From: Phlegmacium glaucopus
Lineage: Eukaryota; Basidiomycota; Agaricomycetes; Agaricales; Cortinariaceae
Length of the DNA stretch: 64,000 nucleotides
NCBI GenBank assembly: GCA_015039465.1
Contig: MU130030.1
Coordinates: forward strand, 97,950 to 161,949
Direction of reading: 5' to 3'
The notes beneath the pieces are model-generated. The model worked only from the letters and a program-made list of their open reading frames with translations. It was not told the DNA's origin and did no database searches. This document shows, in pieces, positions 1 through 64,000 of the stretch. Every line of letters starts with the position of its first letter. The stretch's first letter is position 1. Position numbers and translations under genes: made by a program.

Positions 1-350
1 TTAACAAAAAATTTTAAACTACCTGTAAGATTATAATTAGAAATACATACAGAGATTTTGAATACCTGCTGTGAAAACAACAATTCAGAGATCTGGTTAT
101 TCTGAAACAATTATTATGAAACCCATTAGATGCAAATAGATATCAGCAGTGAATTGCCAGAAACTGATTGATGATATGTATTTGTCTACATTTACTATCT
201 TATCTTAAGGTCTGTCCGAATGTTTCCTTCTCACCCTCATCATCAATGAATCTGATTCAAACACTCTGCATTCTGTTAACGGTTCTATTACAATACATCG
301 GTATGATACATGATACCCATGACTCAATATCATACCTTTAAAAATTTCCT
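1..350. other. AT-rich sequence with no gene
   Basis: No recognisable coding or RNA feature. It probably includes the 5' end of the Helitron that follows, but a Helitron 5' terminus carries too little sequence signal to be placed by eye. Confidence 0.4.
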
Positions 351-835
351 TTGTTTTTGTTTTTAGAATTTATCTCATTCAAGGAATTTGATTATGGAAT
401 TCTTGAGAATTTTCATTCATTGGAATGTTACTCGGGATTTCATACAAGACATGACGTGCAACACCCCATGTTGCATACTAAATGTTATGAAATTGAGTTT
501 TGTAAACTCAATAACATCACATCGCATGATAATATGATAAAATGTACCCCAAACTGGGATGCTAATAAATTCAAATACAAAAACAAAACATTACTATATG
601 TTGAACGAAAAGACAAACATCCTGTATATTCCACATTTTCCTTATTTTCAACCATCTTTACATGTAAAAAGCTGGAAATTTCAATGTATCGTAAGTATAT
701 GCGAAAACATGATTACTTGAACTATTGGCTTGAACAATATTTAAATTATGTTTCATCCCTGTCATATAGCTACTGCATTTACAAACACAAGAAATTCAAA
801 AAATACCCAAACCTTGTAGTGAAACTACTTCGTCA
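351..835 (+). pseudogene. Possible extreme N-terminus of the Helitron protein
   Basis: An open, AT-rich frame runs through here. The frame later used by the Helitron protein (entered around 835-908) is different, so if this part is coding there is a frameshift in between. It is rich in Lys, Asn, Tyr and Cys but carries no motif I recognise. It could equally be the leader of the element. Only its position supports the call. Confidence 0.3.
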
Positions 836-1860
836 TTACAAACAAATAAATTCCTTGATGCTCATATTAGCTTTAAAAAATTATTTTCTGCTGGTGGGAG
901 ACATTATATGTCTTTCAATGGTGACATGGTTTACCGACATCTTCAAAGTCTCACTGACATTTCATTAACATATAATCAACAATATTTCAAAGAGAAACAT
1001 TTTCTATTCAGGGGTTACAGATGCTCTGATACTATTTTAGATGTTCAATTGAATCAAAATGATCCTCTGTTTTTTTCATGTATCCCCCTTGAACAATTAT
1101 CACCCTGTTTGAATATTAAAGAGTTACGAGAGTTAGGTGTCTTACATAATATTTATATACCACATAAATGCACAAAAAAAACAATGTTGACATACTTTCA
1201 TAATCATCATTGCAATGAATGTGACCAATATGTCTCTGTTCTCACTGAAATTAAACCAAGAATCACTCTCAGTTCAAAAAAAAAAAAAAAAAGAAAGAAA
1301 TCTAACACCTTAATTCCTGATTTACCAATCAAATTCCCACCAGATCCTCCTTCTAACAGATTAATTGAAACAATTATAAGAGGCTTTTGTAATGATACAG
1401 CATTGGATAATCTTACTGAAACAGGCTGTGCTGTTTGTGGTCAATTGTCGTCTCTCAAAGATATGCTCCTATTAAATGAATCCTTTCTGTGACTCCATTC
1501 TGTTACTCCATCCGAAACTCCGGAACAGAGTTCTCAAACTTAACACCTGGCAATATTGGAAGACAGGAACGAACCAACTTATCTGAACCAATAATCCCAT
1601 TAAAAGGACCAATATTAGCAGAAAATTGCCAACATATTTGTCAATGTTGTCAATCCTTTTTGAAAAAAGACAAACTACCACCACAATATTTGGCTAATTT
1701 GTTTTGGATAGGTACTATACCACCAGTATTACTAAATCTAACATTTGCAGAAAAGATGTTAATATCCAGGATTCAACATAATAGATGTCTAGTACGCGTC
1801 TCATCAGGCTGAGCGAAATTAACTGCAAATGTAATAATGTTTTCAAATCCCACTGTAAAG
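836..1860 (+). pseudogene. Helitron protein N-terminal segment with zinc-finger motifs, frameshifted
   Basis: Reading around 850-1491 gives residues such as SFKKLFSAGGRHYMSFNGD followed by Cys/His pairs (HHCNECDQY and later CAVCGQ), typical of the cysteine-rich region in front of the Rep domain in fungal Helitrons. A TGA closes this frame at 1490-1492 and the homology resumes in another frame (1489-1858), which holds CQCCQSF and the run HNRCLVRVSSG. That second frame meets TGA at 1810-1812, where an Arg would fit. Near 1858 a one-base loss moves coding into the frame of the main Rep-helicase ORF. A homopolymer run of A at 1277-1291 is another place where length errors could arise. Confidence 0.65.
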
Positions 1861-4800
1861 TTTACCTTGCACTACCTCCTAGCCACCAAGATATCAGTGA
1901 AATTCTAGCATTTGTATTTCAAGGTCCCATTAAACCCAGTGATGAAGATATTAAACGTACACCAATGCTAGTATGCAGAAATAATGTCAAAGATGCTTTA
2001 GAATGGTTAAAATTAAATCATATTGACTATGAAGATCTTCACATTTCCATTGATAATCTGAACAGTTATCCTCTATCAGGCGTGCCAGTGAACATTGAAT
2101 ATGTGAAAACGGACCCAAATTCTGGAAATAAAATAGCTATGGCTATGAGTGTTCATGATAATGAATTTGAAGAAGGAACAACTGATGGTCCATGCCCATT
2201 TACAGTACATGGCCTTACTGGACCAGAATTTGAACAGATGTCTATAGATAATCTGAAAGCAAGAGCATTACAACATTTAGCTGAAGGGGGTTCAACCTTG
2301 GGTATTAGTCATGATGATAAACCCCAATCAATGTATGACAATCCACAAGCATATCCACAAATGTTTCCTTGGCTTTTCCCTTATGGTTTTGGAGGAATTG
2401 GACAGAAATGTCATTTTGGAATAATATCTGAAACTACTCACAAACACAATCTCCTTATGTATTATGACAAACATTTTCAAACAGATTTTTATTTTCCAAT
2501 GATTGCATTTAATCATGAACAACTGAAAGCAGGTGTCACTGGTAGTTTCCTTTTAGCTAAAAGAAAAAAATGGCCTGATATATCTAAACGCTTAAGTTCT
2601 CTAAATCGAGATGTACTCAAAAGAATTAGTGACAAACTTTCAGATGGTGAACATTTTATTCCTAAAACTACTGATGAAAAAGCCTGTTTTGAACTATTAA
2701 AAGACTTAGATCATGTTGGTGGCTTTGTAAAAGGTTCAATAACATGTAAAAAATACATGCGAAATGAGATATGGTCTATGATATCAGAACTAGAGGCACC
2801 ATCATGGTTTATAACACTATCACCTGCTGATAATCGACACCCAATATGTTTGTATTATGCTGAGAAAAATATTGAATTTAAACCTGATTTAAGGACAGCA
2901 AATGAACGGAATCTACTTGTAGCACAAAATCCTGTAGCAGCAGCACATTTTTTTGATCTGATGGTTCGTATGTTTATCAAACATGTATTTGGTATTGGAA
3001 CTGAACATTCTGGACTCTATGGCAATACAGCTGGTTACTATGGGACAGTTGAACAACAAGGCCGATTAACATTACATTTGCATACAGTATTATGGATTAA
3101 AAATGCTCTTTCACCACAGGAAATTCGAAACAAACTCATGGACAAAGATAGTAAGTTCCAACAAAGCCTCATACAATACCTTGAGGGTTGTCAAAAGGGT
3201 GAATTTCTAACAGGAACAATGGAATATGTAAAATCCAAAATACCTAAAGATACTATAAACGAATCTACAGGTATTCACACTATTTTTGACAATGAATGCC
3301 CTCAATCAGTACATAAATCATATCAAGATCCAACTCAAACTATTCCTGAAGAACCACCTCATCCTTGTGATTCAAATGAACATATAAATTGTACTGGTTG
3401 CCAACCATTAAGACATTGGTGGGTAAAATTTCAAAACATTGTTGATGACATTTTATTGAGAACAAACATACACAAATGCAGCTCTGCTGAACTGGGGAAG
3501 TCTAAATTCAAAGCAAAAGGATGCCTAAACAAAGATGGAATTTGTAAGGCACACTTTCCACACCCTATTGTACCTGAAACAACTGTTAATGTTGAAGATG
3601 GTTATATCAATATGAAGAAAACCGAAAGTATGCTAAATACAATATCTCCTTGTATAACCTATATTTGTAGATGTAATACAGATGTTACAAGCATGCTTTC
3701 TGGTACCTCAATTAAGGCAATTATTTCATATGTTACTGATTATATCAGTAAACCTACATTAAAGACACATCAAATATTTGCAACTGCTTATAATATTTTT
3801 GATAGAAATGCCACATTAGCTGAAGATGATCCTATGCAAACAGGCAATACACACAAACTAATCTTGAAAGTTGTCAATGCTTTGTCTGCAAAAATGGAAA
3901 TTGGAAGTCCTATGGCTTCTATGTACTTACTACAAAATCCTGATCATTATACCTCACATAAATTTATTCTATTTTGGTGGAAATCATTTGTAAATGATGT
4001 TAGAGGATCTCAATTTGTCAATAATACAGCAATTGTTGTGGAAGAAAATAATATTCAGATAAAAAAAGAAATAGATACAAAGATGGAAAGCTTGTACAAA
4101 AGGAAAATTGAAGCATTATCTGGAAATCATGTTAGTATGGATATTGATGGTTTAATAAATATTAATGCTATAAATTCATCTGAATATAAAGTTGAACCAT
4201 TGCTCATAAATGACAATGAAATGGATGTTGATGATGATCCAGCTTTATTTTTTAGAGGAGGAGCCTTTAATGAAGAAAATGTTCATGAAGAAATTGAACA
4301 TGCAGATGGATATGAGAACTCTGATGATGATGATGACGATGATGAAGATGAAAATGAAAATGAAAATTATGAAAATATAACAAATATTGAAGATGATCCA
4401 AATGATGAAAAACTACTGATCTTACAAAATGGCAAAGATTATATAGCATCTTCCAAGATCGATGATTATAAATACCGTCCTGAAGCTTATAACATTATAT
4501 CATTATATGACTGGACAAAATTATCAGTAAAAGTTAATATGAAACATAAATCTCATGATACAACATACATGAAATTTCTACCTGATCATGGCCAGAGTAA
4601 AACCCACAAGGTGAAATGTATTCCTTCACGATCAAATACATTTATTTTGAATTTCATTGGTGGGTCACTACCTCGATGTGACCAAGGAGACTTTGAATTT
4701 TATTGTTGTACAATGTTAACTCTTTTCAAACCATGGAGAAATGGTCAAGATTTGAAAAATATAAATCAAACATGGGCTGAAGCATTTGCACTTTATAACT

Positions 4801-7166
4801 TCAATATTGACCATAAAAAAATTATCAACAATTTCAACTTATGTTATGAATGTCTAGATGAAAGAGATGACTATCATGCAATATTAAAACAACAGTCAAA
4901 TATAAACAAAAAACAATCATTATCCACAATTCAAGACCACTATGACAATGATTGTGATTTTGGAATACAATCAAATATAGAAGAAGATTATGGTGACCAG
5001 AATATTTTAGGTCCTATTGCAATTAAAAAAGTTCAACAAATGATAGAGATCGAAATGATGATGAAGCAAGCTGGTTGGCTAGATCAGCAAAAAAATATAA
5101 ATCCACAACCAAATGTTTACAAATTTCATCCCACTGTCCACAAAACTGGAGCTCAATGGAAAAATATTGTAAAGGAATGCCAGGAAAAGTTATTGATTGT
5201 CAAAAAGATTAAATATGCATCTACAGTATCAACATTAAATACACTGAGAAAAATAATTTTCCAACCATTAGCTATTGAATTGCTACATCCAGAATACTTT
5301 CTCCATAATTTTCAAGCACAAAATTCCAATGATCGTCAAATTATCTCCAGTACTCTTCTCAATTTTTCTCTTAATAAAGAACAAGAAAGAGCTTTTCACA
5401 TCATAGCAAATCATGCATCTGAAGCCTATCCTCAACAACTCAAGATGTATTTGGGAGGTATGGGAGGTACAGGTAAAACACAGGTCATTAAAGCATTAAT
5501 ATCAATGTTTAATCAAAGACAAGAAAATTATTGATTTATTGTTTTAGCCCCTACAGGAACAGCTGCTGCTCTTTTGAACAGTTCAACATGTCATTCAGTA
5601 CTTGGTATTCGATCATCTAATATTAATAGAGAAGATGAACCCTCCAGAAATTCAAACAGCCTTATTAAAGAAGTACAAGAACGATTGGAAGGTGTTGATT
5701 ATATATTTATTGATGAAATATCTATGATTGCCTGTCATGAACTATATGCAATAAGTTCTCAATTATCAAAAGTTACAAATGAGCATGAAAAACCTTTTGG
5801 AGGCAAAAATATAATTTTGGCTGGTGACTTTGTCCAACTTCCACCAACAAATGGTTCACCTTTATACAGTAATATTGTCTCAAATACCCAAAAATGTACT
5901 ATGTCAAAAAGAGATCAAGAATCAACAATAGGCAAAATATTATGGCATCAAATTACCACTGTTGTGATTCTAACTCAAAATATGTGACAGACAGAAATAT
6001 CAGAAAATGATCAAAAGTTCAGAACTGCTTTGAACAATATGAGATATGCATCCTGTACAAAAGATGATATAATTTTCCTACAGACTCTTGTTGTAAATAA
6101 AAACACAACAGACAGAACATTAACAGATCCAGAATTTAGAAATGTGTCTGTCATAACATCTTTAAATACACAAAAGGACCATATAAATGGCCTAGGTTCA
6201 ATCCAATTTTCCAAAGATACTGGACAAAAATTAATACATTTTTATTCAATTGACAAGCAAGCAAATACTGCTATAGGACCAAAAAAGAGAGGAACACAAA
6301 CAACCAAAAAAATTGGTGCAAGTATTGATATCCCAATTGACATTCAAAAATCTTTGTGGAATTGTAGCCCACATTCTAGTGAGCATTTTCCAGGCAAACT
6401 ATCATTGTGCTTAGGTATGCCTATTATGATAAGAAATAATGATGCAACTGAACTTTGTATTACTAAAGGCCAAGAAGCCTATGTCATAGGCTGGGATTCT
6501 ATACAAGGCCCACAAGGCCAAAATCATTTAGAAACATTATACTTAGAACTAAAAAATCCACCAAAATCGATACAACTGCCAGATTTGCCTCCAAATGTTA
6601 TTCCTACGGTAAAAATATCCAAAACAATAAAATTCAGTCTGCCAAACAATTATGAAATAAATACAATTAGACAACAAGTGAATGTTTTGCCTAATTTTTC
6701 TATGACAGACTATGCATCACAAGGAAAAACTTGTCTATATAATGTTGTGAATCTTAGTCACTGTAAAAACTTTCAATCAATTTATACCTGTCTATCAAGA
6801 AGCTCAAGCACAGCAGGCACTCTCATTGTCCAAGTATTTAACTCAGTCAAAATTACCAAGGGTTTGTCTGGGCATTTACGTCAAGAATTCAGAGAATTAG
6901 ACATTCTGAATGATATTACAATGAAGATTTATGAAGGTTATATAGATAAATCATATCTTGGACTGCTACATAACCCAATGCTATATAAATATCAAAAATA
7001 TTTTAATAATGTAATAAATGACACTAATAATAACTTGCACCATGCTTTAAAGGGAACTGATACTGAAATCATTAAAAACAAAGAACAGGATGGTATATGG
7101 AACCTTAATACATATCACAACCTTTTAAATTTAACAATTAACAAGAACAAAGATAAATCAAAGTGA
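1860..7166 (+). pseudogene. Helitron Rep-helicase (HUH/Y2 Rep plus PIF1 helicase), stop-interrupted
   Basis: The open frame 1785-5534 contains the Helitron_like_N region and the Rep motifs: H-L-H at codons 3075-3083 (metal-binding HUH) and the two tyrosines of YVTDYISK at 3729-3743 (the Y2 nucleophiles). An acidic Asp/Glu tract follows at 4322-4370. The Walker A motif GGMGGTGKTQ lies near 5454-5483. After a TGA at 5532-5534 the same frame continues with APTGTAAALL and the Walker B FIDEIS (5574-5987). A TGA at 5985-5987 follows, and then the C-terminal helicase motifs, including SQGKT and YTCLSRSSS, up to 7166. All three breaks are TGA in one continuous frame, with Arg expected at each, so a single ancestral protein is inferred. 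Metal, Tyr and ATP-binding residues are all still present. Confidence 0.9.
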
Positions 7167-8119
7167 AAAAAACCTAGTTCACTTACTATTGAGAAAGATA
7201 TAATTTTAGATACAGCCAAAAAATTAAAATTATCTTCCCAAGCTTCTAATAACTTGTATACACAATCACCTATAGGCCTCATTTGGGATAGCATTGACTA
7301 TAGTTGTGCATATGATTCCTTGCTTACACTACTCTACCATATATGGTATGAAGATCAATTGAAACATAAAAGATACTTTGAAAATGGAACACAATATCTA
7401 CAGCTTCTTCATTCAAATTTTCTTTTATTATCTTCCAATCAATGTACATTTGAAATAGTTTGTAATAGTTTAAGAACAATATTAAATCATAAAAAACCTT
7501 TACAATACCGTTTTGGAAACAATTATACAGATTTAGATGAGTTAATCAGAGAAATTACCTTACAAGAATCATATGGAACATCAGAATTGCAATGTTTGAA
7601 ATGTAATTTTACAATAAATAAAGAATACTCATATTTCCAAGACTATACTACTGTAGGTTGGTGTTCCTCAGACTATGAGATGCTGCAGCATGCAGCATCT
7701 ATACAACAATATTTAAACTTTAAAATTAACAAAAAAAATCATAAAACAAACAAAATTTGCCCAAATTGCTTGAGATCAAAAAAAAAGAATTTCGACTTTA
7801 CAACACACAATATATTAACAAACTCCCTTCAATTTTAATCTTTGCTCTAGCACCTTGGATTGATATTAATAATGTACTGAAATTTGAAGTTTCAAAGTTA
7901 TCAAAACATTATACTTTGAAAGGAATTATATACACGAATGACAACCATTTTACTGCCAAACTTATTGACAAAAATTTAAATATTTGGTATCATGATGGAC
8001 AAACAACTCAATCCATTTGTCAGAAGGAACAATCTCAAATGGATATAGACAACATGAATCAATTAAAAACACATGAAGGTCAATATCGGGCAATTATAAC
8101 ATTTTATGCTGAAGAATAA
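7167..8119 (+). pseudogene. USP-like cysteine-protease domain at the Helitron C-terminus
   Basis: After the TGA at 7164-7166 the same frame continues into a domain with a Cys box (YSCAYDSLL, Cys codon 7305-7307), two CxxC pairs (CLKC about 7594, CPNC about 7759) and, after a frameshift in an A-run near 7780-7788, a His box (DNHFTAKLI, His codon 7946-7948) followed by WYHDG. This order (Cys box, two CxxC zinc-ribbon pairs, His box) is that of ubiquitin-specific proteases of the papain-like fold. The domain is fused to a transposon helicase, so removal of ubiquitin-like tags during transposition is only an inference. Animal Helitrons often carry an OTU protease instead. Confidence 0.6.
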
Positions 8120-8530
8120 TCTTAATGTTGAAATTATACTATTACTCATTAAACCTTGTAGGCCTTTGACCCGACAGAGATACCTCATATATCTAGAACT
8201 TACACAGCGATACAATGAGAGAATGAAAATTGTAAGAAGTTAATATCCTGACAATTATACCCAATTAGAACTATATGTAACAACACTCACTAATATCATA
8301 AATCCTAAGATAATATTTTAAGAGAAAGGGAAAAAAAGGTTTTTTGCAAAGACAATGATCAGTTACAACATTCAGATAACATTATGGATCATGACAGGTA
8401 ACCATTTCTGAAATATCTTGCTATAAAAAAATGAAATGAAAAGATATTGTTAACTACAAGAATATTTTTCATAGCTATAGAAAGATATTTACAGAAGGTA
8501 ATATATAACAGATTTAAGCTACCAGACAAT
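8120..8530. other. AT-rich gap, presumed Helitron 3' region
   Basis: No open frame of note. The 3' terminal hairpin and CTRR end of the Helitron should lie here or shortly beyond but could not be identified with confidence. Confidence 0.3.
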
Positions 8531-8729
8531 TAACAAACACATTGTAATGTAACAACACTTTTATTTACAAATAGGTGTCGATAAACAATTTCCATCAAAG
8601 ACATGTTGATCAATATTTGTACCAAGCAAATAACAAACACATTGTAACAATGCTTTTATTTACAAACAGATATCAACAAACAATTTCCAGCAAGAACATG
8701 TTGATCAATATTTGTACCAGGCAAATAAC
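8531..8729 (+). repeat. Two tandem copies of a roughly 100-bp unit
   Basis: Unit 1 (8531-8630) and unit 2 (8631-8729) each begin with taacaaacacattgta and carry acaatttcca followed by atgttgatcaatatttgtacc. A third copy in the same orientation sits at 10848-10925, beyond the 2.1-kb insertion, so this was one array of at least three units. Confidence 0.8.
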
Positions 8730-8749
8730 GAGGTCTTTACTCTCCCCCC

Positions 8750-8905
8750 TAATTCCACATGGAATCCACCTGGAATCCACCTGGAATCCACCCAATTCCA
8801 CATGGATTCCACATGGATTCCATCATTCCATATGGAATATGTTTTGGCTGAGATCCCACTCATTTTGGGCTCTCCATTCCACATGGAATTCATATGGAAT
8901 GGTGC
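8750..8905. repeat. Self-complementary block of ATTCCA/TGGAAT words
   Basis: The stretch repeats TTCCACATGGAATCC-like words, so each unit is its own reverse complement and the block can fold into many alternative hairpins. It directly follows the left CTCTCCCCCC terminus; a sister block lies inside the right terminus at 10690-10830. Confidence 0.85.
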
Positions 8906-9189
8906 CTATAGTTAAATCTTCCATGATAAAATGAAGTAAAAATAAAAAAATAACCATTCCATTATATAATGAAGTAAAAATAATCCCAAAAGGTAACCAT
9001 TATATATATATATAACAAGTTATAATGTAATCATGATTATTGAATAATTTTATAATTTTATTTTATTTTGTTGAAGTGAGATACGACGACGACAGGATTT
9101 TTAATTTTTTTAATCGGGTGATCTCCCCACAACGGTGGTATTATATAATTTTAATCTTAGTTTTATGGGTCACCAGCAGCAGTATCAGA

Positions 9190-9580
9190 ATTTACCTCCC
9201 CTATCAACAACAACCTGCAACACGCGTAACAGCATGCACAACAATCAGTAACACACGCAACAGGATGCGCAACAACCAGCAACACGTGCAGCAACATGTA
9301 CAGAAACCACCAGTATGTACAACAACCACCAGCACGCGCAGAAGCATGTACAACAACCAGTAACACGCACAACAACATGCGCAACAACCACCAGCACGCG
9401 CAGAAGCATTCGCAGCAAACAGAGCAGCATGCACAGGCAAACGGGGTGGTGCAACAAATGGACAAACATGTGCAACAAATGGACAAAAATGTGCGACAAA
9501 CGGACAAGCATGTGTAGCAAGCATGCACAGCAAGTACACCATGCAGCAGTAAGTATACAGCAGCAGGAGCATCCACAAAC
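9190..9580. repeat. CAACAA/GCAACA-rich low-complexity tract
   Basis: Irregular repeats of words such as caacaaccagcacgcgcag and atgtacaacaac. The long open frames on both strands here (Cys-rich one way, Thr/Gln/His-rich the other) are products of the repeat, not genes. Confidence 0.8.
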
Positions 9581-9587
9581 ATCAAAC

Positions 9588-9852
9588 ATGTATTGGATAT
9601 ATTGTACAGTCATCGCTTAATCTTATTTTTATTCTATTTTTTTGGGGGAGATTACTCCCCCAATGGCAACAACAATGCAACAACAAACCCAAAGTAACAA
9701 ACCCAAACACCAACAAGTACAAACACCAACCAGTACAAGTACAAGCAGACACAAGTAAACATGTGGATAATATTGTACAATAATCACTTTATTTTATCTT
9801 TATTTTATTTTTTATAGGGGGGGGGGCACTTCCCCCCAATGGCAACGACCAA
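9588..9852. repeat. Two imperfect copies of a unit ending in a G-run/C-run hairpin
   Basis: Both copies (about 9588-9672 and 9757-9850) contain ggatatattgtaca or a close variant, a T-rich tract, a G-run, a short spacer, CCCCCAATGGCAAC. The G-run and C-run can pair. Between them is CAACA-type sequence. Confidence 0.6.
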
Positions 9853-10115
9853 CACCAGCAACAACAATACCACCGACAGCTTTACCCACCACCACCACCA
9901 CCACACTCTTTGTTTACTACTGGAGTTGTTTGTCACTACTGGTGTACACTACACCAGTGCACTAGTGTGGGGCGCGTGATTTGTTTTATGTACTAGAACT
10001 ATCGTCGTACGGTAACGGTAGTTTCGAACCATATAATATATTAAATCGTATTCACATGATAAAAAGATCATTTCAGTCTACTAAGTACGAACGTTGAGTT
10101 AAGACGAGTCTTAGA

Positions 10116-10277
10116 CATAAGGTATACCTAAGGTGACCTTAAAGATATAAGGTATACCTTAGGTATACCTTAGGTCACATATAAGGTACACCTAAGGTAC
10201 TATCTAAGGTCACCTTATTACCTAAGGTCACCTTAGGTACACCTAAGGTACCTAAGGTCCCTGTAAGGTGGTAAGGT

Positions 10278-10308
<31 letters not shown>

Positions 10309-10602
10309 AGGTATACCTTACCTATATAAGGTACCTTAGGTACCTTAGGTACACCTTAGGTATACCTTACCTATATAAGGTACCTTAGGTACCTTAGGTA
10401 CACCTTAGGTATACCTTACCTATATAAGGTACCTTAGGTACCTTAGTTAACGTTAGGTATACCTTACTTATTTGAGTCGTACCTTAGTTACCTTAGGTAC
10501 ACCTTAGGTATACCTTATCTATATATAGGTACCTTAGGTACCTTAGGTACACCTTAGGTATACCTTACCTATATAAGGTACCTTAGGTACCCCTTATATA
10601 AA
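10116..10602. repeat. Self-complementary CTTAGGTAC satellite-like block
   Basis: Dense repeats of AAGGTATACCTTAGGTACCTT-type words, with a phased sub-repeat of about 65 bp in the 3' half and a run of about 27 A at 10278. Almost every word is palindromic. The 10-mer GAGTCTTAGA flanks the block directly (10106-10115 and 10629-10638), which may be a target duplication, though the sequence next to the right copy is not part of the palindromic repeat. Confidence 0.8.
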
Positions 10603-10689
10603 GTTGGGTATTTATTACTTGAATTCTTGAGTCTTAGATTAGTTAATAAGGTCAGACAGTCAGAGGAATCTAAATATAGTTCCATTCTT

Positions 10690-10830
10690 ACATGGATTCC
10701 ATGGAATATATCCATTCCATGTGGATTCCATGATGAGGCCAAACATATTCCATATGGACTCCACATGGAATGGAGTGGAATCCATGGAATATTTCCATTC
10801 CACATGGAATCCATATGGAATAAGGGGGGA
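10690..10830. repeat. Right-hand ATTCCATGGAAT palindromic block
   Basis: Same word family as 8750-8905, ending in GGGGGGAGAGTAAAG, the inverted terminus of the 2.1-kb element. Confidence 0.85.
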
Positions 10831-10847
10831 GAGTAAAGTATTGCAAA

Positions 10848-10925
10848 TAACAAACACATTGTATTACTTACAAATAGATGTCAACAAACAATTTCCAGCA
10901 AGGATATGTTGATAAATATTTGGCC
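10848..10925 (+). repeat. Third copy of the 100-bp tandem unit
   Basis: It starts taacaaacacattgta and carries atttccagcaaggatatgttgat. It continues the array at 8531-8729 after the inserted element and diverges at 10926. Confidence 0.75.
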
Positions 10926-12550
10926 GGCAGCTGATTTTTAATATAATTGGAACTGAATTATCAAAGAAACAACAAGAAAATAGAATGTTTTAGACGCTCA
11001 ATAATAAAGCCAAAATAATAATATGATGGTGTTCAGTTACTAACGTATAAACATTATTCATTACAATACTGTACAGATCAGATTTTATATCAATCAACAA
11101 GAAACATTTAGGTCAGATCCATACGCGCAAATTTGCCAGAGGACAGATCATCCTTTTCTGTTTCCACTCGACAATGTTTGACATTTACTTTTTCAAACTT
11201 TGGGATAAGCAACTCTTTAACTTCATTATCCCGTGCTTTCTATCATGCACCCATGAATATGAAAACGCATCAGTATGACAAATATTTGTACCTCTCGAAA
11301 GGTATCGTTAAGCAAAGTTAATGTCTTCAAAGACGTCATCATCTTGAGTTTTTCGAAACAAGTTTTAATGCAAAAGAAAGAAATAGTGATTTCAACAATG
11401 TCTCCTTTTTGGAATTGGCTGGGGTTTATATTGATATATCTGCCATTCCAGTAAGCAAGCAAATAATCATTCAAGCATCAACATACTTTAATGACTGCCC
11501 TGTATTGTTCTTCCTTGCCAGATATTGGACAACATTGTCTTCTGTGTGTATAAATAAATCTCTCCCAATCCGTTCCAGATCGCCATTAGGATCTACACCT
11601 GGCCCAAAAGGTTGTGGAACTGCTGATCTACAGTAATGATAATAGGACCCATATAACCTCTAGGTTCGTAAACTGGTTATTTTTGTGATTTAACAACTTC
11701 GCAGTATATGTGGATGCCTCGCGGGTACCAACTTCATTCGCACTCGCATTCGCGGTTCTCGCACATCCTTCGCACCTCGCACAACATGATATAGTCCTCA
11801 TATGGCCTCCGCACATCGCTTCTACAACCTTCATAACTATCCAAAGCACCCTCATCCCTCCTCGCATTTCATACTTCGACATATCTTCAACTCTCTCTAT
11901 CAATACTGGACTTAGTCATTTCTGTCCTTCGCAACCACACCTTCACACAGCTTCTCTTTAATCTTGCGGTCATTCACGGCTCGCATACACATCCCTTTCA
12001 CTGGTTTGATCATGGTCTGTGTTGTTTTCAACTTACTTTCTTTTAACTTTCTATATATATTATTATTTTATCATCTCCTTTGAAACAGGAGGTCATTCAA
12101 CTGACCTCCTTACTCATCACTTCTATTATGATTCTATCTCCTATTTCTTTGTTACCAAACTACTGGGCCCATGTGACTTCGCATTAGCTCAATTTTTACA
12201 TTACTGTTTCGCATATCTGCACCTGGCTAGCTTGTTACTCTTGTATCAAGTACCTGTAGCAAGTAGGAGGGAAGGTGAACAAGAGATGGCCAGAGTTTTG
12301 ATCCCATAAACTTTGCAGCAATGTTCTAAGTCAATAGTCTCATCCTTTAAGCTACTTCACGTACTGCGTTATCGTTCGCGAACTTTGCTATCTTCGCAGT
12401 CTACTCGCCTTGCATATTTCAATACCGTGAACTTCTCTTTAATTCTATCAAGGAAATCTACATTAACCCCTCCGAACTATGTTACTACTTGCGGTCTGAT
12501 CTCACCGCAGGTACATCAATGACGGGCTTGAAAATATCTTGTGTGACAAG
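10926..12550. other. No recognisable gene
   Basis: Scattered short open frames on both strands, none with a known motif. Some phrases around 11,280-11,640 read as broken coding sequence but could not be tied to a family. 11,710-11,960 is rich in TCGCA words. Confidence 0.4.
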
Positions 12551-12892
12551 CTAGTGCCAAGTTGCCATTAATAGAAAACGGTTCCAATCGTTCGAGTTTG
12601 TCAATGGGTAGTACATCTTCAAAAAGTTGTGCACTCTTCCGAATCCCTGAAGTATTTGGTTGAACTCTTCAGGACCAATACCTGTCACCGCGATGTATTG
12701 TTGTATAAATTTTGCATATCTGTCCTTGCTTCTGTCATCTCGCAGAAAATGGCTAGAAACTGTGATTATTGAATTGCCAGCATAATAACAATACATCTTA
12801 CCTATCAATCCGGATTGGTGGAAGTTCTTTATCAAGTATGACACCGTGAACTGTAAAGGTTGCCTCTTCGAGTTCTGATGATCCTTCCACAA
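12551..12892 (-). CDS. Hypothetical ORF, 113 aa, unrecognised
   Basis: An open minus-strand frame starting at 12892 and ending at 12551. The translation has balanced composition (for instance IAVTGIGPEEFNQILQGFG), which makes it better than chance, but I recognise no family. Upstream on the same strand, GFLWFTG followed by gttagt could be an exon end with an intron start, so it may be a piece of a larger, possibly dead gene. A solo LTR lies 60 bp upstream of its start. Confidence 0.3.
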   Translation of the reverse strand: MWKDHQNSKRQPLQFTVSYLIKNFHQSGLIGKMYCYYAGNSIITVSSHFLRDDRSKDRYAKFIQQYIAVTGIGPEEFNQILQGFGRVHNFLKMYYPLTNSNDWNRFLLMATWH

Positions 12893-12951
12893 TCTTAACT
12901 AACCTGTAAACCATAGGAACCCCACAGCAACGAATCTGATATCGGTCAGAC

Positions 12952-13388
12952 TGTTAGGGCAACTGCAATGCTGACTTAGTCAAGCTAGCAGGGGATCCAA
13001 AGTTAATAACATTTCAAAGGGATATCTACAAGTAACTCACCTAGCAGGGGATCCAAAGAGGAAAGGATGGGGATCCCTGCTAGGCTGAGGGGTATTTATG
13101 TACTAATATGGACATAACGGAGATATAAAATAAATAAAGGAATGATACAATAATAATTAATTAATTAAATAAGAAGTGGCATGATGTGAAAAATAGAAAT
13201 GAAAGGTGGAGCGAACCGGAGGATTGGAGTTGGAATGGAGTTACGGGGTTCTGGAGTAAACCGGTGACGGAATTGAAGTTGGACGGAAGGTCAGAGGCGG
13301 AGTTGGATGGAAGGTCGGAGGTCGTCGGAAAGGCAGAATATATGATTCTGCGGTTGAGGTTTGGGTTGAAATCGGGTGTCCCCTAACA
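12952..13388. mobile_element. Solo LTR (437 bp) with 5-bp target duplication
   Basis: The sequence starts TGTTAGGG and ends CCCTAACA, i.e. TG...CA with 8-bp inverted ends, and is flanked by the 5-bp direct repeat CAGAC (12947-12951 and 13389-13393). Inside, GGGGATCC/GGATCCCTGCTAG words form an internal hairpin near 12,990-13,080, and a GGA-rich tract follows at 13,190-13,330. This is the structure of an LTR left after recombination between two LTRs. The family is unknown; no related internal region was seen in the window. Confidence 0.7.
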
Positions 13389-14924
13389 CAGACTGTGATT
13401 GGTCAATACCACAATTATCAGGGTATTACATTGTGCAACCTGACCTTGAATTGTGATAGATGGTCATTACCAATGCCATTATCATCATTTTCTTTAAAAT
13501 AATCTCCAAAGATATCAGAGAGCGCTGTCCCTAGACATACTGGATTAGAGAATTTTATTTAACTATATAAAAAATGCTCACTTGCACCAAGACTATCATA
13601 ATTTTTGTCCATCTCGCAGTTAAACAGATGCACAATGAGAAGAACATTGTTTGTTTGTTGTTAAGGATTTTTTCATTCTCTATGTAAATGTCGCTGAATG
13701 AAGATTATTCATTTTCTATTAGTTTTCTAATCTGTCGTCCCTAGGCACTCCCAACTTCAAATTACATAACTTTCCCTGAGTATCATGATGTTTCTTGTTG
13801 AAAACCTTAAATTGGTTCACATGAGCAATCAATAGGTTTTGACAATAACCTGTGATACAATAGTTTTGCAGTAGGTGGCGGTAAATGGAGATAGTGCAGA
13901 GTCTGTACTATTGATATATTCTAAAAACAAGACTAACTTTACCTGAAACAAATTTACGCCATTACACACAACACCTCTTTTCCACATCTCCACTGTCCCT
14001 TTTTTTTCAATTGCACCACAAGAATACTTTTGTTGTTCCGAAGCATTTCACATTTTACTTAATTTGTTACATTCTCGTCAAGAGCTATTTCTTTTATTTC
14101 AACCATTTGTAGTTTAGCTTATTTTCTACCTTTTTCATTTACACAATGATTCCATCACGCTGTTCTCCTTCACTCATTTAGCATTTAAAACACTGAAATG
14201 AGTTTTATAACCTTTTATATTTGTTACAAATATTCACCTTGTACTCCTAACAATCTCATAAACTAATAGTTAAACAGAATCCAGTCCTTTGGCTTTGCAA
14301 TTACTGAGATTTTGTCTCCTAACTAATAGTAATACGGTATTCTATCGGCATCCATACCTCGGATCTACTGTATCAGGGCTGATAGATTTTATTGTACAAT
14401 AAGCAAATGACTGATAATAATCAGTGTAGCTCCATTTTTTACTTTGGGACACCTCCTGTGTAGTGTTATTGAACACTTGAAGAGGTTAGTATCCTGTTAA
14501 GCTGCTAACACAGAAGATCTAACCTAGAATAATCATTATCATTGAATGCGCAGTTAATTCAGTTCGTACCCTGTTATTTGGCGGATTTAGCGACAGACAG
14601 TGTACGCTATTGACTACATAGTAATTCTGATTATTTAAAGGTCCTACTCACATTTTTGTATCATACGACAACACATATCATATTCATCTCTCCCACCTCT
14701 CCCACATCTATCTAGTATCATTATCATATCTCATGTCAAAACGACCAACACGTCACTGCAAAGATAAAGCATGATCCGTATCTCCTACTGGCTCTGAAAG
14801 TGATAGTCTGGAATGGTATAACGACCAATTTTTTCTGTGTCTCATTTCTGATATTTGTAACATAGGTATTGATGTACCACCACAGAGTTCTGCAACAAAC
14901 ACAGAAACACGGTGTCGTGCAACC
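13389..14924. other. No recognisable gene
   Basis: AT-rich sequence without convincing coding, RNA or repeat structure by eye. Confidence 0.4.
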
Positions 14925-16330
14925 AATACTGATTGGTAGCATGAGAACAAAGCTTAAAAGTTGCCATCACAAAAATAAGCAGACTTTGAATTCACTCACC
15001 TATTTTGGAAGCACCCCTGAATTCCATTCATGGACACCATCAAAATCACTCATTCAACATCTACCACCCTCATCGCTCATCATATCCTCAATGTCTTCCA
15101 CTATGTTGTCTATCATTTACACTATCGACATGCTCCTTAACATCTACCATCCGTTTGTCCCTTGGCTAGTGATACAACAAAGCGATCAATCTACTATTCG
15201 CATCGGTCATCGGCTCACGTTTGATCACATCTATGGCCCATCATTGCAAGAACGGCCCGTTTATGGACGCATCAGCTACATCTCCCATTATGTCAAAGGC
15301 TTTGTCATTGTTGTTGTGGCTATGGACCCACAAGTCTTCGCCTCAGCTATCTATCTTGCCATACCTCGCTCCTGGATCACACTCAGTCCCCTATCCTCAC
15401 TCATCTACCTCTTATCTTATCATTCACTGCCAAAACCATCATTCACGCGGTACCTGAAGCCTTCCCACCCTCTTTATGACAATTTAGGAAGTCCAGGAGG
15501 ATCACGACTAAGCAGGAATTGCAGATGAATCAGCAGCAGAGGATTATTCTCGCAGAGTGTCAAGTGTTATCAAGGCTGCGCGACATGGGATCATGGGCAA
15601 GTAGTATTTTCTCGGGAACAAGGCTGCGCCTTTCAAGTGTTGACTCAGGACCTTTCACATTTTTGACATGACCACACGCCTATGGAGTCGATATATTTTT
15701 GCTATTGGACTATGTACACTGCCTTCTTTTCTTTTCTCTCGCACTTTGACACTTTACAGATTTTTTTATTGTTCCTTCTTCTTTTCCATTGTTCTTTTCT
15801 TCTCGCAGCTGTCCTCTCTTTATCTTTCTTCCTTTGACAGCGCGTACTTTCTTTCTTTTTATTTGTTCTACATAGCCTCATCCTTAGGGTATAAATACTG
15901 CTCTTTTGTACCAGGATAGGTAGTTCAGTTCAATTCATTCTTACCCCCCAACAATCATCATCTCAGTGGAATTCCAGTGAATTCCTTCCTCAAGTTCGCT
16001 TTTTCTGCCCTTAACTGTCAATCTATCCCTACTGTCAATTGCTATAGTCTTGCTGAAGACTCTCTCTTATCCATCCTCATCTTCCTCCTTAATCCCTCCA
16101 AGTTCGCTTTTTCAGTCACTTACTGTCAACCTATTGTCTACTGCTACAGTCTTTCTAAAGACTCGTTCACATTCATCCTCATCCTCCTCACCTCTACTCT
16201 TGCCCCCTACCTCAGTGTGTTACAAGTCTAAGGTTATACCTTCCCTAAACGAACAACAGGGAGGCTTTTGACTTAAAGACTAGTCCATTGCTCTCTGGTT
16301 GGTGTTTATATACAACACAAACAACGATTT
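14925..16330 (+). repeat. Dispersed repeat, possibly LTR plus flank of an LTR retrotransposon
   Basis: Pieces recur at 59,050-59,535 (inverted), 60,750-60,960 (inverted), 60,990-61,205 (direct), 61,470-61,890 (direct) and 61,905-61,945 (inverted). The part 15,860-16,330 has a TATA-like ggtataaatact, a gtgttacaagtctaagg phrase, and ends near ggtgtttatatacaacaca, which suggests an LTR. The opposite strand of 15,230-15,360 reads GEDLWVHSHNNNDKAF, conserved as sense in the 60.9-kb copy, so there may be a coding remnant of an unknown protein. Confidence 0.55.
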
Positions 16331-16365
16331 ATACCGTACGTCTCCCTTACTCACACATTCCAAAT

Positions 16366-16805
16366 ATGGATTATTCGTCGTGCGTTTACATGAAGGCTCT
16401 CGATACTCTCGCTAAACAGGTTCATAATGACAACCATTCAATGGTTAATTGTAAGAACTCCGAGGATGACTTTATGATACTCGGTACATCTTAATCCATC
16501 TATCTCCTATTTTGTCTTTGTTTCATTCCGGGTTTTTCTTTTCAGATAAGCCCGTCGTTCCTATCTCTTCACTTGATAAGGCTACCATTACTCACACTCA
16601 CGATATGGTTTCCAATTTGGTTATGGTTGAAATCATTGAAGAAGGTAATCATTCCGAAATCGTGTTTCAAAACTCACTTTGTCGTCAAATCGTTAGTGGC
16701 TGCTTCAAACTTCGCGTTGATCTATCATCTCTCAACAATCTTATGGATCTTTTCAACAAATCGCTTGTGAAAAATCCCGCTTCCATTGACGCTCACACCG
16801 ACTAA
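16366..16805 (+). CDS. Small two-exon gene, 125 aa, unknown function
   Basis: Exon 1 is 16366-16483 from the ATG of MDYSSCVY. An intron of 62 nt (16484-16545, GTACAT...TTTTCAG) joins in phase to exon 2 at 16546-16805, giving a 125-residue protein that ends ASIDAHTD. Without the intron the first frame stops at once, so the splice is well motivated. The protein is soluble-looking, with no membrane segment, signal peptide or known domain. It starts about 40 bp after the end of the LTR-like repeat, so it may be the first gene of that element (gag-like position) or a host gene next to it. Confidence 0.5.
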
Positions 16806-17508
16806 ACTTCTATCATCATATTTCATCTCTTTTCAGATTCATCTTTTTGAGTTTCACGTATTTCGCTATAAAGGACTTCAGCTCTGTTGCTTAATTAGTA
16901 AAAGTAGTATTGTGCTAGTAAAATATTCCTTTTAAAATTTTCAAAGTTCTGTTTTTATCCATCAAATGATGTCTCGGTCTGATAAGATGTGTCTTCCGCC
17001 TCTTCGGAAAGTGTAATATTTTCAAAGTTAAAGTCTCTTTTCAGGACTTCATCTTTATATTCATCTGTGTCTTCTATTTGTTACGGCGACTATAAGCTTG
17101 CACTCGTGTTCGGTGCTGGGCCAATAGACCAAGTAACTAAGGACCGTTGTACAGTTGCAATCGTGTTCAACAAGTTTAAGACTGAGGGCGACAAGTTCTG
17201 AGCAAGCTATGTAGATTAAGACCGTAGAAGTACAAAGGTCTAAACTAGGGATCATGGCTATGGGTATGGCTCTTATATACAAAGGGGTCGAGTCAGAGAT
17301 AAGGGAATGGTCCGTGCTGGAAGTATGAGTCGGTACGAGTCAGAGATAGAGGGAACGGAAGCAATAGCTAAACATAGTACATAGAAGGTTCAGGGCAAAG
17401 GGTAAGTAGGGAAAGGGGGTGGTGTAAGAAGAGAGCGACGAAGGGGGATGTAATGTACAGTAAAGAAAGGGGAGAAAAAGGAATGTGGGCCATGCGCGTA
17501 CCAGACGT
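16806..17508. other. No clear gene; possible LTR of the minus-strand gypsy fragment
   Basis: Next to the integrase remnant, on the minus strand, a purine tract (17,455-17,480 read in reverse) is followed by tgtacattacatccccc, which could be the start of a 3' LTR running leftwards. Its far end was not found. Confidence 0.3.
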
Positions 17509-18140
17509 TCATAACACTATTCTCCTTAGAGTAGTTTTTGATATTTTAATCAAATTCTCTAAGTTATCTGGTAGTGGTACTTTTGCTCTTGCAAAATATG
17601 GTATCACTCTAAATCCAGCTACTTTCTGATGATAGACAGAGCCATCTAATTCTGCTATCACATATGATCCTCCTTTTGATTTTGAAATAACTATCATTGG
17701 TCCCAAATATCTGGGTTTCATTTTTCTGTCCAATGATGATTCTATTTCACTATTCCTTATCAACACTAGATTTCCAGGTTCAAAGGTGAAATCTTTAATA
17801 GCAACTCTATTATCTTTTTCATATTTCATCAACCACTCTCTTTTTCCTTGATCTATTCTAGCACGCATGTCAATGACATGTTGTCTATGCTTTGCTAGTG
17901 CTTTGGCTCTATATCCAATCAATTCTGCAGTAGATAGAATTCTTCCTGGTAATTTTATTAACCATGTAGCTTCTAAAATATCCCAGGGAATTGTTGGTTG
18001 TGCTCCTGTAACCATAAAGAATGGTGAACACCCCAATATTTTTCTAATAGTAATTCTATCTGCCCAAAGAACATGATAAAAGAACCAAAACCACTTAGTG
18101 GTATCTCCTCCTGTTGCTTTGTTAACATCTGGCATACATC
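17509..18140 (-). pseudogene. Ty3/gypsy integrase C-terminal fragment
   Basis: The minus-strand translation contains [20 protein letters not shown], then [48 protein letters not shown] and FRVIPYFAR, which match the region after the DDE core of fungal gypsy integrases (a GPF/Y-like C-terminal module). The catalytic core upstream is missing: homology fades above KATGGD near 18,130. The open frame to 17509 is itself intact. It is a 5'-truncated fossil. Confidence 0.8.
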
Positions 18141-18171
18141 CCATCCCAGACAAGTGTTGAGGAGGTATCAT

Positions 18172-20235
18172 TTAGAATACAGTCTCCAGGGGTTTGCACT
18201 GGAATGTTGAGCTTGAACTTTGAAAAGGAAGGCATTTTTAATGATTCTTGCCCATGGCAGTGTCCAGCATCTGCCATCATCAAGAAATCATAAGCATGAG
18301 GGAAGAAGGTACAGGGAAAGAGTACACAGCACATCCAGATATGTCTTTGCAATGATTGACATCAAAATGATCAATGTTGAGTGCACCAAGTTGAAGTATG
18401 CCAGAGGTGGGAGTTATTCTTAGCACCTTCTTTTTATATTTAAAGTTTAAGGCAGAATCTCAAAAGTGATGCTGTGCTGTTGCATAGCAGGTCATCATTA
18501 GGACCCTAGAAAATACCAATGTAAGGCCATTGCAAGTTCCAGACAGAATTAGAGAAATTTTGACCTATAAGTCAGTTCATTTGCAAATGGGAAAGGGCCC
18601 AAATGAACTCCTGTTTTAAATTCCAGACATCAATCCTCAGGAATGTAAGGTCATTGCAGTTTTCTGAATGTTGTGTGGCCCATGGCCCAGTGGCTAAGCA
18701 TAACAGTGATACATAGTTATCTGGAGCTCTCATGTTGAAATCACTTTAATGTAGAATTTTATTCTTTAAAATTTTGTATGTGTAGTTAGGATAGGAATCT
18801 ATTTTCCTTCTCCAAGGAAACTGCACATCTCAAATTCATCAAATCATTTACTACCCTTTTGTATGTAATCTGTTGCTTGCCACAGACCTAGGTCTTTATT
18901 ACATATCCAAGAAGCAATATGCATGGTATCAATGATATCACCCAGCATTTTCAAAGTGAACAGATGAATAGGGGGTGGAAAAAATACCCCTAATCTGATA
19001 CACTTAGGCTGGTGCACAGGTAACTTGGGGGGTCCATGCTGCCACCTGCACCTACACTCACCAGTACACTCACCATGACCTGGGTGGGTTGCTGTCCAAG
19101 TTTGAACCAAAACAATTCAAGGGTTGGCTGAGATATAAGAAAAACAAGTTCTATATGTGTATAATTTTTTTTGGCTTTAGTGATCATCACAGGTTTTTGA
19201 ATTCCTGCGGGTAGGGGGGCCAGGTACAGATTTCTGTACCTGCCACCTACAAAATGAGCCCTAGAACATCCAAAACAGATGAGAATTGGTGGAGATATAG
19301 CCAAAATGATATAACATATCATTTAGCACATATCTTGCTTATTTCTGGGTTGTTTTGGGTGTTTTTGGGCTTGTTTTGATGGGTAAACCCATGGGTTTAA
19401 TGGGTAGGGGTCCCAGGGGTACGGGTGTGGGTAAGCATTGAGATACCCAAGGATTACGCCTGTTAATTACTATTTGGCTTATATCTCTGTTGAATCAAAC
19501 CTGCAAGTTTAGTCATCCACATTGGTGAGACTGCTATGTCCCTATGTTTTTCAAATACTATTCTCATTCCATTCATGGTCTCTGTCACTCTATTGCTCTA
19601 TTCATGCCATTTGTTGCCCTGACTATGTGTCATCTTTGCACCAATTACACTCCTTTACTCAGCTCTATAAGCACCTTTTATATTGTTGGCATTTCTGCAA
19701 TAAACATCTCAGTGCTTTCTGGTCACCTGGTAACTTTATAATGCTTTTGTTTCATCAAAGAGTCAGTGCTATTGTGTGTTTCTTTTAATATTTCTATATT
19801 TTGCTTGTACTATTTTCCTGGTTCCACTTTATTATTGTTGTGCCAAAACACTTTACTCCATTCATGCCACATTTACATAATTGTGCTGACTAAACATTTT
19901 ACTCTGTTTATTGTTTTATTGTTTTCCTTTGGGGATAATTTCTACATTCATATTGACATTTTATTTTATTATGTTCCTAGTACATTATGTCCATATTTGT
20001 GCTATTCTTCATTTATTTTAGCATACTTTTGTGACATTTTACTTGGCCCAAATCTACACTTTGATCATGTGGCATCAACTCTTTTACTTGTATATAAAGT
20101 GTTGTAAATTAACAAAAGGACAATAAGGAATTCCCCTTGATTACACTTATCAGTGTGACTTAAGCTCTAGTTTTCATCCTCTTTGTCATTGTGTTGTGCT
20201 TTATCAAATCTCAATGTTTAAGAGTTGCCTAAACA
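18172..20235. other. Repeat-derived sequence without genes
   Basis: 18,990-19,440 holds a TACCC/GGGTA-rich repeat related in inverted orientation to the MITE at 57,523-57,835 (shared phrases: gtaggtggcaggtac, gggtaaacccatggg, agatatgtgctaaatga). The rest shows no gene. Confidence 0.5.
19190..19440 (-). repeat. Degenerate copy of the GGGTA/TACCC MITE
   Basis: Reverse complement of much of 57,540-57,830. It has the same self-complementary tail around gggtaaacccatgggttta. No clear TIR or target duplication remains here. Confidence 0.6.
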
Positions 20236-20450
20236 TTGGAGGTCTTTGCACTCCCTCACATCTTCCTGGAGGTTTCTGGGAGGAATTTCCTACCAGCCAA
20301 TTTCCTCTGGAATCCACATTCCTGGCTCTTCCCAATCCAGGAGGATTTTAGGTGGATTCCAGGTATACAAGGAAATGTATACCAGGAATCCCTAGCACAG
20401 AATCCACCTGGAATTCTTCCAATTCCTGGTATGAACCTAGTCACTCAGAA
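20236..20450 (+). mobile_element. Short GGATTCC palindromic element, copy 1
   Basis: It opens with gaggtctttgcactccctcacatcttcctg and closes around ttcctggtatgaacctagtc. A second copy at 58,768-59,000 opens and closes with the same phrases in the same orientation. The inside is a run of GGAATTCC/GGATTCC words that pair with each other. No coding capacity and no clear target duplication. Confidence 0.6.
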
Positions 20451-20804
20451 CTCCTCAGAATTGCTAATATTAAACATTAGTTAAAAGTCAAATAATACAT
20501 AAGTCAATTCATTCATATATGTAAGTCAATTATTCTTATAAAAGGTGGCAATGCCTTGCTGGCATTTGAATTTTGTATTTTGTTCAGGCTGTGAGGTGTG
20601 ATCACATGACCAATCATATGACCATATGTGATGCACATCTCTCAACAACTCAACAAACCAGAAAGTTCTGTATTTTGAATTTCTGCCTGTCCACCGTTAT
20701 CACATGTCTGTTACACCATGTGCCTAGGAACACCTACTAGTACTAATCAACACACAACACAACAACTTCACCTCTCTGTGTAATAATATTCATATCTCAA
20801 TATA

Positions 20805-23046
20805 ATGACTGTACAAGATTTCTTAAGACTTTCCAACCTCTTTCCTGAAGCCCTAAACCATGGCATCCTTATCAAAATTTCTTCATTCCTTCTCTATACA
20901 CCATGATTCAAGAATGACATCCTTCTTGCCCAGCATAAAATTGGCCAGCCAGTGACCCACCTTGTTCTTGCCCCAATCAGTAGCAATTCTTCTCTCTAAT
21001 ATCTGTGACATAGACCTAGCATCAACCAATAAGCTATGGTTATATCTGAGGGATGTTGTGTGGCATTATGCTGAGACCACAAAGGTTGTTGATGAAAGAT
21101 TCAGGCATTACGGAAAAGACCTGGGCTTTAGTGAGCTCCTTCCAAGCTGAGTTTTTTTTTCAACATATTAATATAATATCAATAGGTTCTTTATATCCTC
21201 CAGTTAATTATTGTATCAATGGCCAGTGTAAGCCAGCAGCAAAGGGCTTGAAGCTTCAGAAGATGGATCAAACTCAAGGTGTGCTATATACTTTGGATAA
21301 AGGTGTTCATCCAGTTTGGGTGATAAGATTCCAATGTGTTGGTATATATAAATTTTATTGCCAAATTTGAGATAAACACTGAATACACAAAATTCAGAAT
21401 GTCAGAGAGTGTATTACCACAACTATTTTATGAAGGATGGCATGTGGTATTATTATGATGGTGATCTACCAGATGTGATCCAGGTTGGGGAGCATCAGTT
21501 TATTGAGAGGAAGGTTGTAAATGTTTGGTGTACAGATATGAATGTTGCACGGTATGTTTCAATCTCTTGCAGAGCATGCTTACTATTTTTTGTTAATTTT
21601 CACTTCATGTCACACAGGAAATCATTTACAAACTGTGCTCATACATACAAAATTTCCCTCTCAGGGCCCAATTGCCTTCCCACAGACTGGCCATTCAAAG
21701 CTGCATTAAAAGGTGATCACATATGAGATGCATTCACAATCCTATCCCTGCTTGAAGACCACCTTGAATGCAATACAACCCTGATAGTGCCCCATACAGG
21801 GGACCAAGCAGGTTGGTTCATGGAAGCCATCAAAGCCCGAAACATGTGCTTTAAAATTTATGGACAAAATGAAGTTGTACATTGATGCAAGAAATGCACC
21901 TGCATTTATGAGATGAGAATGGTAAAGGTACATACAATATCCAAGTGCTCATACCTGTTATATTTATTATTTCACCCTATTTTTAAAGCTATCAAATCTG
22001 TTTAGGTCGCTGTCATGGATGGAATGACACTGGGACACCCATGTTGCACTGTTCATAATTGCAAAACTCCATTAGCAACCTCATGTGACCGGTATTGCCC
22101 AACTCATCATAGCCTCAGCAACATATGTGCCATCAATAATTGCACTTTGCCAGTTCTCAAAGGAAAGGAGACATGCACAGATCCATCCCATTGACAAGTT
22201 GAACAACTTTACATTCTACAAGGTCAATCTCACATTCAGCTCCAGGAAAAGCTCAAACAACAGCATGTTTCACACCCAAATGATGGGATAGAGGGATATT
22301 GATATTGGTGATCTCATTGACAATGAAGAGGAGGAAGAGTTTGAGATAAATGACAATGACTATCACCTTGACTTAATTCATGGTGTCATCAACCACATTT
22401 CAGACCTGTGTGGTGCTTCACCAATGCCAATTGGAAGTACAATGGATAAGAAGAAAAAAATATCTGCACAATTTGGACAAAAATGAACCCACAATGAACA
22501 AATCTTAGTTGCACCATGTGGTATGATCCTTGTGCATGAAACTTTCTTTAGAGCAGAGGAAATTGAAACTTGTGCAGTGAGTAGCATTACTCTCTCTTTC
22601 ATCCAATGTTAGCATACTCAATTCCATAAAGGAGTTTATAAAGCGAACATTCAGCATCAACAGTCAAAAGCCAAATCACATTTTTTTTTGATAATAATTA
22701 TTCACTTGCTAAACACATCAAGAATGACCCATTTTTCAAAGATATTGGGCTCACAGTTGACATCTTCCACTTTAACTGCAAGCATTCAGTCAAAGACAAG
22801 TTTTGCTATTGCAATCCTATCATTTACACAGAACTCCATGGTGAAAATAGCAAAGCCTGGTACTTCAATTCATCAATTGCCGAGCAGACAAATGTGTGGT
22901 TGGGAGGCTTTCATGCAATTCTTCATGAAATGCTGGTTGAAAGGTATAATTTTTTTCTAGACAAAATGATTCTACTTCAAAATAGGATGACTCATAATAA
23001 GCTACAGAAAGAGGGACACTGCCCATTTACAATTACAAATACATAG
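20805..23046 (+). pseudogene. KDZ transposase with CxC5/CxC6-type cysteine clusters, degraded
   Basis: It starts at the ATG of MTVQDFLRLSNLF (20805). A TGA at 20904-20906 and a frameshift near 20,965 follow, then LWLYLRDVVWHYAE. Around 21,400 the region YYHNYFMKDGMWYYYDGDLP and IQVGEHQFIERK matches a CxC5-like cluster; an intron at 21342-21397 (GTATAT...TTCAG) restores the frame. At 22,010 VAVMDGMTLGHPCC with CDRYCPTHH matches a CxC6-like cluster. The transposase core follows: RTHNEQILVAPCG (R now TGA, 22484-22486), DPFFKDIGLTVDIFHFNC, KAWYFNSSIAEQTNVWLGGF, ending TAG at 23044-23046. A T-run frameshift lies at 22,680-22,690. Other TGA stops are at 21724, 21883 and 22192, mostly where Arg is expected. 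Confidence 0.85.
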
Positions 23047-23199
23047 TACAACAAGTAAATACAAATACAAATACAACTAGAAAAATATTACAAGAAAAGT
23101 GTCATAAAAACTACCATATCAATCAAACAAGATCTCAATGACTGGCTGATCAAGTACAGTATGCACTGGCTTAGTTTTACAGCTGCAGACTGCCTTGAT

Positions 23200-25500
23200 A
23201 TGGGCACAGGGTGCAAGAGTTGTGAACATAAAGTTGACCCAAAGTCCAACCAGCAGACAAGACAGCTGTCTTTACCTCAATTGAAGCATTCTTCTAGCAT
23301 TGCAGATGTTCATAGAATGTTGATGGCTTATAAGGGACCCAGTTTCCAAAGTGACACTCAAAGACTGAACAGGCATTTGCTTCACCTGCAGTCTCTTCAA
23401 TTTCTTCAAGACAATCTATGATGTCAATAGTGAAGAAATCTTGTGGCCAGCAGAGCTTTTTTGACCCCACTATGGCAAGGAAAGGTAGGATCCAGTCAGG
23501 TGTGCTCAATGCAGATGAGGTGGATGTGGTTGATGCAAATGAGGTGGATATGGCTGACACAGATGAGGTGGATGACAACATAGTTGAAGTTGACCCAGAG
23601 AAAGGAGGTGGGTTTCTGAATGGAAATGGGTCAGTAAACTCAATACCAGAGTCACTCTCATACATCTCCATTGATTCACGCTCCGGTCTTGCAGCTGAAA
23701 TATTTCTCTTAACAACCTGCATTGCAGCTGTACCTAAAGGAATATTGACCAGCTCCAAGGCTGAGTTGGAGTTTCCTCAATGAGGGAGTGATGTCACTTA
23801 GGAGGGGGAGAAATACCATCAGGAGATAGTTTGTGGGTATTCTTGTGGATAGAAGGTGTTGTGGCTTCAAAAAGTTCATACTTAATCATGCGTTGTTTGA
23901 CATATGCACATTCTCCAGCAAGATTGGTTTGGATGTTTGGGGATATGGCTGATGATGATGTGGAGATGAGGAACTTGGTAAAATATTTGCAGCTTTGGAC
24001 ATGGATGGGCTTGATGAATATGCATGGATTATCCTTGAGCTTGACTACATGGTTAACTTTCACAGTAGTCCAGTTGTTATGACTTTGAACGATTCAGATA
24101 ACTCTGATCGTAAACAGTTGTAAAGAAGAGTTTGTTCATTCACAGTGAGCTCAAAGAATACCAAGAGAATTGTCTCGAGGAATTGTCTTATGAGTTTGAG
24201 GAAGATTCAAGAGTATAAGTAACCAAGTATGATTCTGAAGAATTAGCTAAGGAATACATGTGGTGTTAATACGGTATTTATAGTAAATAAGAGAGTCGTG
24301 CATAAGGTGAGTTGTCCGCATGTAAGGAATTAGAAGGCTTACCCAGGCATAAATGAGGACCATTTGCTGGGCTTTCTGCTTGCTCTCAAGCCAAGTGGCT
24401 TCCCTTTGTCGAGCTTTCTCCCTCATCTCTTCTTCACAAGCAAGTTGTGCTGTAAAAGAGGGTATTATGTGTGATGAGAAGGCTGGTACTGCCTGGACAG
24501 ATAATGGAACTTGTGACAATGTAGAGAGGGGTAAGGTTGTTGTGAATTGACTTCAGAGAGGACTATGACCAATGTTGTGGCCTGGAACCGATGTATTGAG
24601 GAACCCAGCATTAGTGAGAGTCGTTGGGAATGAAGGTGTTGGCACTAGTGTTTGGAAGTCCAGTTGCAGGACTGGAAAAAGACTGCAAAAAGACCGGACC
24701 AGACTGCAAAAGACCAGACCAGCAGTCCGGTTTTTTGGTTTTTGAGAAGCAAAGACTGGAAAAAGACCGGTCTTTGGTCCTAGGACCAGTCTGAACCGGT
24801 AGTTTTGTAGCCCTTATTTTTCCCTTTCAAACGAGATAAAGACCGTATTTTGAGCTTATTCTAAAGGTATAGATCACATCTACATATTTGTCTGATGTTA
24901 TATATGAAAATATGACCGGTATTTGTCAAAAGTCCAGTCCTGGACAGTCTTGGACCAGGACTGGTCCAGGACTGCAAAAAACCGATGTGGACCAGTCCTA
25001 ATCGGTCCAGTCCAGTCTTTTGACCTTCTAGAAGCTAAGTGGACCGGTTGTGGTCCTGGTCCTGTCCAAAAATACCAAAAAACCGGACTGGACCGGACTT
25101 CCAAACACTAGTTGGCACCATTGGGAATGTTGCAGTGGGCTGTACTGATTGCTTATGGTTTGGGTCTGCGCAACCTCCTGCCTCCAGGCAATGGGATTTA
25201 CACATTCAATGCATGCAGGTTTTCTGGATCTGGGTCATGGTGCATCCGATTGTGATGCAAGTGGTCTTGGGTAGGACAGCTAACAATATTGGCAGAGTAC
25301 CCAGTGTGATGCTGGTACTGGGAACCAAAATTAGTAGTGGAGGCTCATCAGGCTGAGAAAGATTTGGCAAGGGACAATGAGGGGATAAAGATGGGGTTCG
25401 AGAACCTGGCAGCCAATGCCAGAAATTGCAAATTTGGCCAGTTTGTGGGTTTGTCTGAATACACTGCACAGAAATTAGAACATAATAAAATTTTGAAGCC
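23200..25500 (-). pseudogene. KDZ-linked accessory gene remnant, convergent to the transposase
   Basis: Minus-strand coding can be followed in pieces: about 25,330-25,130 (YQHHTGYSANIV, rich in Gln/His/Pro), then 24,540-24,340 (EEEMREKARQREATWLESKQ, a coiled segment ending VLIYAWVS), 24,100-23,795 (NWTTVKVNHVVKLKDN, ECAYVKQRM) and 23,758-23,290 (WPQDFFTIDIIDCLEEIEE, YKPSTFYEHLQCW). I believe these belong to a family of uncharacterised Agaricomycete proteins often found with transposons, but cannot name it. Introns or decay separate the pieces, and a 465-bp MITE (24,646-25,110) interrupts the N-terminal part. The plus-strand ORF over 23,418-23,783 is its shadow. Confidence 0.5.
24646..25110. 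mobile_element. hAT-type MITE, 465 bp, GGACC/ACTGG-rich
   Basis: The ends TAGTGTTTGGAAGTCC (24646-24661) and its exact reverse complement (25095-25110) form 16-bp TIRs. Exact 8-bp direct repeats GTTGGCAC flank them (24638-24645 and 25111-25118). An 8-bp duplication with TAGNG termini is the hAT signature. The interior is self-complementary (GGACCGGTCC, ACTGG, CCAGT words with GCAAAAAGACC spacers) and encodes nothing. It sits inside the KDZ accessory gene. Confidence 0.92.
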
Positions 25501-25739
25501 AAGATATATTCACCTTTGCAAGCCAACGCCCTTGGTTTCCATTGGCATCAGACTTAACACAGGTATATTGTATCAAGCAGCCACAAGTAGGGCAAGCCAC
25601 CAGAGAAAGTTCTTGCTGTGATTGGGACATTTTCCAGGGTTAGAGAAACTTGCCAGCAAGTACACACATGGCGTCACAGACATGTGATAACAGTGGACAT
25701 GTAGACATGTGGACAGGCCGAAATTCGAAATACAGAGTG

Positions 25740-26851
25740 TCCTCCAACAAACAGTTATAAGTCCTATTTATAGGGGCTTGTTCTTTTATCTTCTGGACCT
25801 AGCCAAAATTTGAGTGATGTTATGGTTAAATAGCTGGCAACTCCCATAGTCAGCACCTTCTATTTCCATCTTCATTGGTAGCCTTCACCTTGTTTGTTCT
25901 TCTGCTACTTCATTCAATGGTCATATTGTTTATTGTTTGCAGGCTATTTCTATTCTATTTTCTGGATTTCCTGATAATTATAATTTATAAATGTTGTTAG
26001 GTGCCAGACCCAATGCTTTGGGAGTCAGAGTTTGAAAAAACTGCTTTCAATGACAATGCCAACAACAACTCACTTTTATTTAGTAAGTTCCTTATTTTAA
26101 TGCACTACAATGATGATGATGATTCCTAGAGACTTTTTTTCCTTCTTCATTTTCAATGACAGCAGCAATGAGCAAGCCACAACCCCCCTTGAAGTTAGGA
26201 GGTATGTTTTTAAATTTAAATTTAATTTCAATGTAAACTACTATGACATATGAATGATGGCCAAATGCAAATGACAATGATCAAACATGAAGGAACAATA
26301 GCAACAAATGAACAATAAAGACAAATGAACAACAAGACAATGAATGAATAACAACAAATATGCATCACACCTCATTGTTGCAAGCTTGAATGTAATGGAC
26401 ATGTTCAATTGCAAGCAGGTACAGGAAATTGACTGTTATGTACTTAGTTTATGCTGACTTGACCACATTTTATTGGCTCCAGTGACAGCAGAGCAAAGAC
26501 TCAGACCCTTTTCCAATCTTTAGACCTCCCCATGCCTCAATCCCCTGGTGTTCATTATACACCATGTCCTTGTCCTCTATCTCATACTTTCCTCACAGGA
26601 TGAATGGACAACACCACTGAATAAATGACAATGATGACAATGAATGAACAAATGATGACACTGACAATGAACAAATGATGAAAGAACAATGAACAAATGA
26701 TGATGAACAAATAAATGAACAACAATGAACTGTAATGAAGGTGTCATCTATGGGAGGCACTTACAATGCTGTGCAAGGAGATTTTCACACCCACAATACA
26801 AGCAAAGGTGAAAAAGTGAGTATTATAACTTATTGATTCTTGCACAGCTGT
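25740..26851. repeat. Gene-free gap with an AATGAACAA-rich tract
   Basis: Roughly 26,265-26,730 is low-complexity, built from atgaacaa, aatgacaatg and gatgaacaa words. Around 26,000-26,220 there are short exon-like fragments with pyrimidine tracts but no recognisable protein. Confidence 0.5.
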
Positions 26852-27154
26852 TGTTGAAATTGTGTGAGTATCATTCCATTGATTGTTATTTATCTTATCA
26901 TTCCTTTTATCTTTTGTTCGATTTATTTCTCATATTACATAATCACATTCTTTAGTCACAGAGTTTTGTTTACTACAAGTCTCAACTTTTATCAAAAAGG
27001 TTGAGACGTGAGTTCATTCGTTTATTCATTTAATACTACTTCTAATAATCACCTAGTTACAGTTCAACTGTTCTAGGTATAACAATTAATTCAACTTTTA
27101 TCAAAAAGGTTGAGACTTACAGTTCAACTGTTCTAGCTGCGAATTATTCCAACA
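26852..27154 (+). mobile_element. Solo LTR of a copia family related to the 51.8-kb element
   Basis: It begins TGTTGAAATTG and ends ATTATTCCAACA, 303 bp, flanked by the exact 5-bp repeat GCTGT (26847-26851 and 27155-27159). It aligns along its length with the LTRs at 51,816 and 56,621: the shared phrases include tatcttatcat, attacataatcac, a stem of the type caacttt...aaagttgaga present twice, and ttgttctagctgc near the end. Confidence 0.92.
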
Positions 27155-27306
27155 GCTGTGGGTCACAGCAACAAATCCTGTCTCATTCCTACCCATGCAT
27201 ATCAACTCTGTTTCTCATGGAAGGGTCTTTTTTTTCTATTTCAATAAACTATGATGACAATTACCCAATGATGGCATCCCCTCTCATAGGTAGGGAATGT
27301 CATGGG

Positions 27307-27604
27307 TGTTGGAAGTATTTCGCAGATGAACTAGAATGAAATATAATAAGTCTCAACTTCGGATAGAAGTTGCTATATAATTAAGTACCTAGAATGAAAT
27401 ATAATACTAGGTACTGTTAGTAAAGAATTTCGTATATAATAATTGTTACTCACAGTCTCAACTTTGGATAGAAGTTGAGACTACTAAATAAAAGTATGCT
27501 ACGTATAAGGGAATGCGATTACATAATGCATTCAGGAAGTGATATGAAAAGATGAGATATATGATATGATAAGGAGGCGAGTGATAACTCGGAATAATCC
27601 AACA
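27307..27604 (-). repeat. 3' LTR of the minus-strand copia element (298 bp)
   Basis: On the plus strand it runs TGTTGGAAGTATTTCG to AATAATCCAACA. It contains two stem motifs (agtctcaactt...aagttgagac) and a duplicated agaatgaaatataat phrase. The polypurine tract GAGGGGGAG lies just inside on the minus strand. The left flank 27302-27306 (atggg) has no partner at the other end. The only other copy of this LTR in the window is the mirror copy at 33247-33544. Confidence 0.92.
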
Positions 27605-27729
27605 CTCCCCCTCGAGTTAAACGAGTCCACGCGGGCACGACGCGGTGATCAGGTGATGAGGAACGTGCTGTTTCGTTTATCAGCAGATCGATTAAACAAC
27701 AATAAGCGATCGTTGTTATCGACTGAGTT

Positions 27730-30700
27730 TCAAACGTCCTTGGTTTCCACCAGCTTCCTCAGCCCTAGCGATTCGACGAATGACCCGAACTTTTGCTTAG
27801 ACAAGGCCTTCGTGAATATATCCACTACGTTTTCGCTCGATGGGATATATTCAACCTTTATCCTTTCGTCTTCGACGGCCTCACGGATGAAGTGGTATCG
27901 TAAGTCGATATGCTTTGTTCTTGCATGAAATTTATTGTCTTTCGCTAATGCAATTGCTCCTTGATTATCGCAGTTGATCTTTAGTGGTCGATTTTTCGGG
28001 TAACCGATTTCTTCAAGAAAAGCACGAAGCCATAATGCTTCTTTTGCTGCGTGAGTTTGAGCTATATATTCCGCTTCAGTGCTCGATAATGCGATTATGT
28101 TTTGTTTCTTTGAGCTCCAGGATACTGCACCGCACCCGATATGGAATGAATAGCCGGATATTGAGTGCCGGTCTTTCTGGCTGGCCCAATCTGCGTCACT
28201 GTAGCCTTCTACAGCTTCGCTTCTTCCACCCATTGTGAGCCACAGTTCTTTCGTGTGTCCGAGATAACTTATGACTCGTTTTAGCGCTTCCCAATGGGCT
28301 TTTCCGGGGTTTTGAATGAATTGTGATAGAACACCAACCACAAACGCAGCATCCGGTCTCGAAACTACAACCGGCCACAAGACACAGCCTATTGCTTCAG
28401 CATAGGGTATCCCTCGCATTTGCTGGACTTGATTTGGTGTCGATGGGGACTGATCTTTTGAGTATTGAGCTCCAGGTTCCATAGGAATCGAAATCGGTTT
28501 GGTATTAGTGAGTCGGAATTTCTCTACCATTGCTTCAATATATGCTTTCTGATTTATGGATATAGTCCTCTCTTTTCGGTCGCATTTTATTTCATATCCC
28601 AGGAACCACCGTATTTCACCATGGTCGGTTATCTCCCATCGTTTACGGACCTCGGATTTGAAATTTTCGGCATCGAGTTTTCGTTTGGAGGTTACTGCCA
28701 TGTCGTCGGTAGCTACGGCTACAATGGTATGTTCCTCGCCTGATCTTCGATAGAATACTGAGTGATCTATAGCAGATCTCTTGAATCCCATCTCGTTTAC
28801 GAAGATCTTGCTCATCTCTTGGTACCAACCTCTTCCCGCCTGTTTTAGACCATATAGGCCCTTCAACAAACGGCACACTTTTCCTTCTTGCCCCAATTTT
28901 AGGACTCCTCGCGGGGGTCTCATATATATAGTTTCCTTTAAGGGGGCGTTAAGGTAAGCGCTTTTGACATCGATATGTTCGATTTCCCAGTCCTGAATTG
29001 CTGCATTTGTCAGGACTACTCAAACAGTTGGCATTTTCACGGCAGCCGAAAACGTTTCGGTATAATTAACACCTTCGACTTGTTTATGGCCTCCAGCTAC
29101 TATTCGGACGCGATAGCTTTGAATCTTGCCATCAGGTCCGCATTTATGACGAAGGACTTCTCTACAAGGTATAGCAGTGTGACCTTTAGGTAAGTCTTCG
29201 ATTACCCATGTTCCGAGCTTCTCGAGTTGACCGATTTCGTAGTTAAGGGCTGCTTGCCACTCTTTGGCATCAGGACCACGAAGCGCTTCATCCATAGATG
29301 GTGGTTCGTTTCCCATATTTCCGATTATTGCGAAATTGGGAGGTATATCACCAAGTAAGTCTTCATTATCTTCTGTGATATAGTCTCTGATGTTTTCTTC
29401 GTCATCTAGGTTGACATAAGCTGCCATTGCTGCTAACGTTCCTTCGTTCATAGCTTTATAGGCTCCTCGAGGTTTTCGCAGTCGCTGGCCTCTCCCATAG
29501 TCAGAATGTTCACTGGGTTCATCGACGTCATCGGAAGGTGGTTCATGTGAGATTTCGGGCATTTGTGGGAATGGGACCGAATTTGAGGGTTCGTTTTTGT
29601 CATTTGAGTCATCATGATCCATTTGCTGATGGTCTAGTTCAGCTTCGTTTTGAGTATCATTGGTATCTTTTGACTGGATGACTTTATCCCTCTCCCCCTC
29701 AGCCAGGTAGTTTCCGGGAGGAATGGTAATATCTTGTTCAATGAGTAAGTCTTTTTCATTGAACACAACATTCCGTTCGACCGAAATTGAGCGCTTAGTT
29801 GGCCAATAGATACGATAACCTTTGGATTCGGAGTCATATCCGACAAATCTACCAAGATTTGCACGAGCGTCTAGCTTTCCGGCCTTTAAATCTTTGACAT
29901 AGGCGGCTGCTCCGAATTCTTGCAACCCATTTAGGTAAGGTTTCTTTTTATGTATCATTTCGTATGGTGTTTTACCATCGAGCGCACGAGCTGGTGTTCG
30001 GTTTTGGAGCCACGTAGTGTGCTTCATCGCCTCTTCCCATAGGAATCTTGGCAAACTTGAGGCCAGTAGAAGAGCTCTAGCTCTTTCGGCTCTCGTTCGC
30101 ATGCCACGTTCGGATACACCATTTTGAGGAGGTGAGTCATGGACAGTGAACTCGTGTATAGTTCCTTTCCTTTTATGATGACTAGTGAATTCGTTCGACA
30201 TAAATTCTCCCCCTCAATCGCAACACATAACCTTTATTCGGTTTCCGGATTGGGTCTCAATTAGGGCTTCATCTTCTCTATATGATTCGAAAGTCTGACT
30301 TTTCTTTTGTTGAAAATAGAGAGCCGTTTCGCGAGTTGCATCATCAATCCTGGCAGCTACGTAATGATTTCCGTTAAGACTTCTAACTGTAGCTGGCCCC
30401 CAGAGGTCCCAGTGGACTCTTTCACCGAATTTTGTAGCCCTGGTATGTGACTCTTTTGGGAAAGGTTGATTTATTGACTTCGCTTTCGCACAGGCTTCGC
30501 AGAATTCTGGTTTAGATTCCTGGTCAAGATCTATTCCTAGAATATGCCCCTTCGAGATCGCATGTTTGATAGCTGAGTGGGAAATATGACCTAATTTTCG
30601 ATGTGCTTCGCTGATGGACATTTTCACAGAAGCGGAATTAGCTCGATTTGGTTCTTTCGCCCCTTCGAGTTTCCCAATCCTGTATAGTCCTTCGGAGTGT

Positions 30701-31893
30701 GGAATGGTGGCTACAGTTTTTCCAGTAGGATTTTTAACTATGCACATCCTTTTGGCAAAAGTAACTGTATAGTCAGCTTTGTCAAGTTTCGAGACCGAAA
30801 TTAGGGTGAAGGCCATATCCGGTGCGTATATAGCATCATTGAATATGAAATCGGTTCGTTTTGACCCATTTGGTAGCTCTATATGTAGATCCCCAGTTCC
30901 GAGTGCCTTTAAGGTTCGACCATCGGCCGTGGTTATATCCTCGTCGATAGGACGGTAATTTTGGAATTTGGAACAATCTGGGCAGTAAACGGTGCTCACG
31001 CCGCTGTCAACACATCCGCCCAGTCTCGATTTTGGGACTTTTAGATCATTTGCAAGGGCCATGAAGTCAGAGGTACAAGTGAATGCGAATAGCTCGTCTT
31101 TATCTTGAGTTGCTACCACTGCTGACTGATTCCTTTTAGGTTTTCTCTGTCGCGGTCCCTGTCCTTCCTTGCCACCTCCTTTAGACCAGCAATTTGGTTG
31201 GCTATGACCGGGTTTCCCACAGTTATTGCAGTACTCATCGGAATCTCCATTCTGCGACTTTTCCGATTTGTTTCCTGGCTTACGACGACCCTTTCCGGAC
31301 CTTTTCGAGTTGACTGCGAGAGCTGATTCAGCATATTTCGATCATTCGTCTTTAATTACTCGGTGTTGAGCTTCTTCAATAAAGAAGGCAATCAGGTCGT
31401 CTGCTTTCATTCGATTTGATGATGTACCAAGAGCGGAATTTGTTCGTTCGGCTGCAGTAATGGTTTGGAGGGTCAGACAATATGATTCAGGTAAGGAAGT
31501 CATGACGATTGTGTTAAATCGCGAGTCGGATAATGTTGAACCCATAGATATGAGATTGTCACGGCGTTGTAGCATGATTTGGAAGTGCTGTTTCAGCTCA
31601 GCGAGATGGGTTTTTGGATCATCATTGTCGCTAAGCTTCATGCTGGCAATTTGGTCTTCGGCATCCAGTAAGTACAACGTGCTTTTCGTCGTGGCATCTG
31701 CTTTGACTAATTCCCACATCTCTTTTGCAGTCGTTAGGTTCTTTATTTTAGCTCCAAGACGCATCGAGGTGGTGGATAGGATGATATGTTGGGCCATGTA
31801 CTCTCGTTTTTCGAATTCGACCAATCTAATCTCTTTTGTTTCAATCTGTTCTTCATTAGCTTTCGTTTTGCCATCTTCTAAGACGGGTACTCC
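27730..31893 (-). pseudogene. Ty1/copia gag-pol polyprotein (minus strand), three TGA breaks, gag start missing
   Basis: Reading leftwards from 31893: gag (EFEKREYMAQHIIL, then a CCHC zinc knuckle CNNCGKPGHSQPNC), protease (CVDSGVST, the usual D-S-G), a GAG-pre-integrase domain (HRKLGHISHSAIKHA), integrase (VHWDLWGPA through RAERARALLL), then reverse transcriptase with ATDDMAVTSK and RNase H (SDADWASQKDRHS, LSSTEAEYIA). In-frame TGA codons stand at 31342-31344, 30214-30216 and 29020-29022 (minus strand). The 51.8-kb relative or the family consensus has Arg at each. All core catalytic residues remain. The first 65 or so residues of gag are not upstream on either strand in normal orientation; they occur as mirror text at 33550-33743. 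Confidence 0.93.
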
Positions 31894-33105
31894 GCGCAGT
31901 CATGCGCAGTCAGGACCGTGTGAGAAGAGGACAGGGGCAAAGTGACCGACAGCGTTTGCCCTAGAAATCATGGATGTTTCTAGCTGTCGTTGCACGATTG
32001 AAGAGCTTGGACTTCTAGAACTACGAACTATGTATGTAGGTCCTGGTCTTACTACCCGAAATGGACCGTCTAAATGTAAAGCTGTCCCCTTCGAACAGTC
32101 TGTTTTTAGCATATATAAAAATCACTCGGAGGATCTAAGAAAGGGACACGTAGATTAGTAGGCGCTTGCAGTCCAAAATACAGTCCGCACGTTCCAGTCT
32201 ATGGGTCTACTAGACGCGATGATTTTCTCTGCGCTATAGTACCAGTTATAGTACAAGTTGTGATCGGACTCATGGCTCTACAAGAAGTAACGTCGTACAT
32301 AGCTTCCGAAGAAGATTCCATTCTATAGATAGGATGCTGAAAAGTACCGGAGCCGATTTCGTGAGGAGCAGGGTCCTGAGATTGGACCGCATAAGTATAT
32401 AAATGTTATGGTCCACAGGTTTTTTTACGGGGCCGTTCTTCATTTTATAGAAAAAGATGCGAGGGACCCCAGAAATACAAAGTCATAGACGACGATGGGA
32501 GCAATCACTATATTGTTAACGGTATACTTTTCATCCATTGCTGAGACAAACACTGTTTACTGTTAAGAAAAATACGATAGTCAACACGTCTATAAGCCGT
32601 CATGGGAGTTAGGTAGACACCAGCGTTGTAGACACAGCACTAGTAAGGAAGTTAGAATAGTAAGCGTATGAATCCAATCAGTTGGATGGAAGTAAGCAAT
32701 CAACTAAAGTTGAATAACGGACATCGATGCAATCAGTAGACAAAGCTCAATAATGCAAAACAGCCTGGTTACATGTTTATGGTTGCAGACCTTCATATGC
32801 TAGTTGGCTGTTTAGATCGATAAGGGAACCGTCACTTACAATAACTGTCAAATTCGACACTTCCTAATAGTTCGTCAAGGCCCTTTAATTCGGGTAGCGC
32901 ATGCTGGCTGTTACCGCCCTCTTTTAACGTCAGATAGTACCAGTTCATGAACAACTTAGCCTGTACGGTCGTTGCAAACAGCGGGTTAACACGAATGACA
33001 ACACGGCTGCCCCAGACCGAACTAGTAACCAAAGTTGGTTTACAAATTACACTAAACTTCTAGACCGGAAGCTATGTTTTACACAGCATCCGTTTGTCGG
33101 CAAAC

Positions 33106-33246
33106 TTAGCGCGGAACTAATAGTGTTTTCTCTCACCATCCATTTGATTTTCTTTTATTTAATCTTTTAAGCCTTTCGTTAAACACATAGGTGTTCTATA
33201 GGAAGCTTCTTACCCATTCACGGTGCATAAGCCGAAGCCATGACCT
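33106..33246. pseudogene. Mirror-text copia RNase H segment (second element)
   Basis: Reversing the letters of 33246 down to 33106 gives an open frame reading STEAEYVALTHSSKDILWI and then LFCDNQGAI, the classic copia RNase H stretch. It differs in sequence from both other copia elements here. It abuts the mirror LTR, so in the unreversed state the minus-strand copia LTR lies inside another copia's RNase H gene. Coding fades beyond GAI. Confidence 0.8.
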
Positions 33247-33544
33247 ACAACCTAATAAGGCTCAATAGTGAGCGGAGGAATAGTATAGTATATAGAATAG
33301 AAAAGTATAGTGAAGGACTTACGTAATACATTAACGTAAGGGAATATGCATCGTATGAAAATAAATCATCAGAGTTGAAGATAGGCTTCAACTCTGACAC
33401 TCATTGTTAATAATATATGCTTTAAGAAATGATTGTCATGGATCATAATATAAAGTGAGATCCATGAATTAATATATCGTTGAAGATAGGCTTCAACTCT
33501 GAATAATATAAAGTGAGATCAAGTAGACGCTTTATGAATGTTGT
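33247..33544. repeat. Mirror-text copia LTR (298 bp)
   Basis: Same length as 27307-27604. Letter-by-letter reversal of that LTR matches this stretch with only about six differences by eye. The complement read left to right starts TGTTGGATTATTCC and ends CTTACAACA. The reverse complement does not match. Confidence 0.93.
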
Positions 33545-33743
33545 CCAATACCCGGGGTCGTGACGGTACAGTTTATTGCTAAGGTAAGGGCTGAGAAGGT
33601 CGGAATGTCACGGATTTGAGGCACTGCTGCCTTCATTAACCAGACTAATGGATGGGTCCTATGTTTCTCGATACCCCAGTTTCCCTGAGACCTCTGTGCA
33701 ACTTCCCTGTCGTCATCGCGGGTTCGGTAAATGTAACGAATTG
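33545..33743. pseudogene. Mirror-text primer-binding site and gag N-terminus
   Basis: Complementing (not reversing) the text gives GGTTATGGGCCCC directly after the LTR and an open frame from that ATG. It contains KLRDDGSNWSDYLPRIQRAM and GLWRHVEGTAVAPKPF, closely matching the start of gag at 52,140 (GSNWADYEPRIHKAM, GLWRHIEGTATAPKPY). It ends exactly where the normal-orientation gag of 27,730-31,893 begins. Confidence 0.92.
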
Positions 33744-33769
33744 AAAAAAAAAAAAAAAAAAAAAAAAAA
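33744..33769. repeat. Poly(A) run at the mirror-block edge
   Basis: An uninterrupted run of about 26 A directly follows the last base that belongs to the mirrored gag and directly precedes a TIR element. Confidence 0.8.
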
Positions 33770-33999
33770 CATGGTTAAGTTAGTTAAGCCGTCCCCCACA
33801 CTGGACACTGGTCGGACTGCTTTAAAACCAAAGCAGTTTAATGGTATAATCCTTCCTCATTCGTGTTAAATATTCGTTTTTAGCCAGATTTTGGTGGTTA
33901 AAACCTCTAAAAACCCATAAAAACCCCACTGCGGACACTGAAAAGCCGTTGTGTTTCCCGGGACACTGGACACTGGCGGCTTAACTAACTTAACCATGT
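33769..33999. mobile_element. 231-bp TIR element (MITE)
   Basis: CATGGTTAAGTTAGTTAAG and three more bases (33770-33791) are exactly inverted at 33977-33998; one more base each side also pairs. Near both ends the phrase actggacactgg or its variant recurs. No coding capacity. No target duplication can be seen because the left flank is the poly(A) run. Confidence 0.75.
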
Positions 34000-34650
34000 C
34001 ATGCCACATGTTTCTAGTAATGTTTTTAGTGGGAATCCAATCCCGATGAAAACTTTTTTTAAGAGGTCGGATAAACCGCGGAACATGTTTTCATCGCCGG
34101 AGATCCACCGACCGTGGTATCTATGTTTCTTCTTTCCACTCCGGTAAACCCTTACACTAAAGACTTATATAGGTGTTAAGTCTAAGTAGTGTCTTTTGTT
34201 GAAATTGTCATTCAAGAATTCCTTAATTTAGTACTATCATGAGCCAAAACTGTAAGTCTGTAACATGCAATGAAAACATCTGAATCTGCAAGGATAACCT
34301 GTTCAGGTATTGTGATTAAGTATGTTCAACACCCTGAAGACCGTACGAGTATGGGAAGATTATGTCGATGCAGGCATCCTCAACAGGTATGGATGCAAAA
34401 GATGCTCATGTTCCAGAGACTTTGGGCATAGATTAGATTAGATTATGGACCCTTAATTCCCCTTTTGAGACATGCACCATTTCATTCAACTCAAAATCAA
34501 ATAACTCTGTCAGTTTTGGTCCGATTGCTTATCCCTTTAACCAATTTGTAGCCCTCAATGAATGAAAGCGATTTGTTAAAGGAATAAGAATTTCTCCTTT
34601 TTTTGATGGCCCTATTTAGGTTGTACAAAAGTAGCGGCCTTTAGGCGACC
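34000..34650. other. No recognisable gene; 5' break of the gypsy element near its right end
   Basis: No feature recognised until pol homology starts at about 34,650. Confidence 0.4.
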
Positions 34651-34654
34651 GGCA

Positions 34655-37301
34655 CCATAAGAAAGACGGAAAGCTTCGACCTTGCCAAGACTATTGATAC
34701 CTGAACAATCACACGATTAAAAACACTTATCCACTTCCACTTATCACAGAGATCATGGACAAACTCAAAGGCGCAACTTGTTTCACCAAGTTTGATGTCC
34801 TCAGAGGCTACAACAATGTCCAGATTGCGAAAGGAGATGAATGGAAAGCTGCATTCAAGACAAATCGAGGATTATGTGAACCAACAGTAATGTTCTTTGG
34901 AATGTGCAATTCACTGGCAACATTTCAAGCGATGATGGATTCTATCTTTGAAGATCTTATCGAAGGCGGCTATATCATTGTATACATGGACGACATCCTG
35001 ATCTTTGCAAAGAACAAAAAAGGTCTTACAGTTGTCTACAGGAAAATGATCTCTATTTGAAACCAAAGAAATGCAAATTCAATAAGAAGAAAGTCGAATA
35101 TCTAGGAATGATCATTGAAGAAGGCAAGATCTCTATGGACCCAACCAAACTCAAAGGTATCCGAGACTGGCCGACCCCTACATCTGTGAAAGAAGTACGA
35201 TCCTTCTTAGGATTTGGAAACTTTTACCGACGATTCATCCAACATTTCTCTGACTTATGTCAACCGCTGAATAATCTTTTGAAAAAAGATATGCCTTTTG
35301 AATGGACCGATAAATGCCAAGAAACTTTTGAACTCCTGAAACAATGCTTTACTGAGGAGCCAGTCTTACAAATGCCCGATCCGACCCGACCCTTCCAAAT
35401 CGAATCCAATGCTTTGAAATATGCATCAGGTGCAGTCCTTACACAGACAGACATGAACAGAGACCAACACCCTGTAGCTTTCTTATCAAAAAGCTTTTCA
35501 CCAACCGAACAAAACTACGAAATCTATGATCGTGAACTCCTAGCAATCATATGAGCTTTAACTGACTGGAGACATTACATTCTTGGATCTGAACACATGA
35601 CCACAGTCTATTCTGATCACAAGAATTTAACTTATTATTGAACCGCACAGAAACTGAACAGACGACAAGCTCGATGGTCATTGTTCCTCTCTGAATTCAA
35701 TGTCAACCTGATCCATCTACCTGGAACCAAGATGATCCTGACACTCTTTCCCAACGAGCTGATTTCTGTCCCAAGGACAACAATGACAATGAAGACATCA
35801 CAATGCTCCCTGATTCTTTATTTGTCAATCTGGTCGACCTTGATTTACAAGAACAAATAGCCAACTCTACCGATATAGACACCGACGCCGCTGATGCATT
35901 ACGCTCCTTACTCAAAAAGGGACCTTCTAATCTAAGGAATGATCTTGAACACTGGTCGACTGAGGAATTTATGGGAAAACCAATCCTGTTTTATAAAGGA
36001 AAAACTATATTCCCCAAAACTGAGAACTTTGTCAGAAATTAGTCAAACAATTCCATGATGCACCGACTGCAGGACATCCAGGAGAATTGGAGACTTACAA
36101 TTCTATTTCTCAACATTACTGGTGGCCAGGTCTTTGAACCTTCGTGAAGAACTATGTGAAAGGATGTTCCGATTGCCAACAGTTTAAAATCAACAGAAAC
36201 CCATTGAGACCATCTTTTCTACCGATAGAAGGACCGAAGGACTCTAGACCTTTTGCGAACTGTTCCATGGACTTGATCACTGACTTACCACCTATTGACG
36301 GCAAGGATGCTGTATTGGTCGTGGTCGACCACGGGCTTACAAAGGGGGTGATTCTTATCCCTTGCGCAAAAACTTGCACTTCAGAAGACATCACTCAATT
36401 TTTGCTCGACAACCTTTACAAATGATTTGGACTCCCCAACAAGATGATCTCCGACAGAGACCCTCAATTTACCGCCAAAGCCTTCAAAAACCTTTTCAAA
36501 CTACTCGGAATCGAACACATGAAAACAACGGCTTTCCACCCTCAATCTGATGGAACAACTGAACGTTTCAACCAAGAAATTGAAGCATACCTTTTTATTT
36601 ATTGCTTTGACAATCCGACAAGTTGGTTAACCGCCCTACCTACACTCAAATTTACCCACAACAACCGAAGACATTCTGGAAGAACACGAACTCCTTTCAA
36701 GTTGATCATGGGATCATCTCCTATCCCCATACCCCTTTCATTTGAAAACACACAATTCCCTGCCGTTGAAGAACGAACATGGAAATTACTCAAAGACCGA
36801 GAAGAAGCTCTAGCAGCACATGAACTAGCATGACACCGAATGGAGAACAGGATCAAATTGAACTTTAAACCATTCCGAGAAGGACAACTAGTTTGGTTAG
36901 ACTCCAGAAATTTAAAAACAAATTACAACAAGAAGATCACACCACAACGAGAAGGACCATTCCCTATTGAAAAAGTCCTTGGACCCCTCACTTATTGATT
37001 GAAACTCCCTGAAACATGGAAGATTCATAATGTTTTTCATGCATACCTCCTCATGCCATACATTGAAAATGAAGTACACAGACCAAATTTCCTTAAACCA
37101 CCTGCTGAAATTATTGATGGAGAAGAAGAATACAAAGTCGAAGCCATCATAGGACATAGAAAACGAGGACGTGGATACCAATTCAAGATCTGATGGAAAG
37201 ATTACCCAATCTCCGAAGCAACGTGGGAACCAGAATCACACATCAAAAATGCAGATGACATGTTGTCACTTTACAAACAAAGCCATCACCTCAACTTCTA
37301 A
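34655..37301 (+). pseudogene. Gypsy pol: RT, RNase H, integrase, chromodomain, many TGA stops
   Basis: RT: CQDY*YLNNHTI (the * is TGA 34695-34697 in the canonical DYR), [13 protein letters not shown], then YMDDILIFA (active-site DD kept). A deletion/frameshift near 35,020-35,036 precedes [10 protein letters not shown]. RNase H and tether: RELLAII*ALTDWRHYI (35552) and [14 protein letters not shown] (35639). Frameshifts lie near 35,733 and 36,025. Integrase: H2C2 finger HDAPTAGHPG...CSDCQQF, WPGL*TFV (36135), DDE residues in MDLITDLPP, ISDRDPQFT and SDGTTERFNQE. Later TGAs are at 36423, 36831, 36996 and 37191. The chromodomain (EYKVEAIIGHRKRGRGYQ, DYPISEATWEPESHI) ends at TAA 37299. At nearly every TGA the family residue is Arg. 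Confidence 0.93.
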
Positions 37302-37304
37302 AAC

Positions 37305-37496
37305 ATGTGTTACACTTCTTACCAACATGAATGCATCGACTGGGAGTTCTTGAAATTCATTGACGTCATTGCCAAAATCGCCAACGAATTCGAGGATATA
37401 AGACTCGCCCTCGAAAAACAAAAAGACAATAATTTTGTACTTCCTGAATTTGACTTTGAGCTCAAATATTCTCGAATTTACAATTTCTCCCTTTGA
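37305..37496 (+). CDS. Small ORF directly after pol, 63 aa
   Basis: The ATG comes 3 nt after the pol TAA, and the ORF ends TGA at 37494-37496, 4 nt before the next ATG. The product is acidic and possibly helical (FIDVIAKIANEFEDIRLALE). No known domain. The tight stop-start spacing suggests translation by termination-reinitiation or a leftover of a once fused frame; the TGA itself could be a decayed CGA. Unrecognised. Confidence 0.4.
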   Translation: MCYTSYQHECIDWEFLKFIDVIAKIANEFEDIRLALEKQKDNNFVLPEFDFELKYSRIYNFSL

Positions 37497-37500
37497 AACC

Positions 37501-38121
37501 ATGCCTCAAACTCCTTCCTCGTCTTCTTCCTCTCACTGTACTCATCCTTGATCCCCGATTTTTGATTTCACGCACAACAAATTCTCTTCCTATGTACAAA
37601 ACCAACATGACATCAACAACCTCACTCCTTTCCTTCAAACAAACCCTGTCTTATACACCAAATTCCTGTATTTCCACCATGTCGACCAGAGCATCATACA
37701 AGCTAAGCGAGAACTTGAATATCTACAAACTCAAGCAGACACATTGTACGATAACATGGCTGGTTGTGGCCTAATTCAACAAATTGAACCATTCATTAGA
37801 CTCAAACGACGAAACCCCACTGGCTCAAGAAGACATTCTCCTTACCCTCTACGACAATCGTTTTCTCCCCTCCCTCTTCCCAACTCAAACACTTCTGGAA
37901 CACAACAAAACCCTATCATCATCGACGACGACGATGAAGTTGTTGTACAATGTCACTGTTCTATTTGCAATACTGACGGTCATCCCTCTCGACTATGTTA
38001 TTTTGCGGTCGGAGGAGAACAGATCATCTTTTCAGAAGAACGACCACTCACTGAATACCGACGATGCAACAATTGCCACGAGATAGGTCACGGATGGCAA
38101 CACTGTCCAGATGAACAATGA
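37501..38121 (+). pseudogene. Third ORF of the gypsy element: two CCHC zinc knuckles
   Basis: About 206 codons from the ATG at 37501, with one in-frame TGA (37549-37551, HP*SPI). The N-terminal half has a helical stretch (SIIQAKRELEYLQTQADTLY). The middle is Ser/Pro-rich with an acidic IIIDDDDEVVV tract. The C-terminal half carries CSICNTDGHPSRLC and CNNCHEIGHGWQHC, two C-x2-C-x4-H-x4-C knuckles of the retroviral nucleocapsid type. Such knuckles normally belong to gag, upstream of pol; here they follow the chromodomain. A nucleic-acid-binding accessory protein is inferred. Confidence 0.65.
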
Positions 38122-38180
38122 GAAGGGTTATTCTTAGAATCTGAGTCAAATTCGGAGTCTTCAAGGTAAAATGGGGGTAA

Positions 38181-38842
38181 TGTTACAAACTTCCTTTTTC
38201 TTTCCTTAACTCCTCCAAATACATGCAAGGCGAACACACAAGCCATTCACGAAATCATATCAAAACAGGACACACATGACAACATAACGACGCGAATCAT
38301 AACACCGAATAATACAAAAACAGACCACCTGAAACCCTAACCACCAAAACCAAGAACCACCCGTCGATGAACGACAAAGACCCGAGTCACAAATAAAAGA
38401 CCAACAAAACTAATACTTGAAAAGCGAACACGGGAACGTTCAACTCAAAAAAGACCAAATGTTGAGAGTTGAGGCATAACCATATTGGGAAAGGCCACCG
38501 TGAACAGTGTTGAGAGCTGAGGCATAACCATATTGGGAAAGGCCGCTATGAACAAAGCGGTATGGGCGACGAGTAGGAGACTATGCCACAGATGCCACTC
38601 CATTGTACCACCAACATATAAATACTGTACCACCCCATAGATGTACCTCAGTCGTTATAACAAGTGACTGAGGTACGCTATCTTATTTCCTCTCTTACTT
38701 ACTTCATTTACTTACATTTACTGTACCTAGTATTGTCACATCATCATCTAGGTACGATAGACTAAAATATTAGTCGTTATAACAAGTGACTGAGTATTGT
38801 CACATCATCATCTAGCGCCATCTAGGGTATTAGATTCTAACA
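38181..38842 (+). repeat. 3' LTR of the gypsy element (662 bp)
   Basis: It starts TGTTACAAAC after the polypurine tract and ends GATTCTAACA, with inverted TGTTA/TAACA ends. It contains a TATA-like tataaatact at about 38,619. The hairpin phrase gttataacaagtgactgag occurs near 38,654 and 38,775, and a tandem ttgagag..tgaggcataaccatattgggaaaggcc at 38,462-38,545. Confidence 0.8.
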
Positions 38843-41415
38843 CGCCAGGGACTGAGAGAGAAAACGGTGAGTAAATTGTTTTCACGCGGCAAACAAGGCC
38901 ATCACCATCAACACGTGCAATCACGGAAGTTACCGGCAAGTCTTGCGTTACCTTTGAATTTTTGAAAGCCGCATCCGCTTATAAGAACGAGCCCCTAAAG
39001 GGGACTTGTAACATCCACAGGTGTGGGTTTCAACAGGTACAGGTGTGGGTTTTTCAAAAACCCAAGGGTATATAACCTGTGGACAGGTACACGTCCAAAA
39101 CCAACAGGGAGAATACTTATAATAATTATTTTATTATTTACTGGTAGTAACCTAATATTATACATGCCATATTCCAGAAAACAAAGCTACGCTCAGTAGT
39201 TGATAACATCCATGGATGCTTAGGCTAGAAGAGGGTTCAGTAATTATCAAAACTCAAGGGAACGGGTAGCAGGTAGCAAAGAACCGAAGTTCTTATCGGC
39301 GCTCAATGCGGTGAAGAGCTGGGGTACTGAGTCGACGACGAGACAATGGTGTTCTCGAGGAAGGAAAAATGAGTGTGATTACTGTGTGCTGATCTGCTTG
39401 TCAAAGTCCCCGTTCTTTCGCTTTCGCTCATACCTTGATTCGCCATGGAAAATCAGCGGTAGAGCCCTAAGGTATAATGCCGACTTGGAGAATCCACCAA
39501 TGGGCATTTTAGGATTTGAATTAAACTTTGAACTTCTTGCGAGAGCCTGACGTTAGGAACTCCGAAGTTGGAGTACTCCCACTTTTTAGTGGCCGTGACC
39601 TGTTGATCAAGTTCGAGCTTAATCACGTTGTATCTCGATTTCGACGTAGACGAGCTTACCAGGAGGGATATTCTCAAGCATCATCAGATTATGCGCCAAT
39701 ACCGACCTTTTGGGTGCTGTACGTTGTCTAATTGAACGTCCTCTCAGAAACGGAATCACCTTTTCGCAAAATATTCCTACCATTATTTTCAAAGTTTTTG
39801 ACCAGTGCTGGTACTTGGGACTTCAACGGTATATTGTGGTCTGGAGATCTTATTGACGACAACTTCCCAAACTTTGGAAGGGGTGCGACCTCAACGGCAT
39901 TAGCTTAGTCAGGGCTCCGCATCACGGACCTTCATCGCCACGAAAGTCATATTGTGATTATCACCTTGGGCAGTGGGCACGATCACTCCCTTGGATTGCA
40001 TATGGGATCCAATGAACCACAAGATGTTTCTGGGCGCAATTAGTTCCGGGCGGGGACAGCATGCTAGGTACGTGGTTACTGATTGATGATCCGGTCGGAT
40101 GTGCATACAGAACTTTGAACAAAAGGGTTGAGACTCGTAAGGCTAGAATCAGATTAAAAACATATGAAAGCATGGCAAATACTAGATGTGATCAAATGAA
40201 AAATCAGGGTAGTGGCCAATCATATTTGTTATAATGATGTCAAGAGATACCTTGCCGAACGTATATGAGTTCAGAGCAAGTGACCAATGGCCAAAACCAG
40301 TCAGGGCATTGGGTATGCATGGGAGAATACCAAACTAGTGACGTCTTTTTCTGAGATGTTCAGATTCAGCGGTCAGCTTTGAGGATTAAATATTAAACCT
40401 TAGTGGCACGAGATAGATGGAACCGATTCAGCCATTCTTCGATACATAGTCACCATTCCAGACGTCAGAAGAGGACGAACGAAGCGTGAACTGCCAATTG
40501 AGACCAGACTATAAGCGATAAACATATATAGCCAAGTTTTGTGTGATTTGGGAGCCAGCCGTTCGGAAAGAAAATCAGGGGTGACGAGGAATTTCCAGTG
40601 TTCCGCAAAAAGACCAACAGCCCAAGGACCAGATGAGGCAGTGCAAGTAATGAAACGATTGATAAACACAAGGTCCAGCCGTGTTGGTGAAATGAACATA
40701 TCATCATCTGAGGAAACACCGGGGGGGCGCGCCGAGTAACTCTAGCCAAGGTCAGGTCCTTTTTCAAATATGATGGGCAAGCGATAAATTAACCCCAGTG
40801 GCAAATTGTCGTCATACTCTTCAGACGTAAAAGGGAATAGTCGGTTTATGGCAGGTCCATATCGATAGCGCCAAGGTCTACCGATGCCGATTCGGCGTAA
40901 GCCATCCTCGAGCTGATTTTTCAATTGGCTTAGGGTTGAGGCTTATTTAAACAGCCGTTGACGTCGCTAGTTATACAATTACACGGGGTGCAACGAGGCA
41001 AGCAAATTAGCCAGCAAGTCCACAAAAAGGAAAACTACCAGGTCTATTCCAGTTCCCAGTGTATTCAGATCTAGTTTCTAGTTCAATTGTCAATCCAAGT
41101 GCGTGGCGAGGAAGAGGCCTGATGGCCTGTGATAAATTTACAAGCCATGAAGAAAGTAACGTCAACTTTAATTCCGAGTCTGAACATATCCATACCTTAA
41201 GTTGATGGTTCAAACGCGAGGTGAGCAAACAAAAAGGAAAAACACAAAAAAAGGTCAGCAAAAAAAACGAGGTTCAGGTGCAGCGGCGCTTTTATTTCCT
41301 TCACATTTACGGGATGTTATCTTCCATTTATCCTCCGAGTTTCTGGATTCCAACTGTTCTTCTCCCGTTGTACTCGACTTTTCGAAGCTTCGAAGCACAC
41401 CCCCCTGTTCACATT
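38843..41415. other. No gene recognised
   Basis: Mixed-composition sequence with short open frames on both strands. 39,005-39,100 carries a fragment of the GGGTT/ACCC repeat family (aggtgtgggtttttcaaaaaccc). Some of this could be host gene sequence with introns I cannot model. Confidence 0.4.
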
Positions 41416-41503
41416 TCACCTCCCGATATCGGAATTTGTCGTGGATTGGATGTGAACTTTAAGCGATTCCTCGAGATAATGTCGCTCCGGTTCCGTGTCC
41501 CGA

Positions 41504-41725
41504 TCATGATGACGAAGACGAAGTCGGCGGAATGGAAGGGGGTGGTCTGGACGACTTGAGCTGTTCCGAGGATTGATCGCGTTCAACAGGTATTCCCAAT
41601 AACCCGGGTGGTATAGCCTGATACTCAACCGCAGCAAACAGGATTGGAGGAGAGAAGCGCGTGCATCTCTGAGTGTGAAACATGCGGCACACACGCTGCA
41701 GTCTTTCGAGTCCAAGATTAGCCAT
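41504..41725 (-). CDS. Hypothetical ORF, 73 aa, unrecognised
   Basis: A minus-strand open frame from the ATG of MANLGLERLQRVCRMF, possibly with an organelle-targeting-like basic start (Arg-rich, no acids in the first 40 residues except one Glu), ending in a Pro/Ser tract. Another frame is open over the same bases. No family recognised; it may be one exon of a gene. Confidence 0.25.
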   Translation of the reverse strand: MANLGLERLQRVCRMFHTQRCTRFSPPILFAAVEYQAIPPGLLGIPVERDQSSEQLKSSRPPPSIPPTSSSSS

Positions 41726-43923
41726 TTTCTGTCCGACGTGGCTCGGCCCTGTACTTGGAATGTATTGCTTTTAGAGTTCGGAACCGATGAGCGGACGAAA
41801 GCCTAAATCCAAATAAATTGCGTATTGCACCAGTCAGGGCTGGCGGATATAGTTCAAAACACCTACAGAGAAGAAAGGGAGGGGAAACATGACGAGAGCG
41901 CAGTAGTGATGGGAGGCTGAACACAGTGGAGCATGGAGCCTAGTATAACATATAGCGGCACGCAACCCCGACTCCACTCTCATCATACTCTAGTAGCCGG
42001 CGAGGACGCCCCTAGGGACAGAAACCACAACCGCCTCAGTTCCTATTCCGGTATCGTTATCGATCAGAGCTGTGTTGGTCATCGTTGAGGCGTGATACTT
42101 ACTAAAATGCCGCCTCATGCTCAATGCATGTTTTTTCCTACTCTCGTTGGACAGAAAAGCGGAAAAGCGGATGTAAGGTTGCCAAGTATGCCGAATTGGG
42201 GTCACAGCAGCCGTATGTGCAACCCAAGTAAGTCAAGCCATCATCGCGAGCCTCGAGGTGGGGTTGCTTGATAAGTAATACTGATTTCGGAGAGAAAGAG
42301 GCACCGGAAAGTTGTTAAAGGGTTATCTGCAATGGGAGTAGGGAGAGAAGAAGGGCAAAAAAGATAAAAGAGATGGGGAACGTGTATTGCGACCTGGCGT
42401 ATCGCGTGGCAGCCTCGAGGCTGAGTTGGGCGGGCGGTGTAAAGATCGCCGTTTCGGCTGTGGGTACCGGGGGACGATAGTGAGTTGTTTTCTTTTTCCT
42501 GTTTTATGTTTCGTGAATGGACCTTTTTTCGGGTAATTGTAACCCTGCTGCGATAATACGTGCTAGAAGACGATAAGAGCCTCTAATTGTGGCGTTGCAT
42601 CCGAGGAGTGGTAGTTATATCGGCTTGCTTGCCACTTATCTTTGCTGTGTTTGTATAGAATATCGTTATCGGTGGCTAATCGATTTCCTCCAGATACTTA
42701 CACCGGCAGACCTCCTCTCCTCCTCGTTGCATGTCGTTTAATGAGCTTGAAGCATCTGCAATTTGGTTTGGAAAATCTAACAATTCTACTTCGGCAAGAG
42801 ATATTCGAAAGAGAAGCGGAGATGATTAGATATTAAAGATGCAAATCATTGAGCGACTTCCCCACTTACGTATAACATTGGGAAAGTAGAGTGAGGTACA
42901 TACTTTTTGGTGATAATTACAGGATGCATAGACTCTCCCTGAATTCGATGATATATCTCTCGTCTCGGTCGAGGACAGGGTGATCTGGGAGAACGGCGTG
43001 CGGTGCTTATTTTGATCAAAACCAATCGTCCGGTGAGGGCAGGGCAGGTGGTTCAGTGATGAATCGTGATTAAGCTTGATCAATCCAGATTTATCATGAT
43101 CGCTGTTGGATCTATGGGGGGGTCGAAGTTGAGGTGTGGCTATAAGAAGGAAGTTTTTAATGTGGTATGGGAAACAAACATTTATGGAGATAGTGAGTGT
43201 TCCAAAAAGGGTTTGTTTGGATCCCGCCGCCGCTCTACTTTTGTAGATGTCAAGCGTCAAATGTTCGGTCATAACTGAGAGATAGATTATCAATTAGTTG
43301 CTGGTGATTAATCATGGCATCTGAGCATCTGATTATCAAGGGGGTGATGAAGGCGATGATGGAGATGCTGGATTATTAAGATAACTTTGAGAGTGGTGCC
43401 GACGATGTACTCGTGTCCTCTGTGGCCGATTACAAGAGCTTACTTCCAACAATAGTTGCGCGGGGTCACTGAGTCATAGGCAAGTCATAGGTGTGAAGCA
43501 CAGCGCGTTTCAAGATAGAATCGTGGGAATGCTCGGGCGCGGCACGAGGTTCGTTGATGGACCCAAGAAACCCTGACTCGGGTACTTGTTTGGTCGCGAT
43601 CAAAAAAAGCCCTAACCCTAATCTCTTGAAATTGTGGATTGTGAATTGGGAGTTTGGACTGATAATTAAGTGTTGCATACCTAGATGGATCTTTTAACCA
43701 AAAGGGCTTTCAGATTAATGAAAAGGGCATGGAGAAAGGGAGACTGAGAGAAGTGTGCTTGTTGATGTTGTTTGTACTTATTGAGCAGTGATTTCCTTAT
43801 AAGGAGATGTATTGTAGTATAATTATCCACGCTCTCTTTTATGCAACCGAGAAAATTCCCCTTGGCCCTACATATTTCTTTTCCTTTCCTCCACCCTAGA
43901 GGTGCTTTCAACTGGCTGGCCTG
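41726..43923. other. No gene recognised
   Basis: Intergenic or unmodelled host sequence with several open frames below 160 codons on both strands, none with a motif. The promoter and 5' UTR of the RING gene would be in the last few hundred bases. Confidence 0.4.
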
Positions 43924-45634
43924 ATGCTCACTCTTGCTCCCGGGTGCTCCTGCGACGTATGCGCGGAGGAGTATGGCCCACACCGTCCTCCACACTCCAT
44001 TCCTTGTGGTAATTTTTTTTCTCCTTTTTTTATCATTTTATTTGGATTTTTTCTCATCGACTAAATTTCTCTTTTCTGTATAGGACATGTTCTGTGTGGC
44101 AATTGCTGCACGACCATAGTTGAAAAAACCTCTTCCCGCGTCTCTCCTGCCTGTCCTTTCTGTCGCGAACCCTTCACTAGCGACTCTACTCGGCTCATTC
44201 GAATGGATTTCACTACCAGTGGCTGGAGTACACCTCGCCGCTTTCCTGCCATGGAGTCTTTCAATGACACTTTTAATACCGAAGTTCTCCAGAGGAAGAC
44301 AGAACGCCTCTTAAGTTCAGAAGGCAATTCCAGAACTCGTCTCGAGGTCCGCCGCTTGGAAGACAAGGTGGCCAAAGTTGCCGCAAAAAAATGTTCAGTA
44401 GAAGAGGTCTCCTCCCTATACACAGAACTCGACAGCTGGCTCCGGTCTGAGAAGGATGACCAAGTGCGTCCACCCAAAAAAATTTCCTCGCTTACGGCAC
44501 TATGACTAACCTGACAAAAATTTCACCCCTCTTTGACAGACTTCATCACTTTACCTCAGCGCAGCATTGCTACGAGCTATCCTCATGAACCACTTAGCCC
44601 ATTCGGAGGCCAGTAAAGCCGCAAAAACAACAGAAGCAAATTTAAAAAGTAAAATCGATGAAGTGGAAGCTCAAAAATTACAAGTCGAAACTGAATTACG
44701 AAGGTGCGTTTATCTCCGGCCTTGGCGCTAGGGTTTTTTTGTTGACTTTTTTCGGTTCCTAAATGACTCGTCCATCAGACAAGTGAGTCTATTCTGAACA
44801 GCCTCGTCATCTCCTGTCAATCTAACGCCATGGCCTATCTTCTTTTAGCGAACACAATATACACAAAAATCAACAGAATGCCAGCAACTCCGAGTCGAAG
44901 TGAATCAATTAAAGGCGTTGGCGACGACTCTCGGCGTAACTCCGCCGGAGCCGCAGCGAGCTTTGTCACCAACGCCAGCGCCAACGTCACCATCACCTTC
45001 GCCGACGCCATACAGCACTAGCTCTTCGGCACAATCCCCTCTGTCACGATTTAACTCTATGCATTCGAGGTCCGCCTCTATGTCCTCACGACCGTCCACG
45101 CCTGCTACGCCCATATCGCCCACAAGATCCCACACCCCAGCGCCATCACAGCTTTTGTCAAGATCACACACCCCCGCCCCCGCCCCAGTTCTTCCGCGGT
45201 CTCACACCCCTGCGCCTGTGCCGCCGCGGTCCCATACACCAGTTCCAATGCCCTCTCGGTCGCAAACGCCTGCTCCAATGCCTCCTCGTTCCCACACCCC
45301 ATCCCTTCGCTCACCCTCCATCAGGTCATATACACCAGCACCACCTGTTCCTGCCCTGCCAAGATTTTCCACACCGGCGCCTACCAATATGGCGCATCGG
45401 GTCCAAACACCTGCACCACTGGTTCCTCCGAAACCTCGACGGCTGTCGCAGCCTTCACCCCCTAAAATGATGCGTTCCACATCTGAAGAAAAAGCTGAAG
45501 CCCATGAAAGATGGCTGCCGCCTTCATCTCCTGAAGGGGACTACGACTATAACCAATCGAGCAAATTGAAGAGCTCGAGACCTTCTTCAAGGACGGCGTC
45601 GTATAGCATCACCTCCCGACTGAGGGACTACTAA
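43924..45634 (+). CDS. RING-finger protein with coiled coil and Ser/Pro-rich tail, five exons
   Basis: Proposed exons: 43924-44008, 44084-44463, 44540-44703, 44779-44782, 44849-45634 (472 aa), all with GT-AG introns of 66-76 nt. The RING is C3HC4: C10, C13 (CDVC), C28-H30 (CGH), C33, C36, then C52-C55 (CPFC), split by intron 1. Next comes a charged coiled-coil region (LRSEKDDQ, SKAAKTTEANLKSKIDEVEA, TECQQLRVEVNQLKAL), then a basic, low-complexity tail with about eight RSHTPAP-like units. RING proteins of this shape are presumed E3 ubiquitin ligases, the tail possibly a phosphorylation or docking surface. The frame is intact, unlike the transposons around it, so this is a host gene. The 4-nt exon is the least certain part. 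Confidence 0.8.
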
Positions 45635-48600
45635 TATTCATTTGGAACACTTGCTGCCACATCGTACGGGTTGGACACTTGTTGTTTTCTTTTCTCGTCC
45701 ACTTTCTTCTTTTTCCTTTGTCTTCTTGTTTTGATATATCAGGATTCGCCCATTTGCCCATCTTCCCATCTATCGACCATTCATCTATTGCCTTGCATGT
45801 ATCTTATTAGCATCTACTTACATTGGCCTCTACATCTTGGATACCTACTTATTTTTTTCTCCTTGGTCTCATCGTTCCTGTTCATCTCCCTTTTCTTTCT
45901 TCACGTCCCCAGATCCTCACCGCACAATACCTCTACCCTATATCCCGCTGGGCTGGATTGGATTCATTTATTCTTCTACGCTACCCTTCGATCTTCTGAC
46001 GTCGCTTCCAGAGTTGCCCGTGGGACTCATGGAGCCTTACAGCGACTCCTTTGTTATCCTTTCCTACCACTAATCATCGCGCCCTTCACGAACTTGCCTT
46101 TCTTTTTGGGCACTTTTTATTGAGCCGTTTGCTCTCTTCCTTTCTTGATACAATATTTACAAATCTCTTCCCTTTCCCTTCTCTGGCTATTTCCTTTTTA
46201 CCTGTCCGATATCATTCTGCGATCGTTTCGCTTTCCTAGTTGTGTGGTTTCCCTTCCTGTCTCATCCATATCTGTCTTCGACTATTATCTCCCCAATCGT
46301 AATTGCGTTCCAGTTATTAGTTATCTTTCCCATCCTCTCCTATTCCTTTTCATACTGGCTATCGTTATCACATAGATCTCTCTCCGTCTCCTCTTTCTCG
46401 GTGCGGACCCGTGTTTGGGCACAGTTTTTTTCGCTCATATCCCCCGCACGTTATTGAAAAACACGCTTGTAGCTATCTCTTATTAATATTCTTCCATTCT
46501 TCTCAACCCTTCACTAGTACTTCCGACTCCATTCCACTCCATTCCTCTTAACCCTTACTAGTATTTCTGACTCCAGTCCCCTTCATCCCCCCCCTTCCAC
46601 CGTCGCCATTTATCCATCCTTCCCCTCTCGTCCCTCCCTTCTCGGACCACATATGCTTATGGTACGTATATAGGGCTTATGTTGTTTACGATACTCTATG
46701 TCAAATCATCATTAATGTTACTCCTCCCCACGAAGTTGCCTTCTCTTTCAGAACCTACATTTGAATCCTTTTGAATTCGAATACAAAGCGAGGCTAACAT
46801 TAAAATAACAAGGGCAGGCACGACCATTTCGTTTCTTGAAATGGAACAGGAACGATAACGTTTGTACGTACTGCAAAGAACCTTCGAAAGAGTCTAAGAA
46901 ACCTCGATGGAATAAAAGTAACTTGCTTAGCCATATCTTTAATTCGGCTTAGGCCCTTATCTAACGGTGCGTGTAGCGTAGCACAACTTGAAGTCCCCGT
47001 GTGCGTTTAAAGCTGTGATAAAAGCATACGAGAGAACTAGAAGTTTAGTGAAGGTTTGACATGAGGACAAAAGCTTCAGCTTTGCTATTGTATTAACACG
47101 CGGCACGCCCACAGCGAGTCTGACAGAGGTATACATGGAACGGCGTTACATCCACGCAACGCCTCAAGGTGACCGGTTGGCCGAGTAGAACCAGACATCT
47201 GGACATGGCATAGCGGGCAACTCGGAATATTAGTTTTCTTTCTTTTTTCTTAGACAGCCCCTGTCAAACTGATGTTTTGCACTTGAATGCACTCACCCTA
47301 ATCGGTCGACGATAGAAATCTTGTGATCATCGATAATATACGATCTATGTAAACCTTGAACTTGAGAGATTGCTGAACAAGGAGGTGAGTAATCCCATGT
47401 CCATGATCCTGGTTCTGGTCCGGAGAAGTGGGGTGCCAAAATATGGATGAGTAATGTCTCCGAAATAAGCATTCTTATCGATTGTTCAAGGCTGTTCTAG
47501 CCGGAAAAAGGTCTTTCAGTTCCACGGGCATTGATTATACGAAGGAGGATATATGTCTTCCATACCATTTTTGTGCTGTGTGCGATGGGCATGTTGTCAT
47601 CTTCATGAATTATTATTTGGCAGATTTGAAACTGATTTTCCAAGGGGACGGTTTGTAGACCGCGCATCCATCTGTCTATCGTAGATCATCATCCTGTAGG
47701 TAGATAGGGCAAGACACTGTATACAGTATGCTCTACGCGAGGCAGAAGAGGAGGCGTAACGCATTCAGCTTAACGCACAATATCATGAACATAAACGCCA
47801 CTGCAGTCGTTCGTTCGCATGGCAGTTGATCGAGCACGCGTAGTAACTTCCGAATAGATCAGTTTTAGTATTTTTGCTACTATGCTCTCCGCAATATTGG
47901 GGGGGGAGGCATCGTATCAGTAAGAGCAAGAGGATGAGCCTGAGCATGGGTCCGTATACGAGAACCAGAAGCTGTCAGTCCATCCAGCAGTTGGGAGAGT
48001 GTGGTAAGCAGTCAAAAAGGAGAAGACGAGAAGGAGGCTCTTTGATGCACGGTCACGATAACTACTTGGCCCAAGGATATTTGCGGCTAGACGGCGGAGA
48101 AAGAAGGGTCCCCTTTCGATAGACAGTTGCAATGGGGAAGAACCCATTAAGAATACAAATGCAATGGCATTGCGGATTTCATGTAGAGATGATGTATTTT
48201 GATAAGAGCAAAGAGGGAGGGCCTGGAGGCCTACCATCATCCATCACGTCTGTTTTATCACAACCTGGAATTTCAGGAGTGGTTCGGGACAAGAGCGTTT
48301 GAAAAAGCTGCGTAGTCGTCGTGGAAAAATCACTGCCAGATGCAGGTGGAAGTGTCCATCTCGACGGTGGCAAGTGAGCAAAACTGAGCGAGTGGACACC
48401 TGCCGGCACGCGTTGATCTCGACGAGGTCACTGCCCGATATGACCTCACAGTCCGTGATCCGTATTCGAAGTCAACTTCTCGAGCCCGGGTAGGGAAAAC
48501 CTTAATTACCGTTCCAAACTAAGCAACATAGTTTGTGAGACCGGAACTAGCCAAGCAGCAGGCTCCAGTTTGACCTTATGAGAAGGTCATAAGACGCCAA

Positions 48601-49105
48601 ATTATTTCCGTCCAGCTAATGTCACTTCCGTACTACAGTAGCATATGGGTGATTTTCTAGAGATAAACACAAAAAGGGCTTGATCAATAGGATAAATCAT
48701 GAGGGCATACCCTTGCGCACCTGGCAGGTTCAAGTTCCAGATCATCGCGAGATTCGCAACTGATGATCCGGGGCATTTGCAAGGTCTCAGGACCCCAGGG
48801 ACATGAGTTAACAGCGCTCAAGGCTATTCGATAGTTGGCAGAAAAGGTCATCAGAAAGCACACCCTTTTGAGTTACATAGTCATTCAACAAGTTGGCGCC
48901 TACTATAAACACTACTATAAACAAGAGAAACACATAGCGAGGCGATGATCATCTCATCAATCACTCAATCCAATCGATATTGCCTGTGTTCATTCAGCCA
49001 TCGCATAGGGATCTCCTGAATGTGCTGAATCGTTAACTGGATAACGTTCTAGAAATAGCTAGCCTTGAATGCTTACTGCCGTCCCACACCGGATTCGTGT
49101 CAACG
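45635..49105. other. Intergenic; no gene recognised
   Basis: 45,660-46,440 is pyrimidine-rich and looks like 3' flank. 46,507-46,580 has two imperfect copies of an actagtattt/acttccgactccattcc unit. 47,870-48,500 has open frames on both strands without motifs. No tRNA fold found by eye. Confidence 0.4.
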
Positions 49106-50755
49106 TCATGGTTTGGAGGGGTAACTTTGAGCGAGGTAACTCTCAAAGGTCGCTTTCCTAAACTCGTGCAGTTCCCGACGGCAACGGTCTACAGCTCTTG
49201 AAGCTTGCACGAGCCGTGCACCAGTTATTTCTGCCCTAATTACCGCGGCGACCTGCTCGGCCTTGAGCTAAAGAAGATTCAGCAGTGTGATGGTTTTTTT
49301 GGAAGGCCGCGAACATACTCGTTGATCAAACAGAGAGACTTGGAGAGCTGACTTGTCAATCTCGGCTGTAGACGTTTATTAGAATATGATGCATTAGACT
49401 GCAGAGAACGAAGACGATAGTTACCATGGAATGCCCTAGCTTTATCTCCGTCACTGATGGAAAGTTCACTCAGGGGACTAAGAAATGGAGGCTGAAATTA
49501 GCAAAAAAAAAGTAAAGATGGAAAAGCAACGGACACATGTGGTATATTGATACTTCCAACAGATTGAACCAAAGGAGATACTCGAGTAGCGTGGTTTACT
49601 AGCGTCTCTACATTATTTGCAATGACTTGGGCATTTGTTAACGCATTCCTTGCCCTTGCCCTGGCCTTTGGAGTATCAGAGTATTTGATTTTACTAACAA
49701 AGATTAGCTCAAATTATGTGTATCAGGATGCGATTATAGTATACCATTCCGAGTTATCCTTTTTATCATTCGGGGACCTTTTATCATTCGGGGACTTTTT
49801 ATCGTTCGGGGACTTTTTATTATTCGGGGACTTTTTATCATTCGGGGACTTTTTATCATCCGGGATGTACCAATCTGTGCTCGACCGCCGAGTCAGCAAC
49901 AAGATCGATAGTATAGATAGACATGAGCGGACCATAAGGATAGAGATGCAATGCAGATTGCATGTTCTTGTGACAAGCATCCATACACCCCACCGCCGAG
50001 GCCAAAATCTCTACACCTAGACGCTCATATTGTAGTTCTACTTGGGTTTGGTCATGATGTTTCTCTGCTGCGTGTAACTTATCCTCCAACCAATCGTCTT
50101 TGGGGAGAGCTATATCATGGTGATAAGTGTTAAGGATAGGATAGGTCTAGAATGGATTTAACCTACATTCCGTTGGCCCATCGAACACCCGGTCATATAG
50201 AGCTGTTAACTCAGTTTGTTTTGAATGGAGCTGCTGTTCCTTTTCAATCAGATCCATGAGCTGTAAAAGCACACTTAAGACTCGATTCGTCATTTAGGAG
50301 GTTATCCGCTTACCTTGTTGCGACCCTCGTCCAGAAGCTGTTGAATACCAGCCTCATTAGCTCGAGCTACCTTCTCCTTTTCCAGAGCCTCAGCATGTCC
50401 TCTTCAGAACATAATCACAATTAAGGCAAAAGACAACCACAAAGACAAAAACTTACCTTTCGTTTTTGTTAACCTTAGCTTCGTATTCCTCCTGTGAATG
50501 GATGAATTTGTAGAGAAACCTCCGCACAGTTGGATCTCGTAGATCCTCATATTTTTTCCTCTTCTCCTTAGTCGTTTCCACCCGCTGCGTTACTTCTCCA
50601 TGGATTGTAGCTAATCGACCTTCGGTGTTTTTGATGTAGCTTGTTTGGCCCTCCTTTGCTGATGGAACAGATTCAAGTTGGCTGATGGCGGTAAGGAGAC
50701 TTGCGTGGTAGGCAGCGTTGGCTTTAATGGCTTTCTGAAATTGAGCTTCAGACAT
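49106..50755 (-). CDS. Coiled-coil protein of Agaricomycete type, multi-exon
   Basis: It starts at 50755 (MSEAQFQKAIKANAAYH). Exon 1 ends at 50453 with GTAAGT; following pieces are about 50,400-50,312 (AEALEKEKVARANEAG), 50,258-50,164 (LMDLIEKEQQLHSKQ, YDRVFDGPT), 50,107-49,856 (EDKLHAAEKHHDQTQVELQ), about 49,690-49,550 (NALTNAQVIANNVETLV, RVSPLVQSVGSINI) and short exons to the stop at 49106-49108 (AEQVAAVIRAEITGARLVQ, SYLAQSYPSKP). It is almost wholly helical and charged, with no enzyme motif. It resembles a hypothetical protein family I recall from mushroom genomes; function unknown. The part 49,730-49,880 holds an 18-bp tandem repeat and may be intronic; the exon model there is uncertain. 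Confidence 0.7.
49764..49870. repeat. 18-bp tandem repeat, about six units
   Basis: The unit ttatcattcggggacttt repeats with small changes (cat/cgt/tat, one unit ends ccttt). The minus strand would translate as DKKSPN repeats, in a different frame from the neighbouring exon. Confidence 0.85.
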
Positions 50756-51526
50756 GTGCAGGCACGGGGAATGAGAAGAATGAAACCGAAACGCTGCGGT
50801 ACAGTGTTATAATGTCCGCGATATGGCGATATTCTCACAACAGCACAATCTATGATGTTATTTTTCATGCCATTGTTCTTGAAATAAGCCGTTTACGGTA
50901 ACGGTGTGCAGCCCTACCTTTACTTGATCTCTTCTTTACACTACAGTAGAACCCCTCTTAACCCATACCTCTCAAAACCCATAACCCCTTATATCCCATA
51001 GCTCCAGCTGTCAAGGTGGCATTCATGTATGTTAAGGACTATATTTTAGTTCCCTAGGCATTCTTTCGACAAAATTGGAACTAGTACAAATCCTTCCTTT
51101 TTGGGACCACCCATACAAACTACCACAAAATTGTACTTCGTTGTAATCCCCTTGACTACGGCCTTATTGCATTGTAAGGCTAACTTGATTTTTTCAAATC
51201 TAAACCTTACTTTCCGAGTTCAAAAGTGTACCTGGCAACCAATATTTAGCGGTTTTCTAAACCACAACGACCCAACAACGACCTGACACAAAACAAATAA
51301 ATTATTTAGCTTGAATCCAGATTTGGTTACTATTCTCAGATAGGTGTGACTACATTGTTCCAGTACAAAGAAATGGCTGCTTTCTGTTCATGGAGGAGAC
51401 TGAGGAGTGCGAGGCTGATGGCTGCTGACAAAGAATTCAATGCTCACCTGGCTGCAGCACTTCTTATCACAGGAGTGACTTCTGCACAATGAACAGTGAA
51501 ATGATCCAACACAAAATTACCTCTAG
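50756..51526. other. Intergenic; possible Tc1/pogo-type terminal fragment
   Basis: At 50,938-50,990 the phrase cactacagtagaacccctcttaaccc resembles a pogo/Tigger terminal inverted repeat next to a TA. No matching right end was found, so this is weak. Otherwise no gene. Confidence 0.25.
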
Positions 51527-51617
51527 TAGCAAAATATAGTAAAGTATAGCATGGGTCCCTATCTCTGTAAGTGCTACAGAGATAGGGACCCATGCTATAC
51601 TTTACTATATTTTGCTA
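51527..51617. repeat. Perfect 43-bp hairpin with 5-nt loop
   Basis: The left arm 51527-51569 (tagcaaaatatagtaaag through tatctctgta) is exactly reverse-complementary to 51575-51617; the loop is AGTGC. No mismatch in 43 bp. No coding function. It could be a foldback element, a source of a double-stranded RNA hairpin, or a library/assembly fold-back. Confidence 0.95.
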
Positions 51618-51815
51618 TAACTCACTATGACAAAAAATCGGAGTTTGCTGATGCCATCCCCAGCTCTTGTGAAAGGCATGGACCTGAGCCTTCAGGGAGG
51701 GTGTACAGTCAAGCTGGCTGCATGGAATGGCACTGACAATGGAGGAGAGGTTGGCCTGGGAGGGATGACAAGCACCCTTGTCCAAAAACAGCAACAGGAT
51801 GGGACCTGAAGAGCC

Positions 51816-52135
51816 TGTTGAACTATACGAGTTTCAGTCATTGATTATTTGTTTAGGTATCTTTTATCTTATCATCCCTTTCATTCTTTATTCACGTTAT
51901 CTATTGCATTACATAATCACGGTCATTTTGTCACAGATTTTACTTATTACAAGTCTCAACTTTATCCTAAAGTTGAGACATGAGCACAATCATTTTATTT
52001 CTACACTACATTAGCTGATCATTACCTAGACCTATTCATTTGTTCTAGGTAACATACATTCCATATTTAATATACAACTTTATCCTAAAGTTGAGACAAC
52101 TATTCATTTGTTCTAGCTGCAAAATTATCTCAACA
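51816..52135 (+). repeat. 5' LTR of the copia element
   Basis: 320 bp. It holds two stem motifs caacttta...taaagttgagac and the duplicated phrase ctattcatttgttctag. It differs from the 3' LTR mainly by CpG/TpG-type changes and one stem rearrangement (tatcctaaag against aggaaaag). Confidence 0.95.
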
Positions 52136-52150
52136 GGTTATGGGCCCCGA
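52136..52150 (+). promoter_or_regulatory. Primer-binding site, half-tRNA type
   Basis: GGTTATGGGCCC directly follows the LTR. It is nearly complementary to the anticodon stem-loop of initiator tRNA-Met (GGGCTCATAACCC), as used by Drosophila copia, rather than to a tRNA 3' end. The gag ATG overlaps it. The same phrase follows the mirror LTR at 33545. Confidence 0.6.
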
Positions 52151-55100
52151 AGACAAACTGTCTAACTTCACAATGAACTCCAGCTCCGAATTCGCTAATA
52201 TTGCTATCCCAAAGCTCTGTGACAATGGAAGTAATTGGGCAGATTACGAACCCAGAATCCATAAGGCCATGGGAGCGAAAGGACTATGGAGACACATAGA
52301 AGGAACCGCGACAGCGCCCAAACCATATGCACTTGTCGACTCGGTTCTAGTTTTAGAAGACCGAAAGACATGTGCTACGGAAGAGCAGATTGAAACAAAA
52401 GAGATAAAAATGACAGAGTTTGAAAAATGTGAGTACTCAGCTCAGCACATCATACTCTCGTCGGTCTCTACACGTCTCGCCTCCAAAATCCTCACAATGA
52501 CCTCAGCTGAAGACATGTGGAAAATGGTGAAAGCAGATGCGACAACCAAAAGCACCTTGTATATCTTGGATGCAGAAGATCAGCTCTCTAATATGAAGCT
52601 GACTGAAAACGAGGAGCCAAAAGCTCACCTAACAGAGCTGAAACAACACTTTCAGTTGATGGTTCAGCGACGTGATAACCTGTTAAAGATGGGGTCAGAC
52701 ATATCCGAGACACATTTTAATATCATTGTAATGTCATCCCTACCGGAATCATACCGACCAACCCTTCAGACTATCACGGCTGCTGAACGTGCTAGTGCCC
52801 TCTCAGGAGGCCAATCGCAGCGGATGAAATCCGACGACCTTATCTCCTTCATCGTTGAGGAAGTGCACCACCATGTCATAAATGATGAACGTGGCAAAAA
52901 TGCCGAGTCTGCGCTTGCCGCTAACATCAAAAGGGGAGGAAAGCATCGACATGGGAAGCAAAGGAAATTTGAGAAGCACGGCAAGCATGATTGTGATGAT
53001 GCCTGCGGAAACTGCGGAAAACCTGGCCATACATCAGCAGACTGTTGGTCCAAAGGAGGTGGCAAGGAAGGCCAAGGTCCGAGACAAAGGAAACCTAAAA
53101 AACTCGAGTCAGCTGTAATTGCTGTAGACGATGAAGACGATAAGCTATTCGCTTTTACCTGTACTTCTGACTACGTCAATGTTGCGAATGCCCTGCTGCT
53201 TTTGAAGTCCAAAAACACTGGTTGTGTCAATAGCGGAGCGAGCAGCAACTACTCTCCAGACCAGTCCAAGTTTACAAACTATCGTTCTATCGATTGTGAT
53301 ATCACAACAGCTGATGGCCAAACGGTCAAAGCCATTGGAATGGGTGACATGCACCTAGAGTTACCAAACGGTTCAGGGAAGACAAAGACGACATTCAAAA
53401 ATGCCATTCACTCACCCGATATGGCTTTTACCTTGATATCCATTAGCAGACTTGAAAAAGCTGGGTGCCTGGTGACATTTCATAAGGGCATGTGCACAAT
53501 AAAGCTAGCAGACGGATGTACCATTGTGACTATACCCTGAGCCGACGACCTCTATTGTTTCCCAATCTCAAACCAACCTAAAAATGAGCAGCGTGCTAAC
53601 ATAGCAATTGAAAAAATGAATGTCAATGAGGCCCATCGCAAACTAGGCCACATATCTTTTTCCGCTATCAAACACGCCATCTCGAAAGGTTATATCACTG
53701 GAATCGACCTGAATAATGAATCCAAGATTGAGTTTTGTGAAGCCTGTGCCAAAGCAAAGTCAATACATCAACCATATCCACAAAAGTCAGAGACTTGAGC
53801 CACAAAATACAGTGAAAGAGTCCACTGGGACCTATGGGGGCCAGCATCAGTTAAAAGTCTAAATGGTCACCACTACATATCGATGATGCGACTCGCGAAA
53901 CCAAGCTTTACTTCCAAGAGAAGAAAAGCAAAACCTTCAAGTCCTATAAACAGGACAAAGTGTTCATCGAAACCCAAACTGGCAACCATATAAAAGCAGT
54001 ACGCTCTGATCGAGGGGGAGAGTTCCTATCAAAACAGATGATTCAACATCAAGACGATAGAGGTACAAAACGTGAACTTACCATTCATGATTCACCACCT
54101 CAAAACGGTACTGCTGAAAGAGGAATGTGTATGCGAGCCGAATGAGCTTGTGCTTTACTTCTGGCCTCTGGTCTACCTCGTTTCTTGTGGGAAGAAGCCA
54201 TGAAACATATGACTTGGCTTCAAAATAGAACTCCTACATGTTCATTAGATGGAAAAACTCCATACGAAATGATCAATAAAAAGAAACCATACCTTGGTGG
54301 AATCAGAGAGTTTGGAGCAGCAGCCTACGTAAAGGATCTACAAGCTGGAAAGCTAGATGCTCAAGCTCAACGCAGACAATTTGTGGGTTACGACTCCAAA
54401 TCAAAAGGTTACCGAATATACTGGCCCGGTAAATGTTCTATCACTGTTGAGAGAAATGTCATTTTCGACGACAACGATACACATTCTGATGCAAATGTCA
54501 ACATACCTGGAGACTTGCTGTCTGAGGGGGAGAAGCAAAAAATCATCCACCAGTCTCCAAATCCAGTCGAAAATGTTGAAGAAACTGAGAAATTTCCCAT
54601 TGAAACTATCAGTGAAAATCAACTTGAACATAATCCGGATAACACTTATGAAGACACGGTAGAAGTCCCCATGATCGAGTTTGCAGCTGATCCAACCCTT
54701 GAATCAGCAGACGACCCAAACATTCAGCAGTATGGCCGCGGTTGTCATGCACAAAAACCGAGAGGTGCTTACAAGGCAATGAATGAGGGTCTCATAGCAG
54801 CTGTAGCCTGTTGTAACAACACAATTGCTGAAACCAAATCGTCAGATCAACTTATCGACGAGGACATTGAACTTAGCTTTTTGCCCCTGGACTTCGCTCT
54901 CGTAAGCTCTCACCCGTCTGATCCTCGCACGCTTGATGAAGCGTTGTCTGGACCTGAAGCAAAAGAATGGCAAGCTGCACTTGACTACAAAATTGGTCAG
55001 CTTGAAAAGTTCAAAACCTGGGTGGTAGAAGACTTACCAAAGGGCCATAGTGCTATCCCATGTGGCGAAGTCCTGAGAGTGAAACGAGGACCTGATGGAA

Positions 55101-56509
55101 AGGTACAAAGCTACCAACTGCGAATCGTAGCCGGTGGACACAGACAAGTTGAAGGAGTGAACTACATGGAAACATTCTCATCCGCTGCAAAAATGCCGAC
55201 TGTACATGCCATCCTTGCGAACACTGTGGAACAAAACTGGGAGATAGAACATGTCGATGTGAAAAGCGCTTACCTTAACACGCCTCTCAAAGAGACGGTC
55301 TATATAAAAGCACCACGTGGAGTCCTAAAACCTGGTCAGGAAGGAAAGGTACTGAGGCTATTGAAAGGCCTATATGGGTTGAAACAAGCCGGAAGAGGTT
55401 GGTACATGGAGATGAGTAAAGTATTCATGAACGATTTAGGCTTCAAAAGATCCGTGGCAGACCATTCGGTATTTTATCGACAATCTGGTGAAGAACACAC
55501 TATCGTTGCTGTGGCAACCAACAATATGGCAGTGACTTCAAAACAGATGATTGATGCTGAAAAATTCAAAGTGAATATCAGAAAACACTGGGATATCACT
55601 GATAACGGACCTATTGGTTGGTTCTTGGGTTTTGAGATCAAGCGAGATAGAGAAGCTAGAACGATATTGATTAATCAACAAGCTTATATTGAAAGCATAG
55701 TCGACAAATTCAGGCTTACCAATGCAAAACCTGTCCATACGCCTATGGACCCAGGAGCTCAGTATTCCATCAATCAATGCCCATCAACAAATAATCAAAT
55801 ATCGCAAATGCAGGGAGTACCCTATAACGAGGCCATAGGGAGCGTATTGTGGCCGGTTGTTGTATCTCGACCGGATGCAGCCTATGCCGTAGGCGTCTTG
55901 TCGCAGTTTATTCAAAACCTGGGACCTGCACATTGGGAAGGGTTAAAACGAGTAATAACATATCTTGGAACAACAAAACATTACTGGCTTACCTTTGGTG
56001 GAAAATCAAGTACACTATTCCAAGGGTATTGCAATGCGGATTGGGCTAGTCAGAAACACCACCATTTGATTTCAGGGTATAGCTTTCATTTTGGACGTGG
56101 GGCGATATCATGGAGTTCCAAAAAGCAACACATCATAGTGCTGTCGAGCACGGAGGCCGGATATATCACATTGACCCATGCTGCAAAAGAAGCGCTCTGG
56201 ATGAGGAGTTTTGTCAGTGAGCTACGCGAGGACGCATCAGGACCTACCAAGATAAATTGCGATAACCAAGGTGCGATAGCGTTAGCGAAGGATAACAAGT
56301 TTCATTCGAGAACAAAGCACATCGACCTACGTTATCACTTCATCAGGGAGGCAGTCCAAGATGAGAAGATGGAAATTGATTACATACCGACCAATGAGAA
56401 CATTTCGGATATATTCACGAAGGCATTGGCGAGACTGAAATTTGTTCAGTTCATTCAGCGACTCGGGTTGGGGGTGTTGAGGAAGCAGGACATTCAAACT
56501 CAGTCCTAG
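52140..56509 (+). pseudogene. Copia gag-pol polyprotein with three TGA stops and lost catalytic residues
   Basis: Gag starts at the ATG at 52140 and has the CCHC knuckle CGNCGKPGHTSADC. The protease reads CVNSGASS, Asn where the catalytic Asp should be. TGA at 53538 (TIP*ADDLY), then HRKLGHISFSAIKHA; TGA at 53796 (SET*ATKYSERVHWDLWGP); a short deletion near 53,880 removes part of the integrase core; DRGGEF is kept. TGA at 54143 (RAE*ACALLL). The frame 54185-56509 holds the rest of integrase, RT with ATNNMAVTSK (both catalytic Asp now Asn) and RNase H with YCNADWAS and STEAGYI. The minus-strand relative has Arg or Asp at each of these places. Confidence 0.95.
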
Positions 56510-56620
56510 AAACAACAATAAGCCTTATTGTGTAATCAATAACACAATCAGCACATTTACCATCACATGACGGACGCGCACACAATATAGGACATCAACG
56601 GTGTTTCACTCGAGGGGGAG

Positions 56621-56939
56621 TGTTGAACTATACGAGTTTCAGTCGCTGATTATTTGTTTAGGTATCTTTTGTCTTATCATCTCTTTCATTCTTTATTCAT
56701 GTTATCTATTGCATTACATAATCACGGTCATTTTGTCATGGATTTTACTTATTACAAGTCTCAACTTTAGGAAAAGTTGAGACGTGAGCACAATCATTTT
56801 ATTTCTACACTACATTAGCTGATCATTACCTAGAACTATTCATTTGTTCTAGGTAACATACATTCCATATTTAATATACAACTTTATCCTAAAGTTGAGA
56901 CAACTATTCATTTGTTCTAGCTGCAAAATTATCCCAACA
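56621..56939 (+). repeat. 3' LTR of the copia element
   Basis: 319 bp, same ends as the 5' LTR, followed by the target duplication GAGCC. Confidence 0.95.
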
Positions 56940-56944
56940 GAGCC

Positions 56945-57487
56945 TTATTTGGGCATTGATGGATTCAAGAATCTGAAGGAGGGGTTGTGTTGCACAGCAA
57001 ACAAGTTACTACATGCACAGAGCTGGTTGTGGTTATCCAATGGTTATCTTACTAGCTTACTGTTGTAAATATCAGATGTCGGTTTATAGATCACATTACA
57101 GAGGATGATTAAGGAACTTAGTCAATAAACTCTGTGTAGGTGAATACCCAGTGAATTGGTATAAACCGATGAGGTTTCACCTCAATTGGTTCTACTACTT
57201 ATACACCTTCAATTGTGGCTATGTAGCTATGAGAGATTTATGCTATTGGTTAGGTATTCAGTACTAATGATGATGTGATATGATGTGATTAGGACAAAAT
57301 ATTTCAACACTTACCTTTATGTATAGAGCTTGTGCTACTAACTAAGTACTTTAGATGAATGTCCAAGTGAAGTATATTAGCTGTATCTAAACTCCTTATA
57401 TACTAGTGTAGATGGTCTGTGCACACTATTAGCACAGCCCCTATAAGCTACCTGGGGTAGCATGTGCATGATAAAGATTGCACATGC
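56945..57487. other. No gene recognised
   Basis: Directly after the copia element a short frame (PYLGIDGFKNLKEGLC) continues the one interrupted at 51,811 (GPEEP), so copia may have hit an older coding remnant. The rest is AT-rich without features. Confidence 0.35.
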
Positions 57488-57974
57488 ATCAGGAAAAACA
57501 CTTTGGCTCTAAGAGTCTCTCATAGGGATTGTTGTGGGTAACCCATGGCTTGGCAGTAACACGTACCCCACCTGCAGGGACCTATACCCACTGACCCCAT
57601 GGGTTTACCCATAAAAACAAGCCCAAAAATACCCAAAACAGCCCAGAAATAAGGGAGATATGTGCTAAATGATAGTTACTATCATTTTGGTCATATCTCC
57701 TTCAATTCTTATCCATTTTGAGTGATCTTGGGCTTTTTCTGTAGGTGGCAGGTACAAAAATCTGTACCCATACCCATACCTGCCTGTACCCTACCCGCCA
57801 ACCTACAGGGGTTGAAAAACCCATGACAATCCCTGGTCTCTCAGAGCAACCTCAAAAATTTAAGTGTACAAATCATTAAAAAATGCATTTGAAACATTTT
57901 TTTTTTTTGAGGTTGGTCTGAGAGACTCCCAGAGTAGCTAGAGTGTCTTAGAGCTAAAGTGTTTTTCCTGATGT
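57488..57974. mobile_element. CATCAGGAAAAACAC TIR element with a nested insertion
   Basis: The left end CATCAGGAAAAACACTTT then ggctctaaga matches the inverse of the right end (57,947-57,974) with one mismatch over about 28 bp. Without the nested 313-bp MITE it is about 166 bp, a typical MITE size. No target duplication was found. Confidence 0.75.
57523..57835. mobile_element. hAT-type MITE, 313 bp, TACCC/GGGTA-rich, nested
   Basis: It begins TAGGGATTGTTGTGGGT and ends ACCCATGACAATCCCTG (TIRs with few mismatches), flanked by exact 8-bp repeats GTCTCTCA (57515-57522 and 57836-57843). It is inserted in the CATCAGG element. A relative lies at 19,190-19,440 and a fragment at 39,005-39,100. Confidence 0.85.
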
Positions 57975-58705
57975 ATCCAAGGACACCTCAGGACAACCTA
58001 GGACAGCATAGATAAAATTTTGAGTGTCACACATTTGCTCAGGACACCTTTAGTGTATCCTGGTGCATTGACCATCTGGATTAAATCACATCAGGAGGCC
58101 CTGGGAGTCCTTTAGAATTTATGATTTTTGCTAGACAATATTCAACCACCATGGTCCAGGAATGTATTTTGCAATTTTCTCAATAAGGAGAGCTGCTATC
58201 AATATAATTTAAACATATTCAGGGTCCTAAAACAATTCTCTACCATCTTTAAAAAAATTTCCTTTTTTGGAATTTTATGTAATCTACCCTGACCATATGC
58301 TCGAAATCATGCTTATCTGTGATCATGTGACCAATGGTCTGTGCGCCATCCAAAAGATATATAAACCACCCACAATTTTGTTTCCTTATTTCCTACTTCC
58401 CCCAGTATTATAGTACTATATAACTTTGTATCACTATTTTATTATTATTTTATTAGTAGTATATATGATGTTTAGAATAATTGAATATGATTTTATTATA
58501 TTATTATTATTCTGTCAAATATCTGGTTTATATATGCTCTAGCATTAGATCCAAAGGGACTAAGGCTGCCTCAGGATGCTCTCAGGTTGCCTTAGGACAC
58601 TCCCAGGTTGCCCCAGGACATACCCAGGACACCCCCAGAGTTTATGAAAAAAAGGACATTGGAATAATACCTTCTTAGAGCATCCTTAGACTGTCCTGGG
58701 GCAAA
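57975..58705 (-). repeat. Dispersed repeat, copy 1 (inverted relative of 62,325-63,331)
   Basis: The stretch from ggacacctcaggacaacc through ccaaagggactaaggctgcc is the reverse complement of 62,570-63,190 with scattered differences. It ends near ttttcttgatg, a variant of the CATCAGGAAAAA terminus. Contains a ttattattatt tract. No coding capacity. Confidence 0.8.
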
Positions 58706-58767
58706 AGTGTTTTTCTTGATGTGTGTGATGGCTATCACATGTTCATCCAGTAGTACAAGGTCTTTAC

Positions 58768-59000
58768 ACTCCCCCACATCTTCCTGCAGGATTCCTGGTG
58801 GATTCCTACCTATTCTGGGAGGATTCCAGGAGGATTCCTACCAATTCCTACCAGTCAATTTCCCCTGAAATTGACATTCCTGGCTCTTCCCAATCCAACA
58901 GGATTCCAGGTACACAATGAAATTGAAACCAGGAATCCCCAACACAGAATCCACCTGGAATCCACCCAGAATCCTGGGAATTCCCAGTATGAACTCAACT
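58768..59000 (+). mobile_element. Short GGATTCC palindromic element, copy 2
   Basis: Opens aaggtctttacactcccccacatcttcctg and closes ttcccagtatgaactca, matching copy 1 at 20,236-20,450. The opening ctttacactccccc also recalls the CTTTACTCTCCCCCC terminus of the 2.1-kb element, so these may be one superfamily. Confidence 0.6.
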
Positions 59001-59049
59001 CTTACCATTAAATATTATTCAAATTAAAATAATCATAAGAATGAATTGG

Positions 59050-61945
59050 AGGAAACTACCTCCTGGTACAAAAGAGCAGTATCTATACCCTCAGGATGAG
59101 GCTATGTAGAACAATAAAAAAAGAAAGAAGTACATGCCGTCAGAAGAAGAATGATGAAGAGAGGACAGCTGCAAGAAGAAAAGAACAATGGAAAAGAAAA
59201 AGGAACAATGAAAAATCTGTAAAGTGTCAAAGTGTGAGAGAAAAGAAGAGAAGGCAGTGTACATAGTCTAATAGCAAAAATATATCAACTCCATAGGCGT
59301 GTGGTCATGTCAAAAATGTGAAAGGTCCTGAGTCAACACTTGAAAGGCGCAGCCTTTTTCCTGAGAAAATACTACTTGCCCATAATCCCATGTTGCACAG
59401 CCTTGATAACACTTGACACTCTGTGAGAATAATCCTCTGCTGCTGATTCATCTGCAACTCCTGCTTAGTCATGATCCTCCTGGGCTTCCTAAATTGTCAT
59501 AAAGAGGGTGGGAAGGTTTCAGGTACTGCGTTGATAGGACTGAAAATTGAATACCTATGGATTATTCATTTTTCATAATATTATTCTTCAATTGAATCAA
59601 AAAGATCAATAAACCAACCATGAATTAATCTACAAATTGATAGTGTAAGGGTCAAAAGTGTTGACTACACTTGTTGATTAAACTGGAAATTGCAAAGTTT
59701 TGAATGTTAACTCAGCAGATAACTATGATCTGAATTGATCTATTTATCATACTGTAAAATAACACTACAAAAAGTTCAGACTATAACCATACAAAAATCC
59801 ATAATGGTCTAAATGAACAACTTGCAATCTAAAGTAACTATCAAGTCTACAACTGTGAAGAAATTTGTCATACAAGTCCTAGGACGATATCAGTAAACAT
59901 CAATAAAGTTCCTGAAACAGTGAAACACTTTGTGACATTTGTAACATTATGACGTCATGAGACATATGATATCATAGAACAAGGCATGATATCATAAAAC
60001 CAAGGCATGACATCAAAAACAAGGCATGATATCATAACATAGACATGACATCACAGACTCTTACCTAATTTTGTTTCTCATTTATGTATATAAGTAACTA
60101 GAAAGCACCAGTAACATTAGTGAATTTGCACTCATTCTTTCTTTCCCAAGTTTCACAAACATGTGAATTGGCACAAGTTAGAAAGAACTTACAAGTGGAC
60201 TTGTCCTACTTCACTCAGTTCAAAGAATATTAAATCCTAAAGGGACTTGTCTTTGGAGTTGGAATATTAAAGCCTTTGTCAGAGTCTGAGGAGAAATCCT
60301 TGTACTATAAAGCTGTTTCATAGTCTGCCTGTGGGACTTTAAATCATTTGTTTTTGGAACTGTTCATAGAATATTAAATCCTAAAGGGACTTGTCTATGT
60401 TCATCCAAATTGGGTTCTCATATAAACAAAGACTATTGAACCCCAAAAAGGGAATTATCTTTGTCTATCAAATCACAATTTCATATAGTCTGAGAAATTG
60501 GACTTTAAACACTGGTCAAATTAGGAAAGAAGAGAGAAAAGAGAAAAGACAAGTTGTGAAAGATAGTCTAAAAAGGATTGGACTTTAAACCTGTATTTGG
60601 AAGTTCTATTCAAGAGTATACTGGTTATACTTTCAAGGAAACCCTAACTTGCTTAATACAGAAATTTGTTATTGGTTGCTGGTTGTTGGATTTGTTTTGA
60701 ACATTTCCTTAAACAGTAATCTTAGAACTACAAATTTATAAAAACCATATCAGCGTGAATGATGGTTTTGGCAGTGAATGATAAGATAAGGGGTAGATAA
60801 TCCAGGATAGGGGACTGAGTGAGATCCAGGAGCAAGGTATGGCAAGGTAGATAGCTGAGGGGAAGACTTGTGGGTCCATAGCCACAACAACAATGACAAA
60901 GACTTTTACATAATGGGAGATGTAGTTGATGCATCCATAAGGGGGCTGTTCTTGAAATGATGGGCTAAAGATACGATCAAACACTATCACACACCAATAC
61001 TGATTGGTAGCATGAGAACAAAGCTTAAAAGTTGCCATCATGAAAATAAGCAGACTTTGAATTCACTTACCTGTTTTAGAAGCAGCCCTGAATCATGTTC
61101 CTGGTTAATAAAATCATTCATTCAACATTATCATCCTAATTGCTCATCATATCCTCAATGTCTTCCAGTATGCTGTCTATCATTTACACTATCAACATGC
61201 TCCTAAACAATTCTTCTGCTGATTGTTGGTGCAAGCCATAAATTGCAAAACCACTTACAAATTTGATCATCCTTTAATTGATCCAAATTATTATTGTTGT
61301 TGTGTGTGTTAGTTGAAGTGAATTCAAAATATTGGAAAGGTTATACTTTCTAGAAAACCCAACTTGCATTATTAAGATTGTATAAAGTATTGATTGAGTT
61401 ATTGTTTTGAGTAGAGATTTTATAATCTTGAAAATACACCTTTTCTCAACAACCTCTGTGCAGTTACATCAGCGTGTACTTCTTTCTTTTTTTATTGTTT
61501 TACATAGCCTCATCCTTAGGGTATAAATACTGTTCTTTTGTACCAGGATAGGTAGTTTCTCCCAATTCATTCTTACTCCCCAACAGTCATCTTCTCAGTG
61601 GAATTCAAGTGAATTCCTCTCTCTAAGTTCGCCTTTTCTGCCCTTAACTGTCAATCTATCCATACTGTCTACTGCTATAGTCTTACTGAAGACTCTTTCT
61701 CATTCATCCTCATCCTCATCCTCCACCCTCAGTCACCTTCCAAGATCTTCATCCTCATCCTTCTCCATCTCTATTCTTTTCCCCTACCTCTGTGTGTTAC
61801 AAGTCTAAGGCTAAGCCTTCCCTAAACAAATAACAGGAGTCTCTTGACCTAAAGACTGGTCCACTGCTCTCTGGTTGGTGTTTATATACAACAACAACAA
61901 CAATATATAACATGAGCCGATGACCAATGCGAATAGTAGATTGAT
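59050..61945. repeat. Scrambled copy of the 14.9-16.3 kb repeat with insertions
   Basis: Five blocks of the 14.9-16.3 kb repeat occur in a different order and orientation: 59,050-59,535 (inverse of about 15,480-15,935), 60,750-60,960 (inverse of 15,230-15,460), 60,990-61,205 (direct, 14,925-15,140), 61,470-61,890 (direct, 15,810-16,320) and 61,905-61,945 (inverse of 15,185-15,225). Blocks 1 and 2 are neighbours in the family and were split by 59,540-60,749 at a gcgt site. Confidence 0.7.
59540..60749. mobile_element. Unclassified 1.2-kb insertion in the scrambled repeat
   Basis: It separates two blocks contiguous in the 15-kb copy; GCGT is present on both sides, and the insert begins TGATAGG and ends CATATCA. 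Its last 150 bp (ggttatactttc, aaccctaacttgc, atcagcg) resemble 61,330-61,468, the end of a second insertion. Inside, 59,945-60,060 has five or so units of ggcatgatatcataaaacaa, and gaatattaaatcctaaagg is repeated at about 60,224 and 60,367. No protein found. Confidence 0.45.
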
Positions 61946-61969
61946 CACTTTGTCAATACTTTATGGTCC

Positions 61970-62245
61970 CCCACCCTTTCCAATTGGAATTCATTGGAAA
62001 CATCTTGGAAACAATTGGAATTATTTAGAAGTCCTTGGAATTCCTTGGAAACATTTGGAATCCTTGGAATCCTTGGAAGTCCTTGGAATTCCAAATAATT
62101 CCAATTGTTTCCAAGATGTTTCCAAGGAATTCCAAATGTTTCCAAGTAATTCCAATTGTTTCCAAGATTATTTCCAATTTCATTCTAACTGTTTGCAAGG
62201 AATTCCAAATGTTTCCAAGGAATTCCAAGGATTCCAATTGCCAAC
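61970..62245. repeat. Self-complementary TTCCAAGGAA/CAATTGG block
   Basis: Composed of ggaattccttggaaac, ccaattgtttccaag and like words in both polarities, so the left and right halves pair extensively. Open frames here on both strands are artefacts of the repeat. Confidence 0.85.
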
Positions 62246-62324
62246 TTCCTAATCAAGTAATTAATCACCTGACTTGTAGCATATGACAAATAAAAGAATA
62301 CCAATAAGGAGGATTGAACCACAT

Positions 62325-63331
62325 CAGGAAAAATGACTTCTGCCTTAGGCTGTCCTGAAATGTCCTGGGGTGCCCCAGGCAGCTCAGGGCACTCAGGTCA
62401 AGAGGGTCGCCCTGGGGTGCAAGTTACCTATGTATGAAAAGTCTTAGGCTGTCCTGGGGCAACCTGAGGCAACCTGAGGGCAACCTGAGGCAACCTGAGA
62501 GCAACCTGAGGCAACCTGAGAGCGTCCTGAGGCAACCTGAGAGTGTTCTGAGGCAACCTGAGAGCATCCTGAGGCAGCCTTAGTCCCTTTGGATCTGATG
62601 CTAGAAAACATATATAAACCAGATATTTGAGTGGCCTCACACAACAGAATAATAATAATAATAATAAAATTATATTCAATTATTCTAAACATCATATATA
62701 CTAGTAATAAAATAATAATAAAATAGTGATACATAAATATACTAGTATAATACTGGGGAAGTAGGAAATAAGAAAACAAAATTGTGGGTGGTTTATATAT
62801 CTTTTGGATGGCGCACAGACCATTGGTCACATGATCACAGATAAGCATGATTTCAAGCATATGGTGCTGGGTCAGGGTAGATTACATAAATTCCAAAAAA
62901 GGAAATTTTTTTAAAGATGGTAGAGAATTGTTTTAGGACCCTGAATATGTTTAAATTATATTAATAGCAGCTCTCCTTATTGAGAAAACTTCAAAATACT
63001 TTCCTGGACACGGTGGTTAAAGATTTTCTAGCAAAATTCATAAATTCTAAGGGACTCCCAGGGCCTCCTGATGTGATTTAATCCAGATGGTCAATGCACC
63101 AGGATACACTAAAGGTGTCCTGAGAAAATGGGTGACACTCAAAGCTTTATCTATGCTGTCCTAGGTTGTCCTGAGGTGTCCTTGGATAAGTGTGTAACAC
63201 TCAACTTTTACCTGTGCTGCTCTAGGATGTCCTGGGGTGTCCTGGGGTGTCCTGGGATGTCCTGAGTAGTGATGTGATACTAACAAAATACCCAAGGCTA
63301 CCTAGGGCCAAAATCATTTTTCCTGATGCAA
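62325..63331 (+). mobile_element. CATCAGGAAAAATGA TIR element, about 1.0 kb, non-autonomous
   Basis: Left end CATCAGGAAAAATGACTT and right end with inverse ATCATTTTTCCTGATG (63,314-63,329). Contains a gcaacctgag tandem tract (62,455-62,580), an aataat microsatellite (62,648) and the body shared inversely with 57,975-58,705, then aggatgtcctggggtgtcc repeats near the right end. No coding capacity or clear target duplication. Confidence 0.7.
62455..62580. repeat. Tandem gcaacctgag(a/g) tract
   Basis: About ten units of ggcaacctgaga/gcgtcctgaggcaacctgag. The minus-strand translation is an LPQ/ASGCSQV-type repeat and is not taken as a gene. Confidence 0.85.
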
Positions 63332-63478
63332 AGACCTTGAGAAAGGTCATGTGACATAATTCCCACACTGCATCAGTGATCTATGAACTGCACCATCATT
63401 GCTTGTATATATATAAAAACTAATGGTTATATATACCCTTCCCACCTGACTAAATAATATATTCTGGCACTTGCTGAA

Positions 63479-64000
63479 GGGCTACTACCATGTATTATAT
63501 ACCAAAATGTTCATAACAATGAGGGGAATCCATTGGTAATAAGCCTGTGATGTGATACACACTTTTATATGCAGTTATACGTGAAATACTGCAGAATATA
63601 CAGTAAAATCATGCACTCTATGCTTATAAATGAGCTGAACATGATGCACCTTATACCAATAGAATCATGCTAATAACAGCCTTCAGAATATATATAAATC
63701 ACGTGCATGTGCCATGTCTGGTGCATGTTCTTACACATTTTATATGTTTTAAAATTGGAAAAGGGCTTATATTCCCACGCTAATAGTATGGTTAGATTCC
63801 CTAGCAGTGTAGCTTTCTATCAGTATAAGGTGCATCATGTTTGGCTCATTGATAAGCATAGAGCGCATTATTTTACTGTATATTCTGCAGTATTTTGCGT
63901 ATAACTGCATATAAAAGTGCGTATCACATCACAAGCATATTACCAATGGATTCCCCTCATTGTTATGAACATTTTGGTATATAATACATGGTAGTAGCCC
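63479..64000. mobile_element. Long-TIR (foldback-like) element reaching the window edge
   Basis: Bases 63479-63662 are the inverse of 63817-64000 with roughly 15 differences over about 184 bp. Both arms start gggctactaccatg and include ttcataacaatgagggg and tgatgcacc. The 154-bp middle has no coding. The right end coincides with the window end, so a target duplication or longer arm cannot be judged. Confidence 0.85.

Follow-up and report, generated by a model that had tools for sequence, protein, structure and literature searches.

The 64,000-nucleotide stretch analysed here (the window) carries, on its minus strand, a Ty1/copia element whose 3' LTR and body are written in normal order and break off at position 31893 (Table 1). 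The element shares with other Ty1/copia elements of agarics its LTR ends (TGTTGG...CCAACA) and its gag and RVT_2 domains, and in itself shows nothing out of the ordinary; what sets it apart is its 5' end, which the assembly appears to have written backwards. Its open reading frames match the Pfam families RVT_2, SH3_retrovirus, Pol_BBD, gag_pre-integrs and Retrotran_gag_2; in frame 29020-30201 RVT_2 scores below its cut-off, and the gag frame in normal order (31342-31824) matches Retrotran_gag_2 only from profile position 33 onwards. A second copia element lies at 51816-56940, in normal order, with long gag and pol frames between LTRs (51816-52136 and 56621-56940) that are 95.6% alike. Neither Rfam, at gathering thresholds, nor ARAGORN gave a match in the window.

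Table 1. Features of the locus and of related sites; coordinates are those of the window unless a scaffold is named
Feature	Position	Strand	Evidence or remark
3' LTR of copia element, normal order	27307..27604	-	LTR match; 43 matches listed in the genome
Copia body, normal order up to the gap edge	27605..31893	-	ORFs 27730-28923, 29020-30201, 30214-31119, 31342-31824
Left gap patch, letters reversed, uncomplemented	31894..33743	.	1850 bases; join against C240, composition
Mirrored flank sequence	31894..33109	.	99.6% identity (1216 columns) to C240:474943-476157, read backwards
Mirrored RNase H fragment of another copia, adjoining the LTR	33105..33246	.	backwards 100% over 142 bases to C221:218939-219080; translation
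Mirrored 5' LTR of copia element	33247..33544	.	match to 27307-27604 (292/298); 291/299 columns to the C240 LTR
Mirrored copia gag start	33545..33743	.	backwards 196/199 to C240:474323-474521
Placeholder, 25 A between the patches	33744..33768	.	run of 26 A at 33744-33769, the last A belonging to the right patch
Right gap patch, mirrored	33769..34185	.	417 bases; comparison with C86, composition
Mirrored small inverted-repeat transposon (MITE-like)	33769..34002	.	five other copies; empty site on C86
Second site of the defect, a run of 27 A (10278-10304) with reversed composition to its left and right	9868..10683	.	Markov score; in tandem repeats
Mirrored patches flanking a run of 501 N (C25:181102-181602)	C25:179833-182949 (L020 and L021)		window's own scaffold

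An earlier note on this DNA had proposed that the block 31894-33743 is copia sequence in mirror order, reversed and uncomplemented, with a copy of the 3' LTR that differs at about six positions. Read backwards, letter by letter, 33544-33247 indeed agrees with the LTR at 27307-27604 in all but six of 298 bases (292/298, 98.0%), without a gap (blastn within the window, E 1e-146), and the backward RNase H that the note had read (STEAEYVALTH ... CDNQGAI) is found on translating 33246 down to 33106. The reversed block also aligns to the second copia element, where the note had pointed to 52136-52400 (52326-51938, 69% over 402 columns), and to 38236-38317 (72% over 82 columns). As written, and on both strands, the block matches only itself and an internal 24-base direct repeat within the window at E <= 1e-3; the reversed string thus beats both the forward and the reverse-complement strings, and the note was right that searches of these two strings alone overlook such stretches.

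Chance or low complexity could in principle produce backward matches. To serve as a control, 68 half-overlapping stretches of 1850 bases were each compared backwards with the rest of the window: four exceeded 100 bits, precisely those that contain the block or its LTR partner, while ten others gave 49 to 94 bits, including tandem repeats near 8-11 kb. The strength of the LTR match and this control rule out the chance reading. The window is rich in copia elements and inverted repeats, and an ordinary genomic inversion, or an inverted transposon insertion, might have been misread by eye. An inversion yields the reverse complement, however, and only the plain reversed block, neither of its written strands, matches the LTR at E <= 1e-3; the block is not the reverse complement of the expected sequence, which rules out a genomic inversion, and we give a misreading of this kind next to no probability.

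The edges of the mirrored text were placed by comparison with normal copies elsewhere in the genome. At C240, the last base in normal order, 31893, corresponds to 474322, and the base at the far end of the block, 33743, read backwards, corresponds to 474323, with neither gap nor overlap (forward 31205-31893 against C240:473577-474322; backward 33743-33244 against C240:474323-474824). Beside the join, identity is 199/200 bases on the forward side and 196/199 on the backward side; farther than about 200 bases from it, identity drops, to 79.5% over 746 columns. The proposal that the missing start of gag lies at the far end of the block and joins the copia gene at 31893 is therefore exact as an adjacency of DNA, the form in which it was assessed. 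The rest of the block behaves in the same way: 33109-31894 matches C240 backwards at 99.6%, which answers the question, raised in the note, whether 31894-33105 also gains homology only when reversed. The block as written gives no match to the C240 region at E <= 1e-10, and C240 accounts, reversed only, for the whole of it except 134 bases (33110-33243), which fall inside the RNase H fragment 33246-33105 that is identical to a piece of C221.

The left patch thus looks like a mosaic, judged by its sequence, in which an RNase H piece resembling C221 is combined with a remainder resembling C240, and because of this it may belong only in part to this locus. The LTR of C240 has a different neighbour from that of the mirrored LTR. 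No target-site duplication of the copia element was found, with ATGGG before 27307 and TCCAG after the mirrored LTR, and part of the patch may derive from a different copy. The C240 region has a run of N of its own, and the sequence to the left of this run (L039, C240:466500-471500) favours reversed order (p = 0.0002), so that the region used as the normal reference has gap trouble of its own nearby; the copy that we used lies on the opposite side of that N run, where there is no such signal (L040, p = 0.37).

The earlier note had let the mirrored sequence end at 33743. The mirroring of 31894-33743 stands, the end does not: beyond a placeholder of 25 A, a second mirrored piece extends from 33769 to 34185. 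The earlier reader overlooked this patch, the placeholder, and the recurrence of the defect elsewhere. Read backwards, 34186-33997 matches C86:44003-44192 at 99%, and forward 34186-34230 is identical to C86:44186-44230 (100%). When 33769-34185 is reversed in place, it reads as the flank known from C86, followed by a small transposon whose ends are inverted repeats and, after it, the forward flank; TA is duplicated here and single at the empty C86 site. The transposon, read backwards from 34002 to 33770, recurs at five other places in the genome with 98-100% identity over 233-234 bases. With its inverted-repeat ends, its TA duplication and its five near-identical copies it is an ordinary MITE-like element inserted at a TA target, from which the window copy differs in being readable only backwards. 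Its end is perfect only if 33769, the 26th A of the run, is counted in the right patch, and the placeholder is therefore exactly 25 A long. The right join, too, is exact, as judged against the empty C86 site and the transposon's own inverted repeat. The two mirrored pieces are reversed separately, each in its own place.

A biological poly-A tract, such as the tail of a retroposed sequence, might be thought to account for the A run at 33744. Biological poly-A runs are expected on both strands and with variable length. Counted over the whole genome, the scaffold strand has 157 runs of exactly 25 A and the opposite strand one; for runs of exactly 24 A the counts are none and one, respectively; overlapping words of 25 A number 827 and 194. 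The fixed length and the one-strand bias (157 against 1; 0 against 1) rule out a poly-A or retroposed tail, and nearly all of the 157 runs are probably placeholders.

The order of letters could also be judged from composition, with a strand-symmetric Markov model, for which the remaining sequence of the window served as training set and which was tried at several orders. Out of 106 chunks, each of 600 bases, 89 to 94 preferred the normal reading, depending on the order, with a mean of about +18 to +20 bits, and all four chunks that span 31801-34200 were negative, that is, in favour of the reversed reading, at every order. At a finer scale the block gives no uniform signal: the 200-base windows starting at 31801, 32601 and 33401 are positive. 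When the test was anchored on the placeholder, the left patch gave p = 0.0067 and the right patch p = 0.0037, with an estimated length of 425 for the latter; these p values, like those that follow, are rough, because the scaffold that supplied the null positions had also been used to train the model. Plain dinucleotide odds were uninformative: CpG odds are 0.97 for the block as written, 0.93 for the block reversed and 0.59 elsewhere, so that reversal does not restore the depletion.

Two segments of the window score best as reversed, 9868-10683 and 32017-34194, and the window's two longest homopolymers fall one in each: the run of 27 A at 10278-10304 and the run of 26 A at 33744-33769. Around the first of these runs, p is 0.0002 on both sides. 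Backward 10813-10688 matches 10304-10444 at 78%, and backward copies of the tandem repeat match forward copies outside 9868-10683; at this site the defect is read from composition and repeat matches, the base-level joins being established at the other. In the examined part of the window's own scaffold, C25, the best reversed segment, 179821-183026, surrounds a run of 501 N; the two window segments come next, with 69.6 and 41.4 bits, ahead of a segment of 23.6 bits. The flanks of this N run, read backwards, match ordinary repeats of C25 at 80-99%. Its left join is exact, in that three normal copies (113559|113560, 189154|189153 and 157315|157314) place forward 179832 directly next to backward 181101, and at its right join about 50 bases are left over against one normal copy. 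For this N run and for both A runs of the window, each side favours the reversed reading at p < 0.01.

A self-comparison of C25 covered 261,949 letters of scaffold (8,905 of them N) at E <= 1e-8. Unmasked, it returned dozens of backward self-matches, up to 99% identical; once the three suspect stretches were masked, two remained, at 67.6% and 69.2%, between approximately C25:27023-27262 and 191123-191407, and the former interval lies within about 530 bases of a run of 8404 N. No strong mirrored stretch away from gap marks was found on the examined part of C25.

Recurrence is seen beyond this scaffold. A genome search with 31894-34230 as written returned 23 rows: the locus itself, six rows from the last 45 normal bases, one from the A run, and 15 mirrored matches. 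The surroundings (about 2 kb) of five of the 15 were inspected, on C221, C91, C164, C14 and C105, and a gap mark adjoins all five. On C221 the mirrored match lies beside a run of 26 A (89% over 510 columns); the other four, at 71-73% identity, lie 17 to 41 positions from the edge of an N run. A further mirrored match, C5:284887-285254, is about 1 kb to the right of a run of 25 A. Also on C221, another copia 5' end is mirrored to the right of the A run (L042, C221:218204-218938), and normal order resumes at about 218939, with the RNase H fragment found in the window.

Composition gives a more varied picture across the gap marks. Of the eleven exact 25-A runs that head the list, all but the one on C1 were sampled; among their 20 flanks, 9 favour the reversed reading with p below 0.05 (4 of them below 0.01), and the other 11 do not reach 0.05. 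Among flanks of N runs, 5/11 fall below 0.01. There is no reversed signal to the right of the run of 8404 N (0.80), nor at L030 (0.70), L043 (0.55) or L040, and at L043, on C91, composition is silent though the mirrored match is clear. The flanks of the C221 run are marginal (0.045 and 0.048), and the two sides of L038 differ (left p = 0.0002, right p = 0.73). Control flanks, beside runs of 28 T, 22 T, 15 A and 17 A, fell below 0.05 in two cases of eight, to the right of the 28 T and to the right of the 22 T. A first comparison of the ten 25-A sites with local sequence gave backward matches to the left of the run at L036 and L038, and normal-order matches to its right at L033, L036 and L038; it is hard to interpret, because its database itself contained mirrored stretches. 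Some N runs may be other than assembly gaps.

How could mirror-order DNA come to stand in an assembly? That a natural process wrote it at this locus would agree with the fact that the mirrored text is really present in the assembly, beyond chance, and the check for gap marks covers 5 of the 15 mirrored rows plus one beside a run of 25 A. The stretches examined, however, abut runs of 25 to 27 A or of N, their edges lie to the base at the points where a patch would stop, the placeholder has a fixed length and occurs on one strand, and the mirrored transposon is still 98-100% identical to its normal copies. We regard a natural origin as having a negligible probability. The earlier note had left two options, text reversed during data handling or something unprecedented; gap marks, recurrence and exact joins uphold the first, and the second falls away. 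Since the joins are exact, the placeholder is fixed and confined to one strand, and the defect recurs at gap marks, we read the mirrored text as an assembly artefact, gap patches placed in reverse letter order (probability about 0.97), and the mirrored order is very probably absent from the living fungus. A reversal introduced after assembly, while sequence data were passed on, we consider very improbable, for the defect recurs on other scaffolds, at gap marks, with patches of varied length and on one or both sides.

On this reading, the artefact arose as follows. A scaffold gap began at 31893/31894; a gap-patching step grew both contig ends into it, leaving the extensions unjoined; a placeholder of 25 letters was put between the extensions 31894-33743 and 33769-34185; and both extensions were written reversed and uncomplemented. 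The simplest cause would be a routine meant to reverse-complement a consensus from the minus strand that only reversed it. In that case reversal would depend on the strand of the patch, which would explain why some flanks are mirrored and others are not, and why the two sides of one gap, as at L038, may differ. The placeholder may initially have been 25 N, turned into A afterwards; PBJelly, a patching tool, presumably leaves 25 N at gaps of the kind that it calls overfilled.

We lean towards PBJelly as the tool responsible, the fault itself being deduced from the assembled letters; the patches would then derive from long reads, placed by PBJelly in the JGI hybrid pipeline. According to the relevant passages of Miyauchi et al. 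(2020, PMC7550596), a paper in which Cortinarius glaucopus is mentioned, JGI hybrid genomes are ALLPATHS-LG assemblies patched with PBJelly. In the passages of English et al. (2012, PMC3504050) that describe the tool, a gap is a run of 25 or more N, and extensions that remain unjoined are termed 'overfilled'. The anatomy is that of the locus: two unjoined extensions of the flanks. In the passages, extensions may exceed the predicted size of the gap; they mention neither an uncomplemented reversal nor a placeholder of A, both of which the locus shows (PMC3504050). It is possible, though less likely than not, that the same artefact arose at another step, be it a different gap closer, an editor of scaffolds or a script used for submission. 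The silence of the PBJelly passages on an A placeholder and on reversal (PMC3504050) would fit such an origin, and gaps marked by A and gaps marked by N may stem from different steps; against it stand the naming of PBJelly as the patcher of JGI hybrid genomes by Miyauchi et al., who also mention Cortinarius glaucopus (PMC7550596), and the anatomy that the overfilled outcome shares with the locus (PMC3504050). Passages of four further papers (PMC9635638, PMC5299676, PMC4580222, PMC7757076) describe overfilling or extension and do not describe reversal, and among the passages that our search of the PMC literature brought up, none is a printed report of assembly text reversed without complement.

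As biology, the mirrored text has no significance; as quality control, it is a concrete and easily scanned assembly defect. Mirrored text breaks genes and transposons, mimics unique sequence and evades ordinary similarity searches. We see a real chance, short of an even one, that a long-read patching step in wide use has, through faulty handling of strands, left reversed text in many public hybrid assemblies besides this one. If so, damage in many assemblies would be invisible to searches of the forward and reverse-complement strings. It could be detected elsewhere by comparing sequences with their own plain reversal, and by counting exact runs of 25 A by strand.

Two other features of the window lie outside the mirrored sequence. 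At 1785-5534 a Helitron-type protein is encoded, with matches to Helitron_like_N and DUF6570 and a sub-threshold match to PIF1. A fragment at 35057-35554 matches RT_RNaseH_2 and RT_RNaseH, domains that we take to be those of gypsy-type elements.
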